Shown here: piece by piece, positions 1 through 64,000 of the stretch
How the letters are laid out: each line of letters begins with the position of its first letter
How positions within the stretch are numbered: position 1 is the stretch's first letter
Source: Wenzhouxiangella sp. XN24
Lineage (GTDB): Bacteria > Pseudomonadota > Gammaproteobacteria > Steroidobacterales > XN24
Length of the DNA: 64,000 nucleotides
Direction of reading: 5' to 3'
Assembly: GCF_011064545.1 (NCBI RefSeq)
Contig: NZ_JAAMFG010000036.1
Coordinates: 248,001-312,000 of the forward strand
Translations under genes and position numbers: made by a program
The notes under the pieces: generated by a model
What the model saw: only the letters and a program-made list of their open reading frames with translations
Databases searched by the model: none
Told to the model about the DNA's origin: nothing

Positions 1-1
1 C

Positions 2-211
2 GCCTGCATCGCCTGCCACGGCCCCACCGGCCTGGGCAACCCGCTCGCCCGGTATCCCGTGGTGGCCGCCCAGCACGCCACCTATTCGGCACTTTCGCTG
101 CGCGCCTATGCCTCCGGTGAACGGCCCAACCAGATCATGCAGGACATCGCCGGCCGCATGACCGAGGAAGATATCGTCGCCGTGAGTTCGTACCTGCAGG
201 GACTCCGCTAG
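2..211 (+). CDS. Cytochrome c4-type protein, C-terminal haem domain (5' end outside the window)
   Basis: The first 70 codons in frame encode the end of a class I c-type cytochrome, a periplasmic electron carrier. The haem-attachment motif CIACH is at the very start, followed by a GLGNP loop. A methionine in the QIMQDIAGRMTEED segment is the likely sixth iron ligand, and the protein ends in a typical terminal helix (DIVAVSSYLQGL). Spacing and sequence resemble the second haem domain of dihaem cytochrome c4, and a cytochrome c4 next to dsbA is a common gammaproteobacterial order. Only the C-terminal part is visible, so the number of haems is inferred. Confidence 0.8.
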   Translation, partial: ACIACHGPTGLGNPLARYPVVAAQHATYSALSLRAYASGERPNQIMQDIAGRMTEEDIVAVSSYLQGLR

Positions 212-273
212 CCCGGGGAACTCCACGGCGCCGGCATTGCCTGAACTGACTCAGATACTCCCGAGGAATCCGC

Positions 274-1071
274 ATGAAGATGACCCGCACCGCCCTCGCC
301 GTACTTGCCGTGATCGCGTTCGGCGCCTGCAGCGCCGAGCCTCCGGCCGGATCGGCCGACGCGACGCCACCTGCCGCGCAGCCGGCGACGGAATCCCAGC
401 CCGTGTCGCGGCCGGCCACCGCGGAGGCGCCCGCCGCGGCAACCACCGCCCCGGCCGAGCAGCCGGTGCGCGTCGCCCAGGCCGATACCGCCGAGAAAGC
501 GACGAACAGCCGCTTCGTCGCCGGACAGCACTACCAGGTCCTCAACCCGGCCCAGCCCACCAATGTCACGCCGGGCAAGGTCGAAGTCGTCGACGTCTTC
601 TGGTACGGCTGCGGCGGCTGCTTCGCGCTCGCGCCCTATCTCGAAGCGTGGAAGGCCAACAAACCGGAGGCGGCCGAATACGTGCAGGTGCCCGCGACGC
701 TGAACACGAGCTGGCAGCCGCATGCCCGCCTGTATTTCGCCACCCGCGCCCTCGGGATCGCGGATCGCACCCACAGCGCCATCTTTCGCGAGTACCACGT
801 CAACCGGAACCCGCTCAACACCATGGACGCGATGCTCGAGTTCCTCGGCGAATACGGCGTCTCGGCCGAAGACGCCCGGGCGGCGCTGACCAGCTTCGGC
901 GTGGATGCCGAACTGCGTGCGGCCGATATCCGCGCGCGCCGCTACGGGCTCATGTTCGTGCCGGCGGTGGTGGTCAACGGCAAGTACCTCGTCGGGATCG
1001 AGCAGGCCGGCAGCCCGGAAGCCGCGATCGAGGTCATCAATCACCTGGTGGCGATGGAAGCCGGCACCTGA
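274..1071 (+). CDS. dsbA: Thiol:disulfide interchange protein, DsbA family
   Basis: This 265-residue exported protein would introduce or shuffle disulfide bonds in the periplasm. The N-terminus has a hydrophobic segment ending in AFGAC, which could be a lipobox, followed by an Ala/Pro/Glu-rich linker to about residue 75. The DsbA thioredoxin fold then begins. The catalytic CxxC is CGGC (Cys113 and Cys116) in WYGCGGCFAL, and the cis-proline loop FVPAVVVNG is near residue 230. The helical insertion is of normal length. The CGGC dipeptide differs from the CPHC of E. coli DsbA, and the long N-terminal linker suggests membrane tethering. It lies 62 bp after the cytochrome and just before a DsbD-like gene. 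Confidence 0.85.
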   Translation: MKMTRTALAVLAVIAFGACSAEPPAGSADATPPAAQPATESQPVSRPATAEAPAAATTAPAEQPVRVAQADTAEKATNSRFVAGQHYQVLNPAQPTNVTPGKVEVVDVFWYGCGGCFALAPYLEAWKANKPEAAEYVQVPATLNTSWQPHARLYFATRALGIADRTHSAIFREYHVNRNPLNTMDAMLEFLGEYGVSAEDARAALTSFGVDAELRAADIRARRYGLMFVPAVVVNGKYLVGIEQAGSPEAAIEVINHLVAMEAGT

Positions 1072-1082
1072 GGCCGCGAAGC

Positions 1083-1112
1083 GCCCGGCCTGGCGACATC
1101 GCCAGGCCGGGC
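1083..1112. terminator. Perfect 14-bp hairpin between dsbA and the dsbD-like gene
   Basis: GCCCGGCCTGGCGA and its exact reverse complement are separated by two bases, 12 bp after the dsbA stop. No U-tract follows. It could be a transcription attenuator, an mRNA-stability hairpin or a Rho-assisted end. The structure is seen directly; the role is inferred. Confidence 0.45.
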
Positions 1113-1156
1113 GGCACCGCGCGGCGCGGCGCGGTCACATCACTCCAGGGCATGCC

Positions 1157-3223
1157 ATGCGCCTGCTGACCACTTGCCTGCTGCTGTTTACCTCGCTGCT
1201 GGCGCCGCCGCCCGCAACGGCAGCTGATCCTGCACCATTGCGCACGGACCACCTGGATTCCCGCCTCGTCGCGGCCCAGGAGGCCGTGGTGCCGGGTCAG
1301 CCCTTGCAGGTCGGCCTGTGGCTGGAACACGACCCGGAATGGCACACCTACTGGCTTAACCCGGGCGACTCGGGCCTGCCGACCCGGATCCAGTTCGACC
1401 TGCCGCCCGGCTTCGATGCCGGACCCGTCCAGTGGCCGATTCCCGAGCGCCTCCCGGCCGGACCGCTGGTGAATTTCGGCTACGGCGGCACCATCGTGCT
1501 GCCGGTCCTGCTGACGGTGCCGGGGGACCTGCAGGCCGAAAGCGTCACCTTGAATGCGCGCGCGGACTGGCTCGTCTGTCGTGTCGAGTGCATCCCGGGC
1601 GAAGGCGAATACACGTTGACGCTCCCGGTCGCGCCGACGACGGCGCCGGACCCGCGATGGGCCGGCGATTTCGCCCTGGCCGAGCGCCGCCAGCCGCGCC
1701 CGGCCGCCGCCGAGGCGGCCATCAGCTACACGGAAGAGACCGTCGAGATCCGCCTCCCGGCGGGGGATGCACTGGCGCAAGAACCCGACCCGGAATGGGT
1801 GTTCTTTCCGGTGACGCCGCAGATCGTCTCCAACACCGCCACGCCGCGCTGGGTGGAGACGCAGGACGGCCTGGCACTTGTGCTCCCCAAGAGCGACTAC
1901 TTCGTCGCCGAGCCCGAGCGCTTCGAATTCCTGCTCGCGCAAGGCGACACCGGCCTGCTGTTCGGCACGCGCGCGGAGGCGACACCGACCGCGACACCGA
2001 CCGTGACACCGATTGCTGCGAACGGCGACTTACCCGGGCTGCTGGCCGCGCTCGGGCTGGCCTTGCTGGGCGGCCTGATTCTGAACCTGATGCCCTGCGT
2101 GTTTCCGGTGCTGTTCCTCAAGGCGACCGCCGCCATCGAGGCCGGCGGGGATCGCGCACGCCTGCGGCGCCAGGGCGCGTTCTACACGCTCGGGGTGGTG
2201 TCGAGTTTTGTCGCGATCGCGATCCTCCTGCTGGCGCTGCGTGCGTCCGGCGAGGCGCTCGGCTGGGGCTTCCAGCTGCAGTCCCCCGTCTTCGTGGCGG
2301 CGCTCGCACTGCTGTTCTTCGTTCTCGCGATGAACTTTGCGGGCCTGGTCGAGTTCGGCGGCAGGGGGCTCGCCGGGCTCGGCCAGCGCCTGGTCCGCGG
2401 CCACGGCGACCGGGCCGCGTTCTTCACCGGGGTGCTCGCCTGTCTCGTGGCCAGTCCCTGCACCGCACCGTTCATGGGTGTCGCGCTGGGTGCGGCGCTG
2501 GCGCTCCCGGCCCCGGCGGGGCTGGCCGTTTTCGCCGCCCTCGGGCTGGGTCTGGCCCTGCCGATCCTGGCGCTCGGATGGGTGCCCGGCCTCGCGAACG
2601 TCCTGCCGCGCCCGGGGACATGGATGGAAACCTTCCGCCGCGCCCTCGCCTTCCCGCTGTTGCTGACCGTCTGCTGGCTCTTGTGGGTCTATGGCGAGCA
2701 GACCTCCGTGCTCGCCATGAGCCGGCTCCTGGCCGCCCTGGTGACTGTCGCTTTCGGGCTCTGGCTGCTCGCCCGGCGCGACGCCTGGCGCTGGCTCGGC
2801 TGGACCGCGCTCGCCGTCGGCCTGGTCTTCCCCTTGCTGCAGGCCCCGGATGTCAGTGCGCCCCGGAGCGATCCGTCCACCGCGGCTTACGAGCCCTGGT
2901 CGGCCGCCCGCCTCGAGGAACTGCGCGCCGCGGGGCGGCCGGTGCTCGTCAACATGACGGCCGCCTGGTGCATCACCTGCCTGGCCAACGAACGGGTGGC
3001 GCTGTCCTCGCCGGAGTTCCATGCTGCGCTCGAGGCCCGGGGCGTCCGTTACCTCAAGGGCGACTGGACCCGGCGTGACTCCGAAATCACGGCCTACCTC
3101 GAATCCTTCGGCAGGAGCGGGGTGCCGCTTTATGTGCTCTATCCGGGCCCCGGGCGGGAACCGGTAGTGCTGCCGCAGTTACTCAGCGTGGCGATCGTAC
3201 GCGCGGCGCTGGAAGACATCTGA
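1157..3223 (+). CDS. DsbD-family cytoplasm-to-periplasm thiol reductase
   Basis: The 688-residue inner-membrane protein carries electrons from cytoplasmic thioredoxin to periplasmic thiol proteins. An N-terminal signal peptide ends near ATAADPAP. A periplasmic beta-rich domain follows, with a cysteine in the DWLVCRVECIPG segment. A short Thr/Pro linker is encoded by a 12-bp tandem repeat near 1980-2015. The multi-span transmembrane domain carries its redox cysteines in LMPCVFPVLF (about residue 313) and ASPCTAPFMG (about residue 434). The C-terminal thioredoxin domain has CITC at Cys605 and Cys608. The ATG at 1157 is chosen because it starts the signal peptide; the frame stays open further upstream into dsbA, which is not meaningful. 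The N-domain resembles the ScsB/DsbD-like subgroup more than classical DsbD. Confidence 0.85.
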   Translation: MRLLTTCLLLFTSLLAPPPATAADPAPLRTDHLDSRLVAAQEAVVPGQPLQVGLWLEHDPEWHTYWLNPGDSGLPTRIQFDLPPGFDAGPVQWPIPERLPAGPLVNFGYGGTIVLPVLLTVPGDLQAESVTLNARADWLVCRVECIPGEGEYTLTLPVAPTTAPDPRWAGDFALAERRQPRPAAAEAAISYTEETVEIRLPAGDALAQEPDPEWVFFPVTPQIVSNTATPRWVETQDGLALVLPKSDYFVAEPERFEFLLAQGDTGLLFGTRAEATPTATPTVTPIAANGDLPGLLAALGLALLGGLILNLMPCVFPVLFLKATAAIEAGGDRARLRRQGAFYTLGVVSSFVAIAILLLALRASGEALGWGFQLQSPVFVAALALLFFVLAMNFAGLVEFGGRGLAGLGQRLVRGHGDRAAFFTGVLACLVASPCTAPFMGVALGAALALPAPAGLAVFAALGLGLALPILALGWVPGLANVLPRPGTWMETFRRALAFPLLLTVCWLLWVYGEQTSVLAMSRLLAALVTVAFGLWLLARRDAWRWLGWTALAVGLVFPLLQAPDVSAPRSDPSTAAYEPWSAARLEELRAAGRPVLVNMTAAWCITCLANERVALSSPEFHAALEARGVRYLKGDWTRRDSEITAYLESFGRSGVPLYVLYPGPGREPVVLPQLLSVAIVRAALEDI

Positions 3224-3249
3224 ACCCGACGACCCGAGGAGAAAAGTCG

Positions 3250-3864
3250 ATGCGCAAGTCCTTCCCCTTCGCCGTGCTGGCGACGCTGTCACTGGCGATG
3301 GCCACGCCCGCGGCCATCGCCGCCGACGCCGAGATCGGCGCCCCGGCACCGGCCTTCAGCCTGACCGGTCTCGACGGCCAGACGCATGATCTCAGCGACT
3401 TCGCCGGCAAGACCGTGGTGCTCGAGTGGACCAATCACGAGTGCCCGTTCGTCGTGAAGCATTACGACGGCGGCAATATCCCGCGACAGCAGGCCACCGC
3501 CACCGCCGCCGGCGTCGTCTGGATCGTCATCAATTCGTCTGCGCCCGGCAAGCAGGGGCACGTCAACGCCGACGAAGCGCGACGCATCCAGGCGGACTGG
3601 AACGCCGGCCAGACGCATTACCTGTTCGACGGGGATGGTGCGGTCGGCCGTGCCTATGGCGCCAAGACGACGCCGCATATGTATGTCATCGATCCGGACG
3701 GCGTGCTGCGCTACAACGGCGCGATCGATTCGATCCCCAGCGCGAAGATCGCGGATCTCGACGCCGCCGAGCAGTTCGTGGAGCTGGCGCTGGCGGAACT
3801 TGCGGCGCGCCAGCCCGTGAGCCGCCCGCTGACCCAGCCTTACGGCTGCAGCGTGAAGTACTAG
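3250..3864 (+). CDS. Exported redoxin/thioredoxin-like protein with a single active-site cysteine
   Basis: The 204-residue protein has a signal peptide (cleavage probably after AAIAA) and an AhpC/TSA-type redoxin fold starting IGAPAPAFSLTGLDG. The expected active-site position reads HECPFVVKHYD, with one cysteine where thioredoxins have CxxC. A second cysteine is close to the C-terminus (YGCSVKY). The TTPHMYVID segment gives the cis-proline loop. The gene begins 26 bp after the DsbD-like gene with a good ribosome site (GAGGAG), so the two are probably cotranscribed and DsbD may reduce this protein. The substrate is unknown; peroxidase and generic thiol-oxidoreductase roles are both possible. 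Confidence 0.7.
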   Translation: MRKSFPFAVLATLSLAMATPAAIAADAEIGAPAPAFSLTGLDGQTHDLSDFAGKTVVLEWTNHECPFVVKHYDGGNIPRQQATATAAGVVWIVINSSAPGKQGHVNADEARRIQADWNAGQTHYLFDGDGAVGRAYGAKTTPHMYVIDPDGVLRYNGAIDSIPSAKIADLDAAEQFVELALAELAARQPVSRPLTQPYGCSVKY

Positions 3865-3891
3865 CGCGGGTCGCGCCGGCCCCTTGGCGAT

Positions 3892-3921
3892 CCGGGCCCG
3901 GAGTCACGCCTCCGGGCCCGG
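3892..3921. terminator. Strong hairpin between convergent redoxin and usp genes
   Basis: A perfect 12-bp stem (CCGGGCCCGGAG with its complement) encloses a 6-base loop in the 97-bp gap between two convergent genes. There is no U-run on either strand, so a bidirectional terminator is plausible but not proven. Confidence 0.5.
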
Positions 3922-3961
3922 CCTGCCGGTCATGTCTCCTTTAATCCTGCCGGGGACCCCG

Positions 3962-4393
3962 TTACTTGACGAGGACGACCGGGAGTTCAGAAAGCTGCGC
4001 GACCTTGTTCGCGGTGGAACCGAGCAGCAACTGGCTGAGTCCGCCGCCACCGCTCTTGCCCATGACGATCGCATCGCAATCCAGCGCCTCCGCCCGCCCG
4101 GCGATCGTCAGGCCGACGTCCCAGGCCGCAAGCACTTCCCGCGTGAAGTTGATCCCGGCATCCCGAAGGATTTTCTCGGCTTCGGCCAGCGCCGGGTCGG
4201 CATGCTCGCGCTCGATCTTCTCCAGTTCCCCCGCCCCCATCTTGGGCGCCACCGGACCGTAAGGGGCGGGCACCCAATGCACGTAGAGCAGGGTCACACC
4301 CAGCTTGTCGTTGTTTCCGGCCAGCTTGACGGCATGTTTGACGGCACGCAGCGAGCTTTCTGATCCGTCCACTGGAAGCAGGATTTTCTGCAT
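3962..4393 (-). CDS. Universal stress protein, UspA family
   Basis: The 143-residue protein is a single Usp domain. It starts MQKILLPVDGSESS, and the ATP-binding signature near the C-terminus is GKSGGGGLSQLLLGSTANKV, matching the G-2x-G-9x-G(S/T) pattern of ATP-binding Usp proteins. Such proteins bind nucleotides in the cytoplasm and aid survival under stress. A strong ribosome site (AAGGAGG) precedes the ATG. The gene stands alone between a convergent redox operon and the phospholipase D fusion gene. Confidence 0.9.
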   Translation of the reverse strand: MQKILLPVDGSESSLRAVKHAVKLAGNNDKLGVTLLYVHWVPAPYGPVAPKMGAGELEKIEREHADPALAEAEKILRDAGINFTREVLAAWDVGLTIAGRAEALDCDAIVMGKSGGGGLSQLLLGSTANKVAQLSELPVVLVK

Positions 4394-4550
4394 GACTTTT
4401 CCTCCTTATTCTTGCGACGGGCAGGCGCGAGCGCGAGACCGATTGCCGGGCCCGCATGGCGCGTGCGCCCGCAATCGCCGACGCAGCCAGCGCCGCCGTT
4501 CACCCAGAGCTTAGTTCACGTCGCGGCATTCGGCCGCAAGCCGGCACGGC

Positions 4551-6761
4551 TCAGTCCGAAGGTGTCTGTCCCGACCGCTGCACGGCGCGGCGCAGCAAGG
4601 CCATCGCGCCCACGATCGCGAGGAGCACGAGACCCAGTATGAGAAAACTGCCGGGTCCCGGGTCGCGGATCGCCTTGAGCATGCGGTCGATGAACAAGGC
4701 TGCGCCGAGAATCCCCGGCGCGAGACCGATGATGGTGCCGAGGAGGAAATCCCGCAGGCTGATGTGCGAAGCGCCGGCGATCAGGTTGATGATCGTAAAG
4801 GGCGCGACCGGCACGATCCGCACGGTGACGACGGCAAGAATACCGCGCCGCGCGAGCGCGCGACTGAGCCGGTCGAGCCGTGACCCCGCGAGCCGGCGGA
4901 GCGTTTCGCGACCAAAAAACCGCCCCAGGGCGTAAGTGACGCCCGCTCCCAGCAGGGAACCCACGGCAGCATAGATCCCGCCGAGCAACGGGCCGAAGAC
5001 CAGCACGCTGGCGGCGATCATCAGGGTCACGGGCACGACCAGCACGCTGCCGAGCACGAAACCGCCGAGCACCACCGCAGGAGCGGAAGGCATGTCGCGG
5101 ATACCCGCCACCAGCCCGGCGAGTCGCTCGGGCGCGAGCCAGTCGCCGAGGTCCGTCCATCGCCAGAGCACGGCGAGGCCGACGAAAAACAGCAGGATGG
5201 CCGCCACACCGAGGCCGCGTCCGAGCAGCGACGCCGAGGGCTCATAACTGGAGATCAGGGCCACCAGGTGCTTCGGTTCCACCGGCTTTTCCGGATCGAG
5301 ATACCGGCCCTCGGGAATCCATTCGTCTGCCGCCTCGGGCACCTCGGGCTCCAGCGGCTCGAGCGCGCGTTCCGGAGAGTGAAGGGTATCGATCGTCTCC
5401 AGCAGCGAACCGGTGCGCGCCTCGGCAGCGGCCACCGCTGCGGGGGTGGTGCCCTGGTGCTCGGCGAGCAGCCGATGGCGCAGGCCGCGAATGGCGCGCC
5501 GGACACGTTCCTCGCCACGCGACTCGATCACGAGGTTGCACTCGGTATCGAAACCCATGGAGCGATTGTTGAGATTGGCCGAACCGATCGTCAGCAGGTC
5601 GTCGTCGATGACGAACACCTTGGCGTGCACGTTCACGAAGCTGTCCCCCAGGGCGGCGATGTTGGGGTAGAAACTGCGGTAACGCGAAGGCGGCGCGTGC
5701 TCCCGCAGCCGGCGATGCAGGCGGGCGCGCAGCACGCCGACCGTGTACTCCTCGAGCCAGCCGCTCTCGTTGAGCCGGCTGACCATCGCCACCTCGGGCC
5801 CGTCCGCTTCACTCAGACGCGCAACCAGTGCGGTGGCGATCGAGTCCGCGCTGAAATACTGGTTCTCGAAGTACAGCTGGCGGCGCGCGGCACCGATCGC
5901 ATCCAGGTGCAGCGCCTTGATCTCCTGCACGCCCTCGCGTCCGTCGTAGGGCGGCTCGGTCCGCGCGATGCCCACCTCGGCATCATCCAGGTCCACGTGC
6001 AGCGCTTCGGGCCACGCATCGGTCCCGCCGCCGTCGGAAGGCGGGGGCGCATGACCCGTCGCACGTCGCCAGCGCTCGCGCGCCAGTTCGCCGAGCGCTG
6101 CAGCCGCCGGACCGTCCACGGCCATCTGCAGGTCGTGAAACGGCGGGCAGTTCCCACCCGTGGGATGGCACCGGTGCGGCTCTTCCCGGCGGTGCGCCGA
6201 GGTGTCCCAGCGACAGTGCGTAAGATCGAGGCCGCCGACGAAGGCCACGGCATCGTCGATGACGACGACTTTCTGGTGATGGGAGGCGCCGACCGGATGA
6301 GCGCCGTCGAGCTCGAAGCGAACCCGTCGATGGGTTTGCCAGCCGAGCTTGAAACGCGGGAGCAGTTCCCGGTCCGTGGCGTACAGCATCGCGAAATCCC
6401 AGTCGAGCAGGCGGATGCACAGCGACCGGTGGCGCCGGGCCAGGGCATTGAAGAAATCGCCCAGCTCCTCCGGCAGGCCGTCATCCGCGCCTTCGGGCAC
6501 GAGCCTGATGCGGCTGTCCAGGTCCCAGCCGAGCACGTAGATGGAATGCCGCGCCTTGCGGGCTGCCGCGCGGACGGCGGCGAAATAGTCCTCGCCGTCG
6601 ACGAGAAACGCGACACGCGATGCCTTCTCGATGCGCCAGCAGTTTCTGCCCGGCACCAGCAGGCGCCCCGGATCGCGCGCCTCCGTTCCCGTCCCGTCCG
6701 CGCGGCCGGCGGCTTCGCCGGAGACGCCGGACTCGCGAGATGACTGTATCTTGTCCGTCAT
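4551..6761 (-). CDS. Phospholipase D-like protein fused to a VTT/DedA-type membrane domain
   Basis: The 736-residue protein has two phospholipase D HxKxxxxD motifs: HHQKVVVIDD at about residue 161 and VHAKVFVIDD at about 378, the latter followed by GSANLNNRSMGFD. The pair marks a complete cardiolipin-synthase/PLD catalytic core that acts on phosphodiester head groups. After a linker (about 430-520) the C-terminal 200 residues are a multi-span VTT (SNARE-associated, TVP38/DedA-like) domain containing a hydrophobic FGPLLGGIYAAVGSLLGAG segment and RIVPVAPFTIINLIAG. The ATG at 6761 is chosen because longer starts would overlap the divergent peptidase gene. PLD-VTT fusions occur in other proteobacteria. 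Lipid transfer or remodelling at the inner membrane is a reasonable inference. Confidence 0.85.
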   Translation of the reverse strand: MTDKIQSSRESGVSGEAAGRADGTGTEARDPGRLLVPGRNCWRIEKASRVAFLVDGEDYFAAVRAAARKARHSIYVLGWDLDSRIRLVPEGADDGLPEELGDFFNALARRHRSLCIRLLDWDFAMLYATDRELLPRFKLGWQTHRRVRFELDGAHPVGASHHQKVVVIDDAVAFVGGLDLTHCRWDTSAHRREEPHRCHPTGGNCPPFHDLQMAVDGPAAAALGELARERWRRATGHAPPPSDGGGTDAWPEALHVDLDDAEVGIARTEPPYDGREGVQEIKALHLDAIGAARRQLYFENQYFSADSIATALVARLSEADGPEVAMVSRLNESGWLEEYTVGVLRARLHRRLREHAPPSRYRSFYPNIAALGDSFVNVHAKVFVIDDDLLTIGSANLNNRSMGFDTECNLVIESRGEERVRRAIRGLRHRLLAEHQGTTPAAVAAAEARTGSLLETIDTLHSPERALEPLEPEVPEAADEWIPEGRYLDPEKPVEPKHLVALISSYEPSASLLGRGLGVAAILLFFVGLAVLWRWTDLGDWLAPERLAGLVAGIRDMPSAPAVVLGGFVLGSVLVVPVTLMIAASVLVFGPLLGGIYAAVGSLLGAGVTYALGRFFGRETLRRLAGSRLDRLSRALARRGILAVVTVRIVPVAPFTIINLIAGASHISLRDFLLGTIIGLAPGILGAALFIDRMLKAIRDPGPGSFLILGLVLLAIVGAMALLRRAVQRSGQTPSD

Positions 6762-6867
6762 GAACGCCTCAAAGCATAGCGCAGGCGTGGATGTGAACAG
6801 GCACGCAGCGTAGCCGGTTGCCAGTCCATTAATATAGTGCGTTTTGCAAAGCCCGGACGACGACACC

Positions 6868-9495
6868 ATGCCTCTGCCCGTTTTTCCTGCGCCCCTCGCC
6901 GACGCACGGCGCTGCCTGTACCTGTTCGCCGCCCTGCTGTACGTCTCCGCCATCGAGGCCGCTCCCGGCGTGCCGCCCGAAGCGGGGCGCGACGCGACCA
7001 TCCCGACGCCGTATGACGTGCTGGGCTTCGAACCGGGCGCAAGGCATCCGCAGCACCACGAAATCGTCGCCTACATGCAGGCGCTGGATGAGGCTTCCGA
7101 CCGGGTGCGAATCGAGATCACCGGCGAAACCCACGGCGGCCGGCCGCTGCTGCTGGCCTATTTCGCCCGTCCCGAGAGGCTGCAGGACCTGGACACGCTG
7201 CGCGCCGGACGTCACGCCGCCAGCCGGGAGGGGCGCGGACCGCTGGTGGCCTGGCTCGGCTATTCGGTCCACGGGAACGAGGCTTCCGGCGCCTCCGCGG
7301 CGCTGCTGATGGCCTGGCACCTCGCCTCGTCACAGTCACCCGAAGTGCTTGCGTGGCTGGACGAGATGGTCATCGTGATGGAGCCGGTCATCAATCCCGA
7401 CGGCCTCGACCGCTTCGCCCACTGGGTCAATGCCCACCGGGGCCGACACCCGTCGGCCGATCCCGCGGATCGCGAGCACCACGAGGCCTGGCCGAACGGG
7501 CGCACGAACTATTACTGGTTCGACCTGAATCGCGACCTGATGCCGTTGACGCACCCGGAATCGCGGGCCCGCGTGCGGCACTACCATCTCTGGCGTCCGC
7601 ACGTGGTGACCGACGTGCACGAGATGGGCACCGGGGCGAGCTATTTCTTCCAGCCGGGAGTGGCGGAACGCAACCACCCGCTCATGCCGCAGGGCAACCA
7701 GGAGATGACCGCCAGGTTGGCCGAGGTGCATGGCGAAATCCTCGACGCCGCGGGGCAACCCTATTACACGCGCGAAACCTTCGACGACTATTACATCGGC
7801 AAGGGCTCGACCTATCCCGACGTGACGGGGGGCGTGGGCATTCTTTTCGAGCAGGGATCTTCCCGCGGCCATGTCGTGGACACCCCCTGGGGGACGCGCA
7901 GTTTCGCCGACGCGATCGCCAACCAGGTGCGCACCTCGATTTCCACGTTGCGCGGCGCCCGGGCCGCGGCGGGCGATCTCGTCGACTACCAGGCGGCATT
8001 CTTCCGTGATGCACAGGATCGGGCGCGACGCGATCGCCGCGCCGGCTGGGTGCTGGGTGACGGCGGCGACCCGGTCCGGGCAAACGGATTGCTGGAGCTG
8101 CTCCTCGGGCACGACATCGACGTCCGCCCGCTGGACGCCGACCTGGATATCGACGGGGAGCAGTACCGTGCGGGACGCGCCTGGTTCGTACCGGCCGCGC
8201 AGGACCACTACCTGTTCTTGCGCGCACTGTTCGACGTCTCGACCGAGATGCCGTCCGAGACCTTCTACGACGTCTCCGCCTGGCCCCTGCAGCATGCATT
8301 CAATCTGCCGCTGGCGACGGTGCGTCGCGCGCCGGCCACGGGTGAACCGCTGCAATCCGTCCCGGTCGTCCGGGGCACGGAGATAGAGCAAGCCGCGCGC
8401 GCCTGGCTCGTGCCGTGGAACCAGCAGCGGGCGCCCGCGCTTCTCGCGGCCTTGCTCGCAGAAGGCTACCGCGTGCAGGCGGCCACCCTGCCGTTGACGA
8501 TCGACGTCAGCGGTGCATCGCGGGACCTCGTGCGCGGCAGCCTGATCGTGCATGCCGGCATCCAGCCCGGCGACCGGCCGCCCGTGGGCGCGCGGCTGGC
8601 ACGGCTTGCAGAGCGCCACAGCGTCGAGGTCCTCGCGGCGCGACGCGGTCTCAGCGAGACCGGGATCGATCTCGGTTCCCCGGCGGCGGTCATGCTCGAT
8701 GCCCCGCGGATCGCGCTGCTCACCGGGCGCGGCCTGAACGGCTACCACGCAGGCTACATCTGGCACTGGTTCGATACACGCCTGCAGCAGCCACTCACGC
8801 AACTCGACTGGCCGCGCGCACTCGACGACCTGTCGCGCTATACGCACGTCATCCTCCCCGACGGGGATTACGACGCCATGCCGGCAGCCCTGGGTGAGAC
8901 GCTGGTGAACTTCGTCCAGGATGGCGGCCAGCTCGTCGCGCTGCGCTCGGCCGCCCGGTGGGTGGAAACCTTGCCGCTCGAGTGGGGCTTCGTCGGCCAG
9001 GATGCCGGACCCGCCGCCGAAGAGACGGCCCAGGCCGGCGCGGAGGGAGACGAGAAGGGAGACGCACCCGGCACGACGATGGAACGGCGCCCGTTCGGCG
9101 CCTTCACGGACGATCATGCCCGTGAACAGGTGGGCGGCAGCGTGCTGCGGATCGAGCTGGATCCCACCCATCCCATGGCCTTCGGCTATCGCGACACGGA
9201 ACTCACGGTGCTACGGCGCGGGAGCCATCGCCTGCGGCCGGTGAGCAACCCTTACGCCCAGCCCGCCACGTACGCCGCCGAACCGCTGGTCGCAGGTTTT
9301 CTCTCGGCGAACAACCGGGCGCGTCTAGCCGGGAGTCCCGCAATCGTGGCCTCGCGCATCGGGCGCGGCCTGGTAGTGCGGATGGCCGACGATTATCTCT
9401 TTCGTGGTTACTGGTGGGGCACGGAAACGCTGTTCGCCAACGCGCTGTTTTTCGGCGGCCTCGTCGGAGACACCGTTTTGCCTGTCCAGGACTGA
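6868..9495 (+). CDS. M14-family zinc carboxypeptidase-like protein, exported
   Basis: The 875-residue protein begins with a hydrophobic signal segment and then a peptidase M14 domain. Zinc ligands are visible as HGNEAS (HxxE, about residue 135) and DVHEMG (about residue 250). The substrate-binding region shows NPDGLDRF and FDLNRDLMPLTHPES. After about residue 370 comes a long C-terminal half with a glutamine-amidotransferase-like fold region and no recognised catalytic motif. The ATG at 6868 is preferred over an in-frame TTG at 6844, but the ribosome site is weak. It is likely a periplasmic or secreted metallopeptidase of the type found in Xanthomonadales and Bacteroidetes. The substrate is unknown. 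Confidence 0.8.
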   Translation: MPLPVFPAPLADARRCLYLFAALLYVSAIEAAPGVPPEAGRDATIPTPYDVLGFEPGARHPQHHEIVAYMQALDEASDRVRIEITGETHGGRPLLLAYFARPERLQDLDTLRAGRHAASREGRGPLVAWLGYSVHGNEASGASAALLMAWHLASSQSPEVLAWLDEMVIVMEPVINPDGLDRFAHWVNAHRGRHPSADPADREHHEAWPNGRTNYYWFDLNRDLMPLTHPESRARVRHYHLWRPHVVTDVHEMGTGASYFFQPGVAERNHPLMPQGNQEMTARLAEVHGEILDAAGQPYYTRETFDDYYIGKGSTYPDVTGGVGILFEQGSSRGHVVDTPWGTRSFADAIANQVRTSISTLRGARAAAGDLVDYQAAFFRDAQDRARRDRRAGWVLGDGGDPVRANGLLELLLGHDIDVRPLDADLDIDGEQYRAGRAWFVPAAQDHYLFLRALFDVSTEMPSETFYDVSAWPLQHAFNLPLATVRRAPATGEPLQSVPVVRGTEIEQAARAWLVPWNQQRAPALLAALLAEGYRVQAATLPLTIDVSGASRDLVRGSLIVHAGIQPGDRPPVGARLARLAERHSVEVLAARRGLSETGIDLGSPAAVMLDAPRIALLTGRGLNGYHAGYIWHWFDTRLQQPLTQLDWPRALDDLSRYTHVILPDGDYDAMPAALGETLVNFVQDGGQLVALRSAARWVETLPLEWGFVGQDAGPAAEETAQAGAEGDEKGDAPGTTMERRPFGAFTDDHAREQVGGSVLRIELDPTHPMAFGYRDTELTVLRRGSHRLRPVSNPYAQPATYAAEPLVAGFLSANNRARLAGSPAIVASRIGRGLVVRMADDYLFRGYWWGTETLFANALFFGGLVGDTVLPVQD

Positions 9496-9502
9496 GCGGG
9501 CA

Positions 9503-10921
9503 CTAAGCCGGCGAACCCGCCTGGTCGGCGGCCGACAGCATGGGGAAATAGTGGCGGTCGGAGCCCAGCATGTGGCGCATGATGACCTCGTAGGCGAGGA
9601 ACTGGAACAGCTCGGCGACGGGCTGCTCGCCCCGCGATACGGACGCGGCAAGTTCGTTCGCCTTCGTCACGAGCGCGGCATGCTCCTGGCGGTGCTGGGA
9701 AAGGCAGGAATAGTCGATGTCGCCGAGCAGCGATTCCTCGTCCGAGAAATGCTGGCGAATATCCCTGATCAGCTGGCGACTGAGCTCGGTCGCATGATCG
9801 TCGCCTCTCGAGGAAAGCACTGAGACCAGCAGCTCGTTCGCGGCCCTGACCAGCCCCTCGTGCTGGGCATCGATCAGTGCATGCCCGGAATTGAAGCGGT
9901 TCTTCCACACCAGCTTGACGAAGTTTCCGGCCGGGCGGACGTCGCCCTCGAGCGCCGTCGTGAGCGGCGGCGGGTGGCTGACCGCGACCTGGTTACGACC
10001 ATTCTCTTTCGCTTCATAAAGCGCCTGGTCGCCGCGCCGCATCCAGTCCGCCCAGGACTCCATCGCCACGAACTCCGCAACGCCGAAAGACGCCGTGACC
10101 CGATCCACGAGTTCGAAACTGTGTTTCTCGATCCGTTCGCGGATGCGCTCGGCGAGCGCCTGGGCCGCGGTGAGGCCGGTGTTCGGCAGCAGCAGGACGA
10201 ACTCCTCGCCGCCCCAACGGGTCACGGAGTCGGATCTGCGCACCGAATCGCGCAACAGCCCCGCCAGCTCGACCAGCACCTTGTCGCCCGCATCGTGGCC
10301 CAGCGTGTCGTTGATGCACTTGAAGTGGTCGATATCCACCAGCATCATCGTCAGCGGCTGGCACTCGCGCGCGGCGCGATGGATCTCGCTCTCCACGGAC
10401 TCTTCGAAACGGCGACGGTTCCATGCGCCCGTGAGGCCGTCGGTCAGCGCCAGTTCCTCGAGGTTGCGCAGGGTGCTGACGAGCCGTGCATTTTTCGACT
10501 CCGCGCGCGCCAGTGCGCGTTTCGCTTCGTGAGCTTCCTGAGCTTTTGTCGCAGCCTGCAACGCAACGACCCCGATGGCGATCAGCCGTTCGTGGTCATC
10601 GAAAACCGGGAAATGGGTCGAAGTGAACAGCACCCGCCGGCCGTCGATGGAGATCTCGACCTCCACGCTGATACTGCGTCGCTGTTGCAGCGCTTCGTCA
10701 TGTGCCGACCCGAGCACCGCCACGAGGTCCGGAGGCAACACGTCCTCGTCGCTTTGGCCGACGAGTTCATCCGCGGGGCGATCGGCGAAGGCGCTGAAGC
10801 CCTCGTTCGCATAGAGGTAACGGCCGTCGAGGTCCTTCAGGGCGACCGCGGCGCCACTGTGGCGGAGAAAACTGGGCAGGATGCCCTCGAGATCGGCGAG
10901 ATCGAACTCAGGAGAACGCAT
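9503..10921 (-). CDS. Diguanylate cyclase with N-terminal PAS and C-terminal hemerythrin domain
   Basis: The 472-residue cytoplasmic protein has a PAS domain (about 12-120), a short coiled coil, a GGDEF domain with an intact GGEEF active site at 237-241 and an RxxD product-inhibition site just before it (RRSD, 228-231). A C-terminal bacteriohemerythrin domain (about 335-460) follows. The di-iron ligands are suggested by H347 and H354 (SGHALIDAQHE), HFSDEE, H410/H414 (HRQEH) and RHMLGSDRHYF. GGDEF-hemerythrin proteins make c-di-GMP in response to oxygen or redox state. The PAS domain may add a second sensor input. The gene is convergent with the peptidase, with only 7 bp between the stops. Confidence 0.9.
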   Translation of the reverse strand: MRSPEFDLADLEGILPSFLRHSGAAVALKDLDGRYLYANEGFSAFADRPADELVGQSDEDVLPPDLVAVLGSAHDEALQQRRSISVEVEISIDGRRVLFTSTHFPVFDDHERLIAIGVVALQAATKAQEAHEAKRALARAESKNARLVSTLRNLEELALTDGLTGAWNRRRFEESVESEIHRAARECQPLTMMLVDIDHFKCINDTLGHDAGDKVLVELAGLLRDSVRRSDSVTRWGGEEFVLLLPNTGLTAAQALAERIRERIEKHSFELVDRVTASFGVAEFVAMESWADWMRRGDQALYEAKENGRNQVAVSHPPPLTTALEGDVRPAGNFVKLVWKNRFNSGHALIDAQHEGLVRAANELLVSVLSSRGDDHATELSRQLIRDIRQHFSDEESLLGDIDYSCLSQHRQEHAALVTKANELAASVSRGEQPVAELFQFLAYEVIMRHMLGSDRHYFPMLSAADQAGSPA

Positions 10922-11125
10922 GGCGTGCGCTCCGGCGATGCGTGGCGCAACAGGCCAGGTGAAGAGGTGCCGGGTTGGGCCGCGACCGGCAAGCCGGATG
11001 TCGCATGATCAGCTCCTTCCTAAGTCTTCGATTCCGTGCGCGGGACAGCGATCCTTTAGCTCATTTCGAGCATACGTACAAACCACTACATAACACAGTT
11101 CCGGCGGATGTCGCCACCGCCGGGT

Positions 11126-14100
11126 TCACCGCTCGGCAACGCGCTCGTGCATTCTTGTGTGCGTGCCGCGGGCATCATCTTGGGAGGGATAAATGACTGG
11201 CGCATCAGGGTTTTCAACCTGGGATGCGTTCGAGACGTCGTTTCCACAGGCTTTTTCGCGCAGTGCCGCGATGCCTGCAAGGAGCCGCGCGCGTGCTCCG
11301 TGGAATTCGCCGAGGCGAGCCTGGGCGACTTCCGCCTGGCCGGCGTCGCACAGCGCCAGCAGTTGGTCCGCCATGGCGTGGACCTGCGTGTGCAAGGCCC
11401 CCAGCGCCTGGAATTCGGCGGTCAAACCGAAATCGGCCGTGCCGATGCCGTGGTACCACTGGCCGAACTGACAGGCGCCGTCGCCCGGCACCGAGGCGGT
11501 GACACCGCTTTCGATGCAGCGGATGACGTCGGCGGCCCACGTCGTGTGGCTGCGCGTCACTACCTCGAGGAACAGCGCCTCGCGCCCTGGCGCCAGGCCG
11601 TCGGACAACGAGCGCCAGGCACCGCGCTCGCGCCAATCCTCCAGCCACTGCGGCAGCTCCTCCGCCGGCATGGGCATGCCGATGCCGTAGCCTTGCGCCA
11701 GCGGACAGCCCAGGCGCAACAGCATGGCGCCGTGCTCCATGGTCTCGACGCCCTCCGCGATCACCGGCCGGTTGAACGCCCGGGCCAGCCGCACCACGCT
11801 CTCGACGATGCCGAGGTCGTTCGGGTCGTGCAGCATGTCGCGCACGAAGCTCTGGTCGATCTTGAGCAGGTCGACGGGGAGGCGACGCAGATAGGCGAGC
11901 GAGCTGTATCCCGTGCCGAAGTCATCGAGCGACACCCTGACGCCGAGGTTGCGGCAGCTGGCGAGCAGGAGGGAGGCCTCCTCCAGGTTGCTCAGCGTCG
12001 CGTTTTCGACGATCTCGAGTTCGAGCTGCTCCGGTGCGACCTGGGGATGGCGTGACAGCGCCTGTTCGATGCGCTCTGCGAAATCCGGCACGAGGAGGTG
12101 CGTCGGGCTGATATTCACGCTGACCACCTGCGCCATCCCGGCTTCGTTCCAGCGACCGATCTGTTCCAGTGCGCGTTCGACGACCCAGTCGCCCAGGCGG
12201 ATTTCCAGCTCGGTACCGTCCAGCTGACCGAGGAACGTGCCGGGCGAGAGCACACCGCGCGACGGGTGACGCCAGCGCAACAGGGCTTCCATGCCGACCA
12301 CGGCGCCGTCTTCCAGGTTCACCTTGGGCTGGTAGTACAACGCGAATTCGCCCTCCTCGAGCGCGCGTTCCAGCCGGTCCAGGCTCTTGCGCCGCGCCAT
12401 GCTGAGGCGATCCTGGTCGGGGTCGAACACGTGGCACCGGTTCCTGCCGAGGCTCTTCGCCCGGTACATCGCCTGGTCCGCATGACGCAACAGCGTATCG
12501 GGCTCCGGGTCGTCGGGCGGGAACATCGTGAGGCCGATGCTGCTCGTCACCGCGAGCTTGCGCCCGGCGATCACGATGGGTTCACCGGCCTTCGCCAACA
12601 CGCGCTGCAGCACCGCCTCGGCTTCGCGCACGCCCTCGAGATCATTCAGCAACAGCACGAACTCGTCGCCGCCGAGCCGCGCCAGCGTGTCCTCGCCGCG
12701 CAATACCGTCTTCAGTCGGGCGGTCAATTCGACCAGCAGCCTGTCGCCGCTGGCATGGCCGAGGCGATCGTTGACCGCCTTGAAGCCGTCCACGTCCAGG
12801 TAGCACACCGCCAGGTGCCGCCCGGCGCGGCGGGCATGCGCCACGGCTTTCTGCAACAGTTCCATCAGCAGGCGGCGGTTCGGAGTGCCTGTCAGCGTGT
12901 CGTAGTGCGCGATCTGGCGGAGCTCCTGCTCGTGCGCCTTGAGTCGCGTGATGTCGCGGATATGTCCGTGCCAGATGATGCTCTGGTCTTCCTGGGGCAC
13001 GGGCGCGGCGCTGCCTTCCAGCCAGATCGTGCGCCCGTCGGGCAGGCAGACCCGGTACTGGTCGAACCAGGGCGCCAGCCGGCGCGCGGATTCCAGGATG
13101 CGCTCGGCGACGCGGGCCCTGTCCTCCGGGTGCAGCACCTCGAATACGGGTGTCGCGTCTTCCGCCACGGCCTCGGGCGTGAGACCGTAAATCGCGCTCA
13201 TGCCGGCGCTGGCGTAGGGGAAATGACTGCTGCCATCGGGTCGCAGGCGATACTGGTAGATCACGCCGGGCACATGGGCGGCGATGTTCTGCAAGCGATC
13301 GAGAACCTCGAGGCGCTGCTCATCGGCGCGTTTCCGCGCGCTGATGTCCTGGTGGGTGCCCGCGACGAGCAAGGGCTTGCCGTCTTCCGAACGGCTGGCG
13401 ATGGCGCCACGATCGAGCACCCAGACCCAGTGGCCGGCCTTGTGGCGCATGCGCAGTTCGCACTCGTAGTGGTCCACCTCGCCGCAGAAATGGCGTCCCA
13501 GCACGCGGCTCGATCGGGCGAAGTCGTCCGGATGTACGAAACGATTCCAGGTCGTGATCGTGATCGGCTGCAGCTCGGCAAGCGTATAGCCGATCATCTC
13601 GGCCCAGCGCTCGTTGATGACCAGCTCGCCTGTCTGGACGTTCCATTCCCACGTACCGACGCGCGTGCCCTTGATGATCGTGTCGAGGCGGCGACGCTGG
13701 GACACCAGCTCGTTGCGTTGCCGGGTGCGCTCGGTGATGTCCTGGCCGACGCCGAGCACGCCGATGACACGCCCCGTGGTGTCAAGCACCGGCGTCTGGG
13801 TGATCTCCAGGAGTTCCTCGTGACCGTCGTCGGCGAATCGCACCACGGCTTCCATGACCGTCCGGCCCGCGGGCACATCGCGGTCCAGGGTTGCGAGATG
13901 CGAGGCGCCGAGCTCGCCCGTGGTTCGGCCGATCACCGCGTGCTCCGGCCAGCCGATCAATTGCTCGAAACGCCGATTGCATCCCAGGTGCACGCCATCG
14001 ACATCCCGCAGCCAGACCACTTGCGGCAAGGAATTCAGCAGCGTCTGTAACTGCGAGTGCTCCCGCTCCAGCAACCGTGCCGAATGCTCCGTCTCCCGGC

Positions 14101-15118
14101 GCGCGCTCGCGATCCGCCGATTGGCGACGGCGAGCGCACCCGAGAGCACCAGCACCAGGACGATCGCAACCGCCAGCACGGTGATCTGCAGCCGGAAGGT
14201 CGACCAGACATCGCCCAGGCGGATGGATGGTGCCATGTCGAAAGGTGGCAGACCGAGGGCCCGCATGGCACGTTCCACGGGCGCGTAATCCGCCGGCACG
14301 GCGAAGCCGTGAATACCCGCCGCCACCGCCGCCGGATCCCCCGGCTCAAGGGCCAGGAGGGCCGCCGTCAGGCGACGCGCCGTCTGCGGGTCCACGTGCG
14401 GCAAAGCCACGAAGGGCCACTCGGGATACAGACGCGTAGACACCGCGAAGGGGAATCCCGGGAGGTCCTGGCGAGCAACCACCTGCAAGGCATCGGCCTC
14501 CAGTCGCCCCTCGGAGATCATGTGCTCGATGATCCCGGTGCGAATGAAGCCCGCATCCACCTCGCCCTCGAGCACGGCGCGCACGACGTTGTCATGCGGC
14601 TGGCCCAGTTCGACGAAATCCAGGCGGCGCGGATCGATTCCCGCTTCCCGCAGCGCCTCCATGGGTGCTGCGTAGCCGCCGAGATAGCGACGCCCGGTGA
14701 TGGCGACCGTCTTCCCCTGGAGGCTGGCGAGGTCGACGACATCGCTGCGGCCGGCCCGTGCCACGACGACGCCTCCGAGAGCGGCCACCGGAACACCGCT
14801 TTCAAGGTTCACGAGCGTCGCGACCGCGCCCGACAGGGCGTTGTGTTCCCGCAAGGTGATGTAGTGGGTCGGATTGGTGAAGAGAAAATCGAGTTCATGG
14901 CGCAGCAGCGCAGCCTCGATCTCTCGCTGGTCGAGGACCAGCAGGCGGATGTCGTAACGGGGCAGCGCTTCGCCCAGGTAACGGGCGACCGGCGTCAGGC
15001 GTGTCTCGAGCATCGCCTTGTCACGATAGGCGAACACGCCGATGTTGAGCGTCTGGTCCGCGTACGACGTGAACGGGGCAGCCAGGAACCCGATAATCAG
15101 CCACGGCAGTATTCTCAT
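11126..15118 (-). CDS. Hybrid c-di-GMP sensor: PhnD-like binding domain, TM, three PAS, GGDEF, EAL, CZB
   Basis: The 1330-residue protein starts with a signal/anchor (MRILPWLIIGFLAAP). Residues 22-290 are a periplasmic PhnD-type phosphate/phosphonate-binding fold. A transmembrane helix spans about 311-333, and three PAS/PAC modules follow (about 357-468, 478-600, 605-730). The GGDEF domain has intact GGDEF at 816-820 with an upstream RxxD (807-810). The EAL domain (about 915-1160) retains EALLRW, NISPTHL and DDFGTGYSS. The last 140 residues look like a chemoreceptor zinc-binding (CZB) domain: HTTW at 1191, CQFGQWYHG at 1216, then HTQVH at 1243. The start is set by the signal sequence and by a 4-bp overlap with the upstream binding-protein gene. 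Both enzymatic halves look competent, so net activity cannot be predicted. Confidence 0.9.
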   Translation of the reverse strand: MRILPWLIIGFLAAPFTSYADQTLNIGVFAYRDKAMLETRLTPVARYLGEALPRYDIRLLVLDQREIEAALLRHELDFLFTNPTHYITLREHNALSGAVATLVNLESGVPVAALGGVVVARAGRSDVVDLASLQGKTVAITGRRYLGGYAAPMEALREAGIDPRRLDFVELGQPHDNVVRAVLEGEVDAGFIRTGIIEHMISEGRLEADALQVVARQDLPGFPFAVSTRLYPEWPFVALPHVDPQTARRLTAALLALEPGDPAAVAAGIHGFAVPADYAPVERAMRALGLPPFDMAPSIRLGDVWSTFRLQITVLAVAIVLVLVLSGALAVANRRIASARRETEHSARLLEREHSQLQTLLNSLPQVVWLRDVDGVHLGCNRRFEQLIGWPEHAVIGRTTGELGASHLATLDRDVPAGRTVMEAVVRFADDGHEELLEITQTPVLDTTGRVIGVLGVGQDITERTRQRNELVSQRRRLDTIIKGTRVGTWEWNVQTGELVINERWAEMIGYTLAELQPITITTWNRFVHPDDFARSSRVLGRHFCGEVDHYECELRMRHKAGHWVWVLDRGAIASRSEDGKPLLVAGTHQDISARKRADEQRLEVLDRLQNIAAHVPGVIYQYRLRPDGSSHFPYASAGMSAIYGLTPEAVAEDATPVFEVLHPEDRARVAERILESARRLAPWFDQYRVCLPDGRTIWLEGSAAPVPQEDQSIIWHGHIRDITRLKAHEQELRQIAHYDTLTGTPNRRLLMELLQKAVAHARRAGRHLAVCYLDVDGFKAVNDRLGHASGDRLLVELTARLKTVLRGEDTLARLGGDEFVLLLNDLEGVREAEAVLQRVLAKAGEPIVIAGRKLAVTSSIGLTMFPPDDPEPDTLLRHADQAMYRAKSLGRNRCHVFDPDQDRLSMARRKSLDRLERALEEGEFALYYQPKVNLEDGAVVGMEALLRWRHPSRGVLSPGTFLGQLDGTELEIRLGDWVVERALEQIGRWNEAGMAQVVSVNISPTHLLVPDFAERIEQALSRHPQVAPEQLELEIVENATLSNLEEASLLLASCRNLGVRVSLDDFGTGYSSLAYLRRLPVDLLKIDQSFVRDMLHDPNDLGIVESVVRLARAFNRPVIAEGVETMEHGAMLLRLGCPLAQGYGIGMPMPAEELPQWLEDWRERGAWRSLSDGLAPGREALFLEVVTRSHTTWAADVIRCIESGVTASVPGDGACQFGQWYHGIGTADFGLTAEFQALGALHTQVHAMADQLLALCDAGQAEVAQARLGEFHGARARLLAGIAALREKACGNDVSNASQVENPDAPVIYPSQDDARGTHTRMHERVAER

Positions 15119-16089
15119 GGTTCGAAGCCGGACCGCAGGTACTCGGCGGTAGCCAGTCCATCGAGAGTCTTGGATGCCGGCAGACGTCCGTTGGCAGCCA
15201 TCCATGCGACGAGCTTTGCAGCGGCCGCCTCCAGGCGCCCCTCGTCCGTATCCAGCAAGGCCTGGTTCCCCGCGAGATCCGGGAGGACGAGGCCGCGGTA
15301 GGCGGCGAGCACCCTGTCGCCGGGAAGTTGCAGGCGGGACGCCAGCCGATAGGCCGTATCCTGCGGGCTATGGCGCAAGGCGTACAGGCCGCGGAAATGC
15401 GCCTGGATCAAGGCTTCGACCTGCTCCCCTTTTTGTTCCAGCACATCCCGCCGGACCGCCAGCACGTCGAATATCCATTCGGGCATGGCCGTGCTGTCGA
15501 ACACTTTCTCCGCACCTTCGAGCATGAGCTGGCTGGCGGTCGGCTCGTAGGTCACCAGGCCATCGAGTTCATAGGTATCCCAGGCCGCCCGGTGAGAGCC
15601 CTCGATGGGCACCGAGATGATATCGGCCATCGTCAATCCGGCCGCAGCAAGCGCCTGCGAGAGGACGAGCGCCCCCACCGCAGTGGTCTCGACGCCGATC
15701 CGCCGACCCCGCAGTTCATCGAGTGTCCGGATGCCGGGCCGCACAAGCACCTTGTCCGCGCCAACCGAAACGTTGAACACGAGGACCACGCTGAGAGGCA
15801 CGCCCGAGGCGCGCGCCAGGAGCACTTCGTCGAGCGTCAGTGCGGCCGCCTCGATGCGCCCCTCCTGCAATGCCTGGAGGCTTTCGCTCGCGGTACGCGT
15901 CTCGACCAGCTCGACCTGGCCGGGAGACAGCCAGCCCTCGTCGCGGGCCAGGAACATGAACTCGTAGCCGGGCCAGACATGACTGCCGACTTTAAGCGGG
16001 GGGGCAGGCGTGCATGCGGACAGGGCGGCCAGCATGAATCCGACCACCGTGACGAGATGCAGGTACAAGGGGCGCTTCATCTCCGGCAT
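15115..16089 (-). CDS. Solute-binding lipoprotein, NMT1/SsuA-like
   Basis: The 324-residue protein has a lipoprotein signal ending LSAC. A type 2 periplasmic binding fold of the nitrate/sulfonate/taurine/thiamine-precursor class follows (VGSHVWPGYEFMFLARDEGW, then LKDLRGR-like TLDELRGRRIGVETT). Normally such proteins feed an ABC permease. Here no permease or ATPase is adjacent; the next gene, overlapping by 4 bp, is a c-di-GMP enzyme with its own periplasmic binding domain. The binding protein may therefore act as an environmental sensor partner. Start at 16089, or 16080 (MKRPLY), which fits the signal peptide equally well. The ligand is unknown. Confidence 0.8.
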   Translation of the reverse strand: MPEMKRPLYLHLVTVVGFMLAALSACTPAPPLKVGSHVWPGYEFMFLARDEGWLSPGQVELVETRTASESLQALQEGRIEAAALTLDEVLLARASGVPLSVVLVFNVSVGADKVLVRPGIRTLDELRGRRIGVETTAVGALVLSQALAAAGLTMADIISVPIEGSHRAAWDTYELDGLVTYEPTASQLMLEGAEKVFDSTAMPEWIFDVLAVRRDVLEQKGEQVEALIQAHFRGLYALRHSPQDTAYRLASRLQLPGDRVLAAYRGLVLPDLAGNQALLDTDEGRLEAAAAKLVAWMAANGRLPASKTLDGLATAEYLRSGFEP

Positions 16090-16208
16090 CCAGGTCGCAA
16101 TACCTTATGGATAGCGGCCGGGGATGCCGGATTCTTTAGCGATTCGGACGACGCCGGACAGTCACGACAGGGCGATATCTCGGCGTCAGCCTTTAAGGGA
16201 GTATTGAG

Positions 16209-16451
16209 ATGGAGTGGCTGTTCAACGCCGAGCAATGGCTGATGGCACCCGCAATACCGCTGTGGCTCGTCATATTCATTGTCATTTTTTGGCCCGAAAT
16301 ACCGAGGAGGCTTCGGCTGGTAAGGCAGGCCAAGCCTGAAGAGAAAAGGAAAGAATACGTTTTTCTTGTTGCGGCGCTGGTGGTTTCCGGCCTGCTTGCC
16401 TGGTCGGTTATCACCTATCTCATGATCGCGCTGCGAAGCGGCGTCAATTAG
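16209..16451 (+). CDS. Small two-helix membrane protein, unknown function
   Basis: The 80-residue protein has two predicted transmembrane helices (about 14-30 and 50-74). They are joined by a charged loop rich in Arg, Lys and Glu (RRLRLVRQAKPEEKRKE). An SD-like GGGAG lies 8 bp before the ATG. I do not recognise the family. It is divergent from the binding-protein operon and sits at the left edge of the island, with its stop overlapping the end of a tiny minus-strand frame. Confidence 0.55.
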   Translation: MEWLFNAEQWLMAPAIPLWLVIFIVIFWPEIPRRLRLVRQAKPEEKRKEYVFLVAALVVSGLLAWSVITYLMIALRSGVN

Positions 16452-16560
16452 CGCGAGCCACATTTCGCCCGACTCTGAGAAAAGCGAGGATGACCAGGGC
16501 GATGACAATCCCGACGACCGGGTAACACAGTCCACGGGACAAGGTGAGGTTGTTCATCAT
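16444..16560 (-). CDS. Possible 38-residue single-span membrane peptide
   Basis: A short frame starts at the overlapping TGATGA that ends the Fic remnant and encodes one hydrophobic helix ([16 protein letters not shown]) followed by Arg residues. No clear ribosome site is seen. The composition looks like a real membrane peptide but the frame could be chance; low confidence. Confidence 0.25.
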
Positions 16561-16857
16561 GATGAGACGAATACCTTCTCCCTGCCCAGGGACTGTTCCT
16601 CGAGCACACCAATGTCCGCCAGCTGTTTCAGGTAGACCGACGCGGTCTGTCTCTTGGCGAGGTCCCGCTCCACCAGCGATCTTCAGGCAGGTCCAGCGCG
16701 ACACCTGCTCCACGCCCTGCAGCATGTCCAGAATCCACTCCTCCCAGGCCTCGTCGCGGGTCACCGCCAGGAGCAGCCGGTAGTAGTCAGACTTGCTCTG
16801 CACTATGTATCGGCTCAGGCACAGGATGGGCAGCGTCAACAGGTCCTTTTCAACCAG
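16557..16857 (-). pseudogene. Fic-family protein remnant, C-terminal part, frameshifted
   Basis: Reading the minus strand from 16857 gives LVEKDLLTLPILCLSRYIVQ and then DYYRLLLAVTRDEAWEEW and MLQGVEQ. This is the conserved region after the catalytic loop in Fic-family AMP-transferases with a C-terminal winged helix. Near 16670-16680 the frame breaks. The homology resumes one frame over as [20 protein letters not shown] and continues through [16 protein letters not shown] to a stop at 16557-16559, the expected winged-helix end. The HPFxxGNGR active site is absent. The gene is therefore a 3' fragment with at least one frameshift, joined at about 16860 to an integrase fragment. Confidence 0.75.
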
Positions 16858-16860
16858 TTA

Positions 16861-17095
16861 ACAGGGGCAGCCCGGACGCGTTCCTGGCCAAGTCCGGCGC
16901 AAAGCGCTTCGCATTCGGGCTGTTCGGGAATGCCATGCCATAGTTGAAGGTGCCGAGCTCGATCTCGGACTCGGTCCGCTTGAGGATCACCTTCATCCGG
17001 CGGCGGTTGGCGGCCGTATCGGGAAGCGTGGTGTACTCGCGGCACCGGCCAGGGGCGATGCAACTCAGGGGCTGGCACCAAGCTCGACATGGCAC
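16861..17095 (-). pseudogene. Tyrosine-recombinase N-terminal fragment (arm-DNA-binding domain)
   Basis: The minus-strand frame contains CREYTTLPDTAANRRRMKVI, then LGTFNYGMAFPNSPNAKRFA. This pattern (CRE-TL-x-TxANxxx, then GTFDY-xxxFPxS) marks the DUF3596-type arm-binding domain at the N-terminus of phage or island integrases. The core-binding and catalytic domains are missing. The fragment runs into a TAA at about 16858-16860, beyond which the Fic remnant begins. It is evidence that an integrative element once sat here. Confidence 0.6.
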
Positions 17096-17099
17096 CGTG

Positions 17100-17407
17100 G
17101 CCGGAACACATAGCTCTTGCCTTTAGGGTTGCCTAAGTGCCTGATCTGCGTCCAGCGGGCTCGGCGTCGTCAGTGTTTCTCGCTTCATCGCCCTGGGCGC
17201 CGGCGAGGTCGGTTACGCCGCATAACACCGAACCCACCTTGTGTGATATGTCAAAACCAATGGGCAGTGAAATCAGACATGTAGAAGCAACCGGACGATG
17301 TGATTCGGTAGTTTTATTGCAATACAACGCTGCGTTTAGTCCATCGACTTTGAGTTATGCAGAAGGGTAGGTTGACGCGCGTCACGTGACGCATTACGCT
17401 CCGGTCG
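17100..17407. other. Gene-free stretch upstream of higBA
   Basis: About 300 bp with no supported gene and visibly lower GC than the surrounding chromosome. GCATAAC (17219-17225) and GTTATGC (17354-17360) form a 7-bp inverted pair 142 bp apart. That layout resembles the outer core sites of an integron attC, but I could not find the expected inner pairing. The last 40 bp hold the higBA promoter region. Confidence 0.4.
17372..17400 (+). promoter_or_regulatory. Probable higBA promoter with palindromic operator
   Basis: A perfect 14-bp palindrome, GCGTCACGTGACGC (17379-17392), lies between a TTGACG -35-like hexamer (17372-17377) and a weak -10-like TACGCT (17395-17400) with 17-bp spacing. The higB ATG is only 8 bp further on. 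HigA-type antitoxins repress their own promoters by binding such palindromes. A start this close to the ATG would give a nearly leaderless transcript. The palindrome is seen; its role is inferred. Confidence 0.5.
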
Positions 17408-17689
17408 ATGATAAAGACTTTCGCAGATCGGCATACTCAGGAGCTGTATGTCACTGGAAAGTCGAAGCGCTTTCCGGCCGACATCGCCAAACGAGCTGCA
17501 CGCAAACTCGAGTACGTTGATCTGGCAACGCAGCTCGATGACTTGAAGGTTCCGCCCGGCAACCGACTTCACGCACTTGAAGGAAACAGGAAAGGGCAGC
17601 ACTCCATTTCGATCAACGATCAGTGGCGAGTCTGCTTCCGGTTTGCGGACGGAGACGCGTATGACGTTGAGATCTGTGACTACCACTGA
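17408..17689 (+). CDS. higB: HigB-type toxin, RelE/ParE superfamily
   Basis: The 93-residue protein matches the plasmid-maintenance killer family. It starts MIKTFADRHTQELYVTGKSK and has the conserved core LHALEGNRKGQHSISINDQW followed by RVCFRF, then ends DVEICDYH. The family members are ribosome-dependent mRNA endonucleases, with catalysis depending on the conserved basic and aromatic residues of the C-terminal half. The gene lies 14 bp before higA in the usual toxin-first order. Base composition is lower in GC than the core genome, fitting acquisition. Confidence 0.9.
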   Translation: MIKTFADRHTQELYVTGKSKRFPADIAKRAARKLEYVDLATQLDDLKVPPGNRLHALEGNRKGQHSISINDQWRVCFRFADGDAYDVEICDYH

Positions 17690-17703
17690 GACGGTAAAGA
17701 GCT

Positions 17704-18018
17704 ATGAGTATTCCTAATACAGGCGGGATGAAGCGCCGGCCGACCCACCCGGGCGAGATGCTCCGCGAAGACTTTCTCGTGGACTATGACCTGACAGTCA
17801 CTGGATTGGCGGAGGCTATTGGCGTTTCTCGCCAGTCCGTCAACGAACTGCTTCGAGAGCGACGCGCGATCAGCCCGGAGATGGCTCTGCGGCTCGCCAG
17901 ACTATTCGGTAACTCTCCAGAGTTCTGGCTGAACTCTCAGCGGGCCGTGGACCTTTGGGATGCGGCCCGGGAAATCAAGAAGGACGTCGCGCGAATTCGG
18001 CCGCTAAATGCCGCATAA
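17704..18018 (+). CDS. higA: HigA-type antitoxin, XRE-family regulator
   Basis: The 104-residue protein contains a helix-turn-helix (LTVTGLAEAIGVSRQSVNEL) in the HigA arrangement, with PTHPGEMLREDFL upstream and MALRLARLFGNSPEFWLNSQ downstream. It would neutralise HigB and repress the operon, probably at the palindrome at 17379-17392. The start may be 17704 or the internal ATG at 17728 (MKRRPTHPGE). The stop codon TAA is embedded in GCATAACAAG, which resembles the outer core of an integron attC site. Confidence 0.9.
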   Translation: MSIPNTGGMKRRPTHPGEMLREDFLVDYDLTVTGLAEAIGVSRQSVNELLRERRAISPEMALRLARLFGNSPEFWLNSQRAVDLWDAAREIKKDVARIRPLNAA

Positions 18019-18157
18019 CAAGACGCTGCAGTCGGACCCTGCGCTGGATGCTGAGTGGCTCAGGGAAGCGGAGGATCGCCTCGCGGCGTACCAGTCGGGC
18101 GAGCTTGCTGCGGTAGATGCTGACGACGTCTTTCGCGAGCTTGGCGAACGTACTTGA
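18008..18157 (+). CDS. Truncated addiction-module antitoxin (C-terminal part)
   Basis: A 49-residue frame contains DPALDAEWLREAEDRLAAYQ and GELAAVDADDVFRELGERT. This is the C-terminal half of the small addiction-module antitoxins (about 75 residues) that pair with ParE/RelE toxins. The N-terminal half is missing and the frame starts inside the end of higA, overlapping it by 11 bp. The partner toxin follows with overlapping stop/start. The toxin-binding part is probably retained; whether it is translated is uncertain. Confidence 0.55.
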   Translation: MPHNKTLQSDPALDAEWLREAEDRLAAYQSGELAAVDADDVFRELGERT

Positions 18158-18420
18158 GGGTACGATTCCTTACTCCCGCTCGGCGGGAGTTAATGGATGC
18201 GGTTCGCTACTACAATGCCCAGCGACCTCAACTCGGCGACGAATTTCGAGATGAGGCGAGAGAAACCATCAAGCGCATCACCCGATTCCCTGGCGCGTGG
18301 CACGCTTTGTCAACCAAGATCCGACGGTGTCATATGGCACGCTTCCCGTATGGCCTCATCTACACGGCCACTGAGGCCGAGGTACTCATCGTCGCGGTCT
18401 CGCACCTTCATAGAGCGCCC
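18154..18420 (+). pseudogene. ParE/RelE-type toxin, 3' end replaced by RHS DNA
   Basis: From a TTG overlapping the antitoxin stop (TTGA), the frame encodes FLTPARRELMDAVRYYNAQR, then RFPGAWHALSTKIRRCHMAR and IYTATEAEVLIVAVSHLHR, a nearly complete ParE-family toxin. Homology stops at about 18420, where the family normally ends in a short RRPGYW-like tail. Beyond that the frame stays open to 19095 only because it reads antisense through an RHS segment. The gene may make an abnormal fusion or be inactive. Confidence 0.65.
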
Positions 18421-19035
18421 GTGCACCAGGCCGACCTGGTCGAGATGCTCGTGGCCGGTGAAGCCGCGGGTCACGCTGAGCGCGACGATAAACACAACCG
18501 GGGTGGGCGTCTGCTTCTTGAGAAAATACCCGCTCGGGTCGGTATAGAAAAGCGGGTTGTTGCCCACATAGGCGTAGCGGTTGAAACCCTGCGTCGAGAT
18601 GGGAAACTGCACGAACGGGTCCGGCGACAAAAACCGCCCGATCTCCGGGTCGTACACCCGCCCGCCCATGTGGATCAGTCCCACCTGGTCCAGATGCTCG
18701 TGCATCGTGAACCCGCGCGTCAGCGTGATCGCGGCGATGAACACCCCCGGCGCGGGCGTCTGCCAGGTGCTCGCGGGCCGGCGCTTGCCCCAGGCATCGT
18801 ACGCCAGCGACTCGACGATCGTGCCCGTCTCGCCGGTGATCACCACCACCGAGCCCAGGTGATCCTTGTGCAGGTAGCGGGTGGTGTTGGTGGTGCTCGC
18901 ACCGCTGCGCTTGACCGTCGCCACGGTGCGACCGTTGGCCTGGACGTGGTGGGTGTGCTCGACCGTCAGCCCCGCCTCGCGGCGCTCGTAAAGCGCAGAG
19001 CCATACAGCGTCAGCACCGTCTGGCCGTCGATGCG
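18420..19035 (-). pseudogene. Orphan RHS core fragment
   Basis: The minus-strand frame encodes LTLYGSALYERREAGLTVEH, HLGSVVVITGETGTIVESLAYDAWGK (broken here for length) and HEHLDQVGLIHMGGRVYDPE, then the RHS end motif YVGNNPLFYTDPSGYFLKK. This is the conserved terminal core of RHS/YD-repeat proteins. It has no start of its own and is joined at 19035 to a 105-residue gene. After PSGYFLKK it continues with a divergent second copy of the same unit (VFIVALSVTRGFTGHEHLDQ, then VGLVHG), which ends at the ParE junction. It looks like a recombination product rather than an expressed gene. Confidence 0.75.
18513..19035 (-). repeat. 523-bp direct repeat of RHS core, copy A
   Basis: This segment aligns without gaps to 21096-21618 (constant offset 2583 bp), with only a handful of mismatches seen by eye. 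Both copies encode the last part of the RHS core up to PSGYF. Confidence 0.9.
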
Positions 19036-19353
19036 TCAGCCCCAAAAGTCCGGGTTCGTGTTCCCAGATCTGATCCTTATCGCTATCGCACGTAGAAAAT
19101 CAGTGTCAATTCGTCTCTCAGAGCAATCTGAGCTGCGGGCGTAAATGCCATTGCGGAGATAACGTTGAAGTGACTTCAGGTCCGATCTTTGGACATCCTC
19201 TGAGTAGATGAACTCATCTAACGCGCAACCTGAAAAGTCTTCGTTCCCGTCAACAGATAGAGCGCTGTCGGCCTCAATCATGCGGGCGACTTCTTCCCAC
19301 GAAAGGTCGTCAAAGGATTTCCGGGACAAGCGTATGATTCTCTCGAACATCAT
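19036..19353 (-). CDS. Small unknown protein, candidate immunity protein of an RHS module
   Basis: The 105-residue, largely acidic protein (MMFERIIRLSRKSFDDLSWE at the start, PDFWG at the end) has a good ribosome site (GAGAGG, 6 bp before the ATG). It has no signal peptide or membrane helix. I do not recognise the family. It sits between the ankyrin-type gene and the orphan RHS core, where polymorphic-toxin loci usually carry immunity genes. Its stop codon begins at the first base beyond the 523-bp repeat, so recombination may have cut or preserved its 3' end exactly. Confidence 0.5.
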   Translation of the reverse strand: MMFERIIRLSRKSFDDLSWEEVARMIEADSALSVDGNEDFSGCALDEFIYSEDVQRSDLKSLQRYLRNGIYARSSDCSERRIDTDFLRAIAIRIRSGNTNPDFWG

Positions 19354-19621
19354 ATTGTCCTCTCGCTCACCGATTTACGCGATGAACATCGATCTTCCAC
19401 CGATCGCGATAGGCCGCTCTAAGCACCGGACCGTTATGGCGGCTCCACCCAAATCGAAGGCCACACCTCAAGGCTGGCAATGTTGAGCCGCCAAACATAG
19501 GATGCCCGATGACGCTCGACGACGGCCCAAGCGCAGGGACATAAGTCAGCGATGCACTTCCATACAACGCTGTCCCGCCTACGACATTTCCACACTTCAG
19601 TCGGACCCTGTTCAACTTCGT
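19354..19621. other. Intergenic stretch between two immunity candidates
   Basis: No supported gene. The sequence contains CAGTCGGACCCTG (19593-19605), a 13-bp match to the segment just after the higA stop at 18028. That is the region resembling the inner part of an integron attC site. Confidence 0.3.
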
Positions 19622-20206
19622 CTATTCGCCCTCTCGCTTCTCCACATGGGATGTCACGATCTCTCGAATCGTCTCCAGCTCTGGGCTTGGGCCACGACCA
19701 ATCACGTCACCCACAAAAGCCTTCGCACAGTCCCGTTCAGCGCCAGGCCTCGACACGGAAACTGAGTACCCACATGCATGCGCTCCTTTGGTCAGCAAGT
19801 ATCGAACCACTTCCTGGTCCTCGATCAGGATGGCTTGTTGGAGCGGCGTATAACCAATTCTGTCGGGTGAGTTGACGTCCGCGCCTCGCAATATCAGTTC
19901 ATCCGCCAACTCAGTGATTCGTTCAAATTTTCGGCGCTCGGCACGATTCGATCCCTTCGCGTCGATGGAGTTAACTGAAAGAATGAATCCCAAGCCGTCA
20001 TTCTCGATCAACTCTGCCATTCGGGCGTCGGACCGCATTAGGTAGCCCTTTGCAACTTCGGCTGGCACAAACTCACCGCCGACAATTGCACGCAGAGCGA
20101 CCCACTTCACAGGACTGGATGAAAGATTCCACGCCACGTAGATACAATAAAGTATCAGTGGCGCGACCGCGGCCACTACGATCAATGGCGTTTTTTTGGA
20201 GCTCAC
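19622..20206 (-). CDS. Membrane-anchored ankyrin-repeat protein, probable RHS immunity protein
   Basis: The 194-residue protein begins with one hydrophobic helix (PLIVVAAVAPLILYCIYVAW), then a soluble region with at least one clear ankyrin unit (ELILRGADVNSPDRIGYTPL, then QQAILIEDQEVVRYLLTKGA). It overlaps the end of the RHS gene by 4 bp, the typical coupling of toxin and immunity genes. Ankyrin-repeat proteins are known immunity proteins in polymorphic toxin systems. The N-terminal anchor suggests it protects at the inner membrane, or from toxin entering the periplasm. The immunity role is inferred from position and fold. Confidence 0.65.
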   Translation of the reverse strand: MSSKKTPLIVVAAVAPLILYCIYVAWNLSSSPVKWVALRAIVGGEFVPAEVAKGYLMRSDARMAELIENDGLGFILSVNSIDAKGSNRAERRKFERITELADELILRGADVNSPDRIGYTPLQQAILIEDQEVVRYLLTKGAHACGYSVSVSRPGAERDCAKAFVGDVIGRGPSPELETIREIVTSHVEKREGE

Positions 20207-22812
20207 CGGCCTGTCCGCAGCGAATACGCAGGGTATACGCCGTCGTGTCGCCGAGTCAGAAATTCAGAGCGAAAGTTCTGGATTATTTTGACCCGAACAG
20301 GTTCCGCAATGTAGGGGGAGTCGAGGTCGGCCCGCCGTAGCGTTGCCTCTAGCAATTTTGCTCCGCGCGCGGTTCTGCCGATCGTTTTCGCCGCTAGGCG
20401 TAGTCTCTGTGGCAGGAGCCGCGTTGCCCCAACCCCTCTCATTACGGTGAACTTAATCAAGGATATTTGATATGTCGCCTCAAGCCCTTCAACGAGCAAT
20501 CCTTGGGCGAAGGCCAAATCGGTTGAGTTGATCTCTGATGGGTCAAGTCCGCGCAACTCGTAGAAATCGAATGTAGCGCTCGCCATCTCGGCATCAATTA
20601 CGATCTCATCCAAGGTAAACGTCGGAAGATCATTTCCTGCGTGATCATGATTAAACCGGCTCACGAACGCCGCGGACCACGCCCCGTTGGCAAACTTGCC
20701 GCCGCCGATGCGGCTTACCGTGCCACCGACTGCGGCCGCGGCCACCATGCGTCCGATCTGGCCCTCCTGGCTTCCGTATGGCCCGGCGACCGCTTCCGGA
20801 ATGAACGACAGCAAGCTGCCCGAGAACGCCCCCAGCGCCCCGTCCCCGAAGCGCCCGCCCCCGGCGGCTGAGACCGCCCCCTGCGTGATGCCGTGCAGCG
20901 CCGAGCGGCGAACGTTGTCGAGATTCTCGATGCCGCCGATCTTTCCCGCAATGCCCGCACTCATCATCCCCATCATCCCTGCCTGCGCATTGCCACCACT
21001 GGCCAGAAAGCCACTGACAAAGCCGTGTATGAAGGCATTACCCGCCAGCGTCCAGCCGGGGATGAAGTTCATCCCGATCCCGGCCACCTTCATCAGCTTC
21101 TTGAGAAAATACCCGCTCGGGTCGGTATAGGAAAGCGGGTTGTTGCCCACATAGGCGTAGCGGTTGAATCCCTGCGTCGAGATGGGAAACTGCACGAACG
21201 GGTCCGGCGACAAAAACCGCCCGATCTCGGGGTCATACACCCGCCCGCCCATGTGGATCAGGCCCACCTGGTCCAGATGCTCGTGCATCGTGAACCCGCG
21301 CGTCAGCGTGATCGCGGCAATGAACACCCCCGGCGCGGGCGTCTGCCAGGTGCTCGCGGGCCGGCGCTTGCCCCAGGCATCGTACGCCAGCGACTCGACG
21401 ATCGTGCCCGTCTCGCCGGTGATCACCACCACCGAGCCCAGGTGATCCTTGTGCAGGTAGCGGGTGGTGTTGGTGGTGCTCGCACCGCTGCGCTTGACCG
21501 TCGCCACGGTGCGACCGTTGGCCTGGACGTGGTGGGTGTGCTCGACCGTCAGCCCCGCCTCGCGGCGCTCGTAAAGCGCAGAGCCATACAGCGTCAGCAC
21601 CGTCTGGCCGTCGATGCGCGCCGACTGACGGAACATCGCCCGGTCCCCACCGGGGCCGTACCAGTACTCGGCGTGGTTGTTGCCGTCGCGCTCCATCCGC
21701 CGCGGCTTGTTGAAGCTCCACCAGCTCACCGTGCGCGCCCCGGGACCCGTCACCTGGGTCAGGTTGCCGTTGGCGTCGTAGCTGTAGCTGCGCGTCCCCG
21801 CGGGCGTGGTGACCGCCGAGACCTGGTGCGGACGGTTGGCGTGCGTGTACTGGTAGTTCGTGAAGCTGCCCTTCGACAGCATGTTGCCCACCGCGCTGTA
21901 CTGCACCGTCTCGCTGCCCAGCACGCTGCCGGCCGCCGTCTTCAGCGTCACCGTCTGCAGGCGCCCCAGATCGTCGTACAGCAGATCCTCCCGCCGGTTC
22001 ACCCTGTAATCGGCGCGCTGCTCCAGGTTGCCCACCCGGTCCCAGGCCATGCCCAGATCCTGCACCGAGACGGGGTTGCCCGCGCTGCCCGTGGCAATCG
22101 TCTCCACCAGCCCCGTCGCCGGGTTCACGTAACGCTGCGTGTACAGGGCGTTGCCCAGCTTCTCGCGCGTCACCGAGCCCAGCGCGTCCACTTCCAGGGC
22201 TTCCCAGTAGCGCGTGCCCGTACTGCCGTCGGGCTGACGCTCCCGCACCAGATACAAATGTCCATAGCGGTAATAGTGATCTACCCGCAGCCGACCGGCA
22301 TCGGGCGGGCTGGCGCTGCAGGGCGCGGCGCAGTCCACCGACGGATAGCGGATCTGGGAGACCTGCCCGAGCGCATTGTAATCGTAGCGGGTCCAGAACC
22401 AGATGCCGTTGACGTACCGCGCACTGTGGCGCAGTTCTCCGCCCTCGGCGGTGTACCAGAACGATTCACGGTAGCCATGCAGACCGGTGATATCCGTGAC
22501 CCTGCCGCGCGCCGGTCCGTGCGCAGTGTTGTCGTAAGTCCAGGTCGTGCTCCCTTCCGGCTCGCTGCGCGTCTTGATCCGGCCCAGCACGTCATACGTC
22601 ATACTGACCGTTACGCTGTTGGCGTCCGTCTGGGACGTCAGCTCGCTCGGCGCCGCGCCCAGCGGCGGCGCCGCCAGGCTGTCGCAATGCGCCGGCTCCG
22701 CCCCCGCATACTCGTGCCGGACACGGCCGAGCTGGTCGTAATGGCGCACCGTCCAGCAGGCGCCTGCGTCGATACCGGGGCGTCCATTGCTCGGTGACAG
22801 CATCCCAGGCAA
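20203..22812 (-). CDS. RHS/YD-repeat protein, 5'-truncated, with unrecognised C-terminal tip
   Basis: The 869-residue frame shows YD repeats (for example YDVLGRIKTRSEPEGSTTWTYD, broken for length; LLYDDLGRLQTVTLK; YSYDANGNLTQVTGPG) and the terminal RHS core ending YVGNNPLSYTDPSGYF at about residue 570. The last 300 residues are a variable tip. A Gly/Ala-rich hydrophobic stretch is followed by DLPTFTLDEIVIDAEMASAT and a basic end (RRHDGVYPAYSLRTGR); I recognise no toxin family. Full RHS proteins are usually over 1300 residues. Here the frame begins directly after a TAA with only TTG (22812) or an unsupported ATG (22803) to start, so the secretion-related N-terminus is missing. Confidence 0.75.
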   Translation of the reverse strand: MPGMLSPSNGRPGIDAGACWTVRHYDQLGRVRHEYAGAEPAHCDSLAAPPLGAAPSELTSQTDANSVTVSMTYDVLGRIKTRSEPEGSTTWTYDNTAHGPARGRVTDITGLHGYRESFWYTAEGGELRHSARYVNGIWFWTRYDYNALGQVSQIRYPSVDCAAPCSASPPDAGRLRVDHYYRYGHLYLVRERQPDGSTGTRYWEALEVDALGSVTREKLGNALYTQRYVNPATGLVETIATGSAGNPVSVQDLGMAWDRVGNLEQRADYRVNRREDLLYDDLGRLQTVTLKTAAGSVLGSETVQYSAVGNMLSKGSFTNYQYTHANRPHQVSAVTTPAGTRSYSYDANGNLTQVTGPGARTVSWWSFNKPRRMERDGNNHAEYWYGPGGDRAMFRQSARIDGQTVLTLYGSALYERREAGLTVEHTHHVQANGRTVATVKRSGASTTNTTRYLHKDHLGSVVVITGETGTIVESLAYDAWGKRRPASTWQTPAPGVFIAAITLTRGFTMHEHLDQVGLIHMGGRVYDPEIGRFLSPDPFVQFPISTQGFNRYAYVGNNPLSYTDPSGYFLKKLMKVAGIGMNFIPGWTLAGNAFIHGFVSGFLASGGNAQAGMMGMMSAGIAGKIGGIENLDNVRRSALHGITQGAVSAAGGGRFGDGALGAFSGSLLSFIPEAVAGPYGSQEGQIGRMVAAAAVGGTVSRIGGGKFANGAWSAAFVSRFNHDHAGNDLPTFTLDEIVIDAEMASATFDFYELRGLDPSEINSTDLAFAQGLLVEGLEATYQISLIKFTVMRGVGATRLLPQRLRLAAKTIGRTARGAKLLEATLRRADLDSPYIAEPVRVKIIQNFRSEFLTRRHDGVYPAYSLRTGR
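21096..21618 (-). repeat. 523-bp direct repeat of RHS core, copy B (inside the RHS gene)
   Basis: Partner of 18513-19035. It ends just at the start of the variable tip, so the repeat spans the end of the conserved core. Recombination between the copies would swap the tip and immunity genes. Confidence 0.9.
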
Positions 22813-22827
22813 TTAAAGATTCGCAAG

Positions 22828-22847
22828 CCAGGGCCCCGGGGCCCTGG
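22828..22847. repeat. Perfect 20-bp palindrome upstream of the truncated RHS gene
   Basis: CCAGGGCCCCGGGGCCCTGG is a perfect 20-base palindrome, 16 bp from the 5' edge of the RHS frame. It lies next to the GGTCA repeats and may mark the insertion junction. Confidence 0.6.
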
Positions 22848-22884
22848 AAAAGAGCCATTTCGGGGCAAATCGAGTTTGGGCAAA

Positions 22885-22948
22885 GGTCACTTTTTCCGCG
22901 TTTTGACCAGAGGTCATTTTCAGCGGTCACGATTCAGGGCAGAGGTCA
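22885..22948. mobile_element. Repeated GGTCA motifs, possible insertion-sequence terminus
   Basis: GGTCA occurs four times in 64 bp (22885, 22912, 22925, 22944), three times preceded by purine-rich AGA or AAA. A TTGACC reads on the opposite strand between the first two. Arrays of GGTCA/TGACC boxes are typical of the multiple transposase sites at IS21-family ends. No transposase gene is present, so this would be a solo end. The region 22813-23060 holds no gene. Confidence 0.35.
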
Positions 22949-23060
22949 TCTGCCTCGAGCAGGGGAACTCGCGATGAAGTTTCAAGGCCCCACCAGGGCT
23001 CAGGGAAGGCCCCAGTGTCTATCAGGTCGTCCTAAAATTCACGTAAGTGCCTGATTTAAT

Positions 23061-23137
<77 letters not shown>

Positions 23138-23286
23138 AATGCGGAGTCGGGCATGATACCGGTAACCGTTATGACCGTCCACGACCCTGACACGGAGTTT
23201 GGCGGTCCACCGGCATGGCCCTATAATTCCAGCCTCGCCGGGCCGACAGGGCCGGACCGGCCCACCAACATGCAGGGGATACCGCG

Positions 23287-23832
23287 TTGAGCGCAGTAAG
23301 CGATCGCAAGTTCGTCGATACATTCATGGTGGTGCTCGGCATCCTCGTCGTGATCTCGGTGGCGATCTACGCCTTGTCGTCCTTCATCGCGGGACGCACC
23401 CAGGAGGTGCATGTGCGCGAGGACGCGGCGTTCCAGCAGCGCATCGAAGAGCGCATCGAACCGATCGGGCAGGTCGCCGTCGCCGGTCAGGACAACAGCG
23501 GGCTGCGGGATCCGGGCGGCGCCGCGGCGACGGTCGCCGCCACGTCGGCGCCCGCCCCCGCCGCGGCCGCCGAGACACTCGATGGCGAAGGCGTTTACAA
23601 CGCCGCCTGCACGGCCTGTCACGGACCGGGGATCGCGGGTGCACCGAAGACCGGCGACGCGACGGCCTGGGCGCCGCGCATCGACAAGGGCATGGACACC
23701 CTCGTGCAGCACGCGATCGAAGGCTTCCAGGGCGACGCCGGCTACATGCCGCCCCGCGGCGGCTACTCGAACCTCAGCGACGAGGAGGTGCGCGACGCCG
23801 TCCAGTACATGGTGGACGCGGTCGGCAGCTAA
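23287..23832 (+). CDS. Membrane-anchored cytochrome c5-like protein
   Basis: The 181-residue protein has an uncleaved N-terminal helix (about 12-34), a flexible Ala/Pro linker, and a cytochrome c domain from about residue 100. That domain has the haem motif CTACH, and GYMPPRGG supplies the distal methionine. This is the layout of cytochrome c5 family proteins, which carry electrons in the periplasm. The start is a TTG at 23287 giving MSAVSDRKF, with AGGGGA about 10 bp upstream. It is convergent with rep, overlapping it by 4 bp at the stops. Confidence 0.85.
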   Translation: MSAVSDRKFVDTFMVVLGILVVISVAIYALSSFIAGRTQEVHVREDAAFQQRIEERIEPIGQVAVAGQDNSGLRDPGGAAATVAATSAPAPAAAAETLDGEGVYNAACTACHGPGIAGAPKTGDATAWAPRIDKGMDTLVQHAIEGFQGDAGYMPPRGGYSNLSDEEVRDAVQYMVDAVGS

Positions 23833-25832
23833 TCGTCCGCCAGCATCGAGCGGAGTCCGGCGATCGCGCTGTGCGCCCGGTCCCGGGTCTCTTCAGCACT
23901 CAGCTCGACGCGCCCTTCCCACTCCAGCGCCTCGGGCGGCAGCTCCTCAAGGAAGCGGCTCGGGGCGCATTCCAGCGTCTCGCCGAAACGCTTGCGGCGC
24001 CGCGCGTAGGTCATCAGCAAGCGCTGCCGCGCCCGCGTGATGCCCACGTAAGCGAGGCGCCGCTCTTCTTCCAGCCCCGGGCCCTCCAGGTTGGCGCGAT
24101 GCGGCAGCAACTCCTCCTCGCAGCCGACCAGGAACACCGTCGGGAATTCGAGGCCCTTGGCAGCATGCAGGGTCATCAACCGCACGCGGTCGTCCTGCGC
24201 ATCCTCTGACTGGCGGTCGAGCATGTCCATCAGCGACAGCTTGCGCAGCGCGTCGGCGAGCGTCGCTTCGTCATCGCCCCGCGCGGCCCGGCCCAGCCAC
24301 TCCAGCAATTCGCCGAGGTTCTCGTTGGCCTTTTCGGCCTGGCGCGGATCGCGCGCGTTCTCGAACAGCCAGTCGCGGTAGCCCAGCTCGTCGATGAGCT
24401 CTCGCGCCAGCGCGTCCACGGGCACGCCGTCCTCGGCCTCGTCCCCGAGTTCGATCATGCGCCGCGCGAAACCGTGCAACCGCTCCACGGTGCGGGACGG
24501 CAACACGCTGTGCAGGCCCGCCTCCAGGCTGGCGGCGAGCAGCCCGAGGCCGCGACTGGAGGCCCATGCGCCGAGCTTCTCGAGCGTCGCCGTGCCGATC
24601 TCCCGCCGCGGCACGTTGACGATGCGCAAAAAGGCCGCGTCGTCGTCGGGGTTGGCGATGACGCGCAGGTACGCGAGCACGTCCTTGACCTCGGTGCGAT
24701 CGAAAAACGAGGTCCCCCCGGTCACGGAGTAGGGAATTTCGAGGGTACGCAGCGCCTGCTCGAACGGCCGCGCCTGGAAGTTACCGCGGTAGAGCACGGC
24801 GAAGTCGCGCCACTCGCCGCCGCGTTCCATGCGCATGCGCATGATCTCCATGGCCACGCGGTCCGCTTCGTCGGTGCCATCGCGTGCCACGAGGACGCGG
24901 ATGCGGTCGCCCGGTCCGTGGGCGCTCCACAGGCGCTTGTCGAACAGGTGGGGATTGTTGGCGATGAGTCCGTTGGCGGCCGAGAGGATCCGCCCGGACG
25001 AGCGATAGTTCTGCTCCAGCTTGATGACTTTCAAAGCCGGGTAGTCGGCGGCGAGACTGCGCAGGTTGTCCGGCCGCGCGCCACGCCACGCGTAGATCGA
25101 CTGGTCGTCGTCGCCCACAACCGTAAACGCGCCGCGCTCGCCGACCAGCTGGCCCATGAGCTGGTACTGGGCGAAGTTGGTGTCCTGGTACTCGTCGCCG
25201 AGCATGTACTGGATGCGGTCCTGCCAGGCCTCGAGGACCTTCGGCAGCTCGCGGAACAGGAACACGGGCCGCACGATCAGGTCGTCGAAATCCAGCGCGT
25301 TGTAGGCCTGCAGCGCGCGCTGGTAACTCGCGTACTGCAGCGCCCGGGCCTGCTCGAGCGGGTCTGCGGCGGCCGCCAGCGCCGCCTCGGGCGAGACGAG
25401 CTCGCTCTTCCAGGCCGAGAACGCCGTGCAGGCCGCATCGATCGTGCTCTCGGTGTCGGCGTTGTCGTTCTTCAAGAGCTCCTTGACCAGGCTGCGGCTG
25501 TCGTGGGCGTCGAAAATGGTGAAGCCGCGCTTGTAGCCGAGATTGCCGTATTCGCGCCGCAGGATGTTCAGTCCCAGCGTGTGGAAGGTGGAGACCTTCA
25601 ACAGCTTCGCGGTGTCCGCGTCGAGCATCGCGCCGACGCGCTGGCGCATCTCGCGCGCCGCCTTGTTGGTGAAAGTCACCGCGGCGATGCCGTAGGCCGG
25701 CACGCCCCCGGCGACCAGCGCGGCAATCTTTTCCGTGATGACGCGCGTCTTGCCGCTGCCGGCGCCGGCCAGCACGAGCAGCGGGCCGGCCGTGTAGCGC
25801 ACGGCTTCGAGCTGGGCGGGATTGAGGGACAT
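23829..25832 (-). CDS. rep: ATP-dependent DNA helicase Rep
   Basis: The 667-residue UvrD/Rep-family superfamily 1 helicase starts LNPAQLEAVRYTAGPLLVLA with Walker A AGAGSGKTRV. Other motifs include GDDDQSIYAWRGA (motif III region) and LMTLHAAKGLEFPTVFLVGC (motif V), followed by YVGITRARQRL (motif VI). Length and the absence of a C-terminal UvrB-binding extension favour Rep over UvrD. Rep unwinds DNA 3' to 5' and helps forks pass bound proteins. The gene is downstream of the katG terminator. Confidence 0.92.
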   Translation of the reverse strand: MSLNPAQLEAVRYTAGPLLVLAGAGSGKTRVITEKIAALVAGGVPAYGIAAVTFTNKAAREMRQRVGAMLDADTAKLLKVSTFHTLGLNILRREYGNLGYKRGFTIFDAHDSRSLVKELLKNDNADTESTIDAACTAFSAWKSELVSPEAALAAAADPLEQARALQYASYQRALQAYNALDFDDLIVRPVFLFRELPKVLEAWQDRIQYMLGDEYQDTNFAQYQLMGQLVGERGAFTVVGDDDQSIYAWRGARPDNLRSLAADYPALKVIKLEQNYRSSGRILSAANGLIANNPHLFDKRLWSAHGPGDRIRVLVARDGTDEADRVAMEIMRMRMERGGEWRDFAVLYRGNFQARPFEQALRTLEIPYSVTGGTSFFDRTEVKDVLAYLRVIANPDDDAAFLRIVNVPRREIGTATLEKLGAWASSRGLGLLAASLEAGLHSVLPSRTVERLHGFARRMIELGDEAEDGVPVDALARELIDELGYRDWLFENARDPRQAEKANENLGELLEWLGRAARGDDEATLADALRKLSLMDMLDRQSEDAQDDRVRLMTLHAAKGLEFPTVFLVGCEEELLPHRANLEGPGLEEERRLAYVGITRARQRLLMTYARRRKRFGETLECAPSRFLEELPPEALEWEGRVELSAEETRDRAHSAIAGLRSMLADD

Positions 25833-25884
25833 GGGCGGGGATTCGACGACGCGTGAAGAGCGCGGATCATACCCGATGCGCCAG

Positions 25885-25912
25885 AAAAAAGAGGGGCCTC
25901 GCGGCCCCTCTC
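25885..25912 (-). terminator. Rho-independent terminator after katG
   Basis: On the minus strand a perfect 9-bp stem (AGAGGGGCC with its complement) closes a 4-base GCGA loop and is followed by six T residues. It lies about 70 bp after the katG stop and before rep. Confidence 0.9.
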
Positions 25913-25983
25913 AAGCGCCGGCTCCCGGCCGGCCGGTCATCGGCAAGTAGACACCCTCTCGCTGATCCGTTGCAGATCGAGGG

Positions 25984-28158
<2,175 letters not shown>

Positions 28159-28181
28159 TCAAGGTAGGCATATAGGTTATT

Positions 28182-28207
28182 TCGATTAGATTCTCTGGTC
28201 TAATCGA
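28182..28207 (-). promoter_or_regulatory. Inverted repeat in the katG promoter region, operator candidate
   Basis: TCGATTAGA and its exact reverse complement TCTAATCGA are separated by 8 bases, about 40 bp upstream of the katG start. A second, shorter inverted repeat (CTATC-N5-GATAG on the minus strand) follows at about 28220-28236. The ATAG/CTAT-type elements resemble OxyR half-sites, but the match to the OxyR consensus is imperfect. A site for OxyR or another peroxide regulator is an inference. Confidence 0.5.
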
Positions 28208-28272
28208 TTATTTCTATCTCATCGATAGCCTCCCACCCACGATAGTTGCCGGAGTGGCGGACGCAGGCCGTA

Positions 28273-28686
28273 TCAGCCAAGCCAGACGAGCCTGACGGCC
28301 ATCGCCACGCCGGTGCCTGCGAGCACGCTCGCTCCGACGAGGAGCAGCGAGACCGTCGTGCCTCCGGGCTCGCCCGCGGTCGCCACTGCCTGCGGCGACC
28401 TGCGCGTCACCCGTTCCAGCCCCCACGACACCAGGGAACAGGCAGCGAGGCCGGCCAGCACCGTGACGGCCGCCCGCACCATGCCCGACGACGCCTCGAT
28501 GTCGCGGACCGCGAACAGCAGCAGCAAGACCCCGGCCACGATGAACACGATCGAACCGCGTCGCCAGGCCGGGGCCCGCTGCCGGACATCGCCCGACACG
28601 GCTCGCAGGCGGCGAAACTCCTCGACGCCGAACAGCAGCGCAAATCCTGCCAGGAACCCCCAAAAGGCCGTCCAATGTCCTTCCAT
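28273..28686 (-). CDS. Hypothetical membrane protein
   Basis: The 137-residue protein (from MEGHWTAFWG) has four hydrophobic segments: GFLAGFALLFGV, IVFIVAGVLLLLFAV, AAVTVLAGLAACSLVSWGL and VSLLLVGASVLAGTGVAMAV. I do not recognise the family. The ATG at 28686 is preferred because a longer frame from 28728 would overlap the neighbouring gene. It probably follows the secreted hypothetical gene in a short operon. Confidence 0.5.
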   Translation of the reverse strand: MEGHWTAFWGFLAGFALLFGVEEFRRLRAVSGDVRQRAPAWRRGSIVFIVAGVLLLLFAVRDIEASSGMVRAAVTVLAGLAACSLVSWGLERVTRRSPQAVATAGEPGGTTVSLLLVGASVLAGTGVAMAVRLVWLG

Positions 28687-28699
28687 CGCCAAACATCCT

Positions 28700-29332
28700 C
28701 TACCGGATCGAAGTGGTTGGCCCCACATCGTCGCGCGATGCCATGCCGATGGCCACCCCGGCCCAGAACCGGTCCATGGGCACCGTGTTCAAACGGGACC
28801 AGTACCGGTTTTTCGGCAAGACCCCGATGCCGGTGTAGCACGCGTAACCTGCGCGACCGCATTCCTTCTGCCGCAGGTGACGGAGTCGCTGCTCATCGAC
28901 CGTCAGCGCGGAACCGAGCAGTTCGTCGATGCTGCACGACGGACAGACCTGCATGTCGCGCCCCAGGCCCTTCATGAACTGCAGCATCTGGTTCCGTGCC
29001 GACGCCTCGGCGCAGTCCTGGTTGGCCATGCACGCCGCATGTGACCAGCGTTCCAGCGTCTCCCCGAGGCTGTCGCAGGAAAGTTCACCGAGGTTCATGC
29101 CCACGGCGCCGCCGAGAAATGCGCCCGCGGTCGTGACGAAGGCCGACACCCGCCCGACGGGCGTGACCTGCAGCACGGCTGCGGCTCCGCCCGCGCCGAG
29201 GGCGCCGGCCAGCGCGCTGCAGGCCCCCTGGGGCACGTCGATCGTCCAGTCGGCCGTGGACGCCCGGGACGTCCCGGGAAGCACCAGGCCAGCCAACACC
29301 AGCAAAAACAACATCAAGCGATTCCTGTTCAT
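28700..29332 (-). CDS. Hypothetical exported protein
   Basis: The 210-residue protein has a signal peptide (MNRNRLMLFLLVLAGLVLPG, cleavage near SRAS) and then a Gly/Ala-rich hydrophobic segment (about 55-85) resembling a glycine-zipper. The C-terminal half is cysteine-containing and soluble, with the pairs CPSC and CGRAGYAC. I cannot assign a family. Several cysteines in an exported protein suggest disulfides. The start at 29332 is fixed by the signal sequence; the frame runs further upstream without meaning. Confidence 0.55.
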   Translation of the reverse strand: MNRNRLMLFLLVLAGLVLPGTSRASTADWTIDVPQGACSALAGALGAGGAAAVLQVTPVGRVSAFVTTAGAFLGGAVGMNLGELSCDSLGETLERWSHAACMANQDCAEASARNQMLQFMKGLGRDMQVCPSCSIDELLGSALTVDEQRLRHLRQKECGRAGYACYTGIGVLPKNRYWSRLNTVPMDRFWAGVAIGMASRDDVGPTTSIR

Positions 29333-29462
29333 CGTTGCACTCCTTGCATTCGAGACCCGTCCTTGGGTACCCGCCGGAATGACGGGCGCCCCCATCTGAG
29401 CGCACCCGCCAAGGCCCGGGAAGAGGGACTTTGTCCGCTTTTCGCCCGGAAACGCCCGCTCG

Positions 29463-30962
29463 TCACCGCCCCGGCCAGCCGCGGCTCGCGAGCGCCTCGG
29501 CGAGATGCCGCACTTCGATCCCGGCGCAACCGTCCATGTCCGCGATGGTCCGCGCGACCCGCCGGACCCGCGTCTGCGCCCGCGCCGAGAGCCCGAGGCG
29601 CTCCGCGGAACGCACCAGCAGTGCGCGCGCCGCCGCCCCGAGGAAAGCGTGGGCGTCCAGGGTCTTGCCGGCGAGGCGGGCGTTCGCGGTGCCTTGCCGC
29701 TCGCGCCCGGCTCGCCGCACCGCCAGCACACGCTCGCGCACCACCGCCGACGGTTCGCCCGGCGGCCCCATCAGGTCGGCCGGCGCAGGGCGCGGCATCT
29801 CGACGACCAGGTCGATGCGATCCAGCAGCGGACCGGAAATGCGGCCGCGATAACGCAGCACGGCTTCCGCGCTGCAACGGCAGTTGTTGCGCGGGTCACC
29901 GAGGTAGCCGCAGGGACAAGGGTTCATCGCGGCCACCAGCAGGAAACGCGCGGGAAAGGTTCTCTGCACCGCCGCCCTGCTGATGGTCAACTCGCCATCC
30001 TCCAGCGGCTGGCGCAGCGCTTCGAGCGCGGTGCGGCCGAACTCCGGCAACTCGTCCAGGAAGAGCACCCCGCGGTGCGCCAGCGTGACCTCGCCGGGAC
30101 GCGGATTCGCGCCCCCGCCCGTCAGCGCCACCGAAGACGCCGAGTGATGCGGGGCACGAAACGGCCGTCGCCCCCACTCTTCGCCATGAAACGGGCGGCC
30201 GGCCGCCGATGCGATCGAGGCCACAGCCAGCGCCGCGTCGGCCGACAAGGGCGGCAGCAGGCCGGGGAGACGGCGCGCCAGCATGGTCTTGCCCGTGCCG
30301 GGTGGCCCGATCAGCAGGAGGTTGTGACCGCCCGCGGCGGCGACTTCCAGCAGGCGCCGCCCGCGCAACTGCCCCCGCACCTCGGCGAGATCGGGACCGG
30401 TCGCGGCACCCGGCTCGGGACGCGCCGGGGTCACCGCAAGTGGAAGCTCTCCCTGTCCCTGGAGATATCCCGCGACTCCAACCAGGTGCTCGGCGAGGTG
30501 GATTTCACCGACCCCCGCCAGCGCGGCCTCGGCGCCGTTCTGCGCCGGCACGATGAGTGCATGGCCGGCCCGGGCCGCCGCCACGCTGGCGCACAACGAT
30601 GCCGTCACGCCGCGCACCTCGCCGCTCAGGGAGAGCTCCCCGATGAATTCACGCCGCTGCAATTGCGCGGTCGGCAGCTGGCCCGAGGCCGCCAGCACGC
30701 CCAGCGCGATCGGCAGGTCGAAACGGCCGCCGTCCTTCGGCAGGTCCGCCGGCGCGAGATTGACGATCACCTTGCCGTCGGGAAACTTGAAGCCACAGAT
30801 CGACAGGGCCGCGCGCACCCGGTCCCGGCTCTCGCGCACCGCCGTCGCCGGCAGGCCGACGATCGAAAAGCCGGGCAGCCCCCCCGTGACGTGGGTTTCG
30901 ACGGCCACCGGCGGGGCTTCGAGGCCGCACTGGGCACGGGTCAGAACGAGCGCAAAAGCCAT
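29463..30962 (-). CDS. comM: Mg-chelatase-like ATPase ComM/YifB
   Basis: The 499-residue AAA+ protein has the N-terminal domain typical of YifB/ComM (MAFALVLTRAQCGLEAPPVA, then GGLPGFSIVGL), Walker A GPPGTGKTMLARRLPGLLPP and Walker B VLFLDELPEF. A cysteine-bearing region MNPCPCGYLGDP matches the chelatase-like finger, and the C-terminal helical domain follows. ComM is a hexameric helicase that promotes branch migration during natural transformation. Start 30962 is preferred over 30995. Confidence 0.95.
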   Translation of the reverse strand: MAFALVLTRAQCGLEAPPVAVETHVTGGLPGFSIVGLPATAVRESRDRVRAALSICGFKFPDGKVIVNLAPADLPKDGGRFDLPIALGVLAASGQLPTAQLQRREFIGELSLSGEVRGVTASLCASVAAARAGHALIVPAQNGAEAALAGVGEIHLAEHLVGVAGYLQGQGELPLAVTPARPEPGAATGPDLAEVRGQLRGRRLLEVAAAGGHNLLLIGPPGTGKTMLARRLPGLLPPLSADAALAVASIASAAGRPFHGEEWGRRPFRAPHHSASSVALTGGGANPRPGEVTLAHRGVLFLDELPEFGRTALEALRQPLEDGELTISRAAVQRTFPARFLLVAAMNPCPCGYLGDPRNNCRCSAEAVLRYRGRISGPLLDRIDLVVEMPRPAPADLMGPPGEPSAVVRERVLAVRRAGRERQGTANARLAGKTLDAHAFLGAAARALLVRSAERLGLSARAQTRVRRVARTIADMDGCAGIEVRHLAEALASRGWPGR

Positions 30963-31119
30963 CGGGCATCCTGCTGGCTGGCATGCGCCCAGCATCCTCG
31001 CTTCCGCCCGGGGCCGGCAGCCCCTCTTATGCGCTCATCCGCCCGGAAACTCGTAACCGGAGTGCAATGACGAGGCGGTAGATTGGCGGGTCGATCATTT
31101 CCCCTTGCCGCGAGACCCG

Positions 31120-32514
31120 ATGAACAATCCGAGCCGCCTGCTGTTCCTCGTGCTGACGCTCAGCGCGCTCCCCGTCGATCTGCCGGCCCACGAGACGCGC
31201 AACACGCTGGTGCCGCAGGGCTACGTGCACTACGCGCCCGGGCCGATCCCCGACCGAGTCGCACTGGTGCTGACCGCGGATCCCGCGCGCAGCCAGACGG
31301 TCACGTGGCGCACGAATGCCGGCGTGACCCGGGCCGTGGCGCAGCTGAACAAGGCCCTGCCCGGTCCCGGGCTGCACCTCGGCGCCCGGGACATCGACGG
31401 CCGGACCCGGCCGCTCGAAACCGAGAACGGTGTCGCGCACCACCATGCCGTGACGTTCACCGGCCTCGAGCCGGACACGCTGTATGCCTATCGCGTGCGG
31501 GGCGCGGACACGTGGAGCGAGTGGTTCCAGTTCCGCACCGCGAAAAGCAGCGCCGCGCCATTTTCCTTTCTCTATTTCGGCGACGCGCAGAACTCGATCC
31601 GCTCACATTTCTCTCGCGTCATCCGCGAAGCTTTTGCTGCCCACGAGCGGCCGGCGCTGCTCCTGCATGCCGGCGACCTCGTCAATTCCCGCAGCGGCGT
31701 CCACGACGACGAGTGGGGCGAGTGGTTCGATGCCGGCGGCTTCCTGCACGGCATGGTGCCGAGCTTCCCGGTGGCGGGAAATCACGAGTTCATCAGGCGC
31801 GACGTGTTCGGCCCGAGGGTCCTGTCGCCGCACTGGACAGCTCATTTCAGCGTCCCCGCGAACGGCCCCGAGGGCTTGCGCGACACCGTCTACTACGTCG
31901 AATACCAGGGGGTCCTGTTAGTCGCGCTGGACTCGATGAATGCATTGCAGGACGAAGCGCTGGCGAAGCAGCAGGCCGAATGGCTCGACCGGCTGTTGAG
32001 CGCCAGCGCCCACGACTGGGTCATCGTCAGCCACCACCATCCGGTGCACTCCGTCTCGCTCGGGCGCGACAACCCGCTGCTGCGCGAGCACTGGCAGCCG
32101 CTGTACGAGAAACACGGCGTGGACCTCGTGCTGCAGGGCCATGACCACGCCTACGGCCGCGGCGCGAACCTCGCCGAAGGCACCACCGCGATCGACGATG
32201 ACGCCGGGACGGTCTACGTGGTCTCGGTGGCCGGACCGAAGATGTACCTGGTCGCCGAGGAGGCTGAGTCGTCGATGGCGCGGGTCGGGGAAGAGGTGCA
32301 GCTCTACCAGGTCATCCAGATCGAGGCGGACCGGCTGCGGTACGCATCGCGCACGGTCACCGGCGAAGTGTACGATGCCTTCGAGCTGCGGATGACCGAG
32401 GAAGGCAAGCATCTCGTCGACCTGGTGCCCGCGGATGCGCCCCGCTCGACCTGCGGGAATCCCGACCGGCCGCGTCCGGATCGCTGCTGGAACGGGGTCG
32501 AACTGGTGGACTGA
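31120..32514 (+). CDS. Purple acid phosphatase-like metallophosphoesterase, exported
   Basis: The 464-residue protein has a signal peptide, an N-terminal fibronectin-III-like phosphatase domain (about 30-140), and a calcineurin-like catalytic domain. The metal-ligand motifs appear in order: YFGDAQN, HAGDLVNS, AGNHEF, VSHHHPVH and QGHDHAYGRG. These are the conserved ligands of purple acid phosphatases, which hydrolyse phosphomonoesters with a dinuclear metal site. It would act in the periplasm or outside the cell. It stands alone on the plus strand. Confidence 0.88.
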   Translation: MNNPSRLLFLVLTLSALPVDLPAHETRNTLVPQGYVHYAPGPIPDRVALVLTADPARSQTVTWRTNAGVTRAVAQLNKALPGPGLHLGARDIDGRTRPLETENGVAHHHAVTFTGLEPDTLYAYRVRGADTWSEWFQFRTAKSSAAPFSFLYFGDAQNSIRSHFSRVIREAFAAHERPALLLHAGDLVNSRSGVHDDEWGEWFDAGGFLHGMVPSFPVAGNHEFIRRDVFGPRVLSPHWTAHFSVPANGPEGLRDTVYYVEYQGVLLVALDSMNALQDEALAKQQAEWLDRLLSASAHDWVIVSHHHPVHSVSLGRDNPLLREHWQPLYEKHGVDLVLQGHDHAYGRGANLAEGTTAIDDDAGTVYVVSVAGPKMYLVAEEAESSMARVGEEVQLYQVIQIEADRLRYASRTVTGEVYDAFELRMTEEGKHLVDLVPADAPRSTCGNPDRPRPDRCWNGVELVD

Positions 32515-32516
32515 CG

Positions 32517-32606
32517 GCTCAGGGCCTCGGCGGCGCCCGCATAACCGCCGTGGTCCACGACGGCCTGGAGCGTCCGCCGCTGCTCGAGTGTGACCCGCGG
32601 CCTCAT
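32517..32606 (-). pseudogene. LysR-family regulator fragment (N-terminal helix-turn-helix)
   Basis: A minus-strand frame starts MRPRVTLEQRRTLQAVVDHG and continues GYAGAAEALSRQSTSS, which is the beginning of a LysR-type DNA-binding domain. Homology stops at the 3' end of the phosphatase gene, so only about 30 residues remain. LysR regulators are often divergent to pirin genes, as here. The fragment is a deletion remnant. Confidence 0.6.
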
Positions 32607-32702
32607 TTCGATTTCCTCCAACTTGATCGCCAGTCATTTGCTCTTTCTCTTCGATTGAGTCGAAGCTAACGTGGGCGCAGGTTTCACCCGCGAGGAATCC
32701 AC

Positions 32703-33575
32703 ATGGGCAGCAAGCGTATCCGCCAGGTGCTGGACAGCCACGCCGCCTCCGATGGCGCAGGAGTCCGGATTCGCCGGATCGTCGGCCAGGCGCAACACGA
32801 CCTCGACCCGTTCCTGATGCTGGACGAAATCCGTTCCGACCAGCGCGAGGAATTCGTGGCCGGCTTTCCGTCCCATCCGCACCGCGGCATCGAGACCCTC
32901 ACGGTCATGCTCGAGGGCGGCTTCGAACACCGGGATCACCTCGGCCACCGGGCGGCGATCCGCGCCGGCGGCGCGCAATGGATGTCCACCGGGCGCGGCG
33001 TCATTCATTCCGAGATGCCGCTCCCGGGAGAAGGCCGCATCCATGGTTTCCAGCTGTGGATCAACCTGCCCGCGGCGGACAAGCTGCGCGAACCGGATTA
33101 CGCGCAGGCCGAGGCCGCCGAGCTGCCGGAGCTGGCGCTCGAGCACGGCCGGCTGCGCGTCATCGCCGGCCACCACGCCGGGATGACCTCGCCGATCGGC
33201 CGCACCGCCTGCGAGAGCACCGTACTCGTGCTCGAGCTCGAGCGCGGGGGTCGCTACCGCTGGTCACCCCCGCCGGGTCATCGCGCCCTCGTCCGGCCCT
33301 TCAGCGGCGCGGTGCAGCTGCCCGATCCGTCCGCAAGCGCGGGCGCCGCGGCCGGCATCGCGAGCGGACAGATGGCGGTGCTCGACGGGGAAGGCGCAAT
33401 CGACATCACCGCCGGGGAGGCCGGCGCCGGCATGTTGCTCCTGTCGGGTCGCCCGCTGGGCGAGCCCATCGTGCAGCACGGCCCCTTCGTCATGAACACG
33501 GCCAGCGAGATCCGCCAGGCGATTCGCGACTACCAGTCAGGCGCGCTGGTGGCCCCGCTGCCTGACGCGCGCTGA
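32703..33575 (+). CDS. Pirin family protein
   Basis: The 290-residue bicupin starts with DPFLMLDEI. The metal-binding motifs HPHRGIETLT, HRDHLGH and VIHSEMP supply the three histidines and the glutamate of the N-terminal cupin. Pirins are iron-binding proteins; several act as quercetinases or redox sensors. The C-terminal cupin has no clear metal site. It lies divergent from the LysR fragment and convergent with ubiB (14 bp apart). Confidence 0.9.
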   Translation: MGSKRIRQVLDSHAASDGAGVRIRRIVGQAQHDLDPFLMLDEIRSDQREEFVAGFPSHPHRGIETLTVMLEGGFEHRDHLGHRAAIRAGGAQWMSTGRGVIHSEMPLPGEGRIHGFQLWINLPAADKLREPDYAQAEAAELPELALEHGRLRVIAGHHAGMTSPIGRTACESTVLVLELERGGRYRWSPPPGHRALVRPFSGAVQLPDPSASAGAAAGIASGQMAVLDGEGAIDITAGEAGAGMLLLSGRPLGEPIVQHGPFVMNTASEIRQAIRDYQSGALVAPLPDAR

Positions 33576-33589
33576 CCGGTCTGAGGACC

Positions 33590-35242
33590 TCAGGCAGGGC
33601 GACCCAATCGGCCGAAGGCCAGCAGTCCCGCACCCAGCACCAGCAGCAGCCATCCCGGCGCTACCGGGCTCACGTCCAGGCCCAGCCACAGCACGCCGCC
33701 GACGAACGTTGCGCCGCCGGCGCCGGTGGTCCAGCGCTGTTGCCGGTCGGCATGCAGCTCCGCGCGCAGCACTTCTATGCCCGGGTGCTTCACCTCGACC
33801 TGCAGCCGGCCCTCGGCGGCGCGCTGCAGGATGGCGTGAATGACCTGGGGGAACTCCTGGATCGTCTCGCCGACTTCCGGCAACTGCTCCCGCAGGCGAT
33901 CGACGATGGCCCGGCCGCTGACCCGCTCGCGCATCCATTCCTCGAGAATCGGCTGCGCCGTCTCCCACAGGTCGAGATCGGGATAAAGCTCCCGCCCGAG
34001 GCCCTCGATGTTCAGCAGCGTCTTCTGCAGCAGGATCAGCTGCGGCTGCACTTCCATGTCGAAGCGCCGCGCCACCGTGAACAGGCGCACGAGGAACTGG
34101 CCGAACGAAATGTCCTTCAGCGGGCGGTTGAAGATCGGCTCGCACACGGTACGGAACGCGGACTCGACCTCTTCCACGCGCGTGCCGGGCGCCACCCAGC
34201 CGGACTCGACATGCAGGCGCGCGACGCGCTGGTAGTCGCGGTTGAAGAAGGCGAGGAAGTTTTCCGCCAGGTACTGCTGGTCGCGCGGATTCAGGCTCGC
34301 CACGATGCCGAAATCGACAGCGATGTATTGCGGCTGCGCCGGCTCGTCCGGATTGACGAAAATATTGCCCGGGTGCATGTCCGCGTGGAAGAAATTGTGG
34401 CGGAACACCTGCGTGAAGAAGATCTCCACGCCGTTCGCGGCGAGGCGCCGCATGTCGATGCCCGCCGCGTGCAGTTCAGCCGTCTGGCCGATGTTGATGC
34501 CGTGGATGCGTTCCATCACGAGCACGCCGGGCCGGCACCAGTCCCAGTAGACCTCGGGCACGTAGAGCAGCGGCGAGTTCTCGAAGTTGCGGCGTAACTG
34601 CGAGGCGTTCGCCGCCTCGCGCATCAGGTCGAGCTCGTCCATCAGCGTGGTGTCGAACTCGCGCACCACCTCGCGCGGGCGCAGCCGGCGGACCTCCCCC
34701 CAGTACCGTTCGGCGAGTGCCGCCAGCGAATGCAGCACGTCCACGTCGCGCCGGATCTGCTCGCGCACTCCGGGCCGCAGCACCTTGACGATCGCCTCGC
34801 GGCCGTCCGGCAACGCCGCCGTGTGCACCTGGGCGATGGAGGCCGCGGCGAGCGGCTCGTCGTCGAACCGCGCGAACAGTGACTCGAGCGGCTGGCGATA
34901 GGCCGCCGCAAGCTGGCGATGCGTCTCCGCCGCGGGAAACGGCGGCACCCGGTCCTGCAGCTTGGCCAGCTCGACGGCGATCTCGCGGGGCAGCAGGTCG
35001 CGCCGCGTGGACAGCGCCTGGCCGAACTTGACGAAAATCGGCCCGAGCTCGACCAGCGCCTCGCGGATCCGCACGCCCAGCGGCAGGTCCCGCGACGCCT
35101 TGCGGATGCCGAAGCCGGGAATACGGCGCAGCCGGGCGACCGGGCGGAACAGGTGGGCCGCATAGACGAGTTCGTCGAGGCCGTGCTTGAGCAGCACGCG
35201 CTGGATGTGCAGCATCCGCCACAGTTGGCGCGGCGGAATCAC
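33590..35242 (-). CDS. ubiB: Ubiquinone biosynthesis kinase-like protein UbiB
   Basis: The 550-residue ABC1/ADCK-type atypical kinase has the Ala-rich loop AASIAQVHTAALPDG, KVLRPGV, the catalytic region FFHADMHPGNIFVNPD and YIAVDFG. Two hydrophobic helices lie at the C-terminus. UbiB is an ATPase needed for ubiquinone synthesis at the membrane. It overlaps ubiJ by 4 bp, forming ubiE-ubiJ-ubiB. Confidence 0.95.
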   Translation of the reverse strand: MIPPRQLWRMLHIQRVLLKHGLDELVYAAHLFRPVARLRRIPGFGIRKASRDLPLGVRIREALVELGPIFVKFGQALSTRRDLLPREIAVELAKLQDRVPPFPAAETHRQLAAAYRQPLESLFARFDDEPLAAASIAQVHTAALPDGREAIVKVLRPGVREQIRRDVDVLHSLAALAERYWGEVRRLRPREVVREFDTTLMDELDLMREAANASQLRRNFENSPLLYVPEVYWDWCRPGVLVMERIHGINIGQTAELHAAGIDMRRLAANGVEIFFTQVFRHNFFHADMHPGNIFVNPDEPAQPQYIAVDFGIVASLNPRDQQYLAENFLAFFNRDYQRVARLHVESGWVAPGTRVEEVESAFRTVCEPIFNRPLKDISFGQFLVRLFTVARRFDMEVQPQLILLQKTLLNIEGLGRELYPDLDLWETAQPILEEWMRERVSGRAIVDRLREQLPEVGETIQEFPQVIHAILQRAAEGRLQVEVKHPGIEVLRAELHADRQQRWTTGAGGATFVGGVLWLGLDVSPVAPGWLLLVLGAGLLAFGRLGRPA

Positions 35243-35820
35243 GACGCCTGTTCCAGCCGTCGCAGCCGCGCCTCGAGCCGCGCGACGTCACTGGCGAGTA
35301 CGTCCACCGCATCGAGGAACTGCTCGAGTTCGGCGCGCGCGGGGAGCTCGCGGCCCTCCTCCTGCAGGTACTCGGCGACGTCTCGCGACAGGCGGTCCGC
35401 CACGTCGAGTCCCCAGCCGCCGAACCCCCGCACGAAGTTGCCGACCTGGCGCGCGGCCACGTCGCCGACGACGCGTGCCAGCTCCTCCTCGAAATCGGGC
35501 GCGGCCAGGGCGATCAGGTCGCGAAAATCGCGCGCCACCAGCGGGTCGCCGCTGATGCGCACGGCGCGGGAACGCAGCAGCGCCTCGTCACCCGAGGCCG
35601 CGAGCCGCGCCAGCGCCCCCGGCGTGCCGCTGAGCAGCGCGTCGGCCGGGACCTTGTCGCTGAGCGCCAGGCCGCCATCGCGGGCGACGAGAGTCATGCC
35701 TAGGCCGAGACCGTCCAGCTCGATGCGGAAGCTGGAACCCTCCAGCGCCCGGCAGCGGGCCGTTGCGTCGCTGGACGCGCGGATCCCGCGGTTCAACAAC
35801 GCCGCGACAGGCTCGAACAT
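35239..35820 (-). CDS. ubiJ: Ubiquinone biosynthesis accessory factor UbiJ
   Basis: The 193-residue protein has an N-terminal SCP2 sterol-carrier-like domain (ARCRALEGSSFRIELDGLGL, then LLSGTPGALARLAAS) and a C-terminal coiled coil. UbiJ binds the polyprenyl intermediates in the Ubi complex. Its position between ubiE and ubiB is the standard gammaproteobacterial order. Confidence 0.9.
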   Translation of the reverse strand: MFEPVAALLNRGIRASSDATARCRALEGSSFRIELDGLGLGMTLVARDGGLALSDKVPADALLSGTPGALARLAASGDEALLRSRAVRISGDPLVARDFRDLIALAAPDFEEELARVVGDVAARQVGNFVRGFGGWGLDVADRLSRDVAEYLQEEGRELPARAELEQFLDAVDVLASDVARLEARLRRLEQAS

Positions 35821-36572
35821 CAGTACTTCCAGCCGCGGTGGAGCGCCACGATACCGCCGGTCAGGTCATGGTAGCGGCAGTCGTCGAACCCCGCGGCGGC
35901 CATCATGTCCCGCAGGGTTTCCTGGTCGGGGTGCATGCGGATCGACTCCGCGAGATAGCGGTAGCTCTCGTCGTCCCCCGCCACGAGCTTGCCGATCGCG
36001 GGCAGGACGCGGAAGGAATACAGGTCGTAGGCCGGGGCGAGCGCGGGCACGGGGCGGGAGAACTCCAGCACCAGCAGATGCCCCCCCGGGCGCAGCACCC
36101 GGAACATCTCGCTCAGGGCACGCTCCTTGTGGGTCACGTTGCGCAGGCCGAAAGCGATCGTCACCACGTCGAAGCTGGCGTCCTCGAGCGGCAGCGCCTC
36201 CGCATCGGCCAGGCAGTACTCGACGGTCTCGCCTGCGATGCCCCGGTCGAGCAGCCGCTCGCGCCCGCGCATGAGCATCGCCTCGTTGATGTCCGACAAC
36301 ACCACGCGGCCGCCGGGCGCTACGCGCGGCGCCATCAGGGCGGCGAGATCCCCCGTGCCGCCCGCCAGGTCCAGCACCTGCATGCCCGGCCGCAGCCCGG
36401 CCTTCTCCACGGTGAAGCGTTTCCAGATGCGATGGATGCCGAGCGACATGAGGTCGTTCATCAGGTCGTAGCGGCTGGCCACCGAATCGAACACGCCGCG
36501 CACGCGGCGCGCCTTCTCGGTGACCGGCACCTCGGCGAAGCCGAAGTGCGTGGTGTCCTTGTCCGGGCTCAT
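35820..36572 (-). CDS. ubiE: Ubiquinone/menaquinone C-methyltransferase UbiE
   Basis: The 250-residue SAM-dependent methyltransferase has [17 protein letters not shown] and [17 protein letters not shown], the UbiE signature. It methylates the benzoquinol ring in ubiquinone and, where present, menaquinone synthesis. Overlapping stop/start links it to DUF971 upstream and ubiJ downstream. Confidence 0.96.
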
Positions 36573-36946
36573 TCGGGGGCGACTTCCTTGCGCTTGTAGC
36601 CGACCTCGTCGAGCCGGCCGAGATAGGTGTTCCAGTTCTCCTCGTAATTCGAGCCCAGCCAGTGCAGGTAGGACCAGGAGAACAGCCCGGAATCGTGCTT
36701 GTCGTCGAACACCAGCTTGATCGCGTAGTGGCCGACCGGCTCGATGGCGCTGATATTCACCTTTTCCTTGCCGATCATCAGCACGGCCTGCCCCGGGCCA
36801 TGGCCCTGGACTTCCGCCGACGGCGAGAACACGCGCAGGTATTCGCAGGGCAGCCGGAACGACGTGCCGTCTTCCCAGCCGACCTCGAGAACGCGGGACT
36901 TGCGGTGCAGGCGGATGGCGGATGGCGTGGGAATGTCAGCGCTCAT
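36569..36946 (-). CDS. DUF971 (gamma-butyrobetaine hydroxylase-like N-terminal domain) protein
   Basis: The 125-residue protein matches the DUF971 fold: [20 protein letters not shown], then [18 protein letters not shown]. The domain is found alone in proteobacteria and fused to FeS carriers or dioxygenases elsewhere. Its function alone is not established; a link to iron or FeS handling has been proposed for the family. It overlaps ubiE by 4 bp and lies between hslU and ubiE. Confidence 0.85.
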
Positions 36947-36993
36947 TGCGCCTCCTGTTCATGGAAGAGTGGCGATATTGTACGACCGTGCGA

Positions 36994-38352
36994 TCAGAGG
37001 ATGTAGCGCGACAGGTCCTCGTCGGCCGCCAGCTCGCCGAGCGCCGTATCCACGTAGCCCGCATCGATGGTGACTTCCGCGCCCCCCCGATCGGCCGCCT
37101 CGAAGGAAATCGTGTCCACGAGGCGCTCGAGGACGGTGTGCAGGCGGCGTGCACCGATGTTCTCGGAACGCTCGTTGACCTGGTCGGCGATCTCCGCGAT
37201 CCGCCGGATGCCGTCCGTGGTGAACGAGAGTTGGACGCCCTCCGTGGCGAGCATGGCCTGGTACTGCACCGTCAGCGAGTGATCCGGCTCGGTCAGGATG
37301 CGCTCGAAATCCGCGGCCCTGAGTGCGTCGAGCTCGACGCGGATCGGCAGGCGGCCCTGCAGTTCCGGAATCAGGTCCGACGGCTTCGACAGGTGGAACG
37401 CCCCCGAGGCGATGAACAGGATGTGGTCGGTGCGCACCATGCCGTAGCGGGTGCTCACCGTGCAGCCTTCGACCAGCGGCAACAGGTCGCGCTGCACGCC
37501 CTCGCGCGAAACGTCGCCGCCGGAACCGAGCGAGCCCTCGCGGCGCGTCACCTTGTCCATCTCGTCGATGAACACGATGCCGTTCTGCTCCACGTTGGCG
37601 ATCGCCTTGAGCTTGATCTCCTCGTCGTTGACCATCTTGCCGGCCTCGTCATCCACCAGCAGCTTCATGGCGTCGCGCACCTTGAGCTTGCGCCGGCTGG
37701 TGCGCCCGCCCATGTTGCTGAACAGGCCCTGCAACTGGTTCGCCATCTCCTCCATGCCGGGCGGCGCCATGATGTTGACCCCGGCCGGGGCGTTGCTGAC
37801 CTCGATCTCGATTTCCTTGTCGTCGAGCGTGCCCTCGCGCAGCATCTTGCGAAACTTCTGGCGCGTGTCCGCGCCCCGGGCCGCCTCGCCGGGCTTGCCG
37901 GCCTCCTCGCCGGTGTCCCAGCTGGAACGGGTGCCGGGCAACAGCCCGTCGAGGACCCGCTCTTCCGCGGCATCCTCGGCGCGATGGCGCACCCGGTCCA
38001 TCTCGTGCTCCCGCGTCATCTTCACCGCGGCGTCGGCGAGATCGCGGATGATGCTGTCGACCTCGCGGCCCACGTAGCCCACCTCGGTGAACTTGGTCGC
38101 CTCGACCTTGATGAACGGCGCGCTGGCGAGCCGCGCGAGGCGACGCGCGATCTCGGTCTTGCCGACGCCCGTCGGCCCGATCATGAGGATGTTCTTGGGC
38201 GTGATCTCGGAACGCAGCGGCTCCTCGATCTGCATGCGGCGCCAGCGGTCGCGCAGCGCGATGGCGACGGCGCGCTTGGCCGCGGTCTGGCCGACGATGT
38301 GCTTGTCGAGCTCCTGGACGATCTCGCGGGGGGTCATCGGGGTATCGCTCAT
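36994..38352 (-). CDS. hslU: ATP-dependent protease ATPase subunit HslU
   Basis: The 452-residue AAA+ unfoldase has [20 protein letters not shown], Walker [18 protein letters not shown], the inserted I domain (about 110-230) and Walker [12 protein letters not shown]. It ends with the HslV-binding tail DLSRYIL. It forms the HslUV protease with HslV. Start 38352 gives a 4-bp overlap with hslV; further upstream the frame is only the antisense extension. Confidence 0.97.
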
Positions 38353-38882
38353 GACAGCGTCTCGACGACGAGGTTGCGGTTGGTGAAGACGCAGATGTCG
38401 GCGGCGATGCCGAGCGCCCGCTCCACGATCTCGCGCGCATCCAGCTCCGTGTTCTCGAGCAGCGCGCGCGCGGCCGCCTGGGCATAGGGCCCGCCGGAGC
38501 CGATGGCCATCAGGTCGTTCTCCGGCTCGATGACGTCGCCGTTGCCCGAGATCACGAAGCTCTTCTCCCGGTCGGCAACGCATAACAGGGCCTCGAGGCG
38601 ACGGAGCATGCGGTCCGTGCGCCAGTCCTTGGCCAGCTCGATGGCCGCGCGCGTGAGGTTGCCGTGCTGCTGCAGCTTCGCCTCGAAACGCTCGAACAGC
38701 GTGAATGCATCGGCCGTGCCGCCGGCGAAGCCGGCCAGGACCTTGCCGTCGTACAGGGTGCGCACCTTGCGCGCGTTGCCCTTCACGACCGTGTTGCCCA
38801 TGGACACCTGGCCGTCCCCGCCGACGGCGACGAGGCCGTCACGGCGCACGGACAGGATGGTCGTGCCGCGAAACTGTTGCAT
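38349..38882 (-). CDS. hslV: ATP-dependent protease peptidase subunit HslV
   Basis: The 177-residue proteasome-like peptidase has the catalytic Thr-Thr exposed after removing the short leader MQQFRG (then [10 protein letters not shown]). [20 protein letters not shown] and GNGDVIEP are family motifs. Start 38882 is chosen to give the usual short leader. It is the first gene of the hslVU pair. Confidence 0.97.
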
Positions 38883-38916
38883 GCTGGCTCCTTGCAGGGG
38901 TCGGATGCGCGCCGGA

Positions 38917-39825
38917 TCAGCGCCGCTTGCGCGCACGCGGGTGCGCCTGGTCATAGATGCGGGCAAGGTGCTGGAAATCAAGGTGCGTGTAGATCTGGGT
39001 CGTGCCGATGTCCGAGTGGCCGAGCAATTCCTGCACGGCCCGCAGGTCGCCGCTGGACTCCAGCAGGTGGGTGGCGAAGGAGTGGCGAAAGGTGTGCGGG
39101 CTCACGGACTGCGGGAGGCCGAGGCGGCGCGCCCAGTAAGTCACGCGCGCCTGGATGTTGCGGGTGGACAGCGGACGGCCGGTGCGGCCGATGAACATGG
39201 CGTTGGACGGCGTTTTCTCGAGCTGCGGCCGCACCTTCAACCAGTCGCGCAGCGCGGCGCGGGCCTTCTCCCCCACCGGCACGATGCGGGTCTTGGCGCC
39301 CTTGCCGGTGACCCGCACCATCCCTTCGGCCAGGTCCACGTCGACCAGGTCGAGGCTCGCCAGCTCCTGCAGGCGCAGTCCCGATGAATAGAACAGCTCC
39401 ATGATGGCGCGATCGCGCGTCGCGAGCGGGTGATCGACGCGGATATCCAGCAGCCGGCCCATCGCGTCGGCGTCCAGCGTCTCCGGCAGGCGCCGCGGCG
39501 CCTTCGGCGCCGTGATGTCCAGCCCCGGGTTCGCCTTCACGACGCCCTCGCGGACCAGGTAGGCGAACAGGTTGCGCAGCGCCGCCAGGCGGCGCTGGAT
39601 GGTGCGCGGGGCCTGGCCGCGGCGATGCAGGCGCGCGGCGAAAGAACGCACGTGGCCGCCGTCCACCGCCGCCCAGTCGCCCACCTCGGCATTGCAGAGA
39701 AAGGTGTACAGCGCCTCGATGTCGCGGTGGTAGTTCTTCACGGTCAAGGCGGACAAGCGACGCTCGAAGCGCAGGTGGTCTAGCCACCGGTTGAGCCAAT
39801 TGCGATCGGGGCCGGCGGCGTTCAT
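38917..39825 (-). CDS. xerC: Tyrosine recombinase XerC
   Basis: The 302-residue recombinase has an N-terminal SAM-like core-binding domain and a catalytic domain with GLRLQEL (Arg), [13 protein letters not shown] (His-x-x-Arg) and [14 protein letters not shown] (His, Tyr nucleophile). It acts with XerD to resolve chromosome dimers at dif. The DUF484 gene upstream overlaps by 4 bp, the usual dapF-DUF484-xerC order. Confidence 0.96.
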
Positions 39826-40562
39826 GACCCGCCGCGGGCAGCCTCCAGGCGGTGGCTCGCCGCGGCGAGCGCGGCGGACGCGAGGTCGCCGATGCGGGCC
39901 AGGAAATCCGTGCTCATGGTGGGATTGAAACGCTTCGGGTCGTTGCTGCCGATGGCCAGGATCCCGACTTCGCACTTGCGCCCCAGGGGCACCATCGCCA
40001 CGGAGGCGATGCCCTCGTTCTCACCCGGGAACAGGAACTCGCGCTGGACGTCGCGAATCCGGCCGCAACGCGGACGACTTTGCTGGATGAACGTCGCGAA
40101 GGGCTGCAGCGCGGCATCCGAACGGTCCACGCTGCGCAAGAAACGCGTCTTCACGCCCTGGACGATCTCCGAGGTGTTGTGGAACAGGACGACGACCGCC
40201 TGGCTGGCGCCGAAGTCCTCGCGCAGGCCGCGCTCCAGGCCGTCGAGCACGGAGGACTTGTCCTCCGCCCGCAGCAACCGGATCGCGAGCGCATGCACCT
40301 TGTCGGACAAGGCCGAATTGGAGCGCGCCACGGCCACCAGGTCGCGCAGCCGATGGTCCAGTGCGCGGTTCTTGTCCTGCAGGACGCTGACCTGGCGCTC
40401 CACGAGCGACACGGTCGCGGCGCCGCTGCGGTGCGGGAGGCGCAATTGCTCGAGCAGCCCCGCGTGGCGTTCGAAGAAATCGGGATGATCCGCCAGGTAG
40501 TCGGCCACGCTCTGGTCCGCCGGCAATATCGCGGACAGGCCGCGCTCCTCTCGAATACTCAC
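39822..40562 (-). CDS. DUF484 family protein
   Basis: The 246-residue protein has a GTG start overlapping the dapF stop (GTGA). The GAF-like DUF484 fold shows [20 protein letters not shown], a coiled coil ([20 protein letters not shown]) and the C-terminal GAF part with [13 protein letters not shown]. The function is unknown; it is consistently found between dapF and xerC. Confidence 0.92.
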
Positions 40563-41452
40563 AGGCTGATCTTCCCCTCGAAGACTTTGCCGGCCGGGCC
40601 GCTGAGCCAGGCGGGCGTGCCGCGGCCCTGCCACTCGACCACGAGCCGTCCGCCCGGCAGGTCGACATTCACCAATTCATTCACGGCGCCCTGGTCCGCC
40701 AGCACCGCCACCGCCGCGCAGGCGCCGGTGCCGCAGGCCAGCGTCTCGCCGACGCCGCGTTCCCAGACGCGCAGCGCGACACGATCGCGCGCCAGCAGTT
40801 GCACGAAGCCCACGTTCGCGCGTTCCGGAAACGCCGGATGTCGCTCGATGGCCGGCCCGAGTGTCGTGACCGGCGCACTTGCGAGCGCTGTTTCCCCCAA
40901 CTCCTCCAGCACGATCACCGCATGCGGATTACCCATCGAAACGGCGCCGAGCCGAACGCTGCGATCGCCGAGCCCAATGGTATAGCGCGTCGCCTCGCTT
41001 GTCGCGTGCAGCGGAATCAGGTGAGGACGGAACTCCGGCACGCCCATGGACACCGCCGCAGCCCCTCCGGCGACCCGGGCCTCGACCGGCCCCGCGGCGC
41101 TCGACATGCGGAATGCTTGTGCTTGTGCTTGCGTTTGCGCCTGGACCGGCGCCAGCTCCGTCGCCCACAGCAGCGCAAGGCAGCGCGCGCCGTTCCCGCA
41201 CTGCGCCACCTCGCCCCCGTCCGCGTTCCAGATGCGGTAGGCGAAGGCCGCCTCGCCGTCCGGCGCCGGGTCGATGGCCAGCAACTGGTCGCACCCCACG
41301 CCGTTGCGCCGGTCGGCAATCCACCGCACCAGGTCGGCATCCGGGGTGAACGGGCGGGTCCGCGCATCCACCACGACGAAGTCATTGCCCGCACCGACCA
41401 TCTTGTGGAAGGCGAACGAGTGGCCGGCGGAAGGGACGGAAGTTTGGCGCAT
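40559..41452 (-). CDS. dapF: Diaminopimelate epimerase DapF
   Basis: The 297-residue enzyme interconverts LL- and meso-diaminopimelate for lysine and peptidoglycan synthesis. Both catalytic cysteines are present in QCGNGARC and ACGTGAC, with [10 protein letters not shown] near the N-terminus. A short Gln-Ala-rich insertion ([16 protein letters not shown]) is encoded by an imperfect 6-bp tandem repeat near 41115-41141 and is unusual for DapF. Start 41452 is the family start; the frame continues upstream antisense to ubiD. Confidence 0.95.
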
Positions 41453-41500
41453 GGCTGGGGCGCAATTATAGTGTTCGCGCCGCGGGAGAGGGTGGCAAAC

Positions 41501-42967
41501 ATGAAATACAGCGACCTGAGGGACTTCATTCGCCTGCTCGAGGGGCAGGGCGAGCTGCGGCGCATCACGACGCCGGTGAGTCCCGTGCTGGAAATGACGG
41601 AGATCTGCGACCGCGTCCTGAAGCGCGGCGGGCCCGCGTTGCTGTTCGAAAACCCCACGGGCCACGACATGCCGGTGCTCGGCAACCTGTTCGGCACGCC
41701 GCGCCGCGTGGCGCTGGGCATGGGCCAGGATTCCGTCGAGGCCCTGCGCGAGGTCGGCAAGCTGCTGGCGTTCCTCAAGGAACCCGATCCGCCCAAGGGC
41801 ATGCGCGATGCGTGGGAGAAGCTCCCGGTGTTTCGCCAGGTGCTCAACATGGCGCCCAAGGTCGTACGCTCCGGGCCCTGCCAGCAGAACGTCCTCGAGG
41901 GGCCGGACGTGGACCTCGAACGACTGCCGATCCAGACCTGCTGGCCGGGCGATGCCGGGCCGTTGCTGACCTGGGGACTGGTGATCACGCGCGGCCCCGA
42001 GCGCACGCGCCAGAATCTCGGCATCTACCGGCAGCAGCTGATCGGGCGCAACCGCCTCATCATGCGCTGGCTGTCGCATCGCGGCGGGGCGCTGGATTTT
42101 CGCGACTGGCAGCTGAAGCATCCGGGCGAGCCCTTCCCGCTGGCCGTCGCGCTGGGCGCTGACCCGGCGACCATTCTCGGCGCCGTCACGCCCGTGCCCG
42201 ACACCTTGTCCGAGTACGCTTTCGCCGGGCTGCTGCGCGGCGGGCGCACCGAGCTGGTGAAATGCGCGAATTCCGACCTGGAAGTGCCGGCGACGGCCGA
42301 GATCGTGCTGGAGGGCCACCTCGCGCCGGGCGACATGGCGCCGGAAGGGCCCTTCGGCGACCACACCGGCTACTACAACGAGGTCGAGGACTTCCCGGTG
42401 TTCACGGTGGACCGGATCAGCTGGCGCGACAACCCGATCTACCACAGCACCTACACCGGGAGGCCGCCCGACGAGCCGGCCGTGCTGGGGGTGGCGCTGA
42501 ACGAGGTGTTCGTGCCCATCCTGCAGAAACAGTTCCCGGAGATCGTCGACTTCTACCTGCCCCCGGAAGGCTGCTCCTACCGCATGGCGGTGGTGAGCAT
42601 GAAAAAACAGTACCCGGGACACGCCAAGCGCGTGATGCTCGGCGTCTGGTCCTTCCTGCGCCAGTTCATGTACACCAAGTTCGTGATCGTGACCGACGAC
42701 GATGTGGACGTGCGCAACTGGCAGGACGTCATCTGGGCGATGACGACGCGCATGGACCCGGCGCGCGACACGGTGATGATCGAGAACACGCCCATCGATT
42801 ACCTGGATTTCGCCTCGCCGGTCTCGGGCCTCGGCTCGAAGATCGGCTTCGACGCCACCAACAAGTGGCGCGGCGAAACACAGCGCGAGTGGGGGCGGCC
42901 GATCAGCATGGATCCGGAGGTCAAGGCGCGTATCGACACGCTTTGGCCGGAATTCGGCCTGGACTAG
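41501..42967 (+). CDS. ubiD: 4-hydroxy-3-polyprenylbenzoate decarboxylase UbiD
   Basis: The 488-residue decarboxylase of ubiquinone synthesis uses prenylated FMN. Family motifs include [28 protein letters not shown], the metal/cofactor region [15 protein letters not shown] and SHRGGALDF. Start 41501 follows a GGAGAGGG ribosome site. It is divergent from dapF (48 bp apart). The prenyl-FMN synthase UbiX is not in the window. Confidence 0.96.
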
Positions 42968-43024
42968 ATTCCAAGGACATCAATCGGGCGAAGCGTCGCC
43001 CGTCAAGAAGCGGAGCTTTCGATC

Positions 43025-43663
43025 ATGCGGCATATCCTGGTGATGAACCCCAAGGGCGGGTGTGGCAAGAGCACCATCGCGACCAACCTCGCGAGCTGGT
43101 ACGCGACGCGCGGCGACCACGTCGCGCTCGCAGACTTCGATCCGCAGGGATCCAGCATGGACTGGGTCGGCCTGCGCCCCCTCGATGCGCCGCCGATCGT
43201 CGGGGTGCCGGCGTTCGAGGACGGCCTGCGCGCCGTGCCGCGCAACGCGGACGTGGTCATCATCGACGCACCCGCCAGGGCGCATGGGCGCGAGATCACC
43301 GAGCTGGTGCGGCGTGCGGAGACCGTGCTGGTGCCCGTGTTGCCCTCGACCATCGACATGCGCGCGGCCGCCAGCTTCATCAACGAACTCGGCGACGTCG
43401 GCCGCCTCGCACGCCAGCAGGCCAAACTGGCCGTGGTCGCCAACCGCATCAAGGAAAACACCCTCAGTTTCGACGAGCTCGACGCCTACCTGCGCAAGCT
43501 CTCGATTCCTTATGTCGCCACGCTGCGCGACGCGCAGAACTACGTCCGGGCTTATGCTCGCGGCCTGGGGGTCTTCGAACTGCCGCACTATCTCGCCTGG
43601 CAGGACTGGGAACACTGGAAACCGTTGACCGACTGGCTCGACAGCCCGGCGAGCCGTCCCTGA
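43025..43663 (+). CDS. ParA/MinD-like ATPase (orphan)
   Basis: The 212-residue deviant-Walker ATPase has MNPKGGCGKSTIATNLASWY (Walker A with the signature lysine), DFDPQGSSMDW (Walker A') and VVIIDAPARAHG (Walker B). It lacks a ParB partner next to it. Short ParA-like proteins of this size position cargo or regulate membrane proteins. It is 57 bp after ubiD and may be cotranscribed with it. Confidence 0.88.
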   Translation: MRHILVMNPKGGCGKSTIATNLASWYATRGDHVALADFDPQGSSMDWVGLRPLDAPPIVGVPAFEDGLRAVPRNADVVIIDAPARAHGREITELVRRAETVLVPVLPSTIDMRAAASFINELGDVGRLARQQAKLAVVANRIKENTLSFDELDAYLRKLSIPYVATLRDAQNYVRAYARGLGVFELPHYLAWQDWEHWKPLTDWLDSPASRP

Positions 43664-43666
43664 GGG

Positions 43667-44320
43667 CTAGCCCGGATCCGCCTCGCGTTCGACCCAGGCG
43701 ATGACGGGCCGCGTGGCCCGGACCCAGTGACGCAACACGGCCTCGGCGGCCTCGTCGATCCGGCCTTCGCCCAGCAGAGTCGCGATCGCCTCGTGTTCGG
43801 CGCGTGAGGCCTCGAGCTCCGCGGCCGAACGCGCCCAGCTGCCGGCATAGGGCCGGACGCGGCTGCGGGTACGCTCCAGCACCGCCGCCAGCTCCCGATT
43901 CGGATTCCGGCTGACCAGCAGCTCGTGCCAGCGCCGGTCGGCATCGGCACGCTGGCGCGGCGTGAGATGCGACAGCGCCAGGCGACCGTTGAGCTCCTGC
44001 AGGCCGGTGGCGAGCGTGCGCACCTGCTGGCCGCTGAGCCGCACGGCGAGCCCCTCGAGACTGCCGATCACGGGAAACAGGTCCTGGACCAGTCCCGCCG
44101 AAAGCCGCGGCACCCGGAATCCCCGGCGCGGCACCGCCTCGATCAGGCCGTCGCCGGCAAGACTCGCGAGCGCTTCGCGCAACGGCGTCCGGCTGACGCC
44201 GAGAGCCCGGCTGATGCGTTCTTCTTCGAGCCGCTGGCCGGGCGCGAGGCGGCCGTCCGACAGCCAGTCGAGCAACTCGTTGCGCACCTGGTCGCGGAGA
44301 TTGAGGCGCTGGATGACCAT
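43667..44320 (-). CDS. GntR-family transcriptional regulator, FCD/FadR type
   Basis: The protein is 217 residues from MVIQRLNLRD (or 227 from 44350). It has an N-terminal winged helix (RISRALGVSRTPLREALASL) and an all-helical FCD ligand domain with possible metal ligands. FCD regulators usually control metabolism of small organic acids. A near-perfect palindrome typical of this family sits just upstream (44351-44362), favouring the internal start at 44320 and autoregulation. The ligand is unknown. Confidence 0.88.
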   Translation of the reverse strand: MVIQRLNLRDQVRNELLDWLSDGRLAPGQRLEEERISRALGVSRTPLREALASLAGDGLIEAVPRRGFRVPRLSAGLVQDLFPVIGSLEGLAVRLSGQQVRTLATGLQELNGRLALSHLTPRQRADADRRWHELLVSRNPNRELAAVLERTRSRVRPYAGSWARSAAELEASRAEHEAIATLLGEGRIDEAAEAVLRHWVRATRPVIAWVEREADPG

Positions 44321-44350
44321 GAAACCCGTCCCATGTGGCTCGTTCTGCAT

Positions 44351-44362
44351 ATTGTATACAGA
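44351..44362. promoter_or_regulatory. ATTGTATACAGA, operator candidate for the GntR-type regulator
   Basis: TGTATACA is a perfect palindrome, and the extended ATTGTATACA matches the ATTGTATACAAT-type sites known for FCD-class GntR regulators. It lies about 30 bp before the preferred start of the regulator gene. Confidence 0.5.
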
Positions 44363-44453
44363 TTCGCCATACTACGGCCCGGGAACAGGTTTCCGTGCTT
44401 CCGCGACGGGGCGGGGGCCCGCTCGCCGCGGGCCGGCAGCTCGCGGCCTGGCG

Positions 44454-45353
44454 TCATGCCTCCAGGCTGGCCGCGATGCCGTCCTCCATCGCCGGGTAGC
44501 GCGGCTCGAAACCCAGCACCGAGCGCATGCGCGTCGTATCGACGCGGCGGCTCTCCACCAGGAAACCGCGCATCGCCGGGCTGACCTGTGCGAGCAGTTC
44601 CTCCAGCGGCAATTCCGGCGGCGCGGGCAATCCGGCGAGTCGCGCGACCGCGCGAAAGTACTCGTCCATGCCGCGATGATCGCCGTCCCCCACGTTGAAC
44701 ACGATCTCCGTACCCGGGTAATCCGCGGCAGCCAGGCTGACGGCCGCCAGGTCATCCACGTGGATGCGGTTGCCCGGCCCGGTTTCGCCCGCGCGCGCCA
44801 CCGGCGCCCCGCTGCGCAGGCGCTCGAGCGGCAGCCGACCGGGCCCATAGATCCCGGGCACGCGCAGGATGCGGACCGCGACGCCGGTGGCGATGCCCCA
44901 GTCACGCAGCGCATGTTCGGCGTCGAGACGGCGCCGCCCTCGCGCGGAGGCCGGTGCCGCAGGCGTCGTTTCATCGACCGTCCGGCCACCGGTGTCGCCA
45001 TAGACGGCCGTGGTGCTGAGGTAGACTACGCTCTCGGGGAACGCCGTGATCCGCGCCAGGCAGGCGCGAAAACGCGGGTCGGTATCGCCGGTGTCGGGCG
45101 GCGGCGCCATGTAGATCAAGGCCCGTTGCGCGGTCCATTCCGGTGGCAAGGCGTCGCCCGGCTGATCGAGATCGAGAATACCGGCGCCGGCGCCGGCGGC
45201 ACGCAGCCGGTCGGCCGCATCCGCCGAGCGGACGGTGCCGAAAAAGTCGCGACGCGTGTCGAGACAGCGTTGCAGCAGCCTGCGGCCCGTATAGCCGCAG
45301 CCCACCACGGTCACGCCGGCATTGCCGGCGGCAGGGCGTTTCGCATGATCCAT
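44454..45353 (-). CDS. NAD(P)-binding epimerase/reductase-like protein (SDR)
   Basis: The 299-residue extended short-chain dehydrogenase has an N-terminal GCGYTGRRL dinucleotide site, VVYLSTTAVYGDTGG and RIHVDDLAAVSLAA. The Tyr-x3-Lys catalytic motif is poorly conserved in the expected region, so it may be a NAD(P)-dependent reductase or a binding protein. The substrate is unknown. Its start overlaps the divergent flavoprotein gene by 9 bp. Confidence 0.75.
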   Translation of the reverse strand: MDHAKRPAAGNAGVTVVGCGYTGRRLLQRCLDTRRDFFGTVRSADAADRLRAAGAGAGILDLDQPGDALPPEWTAQRALIYMAPPPDTGDTDPRFRACLARITAFPESVVYLSTTAVYGDTGGRTVDETTPAAPASARGRRRLDAEHALRDWGIATGVAVRILRVPGIYGPGRLPLERLRSGAPVARAGETGPGNRIHVDDLAAVSLAAADYPGTEIVFNVGDGDHRGMDEYFRAVARLAGLPAPPELPLEELLAQVSPAMRGFLVESRRVDTTRMRSVLGFEPRYPAMEDGIAASLEA

Positions 45354-46361
45354 AAGGTCAGGTTACATCCCGGCGACGAAAGCTTCGAGGTGCTGGACGA
45401 CGAATCCGTGCTGGCAGCCGGACTGCGCGCCGGCCTGCACCTGCCCCATAGCTGCCGCGGCGGCAGTTGCGGCGCCTGCGAAGCCCGGGTGCTCTCGGGC
45501 GCAGTCACCTACCCCGACGGATTGCCGGCCGGCCTGACGCAGGCGGAAGCGGACGCCGGCCGCGCGCTGCTTTGCCAGGCGCACGCCTGCGCGGACCTGG
45601 ACCTGGAAGCCCGGGCACTCGCGGTCCCCGAGGAAGTGCGCATCCGCCGCCTGCCGTGCCGGGTCGAGTCGCGCGAGTTGCTGTGCCACGACGTGATGCG
45701 GCTCGACGTCAAGCTGCCCTCGCTGGAACCTTTCGTGTTCCTCGCCGGCCAGTACGTCGATTTCCTGCTCGAGGACGGGCGCCGGCGCAGCTACTCGATG
45801 GCCAATCCGCCGCACGAGGCCGAGCGGCTGGAACTGCACGTGCGCCGCGTCTCCGGCGGCGACTTCACGGCACGGGTGTTCGACGATCTCGAAGCACGCT
45901 CCCTGCTGCGTCTCGAAGGTCCGCTCGGCGGCTTCTGGCTGCGTGAAGACACCGCGCGGCCGATCGTGATGGTCGCGGGCGGCACCGGGTATGCACCGAT
46001 CAAGTCGATGCTGCGCCACCTGATGGAGGTCGGCACGACGCGGCCCGTCACTTTTTACTGGGGCGTGCGACGCCCGCGGGACCTGTACGAAGGCGAGGTG
46101 CTGGCGCGCTGGGCCGCGGCGCACGACTGGCTGCGCTTCGTTCCCGTCATGTCCGCCGCCCTGCCCGAAGACGACTGGACGGGACGCCGCGGCTGGGTCC
46201 ACGAGGCGGTGCTGGAGGATTTTCCCTCGCTGGCCGACGTGGACGTCTATGCAGCCGGGCCGCCGCCGATGATCGCGGTGATCCAGGAGCTGTTTCCGGC
46301 CCACGGCTTGCCCCAGGGACGACTGTTCTTCGATTCCTTCGAGTTCGCTCCGGCGTCGTAA
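45345..46361 (+). CDS. Ferredoxin-type flavoprotein reductase (CDP-6-deoxy-glucoseen reductase-like)
   Basis: The 338-residue protein has a plant-type 2Fe-2S domain (HSCRGGSCGACEARVLSG, last cysteine in LLCQAHA), a FAD domain (RSYSMANPP) and an NAD domain (VAGGTGYAPIKSM, then YAAGPPPMI). Such proteins pass electrons from NAD(P)H to partner oxygenases or reductases. In Xanthomonadales a homologue neighbours ubiD, so a link to quinone synthesis is possible. The C-terminus FEFAPAS and stop codon fall at the start of an RHS-derived scar, so the last few residues have been replaced. Confidence 0.85.
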   Translation: MIHKVRLHPGDESFEVLDDESVLAAGLRAGLHLPHSCRGGSCGACEARVLSGAVTYPDGLPAGLTQAEADAGRALLCQAHACADLDLEARALAVPEEVRIRRLPCRVESRELLCHDVMRLDVKLPSLEPFVFLAGQYVDFLLEDGRRRSYSMANPPHEAERLELHVRRVSGGDFTARVFDDLEARSLLRLEGPLGGFWLREDTARPIVMVAGGTGYAPIKSMLRHLMEVGTTRPVTFYWGVRRPRDLYEGEVLARWAAAHDWLRFVPVMSAALPEDDWTGRRGWVHEAVLEDFPSLADVDVYAAGPPPMIAVIQELFPAHGLPQGRLFFDSFEFAPAS

Positions 46362-46385
46362 GCCAGCGACTCGACGATCGTCCCC
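46353..46385 (-). pseudogene. RHS scar: remnant of a second RHS gene
   Basis: Positions 46362-46381 are identical over 20 bp to the RHS gene (21386-21405) and to its duplicate (18803-18822), and the match is about 30 of 33 bases over the longer stretch. The minus-strand reading NGQVGTIVESLAYDA corresponds to RHS core TGETGTIVESLAYDA. The rest of that gene is gone. Positions 46386-46551 hold no gene that I can recognise. Confidence 0.8.
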
Positions 46386-46551
46386 ACCTGGCCGTTGCTG
46401 CGGCCATACTGGCCAAATAACCGCCCGGTCGCGAATCTTGTGCAATTGACTTGGTTGCGCTTGCTGCGGGTTCGTGGCTCAATCTTTGCCAGGGAACCAA
46501 GTCTCCGACAAACCGGCGCGATTCAATAGCGCAATCGGGCCAGGAGCGAGT

Positions 46552-46779
46552 ATGGACTATCACAGTCGCATCACGATCGAGCCCGGCAAGCGAGGCGGGA
46601 AACCCTGCGTTCGCGGCATGCGTATCACCGTCTACGACGTGCTGGACTGGCTGGCCCAAGGCATCACTGAAAAGCAGATCCTCGCGGACTACCCCGAGCT
46701 TGTCGTCGAGGACATTCGCGCCTGCCTGGCTTTTGCCGCCCATCGAGAGCATCAGCTCACCGCTATCCACGGCAACTGA
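46552..46779 (+). CDS. DUF433 antitoxin-like protein
   Basis: The 75-residue protein contains RITIEPGKRGGKPCVRGMRI and DVLDWLAQGITEKQILADYP, then PELVVEDIRACLAFAA. This is the DUF433 fold (VapB-like helix-turn-helix), which is paired with DUF5615 PIN-like toxins. SD-like AGGAG lies 7 bp before the ATG. It would neutralise the toxin and probably repress the operon. Confidence 0.88.
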   Translation: MDYHSRITIEPGKRGGKPCVRGMRITVYDVLDWLAQGITEKQILADYPELVVEDIRACLAFAAHREHQLTAIHGN

Positions 46780-46794
46780 ACGCCAGCAGGTCCC

Positions 46795-47124
46795 GTGAAG
46801 CTGCTGGACCAGAACCTGTCGTACCGAATGCTGGCCGAGTTGGAGCCGGCGTTTCCCGGATCCAGCCAGGCCATGCGTCTCGAGCTTCAGAAGGCTGACG
46901 ATCACGCGATTTGGCAGTACGCCAAGGATCACGGCTTCACCATTGTCACCCTGGACTCGGATTTCCATGAGCTGGCAACGCTCTACGGGACACCGCCGAA
47001 GATCATCTGGCTCAAGTTTGGTAATCGACCGAGATTGTATGTCGCCAATCTGCTTCTGAAACACGGGCAGCAGATCAAAGAGTTCGGCCAAAATGCTGAA
47101 GTGGCGGTGTTAGAGATCTATTGA
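46795..47124 (+). CDS. DUF5615 PIN-like toxin
   Basis: The 109-residue protein with a GTG start has KLLDQNLSYRMLAELEPAFP, DDHAIWQYAKDHGFTIVTLD, then SDFHELATLYGTPPKIIWLK. Acidic residues at the expected positions (D5, D37, D54 region) fit a PIN-like nuclease site. It follows the DUF433 gene by 15 bp. The pair is a predicted type II toxin-antitoxin module beside the RHS scar. Confidence 0.88.
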   Translation: MKLLDQNLSYRMLAELEPAFPGSSQAMRLELQKADDHAIWQYAKDHGFTIVTLDSDFHELATLYGTPPKIIWLKFGNRPRLYVANLLLKHGQQIKEFGQNAEVAVLEIY

Positions 47125-47161
47125 GACGCAACCCCTGACCAGGGGATACCTGATTTGACCC

Positions 47162-48358
47162 TCAGGCCGCGCCACTGCGCGGGGCGGGCAATGCAGGGGT
47201 GCGTCCGGAGGCCGCCGCGAGTCCCTGGCGGAACGCCTCCGAGGCGGCGCCCGACTCGCCCAGCTGCACCAGCAACTCGCCGTAGATCTGCCAGGTGTCG
47301 GGATGCGGGCGGATCGCCAGGCTGGTCTCGAGATAGCTGCGGGCCTTGCCCCACAGCTGGTTCCTGAGGCTCAGCCGCCCGCAGGTGAGTAACAGCTCGG
47401 CATCCTCGGGGTGCTGGTCGAGCCACTTCTCCGCGGCGGCCAGCTGGCTGCTCGGATCGCTGGTCTCGAGCCGCCCGTAAGCGGCCACCAGCGGGACGGA
47501 CCACGTGGATTTCAGCGCGCGCCGCAGCACAGGCTCGGCCTGGTCGGCCGCGCCGACACGCAGCGCCGCCTCGGTGTAGGTCTCCAGGACCGCCGGGTCA
47601 CGGCGCATCGACCGTTCGAGGCCCTGCCATGTCCGGTCCAGCTCGGTGCCGTCCTGCGCCGCGGCGAGGCGCGCCTGGGACACGCGCACTTCGAGCGCCT
47701 GTGCGGCATCCTTGTCCAATGCCTTGGCGGCCCGCAGCTGTGGCAACAGCCTCTCCAGGCCATCCCAGTCGTCGAGTCGCTCCAGCACGCGAGCCCGCAG
47801 GGCGAGGCCGCGCGGGTGGGCCGGCGCAGTCGAGTCGAGCTGCTGCAGGGTCGCCAGCGCTTCTTCCAGCTGGCCCTGCTCGAGCTGCAGGTCGGCCTGT
47901 GTCAGCAGCACGGCCGGCGCCGCGCCCGGATCGGCTTCGTACGCGAGACGCAGCCACTCGTCACGGCGTTCCGTCGCACCCTGTTCCTGTGCCGCCCGTG
48001 CCGCGGCCAGGTAGCCGGCAAGCGACGCGGGACCGTGCGCCGCCCGGCCGAGCAGGCGTTCGCCCCGTCCCCACTGGCCCTCGGCGATGGCCGCGAAGGC
48101 GTGGTCCAGGTGGCGCTGGCCGCGCCGCGCGCGATAATCGCCGACGGCGCGCCCCATGCGCCGCGGCGCACGGATCGTCCAGCTGATAAGGCGTACCAGG
48201 GCGTAAGCAGCCAACAGGGCGAGAACCAACCCGGGAACGGAGGTCTCCAGCGTCCAGCCGCGGATATCCACCAGCACGTAACCCTGGTCCCCGAGCAGCC
48301 AGTGCGCCACGAGCGCCCCGAGGGCCAGTGCAATGAGCAGCAGCACGCCGAAACGCAT
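47162..48358 (-). CDS. hemY: HemY-like tetratricopeptide membrane protein
   Basis: The 398-residue protein has two N-terminal membrane helices (MRFGVLLLIALALGALVAHW; VPGLVLALLAAYALVRLI) and a TPR-rich cytoplasmic part. It is the proteobacterial HemY of the hemCDXY cluster, unrelated to the protoporphyrinogen oxidase of the same name. The role in haem synthesis is not established. It starts 2 bp after the hemX stop. Confidence 0.88.
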   Translation of the reverse strand: MRFGVLLLIALALGALVAHWLLGDQGYVLVDIRGWTLETSVPGLVLALLAAYALVRLISWTIRAPRRMGRAVGDYRARRGQRHLDHAFAAIAEGQWGRGERLLGRAAHGPASLAGYLAAARAAQEQGATERRDEWLRLAYEADPGAAPAVLLTQADLQLEQGQLEEALATLQQLDSTAPAHPRGLALRARVLERLDDWDGLERLLPQLRAAKALDKDAAQALEVRVSQARLAAAQDGTELDRTWQGLERSMRRDPAVLETYTEAALRVGAADQAEPVLRRALKSTWSVPLVAAYGRLETSDPSSQLAAAEKWLDQHPEDAELLLTCGRLSLRNQLWGKARSYLETSLAIRPHPDTWQIYGELLVQLGESGAASEAFRQGLAAASGRTPALPAPRSGAA

Positions 48359-48360
48359 GG

Positions 48361-49575
48361 CTAGCCCGCCGCTCCGGTTTCGCGCAGCAACTCCAGTGAA
48401 CGTCCGATCGACGGCCACTCGGGCGTCACGTCGCGCGTACCGAGTTCGTCCAGCGCATCGAGCATCGCCCGGACCGCCTCGTCCTCGACGACGAAGTACT
48501 CGCGCAACGCGGCCCGCGCGGCCTCGACCCCGGCGTTGAAATTTTCCTGGTCGCGCGCCAGCACGGCCAGGCGGGCGCTCTTCAGGTCCAGCTCGATGTT
48601 GCGGTACAGGAAAAAGCTCTCGTCAGGCGCGAGCAAAGGCGCGGCCGGCGTATCCGTCCGGCGAATGCGGAACAGGTCGGCGGTGACCGCGCGCAGGCGC
48701 GCCAGGAAGCGCTTCCAGCCAGTTTCTTCCGTGCCGGCCGATGCGTCCGCCAGGGGTTCCGGGGAAAGGCTGCCGTGCAGCGGCAGCCCCTCGATGCGCC
48801 CCGCCAGGCTGTCGAGCCTTAGCGCCAGCCCTTCGAGATCGACATCGGCGACCGCCTCGACCGCGGCGATTTCTTCGTTGATGGCCCGGCGCGTCGCGGC
48901 GAACGACGGGTCGTCCAGTGCCGCCAGCTGCGCGTCCGCTTTGCGCAGGGCGGCCAGCGCGACCCGCGGGTTGTCCGCCAGCGCGAGTTCCCGGGCGGCC
49001 AGCAACAGCAGGTATTCGACTTCGGCCACGGCCGGCGAGCGTTCCTCGGGGAAATCCTCGCGCGCGAACGATTCCATGCGCTCCCGCGCCTCATCGATCT
49101 CGCTGTCGAGGGATTCGAGCTCGCGCCGCCGCGCCTCCGCCTCGCTGCGCAACTCGCTGAAACGCTCATCCTGGGCCGCGACCCGCGCCTGGGTCTCGAG
49201 CACCAGTGCACGTATGTCGGCGAGATCGCGGGCGGCCTCGCTGGTTTTTTCCGCGACGACCTCCTGCTGCTCCGTCACCTGCCACCAGGTAAAAGCCACG
49301 CCGCCGACCGCGGCGAACGCGACGAGGAGCGCGAAGAAGCCGAGCACGATCCCGAAAGAGCGCCCGGCGGAGGCGGCCGGCACGACGGCGGGATAGGCGG
49401 CTGCGGGCGCAGCCGAAGATTCAGGCGAAGATTCGGTCGATGACTCGGTCGATGACTCGATCGATGACTTGGCCGGCGATTCGGTCGATGACTCAGCTGA
49501 TGACGAGCCTTCGGCTGCACTGTCGTCGGTCGCTTCCGTGCCGTCCTTGGGTTCGTTCACCCGGGGGTCGTTCAT
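48361..49575 (-). CDS. hemX: HemX-like membrane protein
   Basis: The 404-residue protein has a low-complexity Ser/Glu/Thr-rich N-terminus (SSTESSTESS-type repeats, about residues 20-55) and one membrane helix (SFGIVLGFFALLVAFAAVGG). A coiled coil (about 140-190) is followed by a HemX-like C-terminal domain. In this cluster it may help haem precursor traffic or complex assembly; the biochemical role is unclear. It overlaps hemD by 4 bp. Confidence 0.85.
   Translation of the reverse strand: MNDPRVNEPKDGTEATDDSAAEGSSSAESSTESPAKSSIESSTESSTESSPESSAAPAAAYPAVVPAASAGRSFGIVLGFFALLVAFAAVGGVAFTWWQVTEQQEVVAEKTSEAARDLADIRALVLETQARVAAQDERFSELRSEAEARRRELESLDSEIDEARERMESFAREDFPEERSPAVAEVEYLLLLAARELALADNPRVALAALRKADAQLAALDDPSFAATRRAINEEIAAVEAVADVDLEGLALRLDSLAGRIEGLPLHGSLSPEPLADASAGTEETGWKRFLARLRAVTADLFRIRRTDTPAAPLLAPDESFFLYRNIELDLKSARLAVLARDQENFNAGVEAARAALREYFVVEDEAVRAMLDALDELGTRDVTPEWPSIGRSLELLRETGAAG
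49428..49506. repeat. 12-bp imperfect tandem repeat in hemX
   Basis: TCGGTCGATGAC-type units repeat at least five times with variants, encoding the SSTES stretch. Such repeats change copy number by slippage, but the 12-bp unit keeps the frame. Confidence 0.8.
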
Positions 49576-50369
49576 CCTGTTCCTCCCGTCGTGTCTGCAC
49601 CCTCGCCCGCATGCCAGCGAGCGATGGCGGTGGCGAGGCTTTCCCCGTCGGGGCCGTCGGCCAGCAGGCGCGTGGCGTCGTGGCCCCATTGCTTGACGGT
49701 TTGTAACACGCGCTCGCTCACGGTCACCAGCGGCGTGTTGCGCAACAACGGCTCACCCTCGGGCCCGAGCAGCGTGCACAGGTTGCGGAACACGTCTGCG
49801 CTGGTTGCAGTATAGATATCGATCTCGCCGGCCGCCCAGAGTGCGAGGATCTCCTTGCGCCGCGCCGGATCGAGCGGCGCCGGCTTGCGGCGGTAGACAT
49901 CGAGGTAGCGCACACGCGCACCGCGCGCCTTCAGTCCCGCGGCGAGCTCGGCGCGCCCGTCTTCGCCACGCAGGATGAACACGCGCACGCCGGCGAGGTT
50001 CTCGAACTCCGGCTGTTCCAGGAGGTCTTCCGTCGTGAAGCCCGTCGGACGGATGTCCGGCGTCAGTCCCAGCTCGGCCAGCGCGTGGGCGGTGGAAGGG
50101 CCGATCGCAGCAATCCGCGGCCTCGGCTGCGGCAGGAACCGCGCGCCCCAGGCGACGGCGTTGCGACTCGCGAAAATCGCCAGTCCTCCCGCGGGAAGCG
50201 TCGCGAGCTCCGCCAGTTCGGACGTGTCGGGCTGCAGCGGCTCGATCGCGATCGCCGGCAGCAGCAGCACAGCCCCGCCGCGCGACTCGATGGCCTTGAC
50301 CAGGTCTTCTCCCATCCCCTGCGGGCGGGTGACCAGCACCGTCAGGCCGTTGAGGCTGTCTGCCGTCAT
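49572..50369 (-). CDS. hemD: Uroporphyrinogen-III synthase HemD
   Basis: The 265-residue protein has the two-domain HemD fold (NGLTVLVTRPQGMGEDLVKA; DIYTATSADVFRNLCTLLG; VTVSERV). It cyclises hydroxymethylbilane with ring D inversion. Sequence conservation in HemD is low, and the assignment rests on these motifs and on hemC immediately upstream. Confidence 0.92.
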   Translation of the reverse strand: MTADSLNGLTVLVTRPQGMGEDLVKAIESRGGAVLLLPAIAIEPLQPDTSELAELATLPAGGLAIFASRNAVAWGARFLPQPRPRIAAIGPSTAHALAELGLTPDIRPTGFTTEDLLEQPEFENLAGVRVFILRGEDGRAELAAGLKARGARVRYLDVYRRKPAPLDPARRKEILALWAAGEIDIYTATSADVFRNLCTLLGPEGEPLLRNTPLVTVSERVLQTVKQWGHDATRLLADGPDGESLATAIARWHAGEGADTTGGTG

Positions 50370-50373
50370 TCGC

Positions 50374-51291
50374 CTAGGTCGCCGCCAGCAATGCGCCGGC
50401 GCCGCGTCCCATCAAGTCGCGCGCCAGTGTGTCGCCGAGCGCCGCAGCATCGGCGGCCGCGCCGCGGATCTCGCCGTGCAATACCGAGGCGCCGTCGCGC
50501 GTCGCCACCAGGCCGCGCAGGAACAGCTCGTCGCCATCGACCACGCCGAAACCGGCCACCGGCGACTCGCAGCTGGCGCCCAGGCCGCCAGCAAACGCCC
50601 GCTCGGCATCGACGCAACGCCGCGTGTCGTCATGCTCGAGCACGCCGAGCAGCTCCGCCACTTCGGCATCGCCACTGCGACACTCGACGCCCACCGCACC
50701 CTGGCCCACTGCGGGCAGCGAAACCTCGTAAGGCAGGAATCCCGCGATGCGCTGCTCCAGGCCGAGGCGCTTGAGCCCCGCGGCCGCCAGCAGGATGGCG
50801 GCGAAGTGCCCGTGGTCCAGCTTGCGCAGGCGGGTCTCGACGTTCCCTCGCACCGGCTCGACCAGCAGGTCCGGACGTGCGTGCTGGAGCTGGGCCTGGC
50901 GCCTCAGGCTCGATGTACCGACCACCCGACCCGCGGGAATCGCCTCGATGGTGAGGAACTCGGCGGAGACCAGCGCATCGCGCGGATCCTCGCGCTCCAG
51001 CACGGCAACGATCTCGAAACCGTCCGGCATCTCGGCGGGAACGTCTTTCATCGAGTGGACCGCGATGTCGGCTCGCCCCTCGAGCATCGCCGTCTCGAGC
51101 TCCTTGATGAACAGGCCCTTGCCGCCGATCTTCGCCAGCGTCGTGTCGAGAATCTGGTCGCCCTTGGTGGTCATGGGCACCAGCTCGACCGTCAGGCCGG
51201 GATGATGCCGTGCCAGCAATGCGGCAACATGCTCGGCCTGCCAGAGCGCGAGCCGGCTCTCGCGGGTCGCGATGCGAATGGTCCTGTTCAT
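50374..51291 (-). CDS. hemC: Porphobilinogen deaminase HemC
   Basis: The 305-residue enzyme assembles four porphobilinogens. Motifs include ATRESRLALWQAEHV, HSMKDVPAEMP and the dipyrromethane cofactor cysteine in LGASCESPVAGF. It overlaps algR by 4 bp, the usual gammaproteobacterial order. Confidence 0.96.
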   Translation of the reverse strand: MNRTIRIATRESRLALWQAEHVAALLARHHPGLTVELVPMTTKGDQILDTTLAKIGGKGLFIKELETAMLEGRADIAVHSMKDVPAEMPDGFEIVAVLEREDPRDALVSAEFLTIEAIPAGRVVGTSSLRRQAQLQHARPDLLVEPVRGNVETRLRKLDHGHFAAILLAAAGLKRLGLEQRIAGFLPYEVSLPAVGQGAVGVECRSGDAEVAELLGVLEHDDTRRCVDAERAFAGGLGASCESPVAGFGVVDGDELFLRGLVATRDGASVLHGEIRGAAADAAALGDTLARDLMGRGAGALLAAT

Positions 51292-52016
51292 CCTTCCTGA
51301 ATCCTCCTGCGCACTTCCGGCGCATGCCGGCGGCTGACCGCCAATGGTTCCCCGACCCCCTCGATCCGCGCGCCGAGCTGGCCTCGCGCGTCGCGTTCGA
51401 GGGCGGCCATGTGCCGCAGAGCCACCAGCGCGTTGCGGTGGATGCGGACGAATTCCTCGCGAAACTCGCTTTCGAGCTCTTTCAAAGACTCGTCGATCAG
51501 GTCGATTCCGTCCTCGTGGTGGACCGCGACGTATTTCTGTTCCGCCTGGAAGTACCGGATTGTATCAACCGGGATCAGTCGCAGCGCGTCCCCGAGGCGC
51601 GCGGCGATGCGTCGCCGGCCGTTGCCCCCCGCGCCCGTGAGCGCCGCGAGCTGCGGACGGGTGGGTCGCGCCGCGCGCGCCAGCGCCTCGAAGAGCCTTT
51701 CTGCGCGCACGGGCTTGAGCAGGTAGCCGACGGCCTGGGCCTCGAATGCCTCGATCGCGAAGTTGTCGAAGGCGGTCACGAAGATGACGGCCGGCGGCGC
51801 ATCCAGCGCCGCGAGGTGGCGGGCCGTCTCCAGTCCGTCCATGCCCGGCATGCGGATATCGAGCAGGACGATATCGGGGCGTTGCCGGGCCACGCGTTGC
51901 AGGCATTCCTCGCCGCTTTGCGCCTCGCCCACCACCTCGTGCGCCTGCTGGCCGGCCAGCAGGGCCTTGAGCCGGTCACGCGCCAGGGCCTCGTCATCCA
52001 CGACCAGGATTCTCAT
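51288..52016 (-). CDS. algR: LytTR-family response regulator, AlgR-like
   Basis: The 242-residue protein has a receiver domain (MRILVVDDEALARDRLKALL; phosphoacceptor in LLDIRMPGMDG) and a LytTR DNA-binding domain (VDTIRYFQAEQKYVAVHHED; FVRIHRNALVALRHM). It is the partner of the kinase encoded upstream, overlapping by 4 bp. In pseudomonads AlgR controls alginate, twitching and other traits; targets here are unknown. Confidence 0.93.
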   Translation of the reverse strand: MRILVVDDEALARDRLKALLAGQQAHEVVGEAQSGEECLQRVARQRPDIVLLDIRMPGMDGLETARHLAALDAPPAVIFVTAFDNFAIEAFEAQAVGYLLKPVRAERLFEALARAARPTRPQLAALTGAGGNGRRRIAARLGDALRLIPVDTIRYFQAEQKYVAVHHEDGIDLIDESLKELESEFREEFVRIHRNALVALRHMAALERDARGQLGARIEGVGEPLAVSRRHAPEVRRRIQEG

Positions 52017-53104
52017 TGCGCCTGCTCCGCCGGGAAGCGCAGCACGACCCGGTAACGGTCGCCGACCGCCCCGGCCTCGATGGTCGCCCGCCCGCCCCAG
52101 GCAAGCGCGAAACGCTGGCGCAGGTTGTCGAGGGCGATGCGGTTGCCGGCGCGGGGCGCGTTGCGGGCCGCCGCGGGATCGGCCAGCGGGTTTTCCACGG
52201 ACAGCTCCACCAGGCCGGCCGGCTCGTCGTAGCGGCCCTCGATGACCACCGTACCGCCCCCGGGCAGCTGCTCGATGCCGTGATAGATCGCGTTTTCGAG
52301 CAACGGCTGCACGGACAGGGCCGGAATGCGCGCCCGCAGCGGCAGCTCGGCGATGCGCCATTCCACGCTGAGGCGCTCGCCGAGCCTGTGTTGCTCGATG
52401 CGCTGGTAGATGCGGGAAAGCTCGAACTCTTCTTTGAGCGTCATGGTGGAAGTCGCATCGGACAGCGAGGCGCGGAACAGGTCGGCGAGATCCTCGACGG
52501 CCTCCTCGGCCCGGGCCGGGTCGCTCCGGGTCAGCGCGGCGATGGTGTTCATGCTGTTGAACAAGAAATGCGGCCGGATCCTGGCCTGCAATGCGCGGAT
52601 CCGCGAATGCGCTTCCTCCTCGACCTCGCGGCGCCATTGGGCCGTCACCCAGAAATAGCGCAGCAGCATGCCCGTGACGATGAACGCGATCAGCAGGTTG
52701 CTCAGGACGAAACCCGGCAATCCGCCGCCGTCCGCGTGCCCCAGCAGCGCCGGCATGCCCTGCCAGGCGCGTGCCGTCCACCAGGCGCCCAGCGAGACGA
52801 CCAGTACGCACACGAGGACGATGGTCAGCGCGCCTGCGCTGGTGGCCGCCGGACCCCGGCCGACGAACAGCCGTCGGGCCACGCAGAGCACCGCCGCCGA
52901 CAGCAGCGTGCACCACAAAAGGAACAGCGACGTGCGCGCGAGGTTGTCCCAGAAGCGACCCCCCGGCTCGTAGCGGGCCAGCGCAAGTACGATCCCGACG
53001 AGACCCGCAAGCACGACCACCGCCAGCACCGCGCGTGCGGAGCAGAAATCCGGCAGGAACAGCCCGTCGCGGCGACGGGCTTCGGCTGGCTCGTGGGAAC
53101 CCAT
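52013..53104 (-). CDS. algZ: Sensor histidine kinase, LytS/AlgZ-like
   Basis: The 363-residue protein has about four to five membrane helices, then the His_kinase domain with the phosphorylated histidine in RIRPHFLFNSMNTIAALTRS and the N-box SVQPLLENAIYHGIEQLPGG. It would phosphorylate AlgR. There is no extracellular sensory domain of note, so the signal may be membrane-derived. Confidence 0.92.
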   Translation of the reverse strand: MGSHEPAEARRRDGLFLPDFCSARAVLAVVVLAGLVGIVLALARYEPGGRFWDNLARTSLFLLWCTLLSAAVLCVARRLFVGRGPAATSAGALTIVLVCVLVVSLGAWWTARAWQGMPALLGHADGGGLPGFVLSNLLIAFIVTGMLLRYFWVTAQWRREVEEEAHSRIRALQARIRPHFLFNSMNTIAALTRSDPARAEEAVEDLADLFRASLSDATSTMTLKEEFELSRIYQRIEQHRLGERLSVEWRIAELPLRARIPALSVQPLLENAIYHGIEQLPGGGTVVIEGRYDEPAGLVELSVENPLADPAAARNAPRAGNRIALDNLRQRFALAWGGRATIEAGAVGDRYRVVLRFPAEQAQ

Positions 53105-53124
53105 GGCTGTCGCGGTGGCGCGAC

Positions 53125-54018
53125 TCAGTCGTCGCTGCCGGGGAACATATCCGATTTAAGGCGGAAAAGCGCGGAGATGTCTTCGTCAGCGCTTTCCGCC
53201 GGCAGCCGCGCATAGTGCGCGAGCGTCATTTCGACCAGGGGCAGCTTGACTCCCAGCTCGCCGGCCATGCGGCGGCAGATCTCGAGGTCCTTGGCATGCA
53301 GGCCGACCTTGAACCCGAGCGGGAACTCGCCGCGGATCATCGTCCGCCCGCGTTTCGACAGGAACCAGTTGCCGGCCGCCCCGCTTTCCAGCGCGGCGAT
53401 CAGCTCGTCCATCGGCAACCCCTGCGCCCGGCCGAACGCCAGCGCCTCGGTCACCGCCTGGTTGATCCCGGCCACCATCACCTGGTTCGTGGCCTTGGCG
53501 GCCTGCCCCGCGCCGGCGGGCCCCATGTGCGTGATGCTGCCGCCCATCGCCTCGAGCACCGGCCGTGCGCGGGCCAGCACCTCCGGCTCGCCCCCGACCA
53601 TGATCGACAGCGTGCCGGCCCGGGCGCCCTCGGTGCCGCCGCTGACCGGACAATCGAGAAATCCCGCGCCGGACGCGGCGAGGCGCCGTGCCGCTTCGCG
53701 GGCGGTGCCGGCGGCGACCGTCGAGCAGTCCACCACGACCGCCCCGGGCCGCAGGCCGGGCAGGAGCGCCTCCAGCACGTCGAGCAGGTCCTGGTCGGCG
53801 GATACGCAGGTCACGACGACATCGCAGGAGGCGGCGAGCTCGGCAAGCGACCCCGCGGCCGGGACGCCGGTCTCGGCGGCGAGCGCCGCGGCCTTCTCCG
53901 GACTGCGATTCCACGTGGCCGCGAGCAGGCCGTGGCGATGCAGGTTGCGCGCCATCGGCAGGCCCATCGCGCCCAGCCCCACGAACCCGGCGCGCGGGCT
54001 TGTCCCTGTTCCCGGCAT
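53125..54018 (-). CDS. NAD(P)-dependent beta-hydroxyacid dehydrogenase, 3-hydroxyisobutyrate dehydrogenase family
   Basis: The 297-residue protein has the N-terminal site GFVGLGAMGLPMARNLHRHG, the substrate loop DCPVSGGTEGARAGTLSIMV and the catalytic lysine region GAGQAAKATNQVMVAGINQA. The family reduces or oxidises beta-hydroxyacids and semialdehydes. The exact substrate (tartronate semialdehyde, succinic semialdehyde and others) cannot be told. Its start overlaps the speA stop by 1 bp. Confidence 0.88.
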   Translation of the reverse strand: MPGTGTSPRAGFVGLGAMGLPMARNLHRHGLLAATWNRSPEKAAALAAETGVPAAGSLAELAASCDVVVTCVSADQDLLDVLEALLPGLRPGAVVVDCSTVAAGTAREAARRLAASGAGFLDCPVSGGTEGARAGTLSIMVGGEPEVLARARPVLEAMGGSITHMGPAGAGQAAKATNQVMVAGINQAVTEALAFGRAQGLPMDELIAALESGAAGNWFLSKRGRTMIRGEFPLGFKVGLHAKDLEICRRMAGELGVKLPLVEMTLAHYARLPAESADEDISALFRLKSDMFPGSDD

Positions 54019-55901
54019 CAGTCTTCCAGGTAGGTGTAGCCGGACAGGCCTTCGCTCAGCGCGCGGAGGAAATAGCTCTGGTCTTCCTCGTCGAGCCCCG
54101 CGGCGGCGATCTTGCGCGCGTAGGATGCGCGCAGCTCGTCCGGGGCGAAATGCACGTAGGCGAGCAGCTGCTCGGCGGTGTCCCCGCTGCGCGGCATGCC
54201 CAGCACCGGCTCGCCGTTCGGCGAGAGGTAGACGTCCACGCTCCCGGTGTCGCCGAACAGGTTGTGCAGGTCGCCCAGGATCTCCTGGTAGGCGCCCACC
54301 ATCAGGATCGCCAGCAGGTATTCCTCGTCGGGACGCACGACATGCACCGGCAGGCTGTGCTCGATCCCCTCGCCGTCCACGTAGAGGTCCACGCGGCCGT
54401 CCGAGTCGCAGGTCAAATCGCGCAGCACGCCGCGGCGCGTGGGCGCCTCTTCCAGCCGCTGGGCCGGCATGATGGGGAACACCTGGTCGATCGCCCAGAT
54501 GTCGGGCAGCGACTGGAACACCGACATGTTGATGAACAGCTTGTCGGCCGTGATCTGCTTCAGTTCGTCGAGGATCGCGCGCGGCGGATTCGCCTGCCCC
54601 AGCAGCCGGTCACGCACCGCGCGCATCAGCGCGCGCGCCAGCGCTTCGCCGTGGGCCCGTTCGGCCAGGTCGATCTCGCCCGCGATGTAGCGCTGGTGCA
54701 GCTCGCCCATGAGTTGCTGGGTCTCGCGGTAGACCTCCTCGGGGGAGCTGTCGCCGAAGCGCTCGAACTGCTGCCACAACGCGAGCACCTCCGTGCCGCT
54801 GTCGCCGGGCGGCTCGACGGGCTGCTCGTCGGTCGGCACGTCCGTATCGATCACGTTGGTGACCAGCACGGCGTGTTGCGCGACCATCGCCCGGCCCGAC
54901 TCCGAGACGATGTCCGGGCGCACGGCGCCCGCGGCGTCGCAGACTTCGGCGATGGTGTCGACCACGGTGCGCGCGTAATCCTCGATCGTGTAATTGATGG
55001 AGTTGGCGCTGCGCGAGCGCGTGCCCTCGTAATCGACGCCGAGCCCGCCGCCGACATCCATCAGCGTGATGTCGAGGCCCGCATTGCGCAGGTCGGTGTA
55101 GACCCGCGCGGCCTCCGTCAGGCCGCGGCGGATGTCCCGCAGGTTGGGCACCTGGGAGCCGACATGGACATGCAGCATCTTGATGCAATGGCCCATGCCA
55201 GCCTGCCGGGCACGCTCGGCGGCGGCCAGCAGCTGCCCGGCCGTCAGACCGAACTTGGACTTCTCGCCGCCGGTGTCCTGCCAGTTTCCGGCGCCGACGC
55301 TGGACAGGCGCAGGCGCACCCCGAGTCGGGGCTCGAGCTCGAACTCGCGCGCCAGCTGGATGATGCGGTCGAGCTCGGAGAGTTTTTCGACAACGATGTA
55401 CACCTCGTGACCGAGGCGTTGCGCGATGAGCGCCAGCTCCAGGTACTCGTGGTCCTTGTAACCGTTGCAGACGATCATCCCGCCCGGCGGCGACACGCCG
55501 AGCACGGCCATCAACTCCGGCTTGCTGCCGGTTTCGAGGCCGACGCGCGCGCCGCCGTGACTGACCAGCGTGTCCACCACGCTGCGCTGCTGGTTGACCT
55601 TGATCGGGTAGACCACCCGGTAGCGACTCTCGTACTCGCGGGCGGTCATCGCCTTGCGAAAGGCGTTGTGCAGGCGATCCAGGCGGTCGCGGAGGATATC
55701 CGTGAAACGGAACAGGATCGGGGCGGCCAGGCCGGCAAGACGGGCACGCCGCACGAGATCGACGACATCGATCGCAGCCCCGTTGCGGAACGGCCGCACG
55801 ACCAGCCGGCCGCGCTCGCCGATGTCGAAATAGCCGTCGCTCCAGCGCGCGATGCCGTACAGCCTGCGATTGGCTTCGATCTGTTCCTGGCTCATTCGCA
55901 A
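54018..55901 (-). CDS. speA: Biosynthetic arginine decarboxylase SpeA
   Basis: The 627-residue PLP enzyme makes agmatine from arginine, the first step of one route to putrescine and spermidine. Motifs include YPIKVNQQRSVVDTLV (PLP lysine), the Gly-rich DVGGGLGVDYEG and the conserved cysteine region CDAAGAVRPDIVSESGRAM. The start is 55901 or 55895 (MSQEQIEANR). The other polyamine genes are not in the window. Confidence 0.96.
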   Translation of the reverse strand: MRMSQEQIEANRRLYGIARWSDGYFDIGERGRLVVRPFRNGAAIDVVDLVRRARLAGLAAPILFRFTDILRDRLDRLHNAFRKAMTAREYESRYRVVYPIKVNQQRSVVDTLVSHGGARVGLETGSKPELMAVLGVSPPGGMIVCNGYKDHEYLELALIAQRLGHEVYIVVEKLSELDRIIQLAREFELEPRLGVRLRLSSVGAGNWQDTGGEKSKFGLTAGQLLAAAERARQAGMGHCIKMLHVHVGSQVPNLRDIRRGLTEAARVYTDLRNAGLDITLMDVGGGLGVDYEGTRSRSANSINYTIEDYARTVVDTIAEVCDAAGAVRPDIVSESGRAMVAQHAVLVTNVIDTDVPTDEQPVEPPGDSGTEVLALWQQFERFGDSSPEEVYRETQQLMGELHQRYIAGEIDLAERAHGEALARALMRAVRDRLLGQANPPRAILDELKQITADKLFINMSVFQSLPDIWAIDQVFPIMPAQRLEEAPTRRGVLRDLTCDSDGRVDLYVDGEGIEHSLPVHVVRPDEEYLLAILMVGAYQEILGDLHNLFGDTGSVDVYLSPNGEPVLGMPRSGDTAEQLLAYVHFAPDELRASYARKIAAAGLDEEDQSYFLRALSEGLSGYTYLED

Positions 55902-56076
55902 TGGCCTCCCCGGCTTGCCGATCTAGGGGGTGAAAAGGTCGCGAAGTATAGCGCACCCGCCGTGAACGCAAGCGGTTCGAAGGGATAGCGGACCGGCTGC
56001 GGCGCGGGCCGCGCCGGATCACGCCGGGTGAGGCGGCAGCGGGCGTTAAGGGAGCAACCGCGCGGGCGCGCGGGCG

Positions 56077-56508
56077 CTAATCGACGCAGTAGTCTGCGAC
56101 GGCCTGCCGCGCCTGCTGGCGGGCCGCGGCCATTTCCTCGTCGCTGAGATACCGCCGGCCGCCGTCGGGCAGCGATTCGTAGAGCCGCGGGGACGTCTCG
56201 TAGGTGGCCACGGCCGCACGGGCCTGGCGACAGGCTTCGGCCCTGATCTCGGCCTGCTCTGCGCGGGCCGCCTGCAAGCCGCGCTCGCGGGCGGCATCCT
56301 CGTCGCGCTGCGGATCCGCACTCGCCACCGACTGGGGCTCTCCGGCGGCCGGCGCCTTCGTCTCCACGGTGACGCGCACCGAGGCGGACGACAGGGGTCG
56401 ATCGCTGAAGACCACGACCCCGCGGTCGTCCACGGTCCGATAGACCTCGTTCGCCAGCGCCGGCGTGGCAAGCAGCGCGGCCAGCAGCATGATGGAGAGG
56501 AATCTCAT
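56077..56508 (-). CDS. DUF4124 domain exported protein
   Basis: The 143-residue protein has a signal peptide (MRFLSIMLLAALLATPALA) followed by the DUF4124 motif (EVYRTVDDRGVVVFSDRPLS) and a charged helical C-terminus. DUF4124 is a small beta domain of unknown function in periplasmic proteins. It sits 13 bp after the second glnK gene and may be cotranscribed with it. Confidence 0.82.
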   Translation of the reverse strand: MRFLSIMLLAALLATPALANEVYRTVDDRGVVVFSDRPLSSASVRVTVETKAPAAGEPQSVASADPQRDEDAARERGLQAARAEQAEIRAEACRQARAAVATYETSPRLYESLPDGGRRYLSDEEMAAARQQARQAVADYCVD

Positions 56509-56521
56509 GTCGGTTGACTCC

Positions 56522-56950
<429 letters not shown>

Positions 56951-56982
56951 CTAGCATTGCGCCGGCATGACTGTGGAGACCG

Positions 56983-57023
56983 CAAAAGAAGCGGCCGGAG
57001 ACGGTTTTCCCGCCCCCGGCCGC
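56983..57023 (-). terminator. Terminator after amtB
   Basis: On the minus strand GCGGCCGG and its complement form an 8-bp stem with a 17-base loop, followed by TTCTTTT. It lies 38 bp after the amtB stop and before the second glnK. Confidence 0.6.
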
Positions 57024-57060
57024 CAGGCGACGCTCACGGCGTCGCGTCAGCATTCCGGCA

Positions 57061-58314
57061 TCAATCGCCGGACTTGGTGAACTCCGGATAGGCCTCGAGG
57101 CCGCACTCGTGCAGGTCTACGCCCTCGTATTCCTCCTGCTCCGAGACCCGGATACCCATCACCGTCTTCAGGACGAACCACACCAGCAGGCTGGCGAAGA
57201 ACACCCAGGAGAAGATGACGGCCAGGCCGATGAGCTGCCCGCTCAGCGTGGCGTCCCCGTTGGACAACAGCACGGCGAGCACGCCCCAGATGCCGGCGGT
57301 GCCGTGGACCGAGATGGCCCCCACCGGGTCGTCGATGCGCAGTTTGCGATCCAGCATGACGATGGAGCCGACCACCAGCAGGCCGCCGACGAGACCGATG
57401 AAGATCGCCAGCAGCGGCGAGGGCGACAGCGGATCCGCCGTGATCGACACGAGCCCGGCGAGCGCGCCGTTCAGCGCCATCGTCAGGTCGGCCTTGCCGA
57501 ACCACAGCTTGGCGAGGATCAGCGCCCCGACGAGACCGGCCGCCGCAGCCAGGTTGGTGTTGGTGAACACCAGGGCCACGTTGTTGGCGGAGCCCACGTC
57601 GGACACCTTGAGCTCGGAGCCGCCGTTGAAGCCGAACCAGCCCATCCACAGGATGAAGGTGCCGAGCGTCGCCAGGGGCAGGTTGGCGCCGGGAATCGCG
57701 TGAACCTCTCCCTTGGCGCCGTATTTGCCCTTGCGCGCGCCGAGCACCAGGACCCCTGCGAGCGCCGCAGCCGCACCGGCAAGGTGCACGATGCCTGAGC
57801 CCGCGTAGTCGGAGTAGCCGAAGGTCTCGCCGAGGAAGCCGCCGCCCCAGGTCCAGTAGCCCTGCACCGGGTAGATGACGGCCGTCATCACCACGGCGAA
57901 GCCGAGGAAGGCCCACAGCTTCATCCGCTCCGCGACCGCGCCCGAGACGATGGACATGGCGGTCGCCACGAACACCACCTGGAAGAAGAAGTCCGAGAGG
58001 TTGGAGTAGTAGGGCGCGTCATCCCCGCCTGCCACGACGTCGGCCACGGCGTTGTCGGCCGTGCCCAGCATGCCGAAGCCCGGGAAGATCCCCGTGCCGT
58101 CGCCGTACATGATCCCGTAGCCGGCCAGCATGTACATGATGCAGGCGATCGAATACAGGCCCACGTTCTTGGTCAGGATCTCCGCCGTGTTCTTGGCGCG
58201 GACGAGGCCGGCCTCGAGCATGGTGAAGCCGGCGGCCATCCACATGACCAGCACGCCCGACATCAGGAAGTAGAAGGTGTCCAGCGCATAGCTGAGTTCC
58301 ATGAGTTTTTCCAC
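57061..58314 (-). CDS. amtB: Ammonium transporter AmtB
   Basis: The 417-residue protein has about eleven membrane helices. The twin-histidine pore is visible as GSGIVHLAGAAAALAGVL and ISVHGTAGIWGVLAVLL, and the N-terminal signature is AGFTMLEAGLVRAKNTAEIL. The C-terminal cytoplasmic tail ends SGD and is short. It imports ammonium and is blocked by GlnK. It lies 15 bp after the first glnK. Confidence 0.97.
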   Translation of the reverse strand: MEKLMELSYALDTFYFLMSGVLVMWMAAGFTMLEAGLVRAKNTAEILTKNVGLYSIACIMYMLAGYGIMYGDGTGIFPGFGMLGTADNAVADVVAGGDDAPYYSNLSDFFFQVVFVATAMSIVSGAVAERMKLWAFLGFAVVMTAVIYPVQGYWTWGGGFLGETFGYSDYAGSGIVHLAGAAAALAGVLVLGARKGKYGAKGEVHAIPGANLPLATLGTFILWMGWFGFNGGSELKVSDVGSANNVALVFTNTNLAAAAGLVGALILAKLWFGKADLTMALNGALAGLVSITADPLSPSPLLAIFIGLVGGLLVVGSIVMLDRKLRIDDPVGAISVHGTAGIWGVLAVLLSNGDATLSGQLIGLAVIFSWVFFASLLVWFVLKTVMGIRVSEQEEYEGVDLHECGLEAYPEFTKSGD

Positions 58315-58329
58315 GTTCTTTCCCCCTGC

Positions 58330-59303
<974 letters not shown>

Positions 59304-59363
59304 GTTTTTATCCTCCGAGTGAATTGCAGAATCCGGGCCGCTGAGCCTCGGTTTATTGTGCAT

Positions 59364-59379
59364 AGCACGATGCGTGCCA
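59364..59379 (-). promoter_or_regulatory. Sigma-54 promoter of torF-glnK-amtB
   Basis: The minus strand reads TGGCACGCATCGTGCT. This matches the sigma-54 consensus TGGCACG-N4-TTGCW at 10 of the 11 non-degenerate positions, with GG and GC at the correct spacing. Transcription would start near 59353, about 50 bp before the torF start codon. Confidence 0.8.
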
Positions 59380-59430
59380 GCCTCGTGCAAACAAGCACTT
59401 AGGTATTTTTCTGCCGCTGGAGGGCTCGTC

Positions 59431-59449
59431 TGCGCACCGTCATGGCGCA
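59431..59449 (-). promoter_or_regulatory. NtrC-type enhancer box
   Basis: TGCGCCATGACGGTGCGCA matches the NtrC consensus TGCACC-N5-GGTGCA with one change in each half. It lies about 60 bp upstream of the -24 element, the usual enhancer distance. Confidence 0.7.
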
Positions 59450-59494
59450 TAGCAGCATCGCTGACTGCCCCATCCGGGGGCGTGAGGAAGGCCG

Positions 59495-59749
59495 ATGGAC
59501 AACAAAACGCTGAATATCGATGAACTCGCCCGCCGGCTGGCGGATGCGCTGCCGGGCGGGCTGAAGACCCTGCGCGAAGACGCCGAGCAGAACTTCCGCG
59601 CGGTCCTGCAGGCGGGCCTGTCGCGGCTGGACCTGGTGACGCGGGAGGAATTCGACGTGCAGGCCGCGGTGCTGAAGCGCACGCGGGAAAAAGTCGAATC
59701 GCTGTCCGCGCGGCTGGCGGCGCTGGAAGAGACGCGCCAGGAGGATTAG
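59495..59749 (+). CDS. ubiK: Ubiquinone biosynthesis accessory factor UbiK (YqiC)
   Basis: The 84-residue protein has a BMFP-type coiled coil (LREDAEQNFRAVLQAGLSRL, then LDLVTREEFDVQAAVL). UbiK helps assemble the Ubi complex with UbiJ under aerobic conditions. It is divergent from torF, a common arrangement. SD-like GAGGAAG lies 7 bp before the ATG. Confidence 0.9.
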   Translation: MDNKTLNIDELARRLADALPGGLKTLREDAEQNFRAVLQAGLSRLDLVTREEFDVQAAVLKRTREKVESLSARLAALEETRQED

Positions 59750-59783
59750 CCGGTCGTCCCGGGGTCCGGATCCGGAAAAGCCC

Positions 59784-60059
59784 TCAGGCGTGCAGCGTCG
59801 CCTCGAGGTCGAGCACCGGCTCTTCGCCGATGATCTCGGCGGACACCATGGCGCCCGCTGGAATCTCCACCCAGTCGCCCGGACCCATCAGCCGCGACCG
59901 GCCGTCGATCACGATCCGCATCTGCCCGGAGAACACCGCCTCGATCCTCGTTTCGCAGGGACAGTAGGCATCGAAGATCGTGCCCGGCGCCAACAGGCGC
60001 GTGGCGACCCAGTACCCCTGGGCCTCGAGTCTCGCCTGCAGATTGCTGATCGGGTTCAT
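59784..60059 (-). CDS. Small cupin-domain protein
   Basis: The 91-residue single cupin contains YWVATRLLAPGTIFDAYCPC, then QMRIVIDGRSRLMGPGDWVE and IPAGAMVSAEI. The usual cupin histidines are largely replaced, so metal binding is doubtful. The function is unknown. Start 60059 (MNPISN) is preferred over 60083. It is 39 bp after trpA and may be the last gene of that operon. Confidence 0.75.
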   Translation of the reverse strand: MNPISNLQARLEAQGYWVATRLLAPGTIFDAYCPCETRIEAVFSGQMRIVIDGRSRLMGPGDWVEIPAGAMVSAEIIGEEPVLDLEATLHA

Positions 60060-60098
60060 GCGTTCGGCGGGTGCATCGAGCAAAGCGGTGGAACGATT

Positions 60099-60862
60099 CT
60101 ATGCCAGCGTGGCGAGAAAGGCAGCAGGCGAGATGCCCTGCTCCAGTGCCTCGACGAGCGCGGAACCGACGATCACGCCCGGGACGACCTGGCCGAGATC
60201 CGCCACCTGCGCCGCGCTGCGAATGCCGAAGCCGGCGCACACCGGCACCGGGGAGGCCGCCACGACCCGCCCGAGGTATGCCTTGAGATCGCCGTCGGCC
60301 GCCTTCTTCCCCCCGGTGATGCCCGTGACGTTCACCGCGTAGAGGAAGCCGCGGCTCGCCTGCGCCGCGGCCGCGACCCGTTCCGGAGGCGTCACCGGGC
60401 TGACCAGGTGGATCAGGGCGAGGCCACGCGCCGCGAGCGCGGCATCCAGCGGCCCGCTCTCGTCGAGCGGCAGGTCCGGGACGATGAAGCCGGCGACGCC
60501 GCTGTCGATGGCCCGCGCGGCAAGCCGCTCATACCCCATCGCCAGCAGCGGGTTGAGGTAGCTCATGAGCACCACCGGCGCCGCCGGCGGCGGATCCATC
60601 GCGGCGATCTCGTCGAGAATCCACGAGAGGGTCACGCCCTGGGCGATCGCACCCTGGCTGGCGCGCTGGATGGTGAGCCCATCCGCCATGGGGTCGGTGA
60701 ACGGCACGCCGACCTCGACCACGTCGGCGGCCCCGGCGAGTTCCGCGAGCGTGGTGCGGAACAATGCCTTGTCCGGGTAGCCCGCCGTCATGAAGGCGAC
60801 CAGCGCCGTGCGGCCGTCCTCACCCGCGGCACGGATCGCGGCGCTGATGCGCTCGTGCGGGA

Positions 60863-60866
<4 letters not shown>
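60099..60866 (-). CDS. trpA: Tryptophan synthase alpha chain TrpA
   Basis: The 255-residue TIM barrel has catalytic Glu and Asp in VVEVGVPFTDPMADG and the phosphate-binding loops GFGIRSAAQVADL and GVIVGSALVEAL. It cleaves indoleglycerol phosphate. It overlaps trpB by 4 bp. Confidence 0.97.
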
Positions 60867-62109
<1,243 letters not shown>

Positions 62110-62113
<4 letters not shown>

Positions 62114-62715
62114 GTGCTGTGCTCCTGTAACGAATGGTGGCCGCGCGCCGCGGCGACGAAGGCTGCGACCCGGGCGGGATCCTTGATGCCCGGGGCCGAT
62201 TCGACCCCGCTGGAGACGTCCACACCCCATGGCCGGACCTGCTCCAGCGCCGCCGCGACGTTGTCGGGCCGCAGGCCGCCCGCGAGAATGACCTGCGTAC
62301 CGCGCGCCAGTCCGGCGGCCGTCTGCCAGTCGGCGACCTGCCCGGCGCCGCTGTCGGGGCCCTCGAACAACAGCAGTTCCGGCAACAGGTCCGGCAGCGG
62401 TGCGCCGGAGCGGAACACGGGGACCGCCTCCGCTCCGCCGAGGTCGACGCCCGGCAGGTCCACCGCGTCGCTCTGGACCCAGTCGGCGGGAAATTCCTGC
62501 AGCACTTTCGCAATGAAGCCCGGCGGCGGATGGCGGAACACCGCCACCCTGCGAATCCCCGACGGCAGCCCGGCGGCCAGCGCGCGCGCGGCGGCGGGCG
62601 TGACCTGGCGAGGTGACGGCGAAAAAACGAAGCCGGCTGCATCCGCGCCGGCACTCGCGACTGCGGCGACGCCCTCGGCCGTGGTCAGGCCGCAAATCTT
62701 GACGAACACATTCAT
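62110..62715 (-). CDS. trpF: Phosphoribosylanthranilate isomerase TrpF
   Basis: The 201-residue TIM barrel starts FVKICGLTTAEGVAAVASAG (catalytic Cys) and has the catalytic Asp loop later (WGVDVSSGVESAPGIKD). It overlaps trpC by 4 bp. Confidence 0.96.
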
Positions 62716-63536
62716 CCCGTTTTCTCCATGTGGACCTGCCGGCCTGCCGCAATCATCGCGGCGGCGAGTTTCGCAGGCGCCGCCGCCCGCATCAGTGCCG
62801 TACCCACCAGCGCCACCGCATACCCGAGCGCCGCCGCAGCCGCGGCGTCGTCCGCCGTGTGGAGTCCGCTCTCGGCGACAGCGGGGACCCCGGGCGGCAG
62901 GCAGGACGCGAGTCGGCCCAGGCGCGCCGGATCGACCGCCAGGGTGCGCAGGTCGCGGCTGTTGACGCCGACGAGGCGCGGCGCGCCGTCCGTATCGCCC
63001 GACACTCGGTTCGCCGCGCGCTCGAGGTCGGCTTCATCGAAGGCTTCGAGCAACACGAACAGGCCTTGTTCGGCCGCCGCGGCAAGCAGCTCGTCCAGTT
63101 GATCGTCCGTGAGCATCGCCACGATCAGCAGGACGCCGCCCGCGCCGGCCTCGCGCGCCTCGAGCACCTGCCACGGGTCCACCAGGAAATCCTTGCGCAT
63201 CACCGGAACCTGGCGCGGCGCCGCCGCCACCGCGGCCGCGGCGAGATCGTCGAGGCTGCCGCTGAAACGCGCCGGCTCGGTCAGGACAGAAATGGCGGCC
63301 GCGCCCGTCGCGGCATAGTCCGCCGCCCGTTCCGGCACATCGGCATCGAGCGCCAATGCACCCTCCGCCGGGGAGTTGCGCTTGATCTCCGCGATCAGGT
63401 CGAAGCCGGCCAGCCGCAGGGGCGGCGGCGGCGGCGTTTCGGCGCAGGCGGCGAGCAGGGCCGCCTCGCTGCGCCGCGCGCGCGCCGCGCCGACACGCTC
63501 CGCGGAATGGCCTGCCATCTGCGCGAGAAAACTCAT
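62712..63536 (-). CDS. trpC: Indole-3-glycerol phosphate synthase TrpC
   Basis: The 274-residue enzyme has LIAEIKRNSPAEGALAL (catalytic Lys), VMRKDFLVDPWQVLEA and VAESGLHTADDAAAAA. The substrate loop reads KRNSPAEG where KKASPSKG is usual. Overlapping stop/start joins it to trpD. Confidence 0.96.
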   Translation of the reverse strand: MSFLAQMAGHSAERVGAARARRSEAALLAACAETPPPPPLRLAGFDLIAEIKRNSPAEGALALDADVPERAADYAATGAAAISVLTEPARFSGSLDDLAAAAVAAAPRQVPVMRKDFLVDPWQVLEAREAGAGGVLLIVAMLTDDQLDELLAAAAEQGLFVLLEAFDEADLERAANRVSGDTDGAPRLVGVNSRDLRTLAVDPARLGRLASCLPPGVPAVAESGLHTADDAAAAAALGYAVALVGTALMRAAAPAKLAAAMIAAGRQVHMEKTG

Positions 63537-64000
63537 GCGGCCGGCGCCCCGGCCCGTCCTGCGAGCGCCGCGAGCAGGGCGCCCCCCCGGCCGTCCGCCA
63601 GCGCGACGCGCGCCCGGTTCATGGCCTCGCCGGGGTCCGCGGCCAGCCCGGTGAGTTCGAGTGCCAGCGCCGCGCCCAGCAGCACGGCATCCCGGTGGGC
63701 ACCCTCTTCCCGGCCGGTGAGCACCGCGCGCAGCCGGGCCGCGTTGTACTGGGCGTCGCCGCCGGCCAGGTCCTCGGCCGAGCAGCGCGCCAAGCCCCAT
63801 TCATCCGGATCGCGCTGCGTCTCTTTGACCGCCCCGTCACGCACATCCAGCAACAGGAACGGGCCGACGGGTGTCGCCTCGTCCCAGCCGGGCGCTCCAT
63901 GCACGACGAAGCCGCGCCGCAACCCGGGAAACCCGGCCATCGCGTCCGCCATCAGGCGGGCTGCAGCCGGGCTGAATGCGCCCAGCAGCAGGAAGGGCGG
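63533..64000 (-). CDS. trpD: Anthranilate phosphoribosyltransferase TrpD (5' end outside the window)
   Basis: The visible 155 C-terminal residues include RRGFVVHGAPGWDEATPVGP, TQRDPDEWGLARCSAEDLAG and DAQYNAARLRAVLTG. These match the C-terminal part of the TrpD alpha/beta domain; the frame is open to the window edge. It is the upstream gene of trpD-C-F-B-A. Confidence 0.92.
   Translation of the reverse strand, partial: PPFLLLGAFSPAAARLMADAMAGFPGLRRGFVVHGAPGWDEATPVGPFLLLDVRDGAVKETQRDPDEWGLARCSAEDLAGGDAQYNAARLRAVLTGREEGAHRDAVLLGAALALELTGLAADPGEAMNRARVALADGRGGALLAALAGRAGAPAA

Follow-up and report, generated by a model that had tools for sequence, protein, structure and literature searches.

Several pairs are already known in which a substrate-binding protein (SBP) activates a membrane receptor, namely NspS-MbaA, AioX-AioS, and XAC2383-XAC2382. 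NspS-MbaA has been described for Vibrio cholerae and also for Sinorhizobium meliloti; in it, a transporter-family binding protein that is free in the periplasm controls c-di-GMP turnover together with a GGDEF-EAL membrane protein. In XAC2383-XAC2382, a PhnD-family periplasmic protein is reportedly paired with a c-di-GMP enzyme. Furthermore, TtrS/ThsS sensor kinases have a PhnD-like domain fused to the sensor itself, as stated in part of the published description (PMC5408782). At the locus described here, an NMT1-type SBP adjoins a sensor with a fused PhnD domain. This combination looks like a new version of such receptors, and no account of the pairing was found among the titles, abstract openings, and passages listed in the literature searches.

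The gene pair and its products

The pair lies in a window of 64,000 nucleotides (the whole stretch of DNA that was analyzed) from Wenzhouxiangella sp. XN24 (Table 1). An earlier note on this DNA had a lipoprotein gene overlap by 4 bp the gene for a 1330-residue protein, and both reading frames are indeed placed in this way, with the sensor start ATG (15118) and the SBP stop codon sharing the sequence ATGA. The open reading frame list gives the sensor 1359 residues from an upstream ATG, whereas the start at 15118 gives 1330. The sensor architecture proposed in that note (PhnD, TM, three PAS, GGDEF, EAL, and a CZB-like tail) is borne out by the domains and motifs found.

Table 1. Positions of the gene pair, its domains, and the next gene downstream
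Feature	Position	Strand	Basis
SBP, SsuA/NMT1-type periplasmic lipoprotein, 324 aa, sensor-linked clade	15115..16089	-	Pfam, NCBIfam, AlphaFold2, Foldseek, tree
Membrane sensor, 1330 aa: signal, PhnD domain, TM, 3 PAS, GGDEF, EAL, CZB	11126..15118	-	Domain searches, motifs
PhnD-type periplasmic binding domain, residues 26-274	14297..15043	-	Phosphonate-bd 4e-42
GGDEF domain, residues 737-894	12437..12910	-	GGDEF motif and RxxD I-site present
EAL domain, residues 915-1149	11672..12376	-	Motif residues present
C-terminal CZB domain, residues 1191-1253	11360..11548	-	40 bits, cut-off 29.4
Candidate PAS_4-GGDEF-hemerythrin diguanylate cyclase, 472 aa	9503..10921	-	Domain searches, motifs

The SBP carries Cys26 after a hydrophobic signal ('LSAC') and has three Pfam matches: NMT1 (2.6e-13), NMT1_2 (9e-11), and a Phosphonate-bd match below the cut-off (21.4 versus 27 bits). 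It is thus of NMT1 type and belongs to neither the polyamine-binding nor the PhnD family. It falls short of the curated thresholds of the NCBIfam models SsuA_fam (93.4 bits, cut-off 163.5) and TauA (29-34 bits, cut-offs 304-490). Its AlphaFold2 model (pLDDT 93.7) has TauA 6ssy as the top Foldseek match (TM 0.77/0.83). Because the acidic residues D87, E88, D112, and E134 are kept in all 37 PhnD-linked rows, the SBP probably still binds something.

The modeled PhnD domain of the sensor (pLDDT 92.7) matches PtxB, ArrX, AioX, and XAC2383 in Foldseek, and it shares with the SBP model a two-lobed binding-protein fold. AioX and ArrX are signaling rather than transport proteins, which offers a precedent for a receptor reading. 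The strongest TM-like stretch spans residues 314-332, two PAS domains lie at 356-461 and 499-589, and TIGR00229 marks a third S-box stretch. The EAL domain has the motifs EAL, DDFGTG, KID, EGVE, and QGY. No CZB domain was found in the five other PhnD-GGDEF-EAL relatives scanned. The NCBIfam TtrS model aligns with residues 22-353 at 109.6 bits, far under its cut-off of 750, and the output is GGDEF-EAL rather than a histidine kinase; the sensor is not TtrS.

The PtxB-like pocket residues H175 and D176 are kept in most rows, and the PtxB-like S-T-S motif reads S/Y-L-G in the PhnD group of the sensor. The change from S-T-S to S-L-G is common to a sister clade without an SBP and is therefore no mark of the SBP-partnered clade; for this reason, we rejected the idea that the PhnD domain has lost its pocket and serves only as a docking platform. 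Positions such as F272, F191, and L219, in contrast, hardly vary within the SBP-partnered clade and do not occur in its sister. Other clade-specific positions include P240 of the PhnD domain and W53, W170, H231, and R248 of the SBP.

The next gene downstream of the sensor, on the same strand after a 204-nt gap and left out by the earlier note, encodes a PAS_4-GGDEF-hemerythrin protein whose operon membership is uncertain. At loci L045 and L094, the pair again has a hemerythrin-GGDEF gene beside it, and a hemerythrin match lies about 4 kb upstream at L075. None was shown in 80 neighborhoods of a phylum sample with a profile from three sequences, and we rejected this gene as a fixed third member on these grounds.

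Linkage among relatives

The search for conserved adjacency that the earlier note had proposed revealed that linkage of the SBP to a sensor is widespread but patchy. In 42 related SBP loci, found from the SBP side by two peptide patterns and including near-identical pairs (L080/L081 and L084/L088), the PhnD-fused sensor is the next gene in 34 and the second gene in two; four are paired with another sensor that lacks PhnD, and two are unjudged. Locus L140 is the contig of L082. Ten N-termini of sensors without PhnD gave no Pfam match at E≤0.01 in the periplasmic part. The linkage extends beyond Gamma- and Betaproteobacteria, reaching Magnetococcales and Geobacteraceae. The earlier note had counted a lack of conserved linkage in relatives as a refutation, and on this point the outcome favors its proposal. 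Near the host, close SBP homologs (matches better than 1e-80) occur in two of 296 genomes of the order (G000 and G002) and in two of the seven family members among these genomes, and the output of the homolog in the same genus (L045) is a histidine kinase.

In 36/36 PhnD-class rows, the sensor could start no more than 30 nt from the SBP stop codon, versus 9/20 rows of a transporter-class control, and the sequence would permit an overlap of exactly 4 bp in 13/36 versus 2/20. In the phylum sample, SBP profile A2 (E≤1e-20) has matches in 137 of 398 genomes, transporter-linked members included. We examined 80 neighborhoods of the matches listed, taken best first with some skipped; a signaling gene lies within 900 nt downstream in 47 of the 49 best-scoring, and among distant relatives, with lower-scoring matches, the neighbors change to transporter genes.

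Because the 42 loci were found via the SBP and two peptide patterns, only the converse search from the PhnD side is unbiased. At 40 of the listed PhnD matches, taken best first with G873 skipped, an SBP was present at six loci, all among the nine of the SBP-partnered PhnD clade. Of the other three, L250 and L252 have no SBP nearby, and L255 has only a weak partial match. The sister clade has an SBP at 0 of 31 loci, one of which (L274) has only 0.1 kb of upstream sequence.

A DNA search of plasmids matched 549 records, none of which covered 80% of the query, and the ten matches listed are of GGDEF/EAL type or unannotated. Three neighborhoods taken from the 170 plasmid records of a protein search include one SBP adjoining an EAL protein (L065) and two adjoining a permease and an ATPase.

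We rejected a deduction of the ligand from neighboring genes, since only the pair itself is widely common to the loci. As leads only, sulfate/thiosulfate transporter genes lie near 4 of 46 loci (two Marinospirillum, two Thauera) that were classed as PhnD-type for this count, L094 without PhnD included, and CysW lies near one locus with another sensor (L176).

Exchange of outputs and correlated divergence

In an SBP tree that omitted four short rows (L101, L107, L109, and L216) and five near-identical ones, 37 PhnD-linked SBPs fall within one 40-row clade (SH-aLRT 99). The surrounding 82-row clade, with moderate support in a quick tree (SH-aLRT 83), holds 81 sensor-linked rows, one unjudged, and none linked to a transporter; all 20 transporter-linked rows lie outside it. 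Sensors classed without PhnD are partners of 53 of the 116 rows in the tree, two of them with PhnD in the second gene. Nine sensor-linked rows lie on the transporter side, which may mean that linkage to a sensor has more than one origin.

The PhnD tree, which omitted four near-identical rows, matches under 180 aa, and weak matches (E over 1e-30, or over 1e-15 in the converse-search set), requires 18 changes of output versus four of SBP linkage, although the former has three states and the latter two. At the 34 PhnD-linked loci, the outputs are kinase (15), GGDEF-EAL (9), and GGDEF (7), and three are cut off. The earlier note had proposed that two binding proteins control c-di-GMP turnover. Its two-protein unit without a transporter does recur among relatives; its wiring to c-di-GMP is not specific, given the histidine kinases at those 15 loci and at L045. 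The conserved element is the two binding modules and not the c-di-GMP output.

Divergence of the SBP and the PhnD domain is correlated (r=0.59, Mantel p 2e-4, n=44 pairs; 0.51 for 38 less redundant pairs). In the GGDEF subset (n=21), the correlation is 0.56 for SBP-PhnD, 0.49 for PhnD-GGDEF, and 0.15 (p=0.13) for SBP-GGDEF. By bootstrap in this subset, SBP-PhnD exceeds SBP-GGDEF by 0.41 [0.19, 0.66], whereas SBP-PhnD minus PhnD-GGDEF is indistinguishable from zero [-0.29, 0.40]. In the histidine kinase subset (n=20), SBP-HK is also significant at 0.50, and the excess of SBP-PhnD over SBP-HK has an interval extending to -0.01. The EAL subset (n=12) has wide intervals.

A candidate two-module receptor and its known counterparts

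Judging from these sequence comparisons, we think it fairly probable that docking of the lipoprotein on the PhnD domain makes a two-module receptor whose output can be exchanged and is c-di-GMP turnover at this locus. Because the pair travels together in relatives while the output module is swapped, the two probably make up one receptor and no transporter. The lipoprotein would be the first stage of this membrane receptor rather than a transporter subunit. It would bind a small periplasmic ligand, as its fold suggests, and, whether bound or empty, would dock on the PhnD domain of the presumably co-translated sensor, a step to which linkage, clade specificity, and correlated divergence all point. 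The TM segment and PAS chain would transmit this change to the output domains GGDEF and EAL, whose enzyme motifs are present, and net c-di-GMP synthesis or hydrolysis would presumably shift. The SBP and PhnD modules would thus serve as an input cassette, seen attached to histidine kinase, GGDEF, or GGDEF-EAL outputs.

Perhaps two independent sensors or scavengers have merely been kept together, such that PhnD senses its own ligand directly, and the SBP, a periplasmic binder under common regulation, makes no contact with it. TtrS is thought to sense its ligand directly through its PhnD domain, and the partial match to the TtrS model, the retained His-Asp pocket, the 31-row sister clade without an adjoining SBP, and loci L250 and L252 would all suit such an arrangement. 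We nonetheless find it unlikely, given that SBP linkage is stable across many output changes, that SBP divergence tracks PhnD more than GGDEF, that the 82-row clade lacks transporter-linked members, and that F272, F191, and L219 set the SBP-partnered clade apart. A relay, in which the SBP docks transiently and hands a single sensed ligand to the PhnD domain, would draw on the fold common to both modules and on the invariant acidic residues, which make ligand binding by the SBP probable. It seems quite improbable to us, however, because the modules are of different families with different motifs, the PtxB-like S-T-S being S/Y-L-G in this PhnD group, and a shared ligand is indicated by none of the analyses run.

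The SBP might also belong to a distant ABC transporter and lie beside the sensor by chance. NMT1/SsuA relatives of 22-34% identity in the host's order often adjoin a permease and/or ATPase, as do the lower-scoring matches of the phylum sample. This reading is contradicted by the recurring SBP-sensor linkage and by the signaling genes downstream of the best-scoring matches. The earlier note saw no permease or ATPase adjacent, in agreement with the absence of any permease match on the contig (ATPases were judged from reading frame translations), and it held that a matching permease elsewhere in the genome would speak against its proposal. No SsuC/TauC/NrtB-like permease, and hence no cognate SsuA/TauA-type one, was identified among the seven permease proteins scanned out of eight (genome completeness 98.7%). 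The best TauC score was 65 bits versus a cut-off of 342, and the eighth protein, located on C34, has a Pst-like permease on either side. The genome's second NMT1 match proved to be a binding protein of the TRAP-TAXI type. We rejected a distant transporter on these grounds and consider it very improbable.

Should the two-module receptor prove correct, a branch of the SsuA/NMT1 proteins, which plasmid records label as substrate-binding proteins of ABC transporters, would be signaling proteins, and there would be a route via binding proteins to the ligands that control c-di-GMP. The pair is also a natural experiment in which a conserved two-module input meets exchanged outputs; therefore, input and output specificity would be separable. 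More tentatively, and we regard this as doubtful, the pair might represent a new receptor class in which two periplasmic binding modules of different families, a lipoprotein and a domain fused to the sensor, are joined in a single complex. Such a complex would sense two ligands, or weigh one ligand against how far the other site is occupied, and would be a plug-in input to outputs of the kinase, cyclase, or phosphodiesterase kind in several proteobacterial classes.

AioX and ArrX resemble the PhnD domain in the Foldseek matches; in the portions of their descriptions searched, they differ in being free PhnD-like proteins with a kinase output (AioX-AioS) and arsenic oxyanion ligands, and those portions mention no NMT1-type partner. 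The PhnD protein is likewise free in XAC2383-XAC2382, an arrangement that a second pair in the host (L059) shares, whereas the present sensor has PhnD as a fused domain and a free partner of NMT1 type. TtrS is not known to have a free SBP partner; the SBP-free PhnD sister clade may be of the TtrS/ThsS type, from which the present sensor differs in its GGDEF-EAL output. With receptors of the NspS-MbaA kind, the locus shares an SBP gene that adjoins a membrane-receptor gene rather than a permease or ATPase, and a receptor with a GGDEF/EAL or kinase output. NspS is reportedly a polyamine-type SBP, whereas here the SBP is of NMT1/SsuA type, the periplasmic domain of the receptor is of PhnD type, and the outputs differ among relatives.

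The gene pair, its surroundings, and the transporter question

The lipoprotein (SBP) gene and the 1330-residue sensor gene with which it shares 4 bp (ATGA) were confirmed in coordinates and domains as the earlier note had described them. By sequence inspection, the sensor keeps its GGDEF motif, RxxD inhibitory site, and EAL motif residues, and solved EAL proteins such as MucR align with its EAL domain. The zinc site of a CZB domain is expected to comprise three His and one Cys, and by eye all four are kept here. CZB was not found in the five other PhnD-GGDEF-EAL relatives scanned.

Features of the pair and of the gene that follows it
Feature	Window position	Sensor residues	Strand	Remark
SBP, SsuA/NMT1-type lipoprotein	15115-16089		minus	324 aa
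Sensor	11126-15118		minus	1330 aa
PhnD-type domain		26-274		
TM-like stretch		314-332		
PAS domains				between TM-like stretch and GGDEF
GGDEF		737-894		
EAL		915-1149		
CZB	11360-11548	1191-1253		C-terminal
PAS_4-GGDEF-hemerythrin gene	9503-10921		minus	same strand as pair, 204 nt after sensor

In two further loci the pair has a hemerythrin-GGDEF gene as a neighbor, upstream in L045, a same-genus locus, and downstream in L094. A Tat-like RRx-hydrophobic motif lies within the first 95 residues of 26 of 34 SBPs of the family (alignment A2); by eye, the window SBP has KR in place of RR. Inspection by eye also suggests that 18310-19017 and 20203-22812 hold a protein resembling RHS repeats and a displaced, incomplete copy of its core, and that short ORFs beside them (17704-18018 and 18154) resemble an antitoxin/toxin pair.

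That the lipoprotein instead serves an ABC transporter is improbable. The host genome (3.29 Mb, 37 contigs) has two NMT1 matches, the window SBP and a TRAP-TAXI protein, and nine BPD_transp_1 matches on eight proteins. None of the nine lies on the window's contig, in keeping with the earlier note's statement that no permease is adjacent. Elsewhere in the genome, an NCBIfam scan covered seven of the eight permeases; the eighth, L041, sits between two phosphate-type permeases. The best matches, several of them below model cut-offs, were oligopeptide (two), choline/betaine, phosphate (two), tungstate-type, and 2-aminoethylphosphonate/molybdate-like. Among these seven, TauC and nitrate-type models gave only weak matches, both on the choline/betaine permease (65 bits versus a cut-off of 342, and 44 versus 209).

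Linkage and family structure

The adjacency on which the earlier note's reading depends recurs in relatives, but patchily. In L045, the order is hemerythrin-GGDEF, SBP, and PhnD-TM-PAS-histidine kinase; this SBP is 50% identical to that of the window and overlaps its sensor gene by 4 bp. The other same-genus genome searched gave no match. Across the host's order, 28 of 296 genomes matched at E<=1e-3, only the host and G002 did so better than 1e-80, and the next-best matches (1e-28 and lower) were distant relatives, many adjoining a permease or ATPase.

When two peptide patterns were run against 84,980 species genomes, 42 loci emerged (42-59% identity). A PhnD-fused sensor is the next gene in 34, including L107, where the SBP and PhnD matches are fragmentary only. 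It is the second gene in L092 and L102, after a GGDEF-EAL gene (HAMP-PAS-GGDEF-EAL in L092), and in four loci (L094, L097, L098, L099) the membrane sensor lacks PhnD. Two loci were left unjudged, L095 because its contig ends there and L109 because its SBP is a fragment. The outputs of the 34 sensors are exchanged among histidine kinase (15), GGDEF-EAL (9), and GGDEF (7, counting L087, which runs to a contig edge), with three cut by contig ends. In both Marinospirillum species, a PAS_4 sigma-54 activator lies directly upstream of the pair (L069:5504-6847, L074:5505-6884).

An SBP profile search of a phylum sample matched 137 of 398 genomes at E<=1e-20, and 80 neighborhoods were fetched. Among the best-scoring 49, a kinase, GGDEF, EAL, or PhnD gene lies within 900 nt downstream in 47, and seven partners bear PhnD; in L177, GGDEF-EAL immediately precedes the SBP gene and a kinase follows 2.1 kb downstream, and the contig of L185 ends after 1.2 kb. 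The next 31 have a permease and/or ATPase within 900 nt (17), a permease farther off (4), a sensor (6), or none of these downstream (4, one of which, L205, has GGDEF upstream).

In a tree of 116 SBPs, an 82-row clade (SH-aLRT 83) holds 44 SBPs of the other-sensor class, 37 that are PhnD-linked, one unjudged, and no transporter-linked member; all 37 fall in a single 40-row clade (SH-aLRT 99). Label shuffling gave clustering as tight in 0 of 200 draws, and on this tree partner class changes eight times and output 16 times. Outside lie 20 transporter-linked, nine sensor-linked, four with neither, and one unjudged; given those nine, sensor linkage may have more than one origin. The short periplasmic stretch of non-PhnD sensors had no Pfam match (10 N-termini, E<=0.01); at that E-value HAMP occurs in eight of these N-termini and PAS in all 10, some of the matches scoring below the family cut-offs.

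The converse search, with a PhnD profile, matched 63 of 274 genomes of the class. An SBP adjoins the PhnD gene in six of 40 loci examined, and these six are among the nine of the 40 that fall in a 49-row clade, which also takes in every SBP-partnered row that the other searches supplied. Three members of this clade break the pattern: L250, L252, and L255, although L255 does show a weak partial SBP match. The SBP is missing from the sister clade made up of the other 31, though for one of these, L274, just 0.1 kb of upstream sequence is present. On this tree, SBP linkage (two states) changes four times versus 18 for output type (three states).

Correlated divergence and ligand hints

SBP and PhnD distances correlate over 44 pairs (r=0.59, Mantel p 2e-4) and over 38 less redundant pairs (r=0.51), values to which common descent adds, as it does to the SBP-output and PhnD-output correlations below. 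Because shared ancestry feeds every such correlation, the informative part is the contrast between SBP-PhnD (0.56) and SBP-GGDEF (0.15, p=0.13) in 21 GGDEF-bearing pairs, for which the bootstrap interval of the difference is 0.19 to 0.66. PhnD-GGDEF, within the same polypeptide, reaches 0.49 (SBP-PhnD minus PhnD-GGDEF, -0.29 to 0.40). The 20 pairs with a kinase give 0.68 (SBP-PhnD), 0.50 (PhnD-kinase), and 0.50 (SBP-kinase), and the interval for SBP-PhnD minus SBP-kinase reaches -0.01. Twelve EAL-bearing pairs give 0.59, 0.22 (PhnD-EAL), and 0.06 (SBP-EAL), with wide intervals.

AlphaFold2 models of the SBP (pLDDT 93.7) and fused PhnD domain (pLDDT 92.7) are confident and resemble TauA and SsuA, and PtxB, ArrX, AioX, and XAC2383, respectively (~20% identity in each case); profile searches against solved structures turned up nothing closely related. 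SBP residues D87, E88, D112, and E134 are invariant across 37 PhnD-linked rows, and D112 is invariant in 20 transporter-linked rows as well. Because E88 and E134 occur in 93% and 97% of sensor-linked rows versus 25% of transporter-linked rows, these residues suggest a common ligand class for sensor-linked SBPs. Both this PhnD group and its sister clade have S/Y-L-G where PtxB has S-T-S, while the following His-Asp is mostly retained, and thus a phosphonate held in precisely the PtxB manner is an improbable ligand. A weak hint at sulfur compounds comes from two Marinospirillum (L069, L074) and two Thauera (L084, L104) loci, where genes for sulfate/thiosulfate transport (CysA and/or CysW, with CysP in L074) lie near the pair but on the other strand.

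Proposed mechanism and known systems

We favor a two-module receptor with exchangeable outputs. The SBP would bind a ligand and dock on the PhnD domain of the sensor, and docking would then set net c-di-GMP turnover. PhnD-like signaling is already known from AioX (PMC5908839), TtrS (PMC5408782), and XAC2383-XAC2382. A literature search, mostly of papers outside subscription, found no account of a PhnD-fused sensor with an NMT1-type SBP as its partner. The host carries a second couple on another contig (C28; L059:4310-9837), in which a free 288-aa PhnD protein is encoded 2 nt upstream of the gene for a 1552-aa protein (dCache_3-PAS-GGDEF-EAL). As in XAC2383-XAC2382, the free partner in this couple belongs to the PhnD family.
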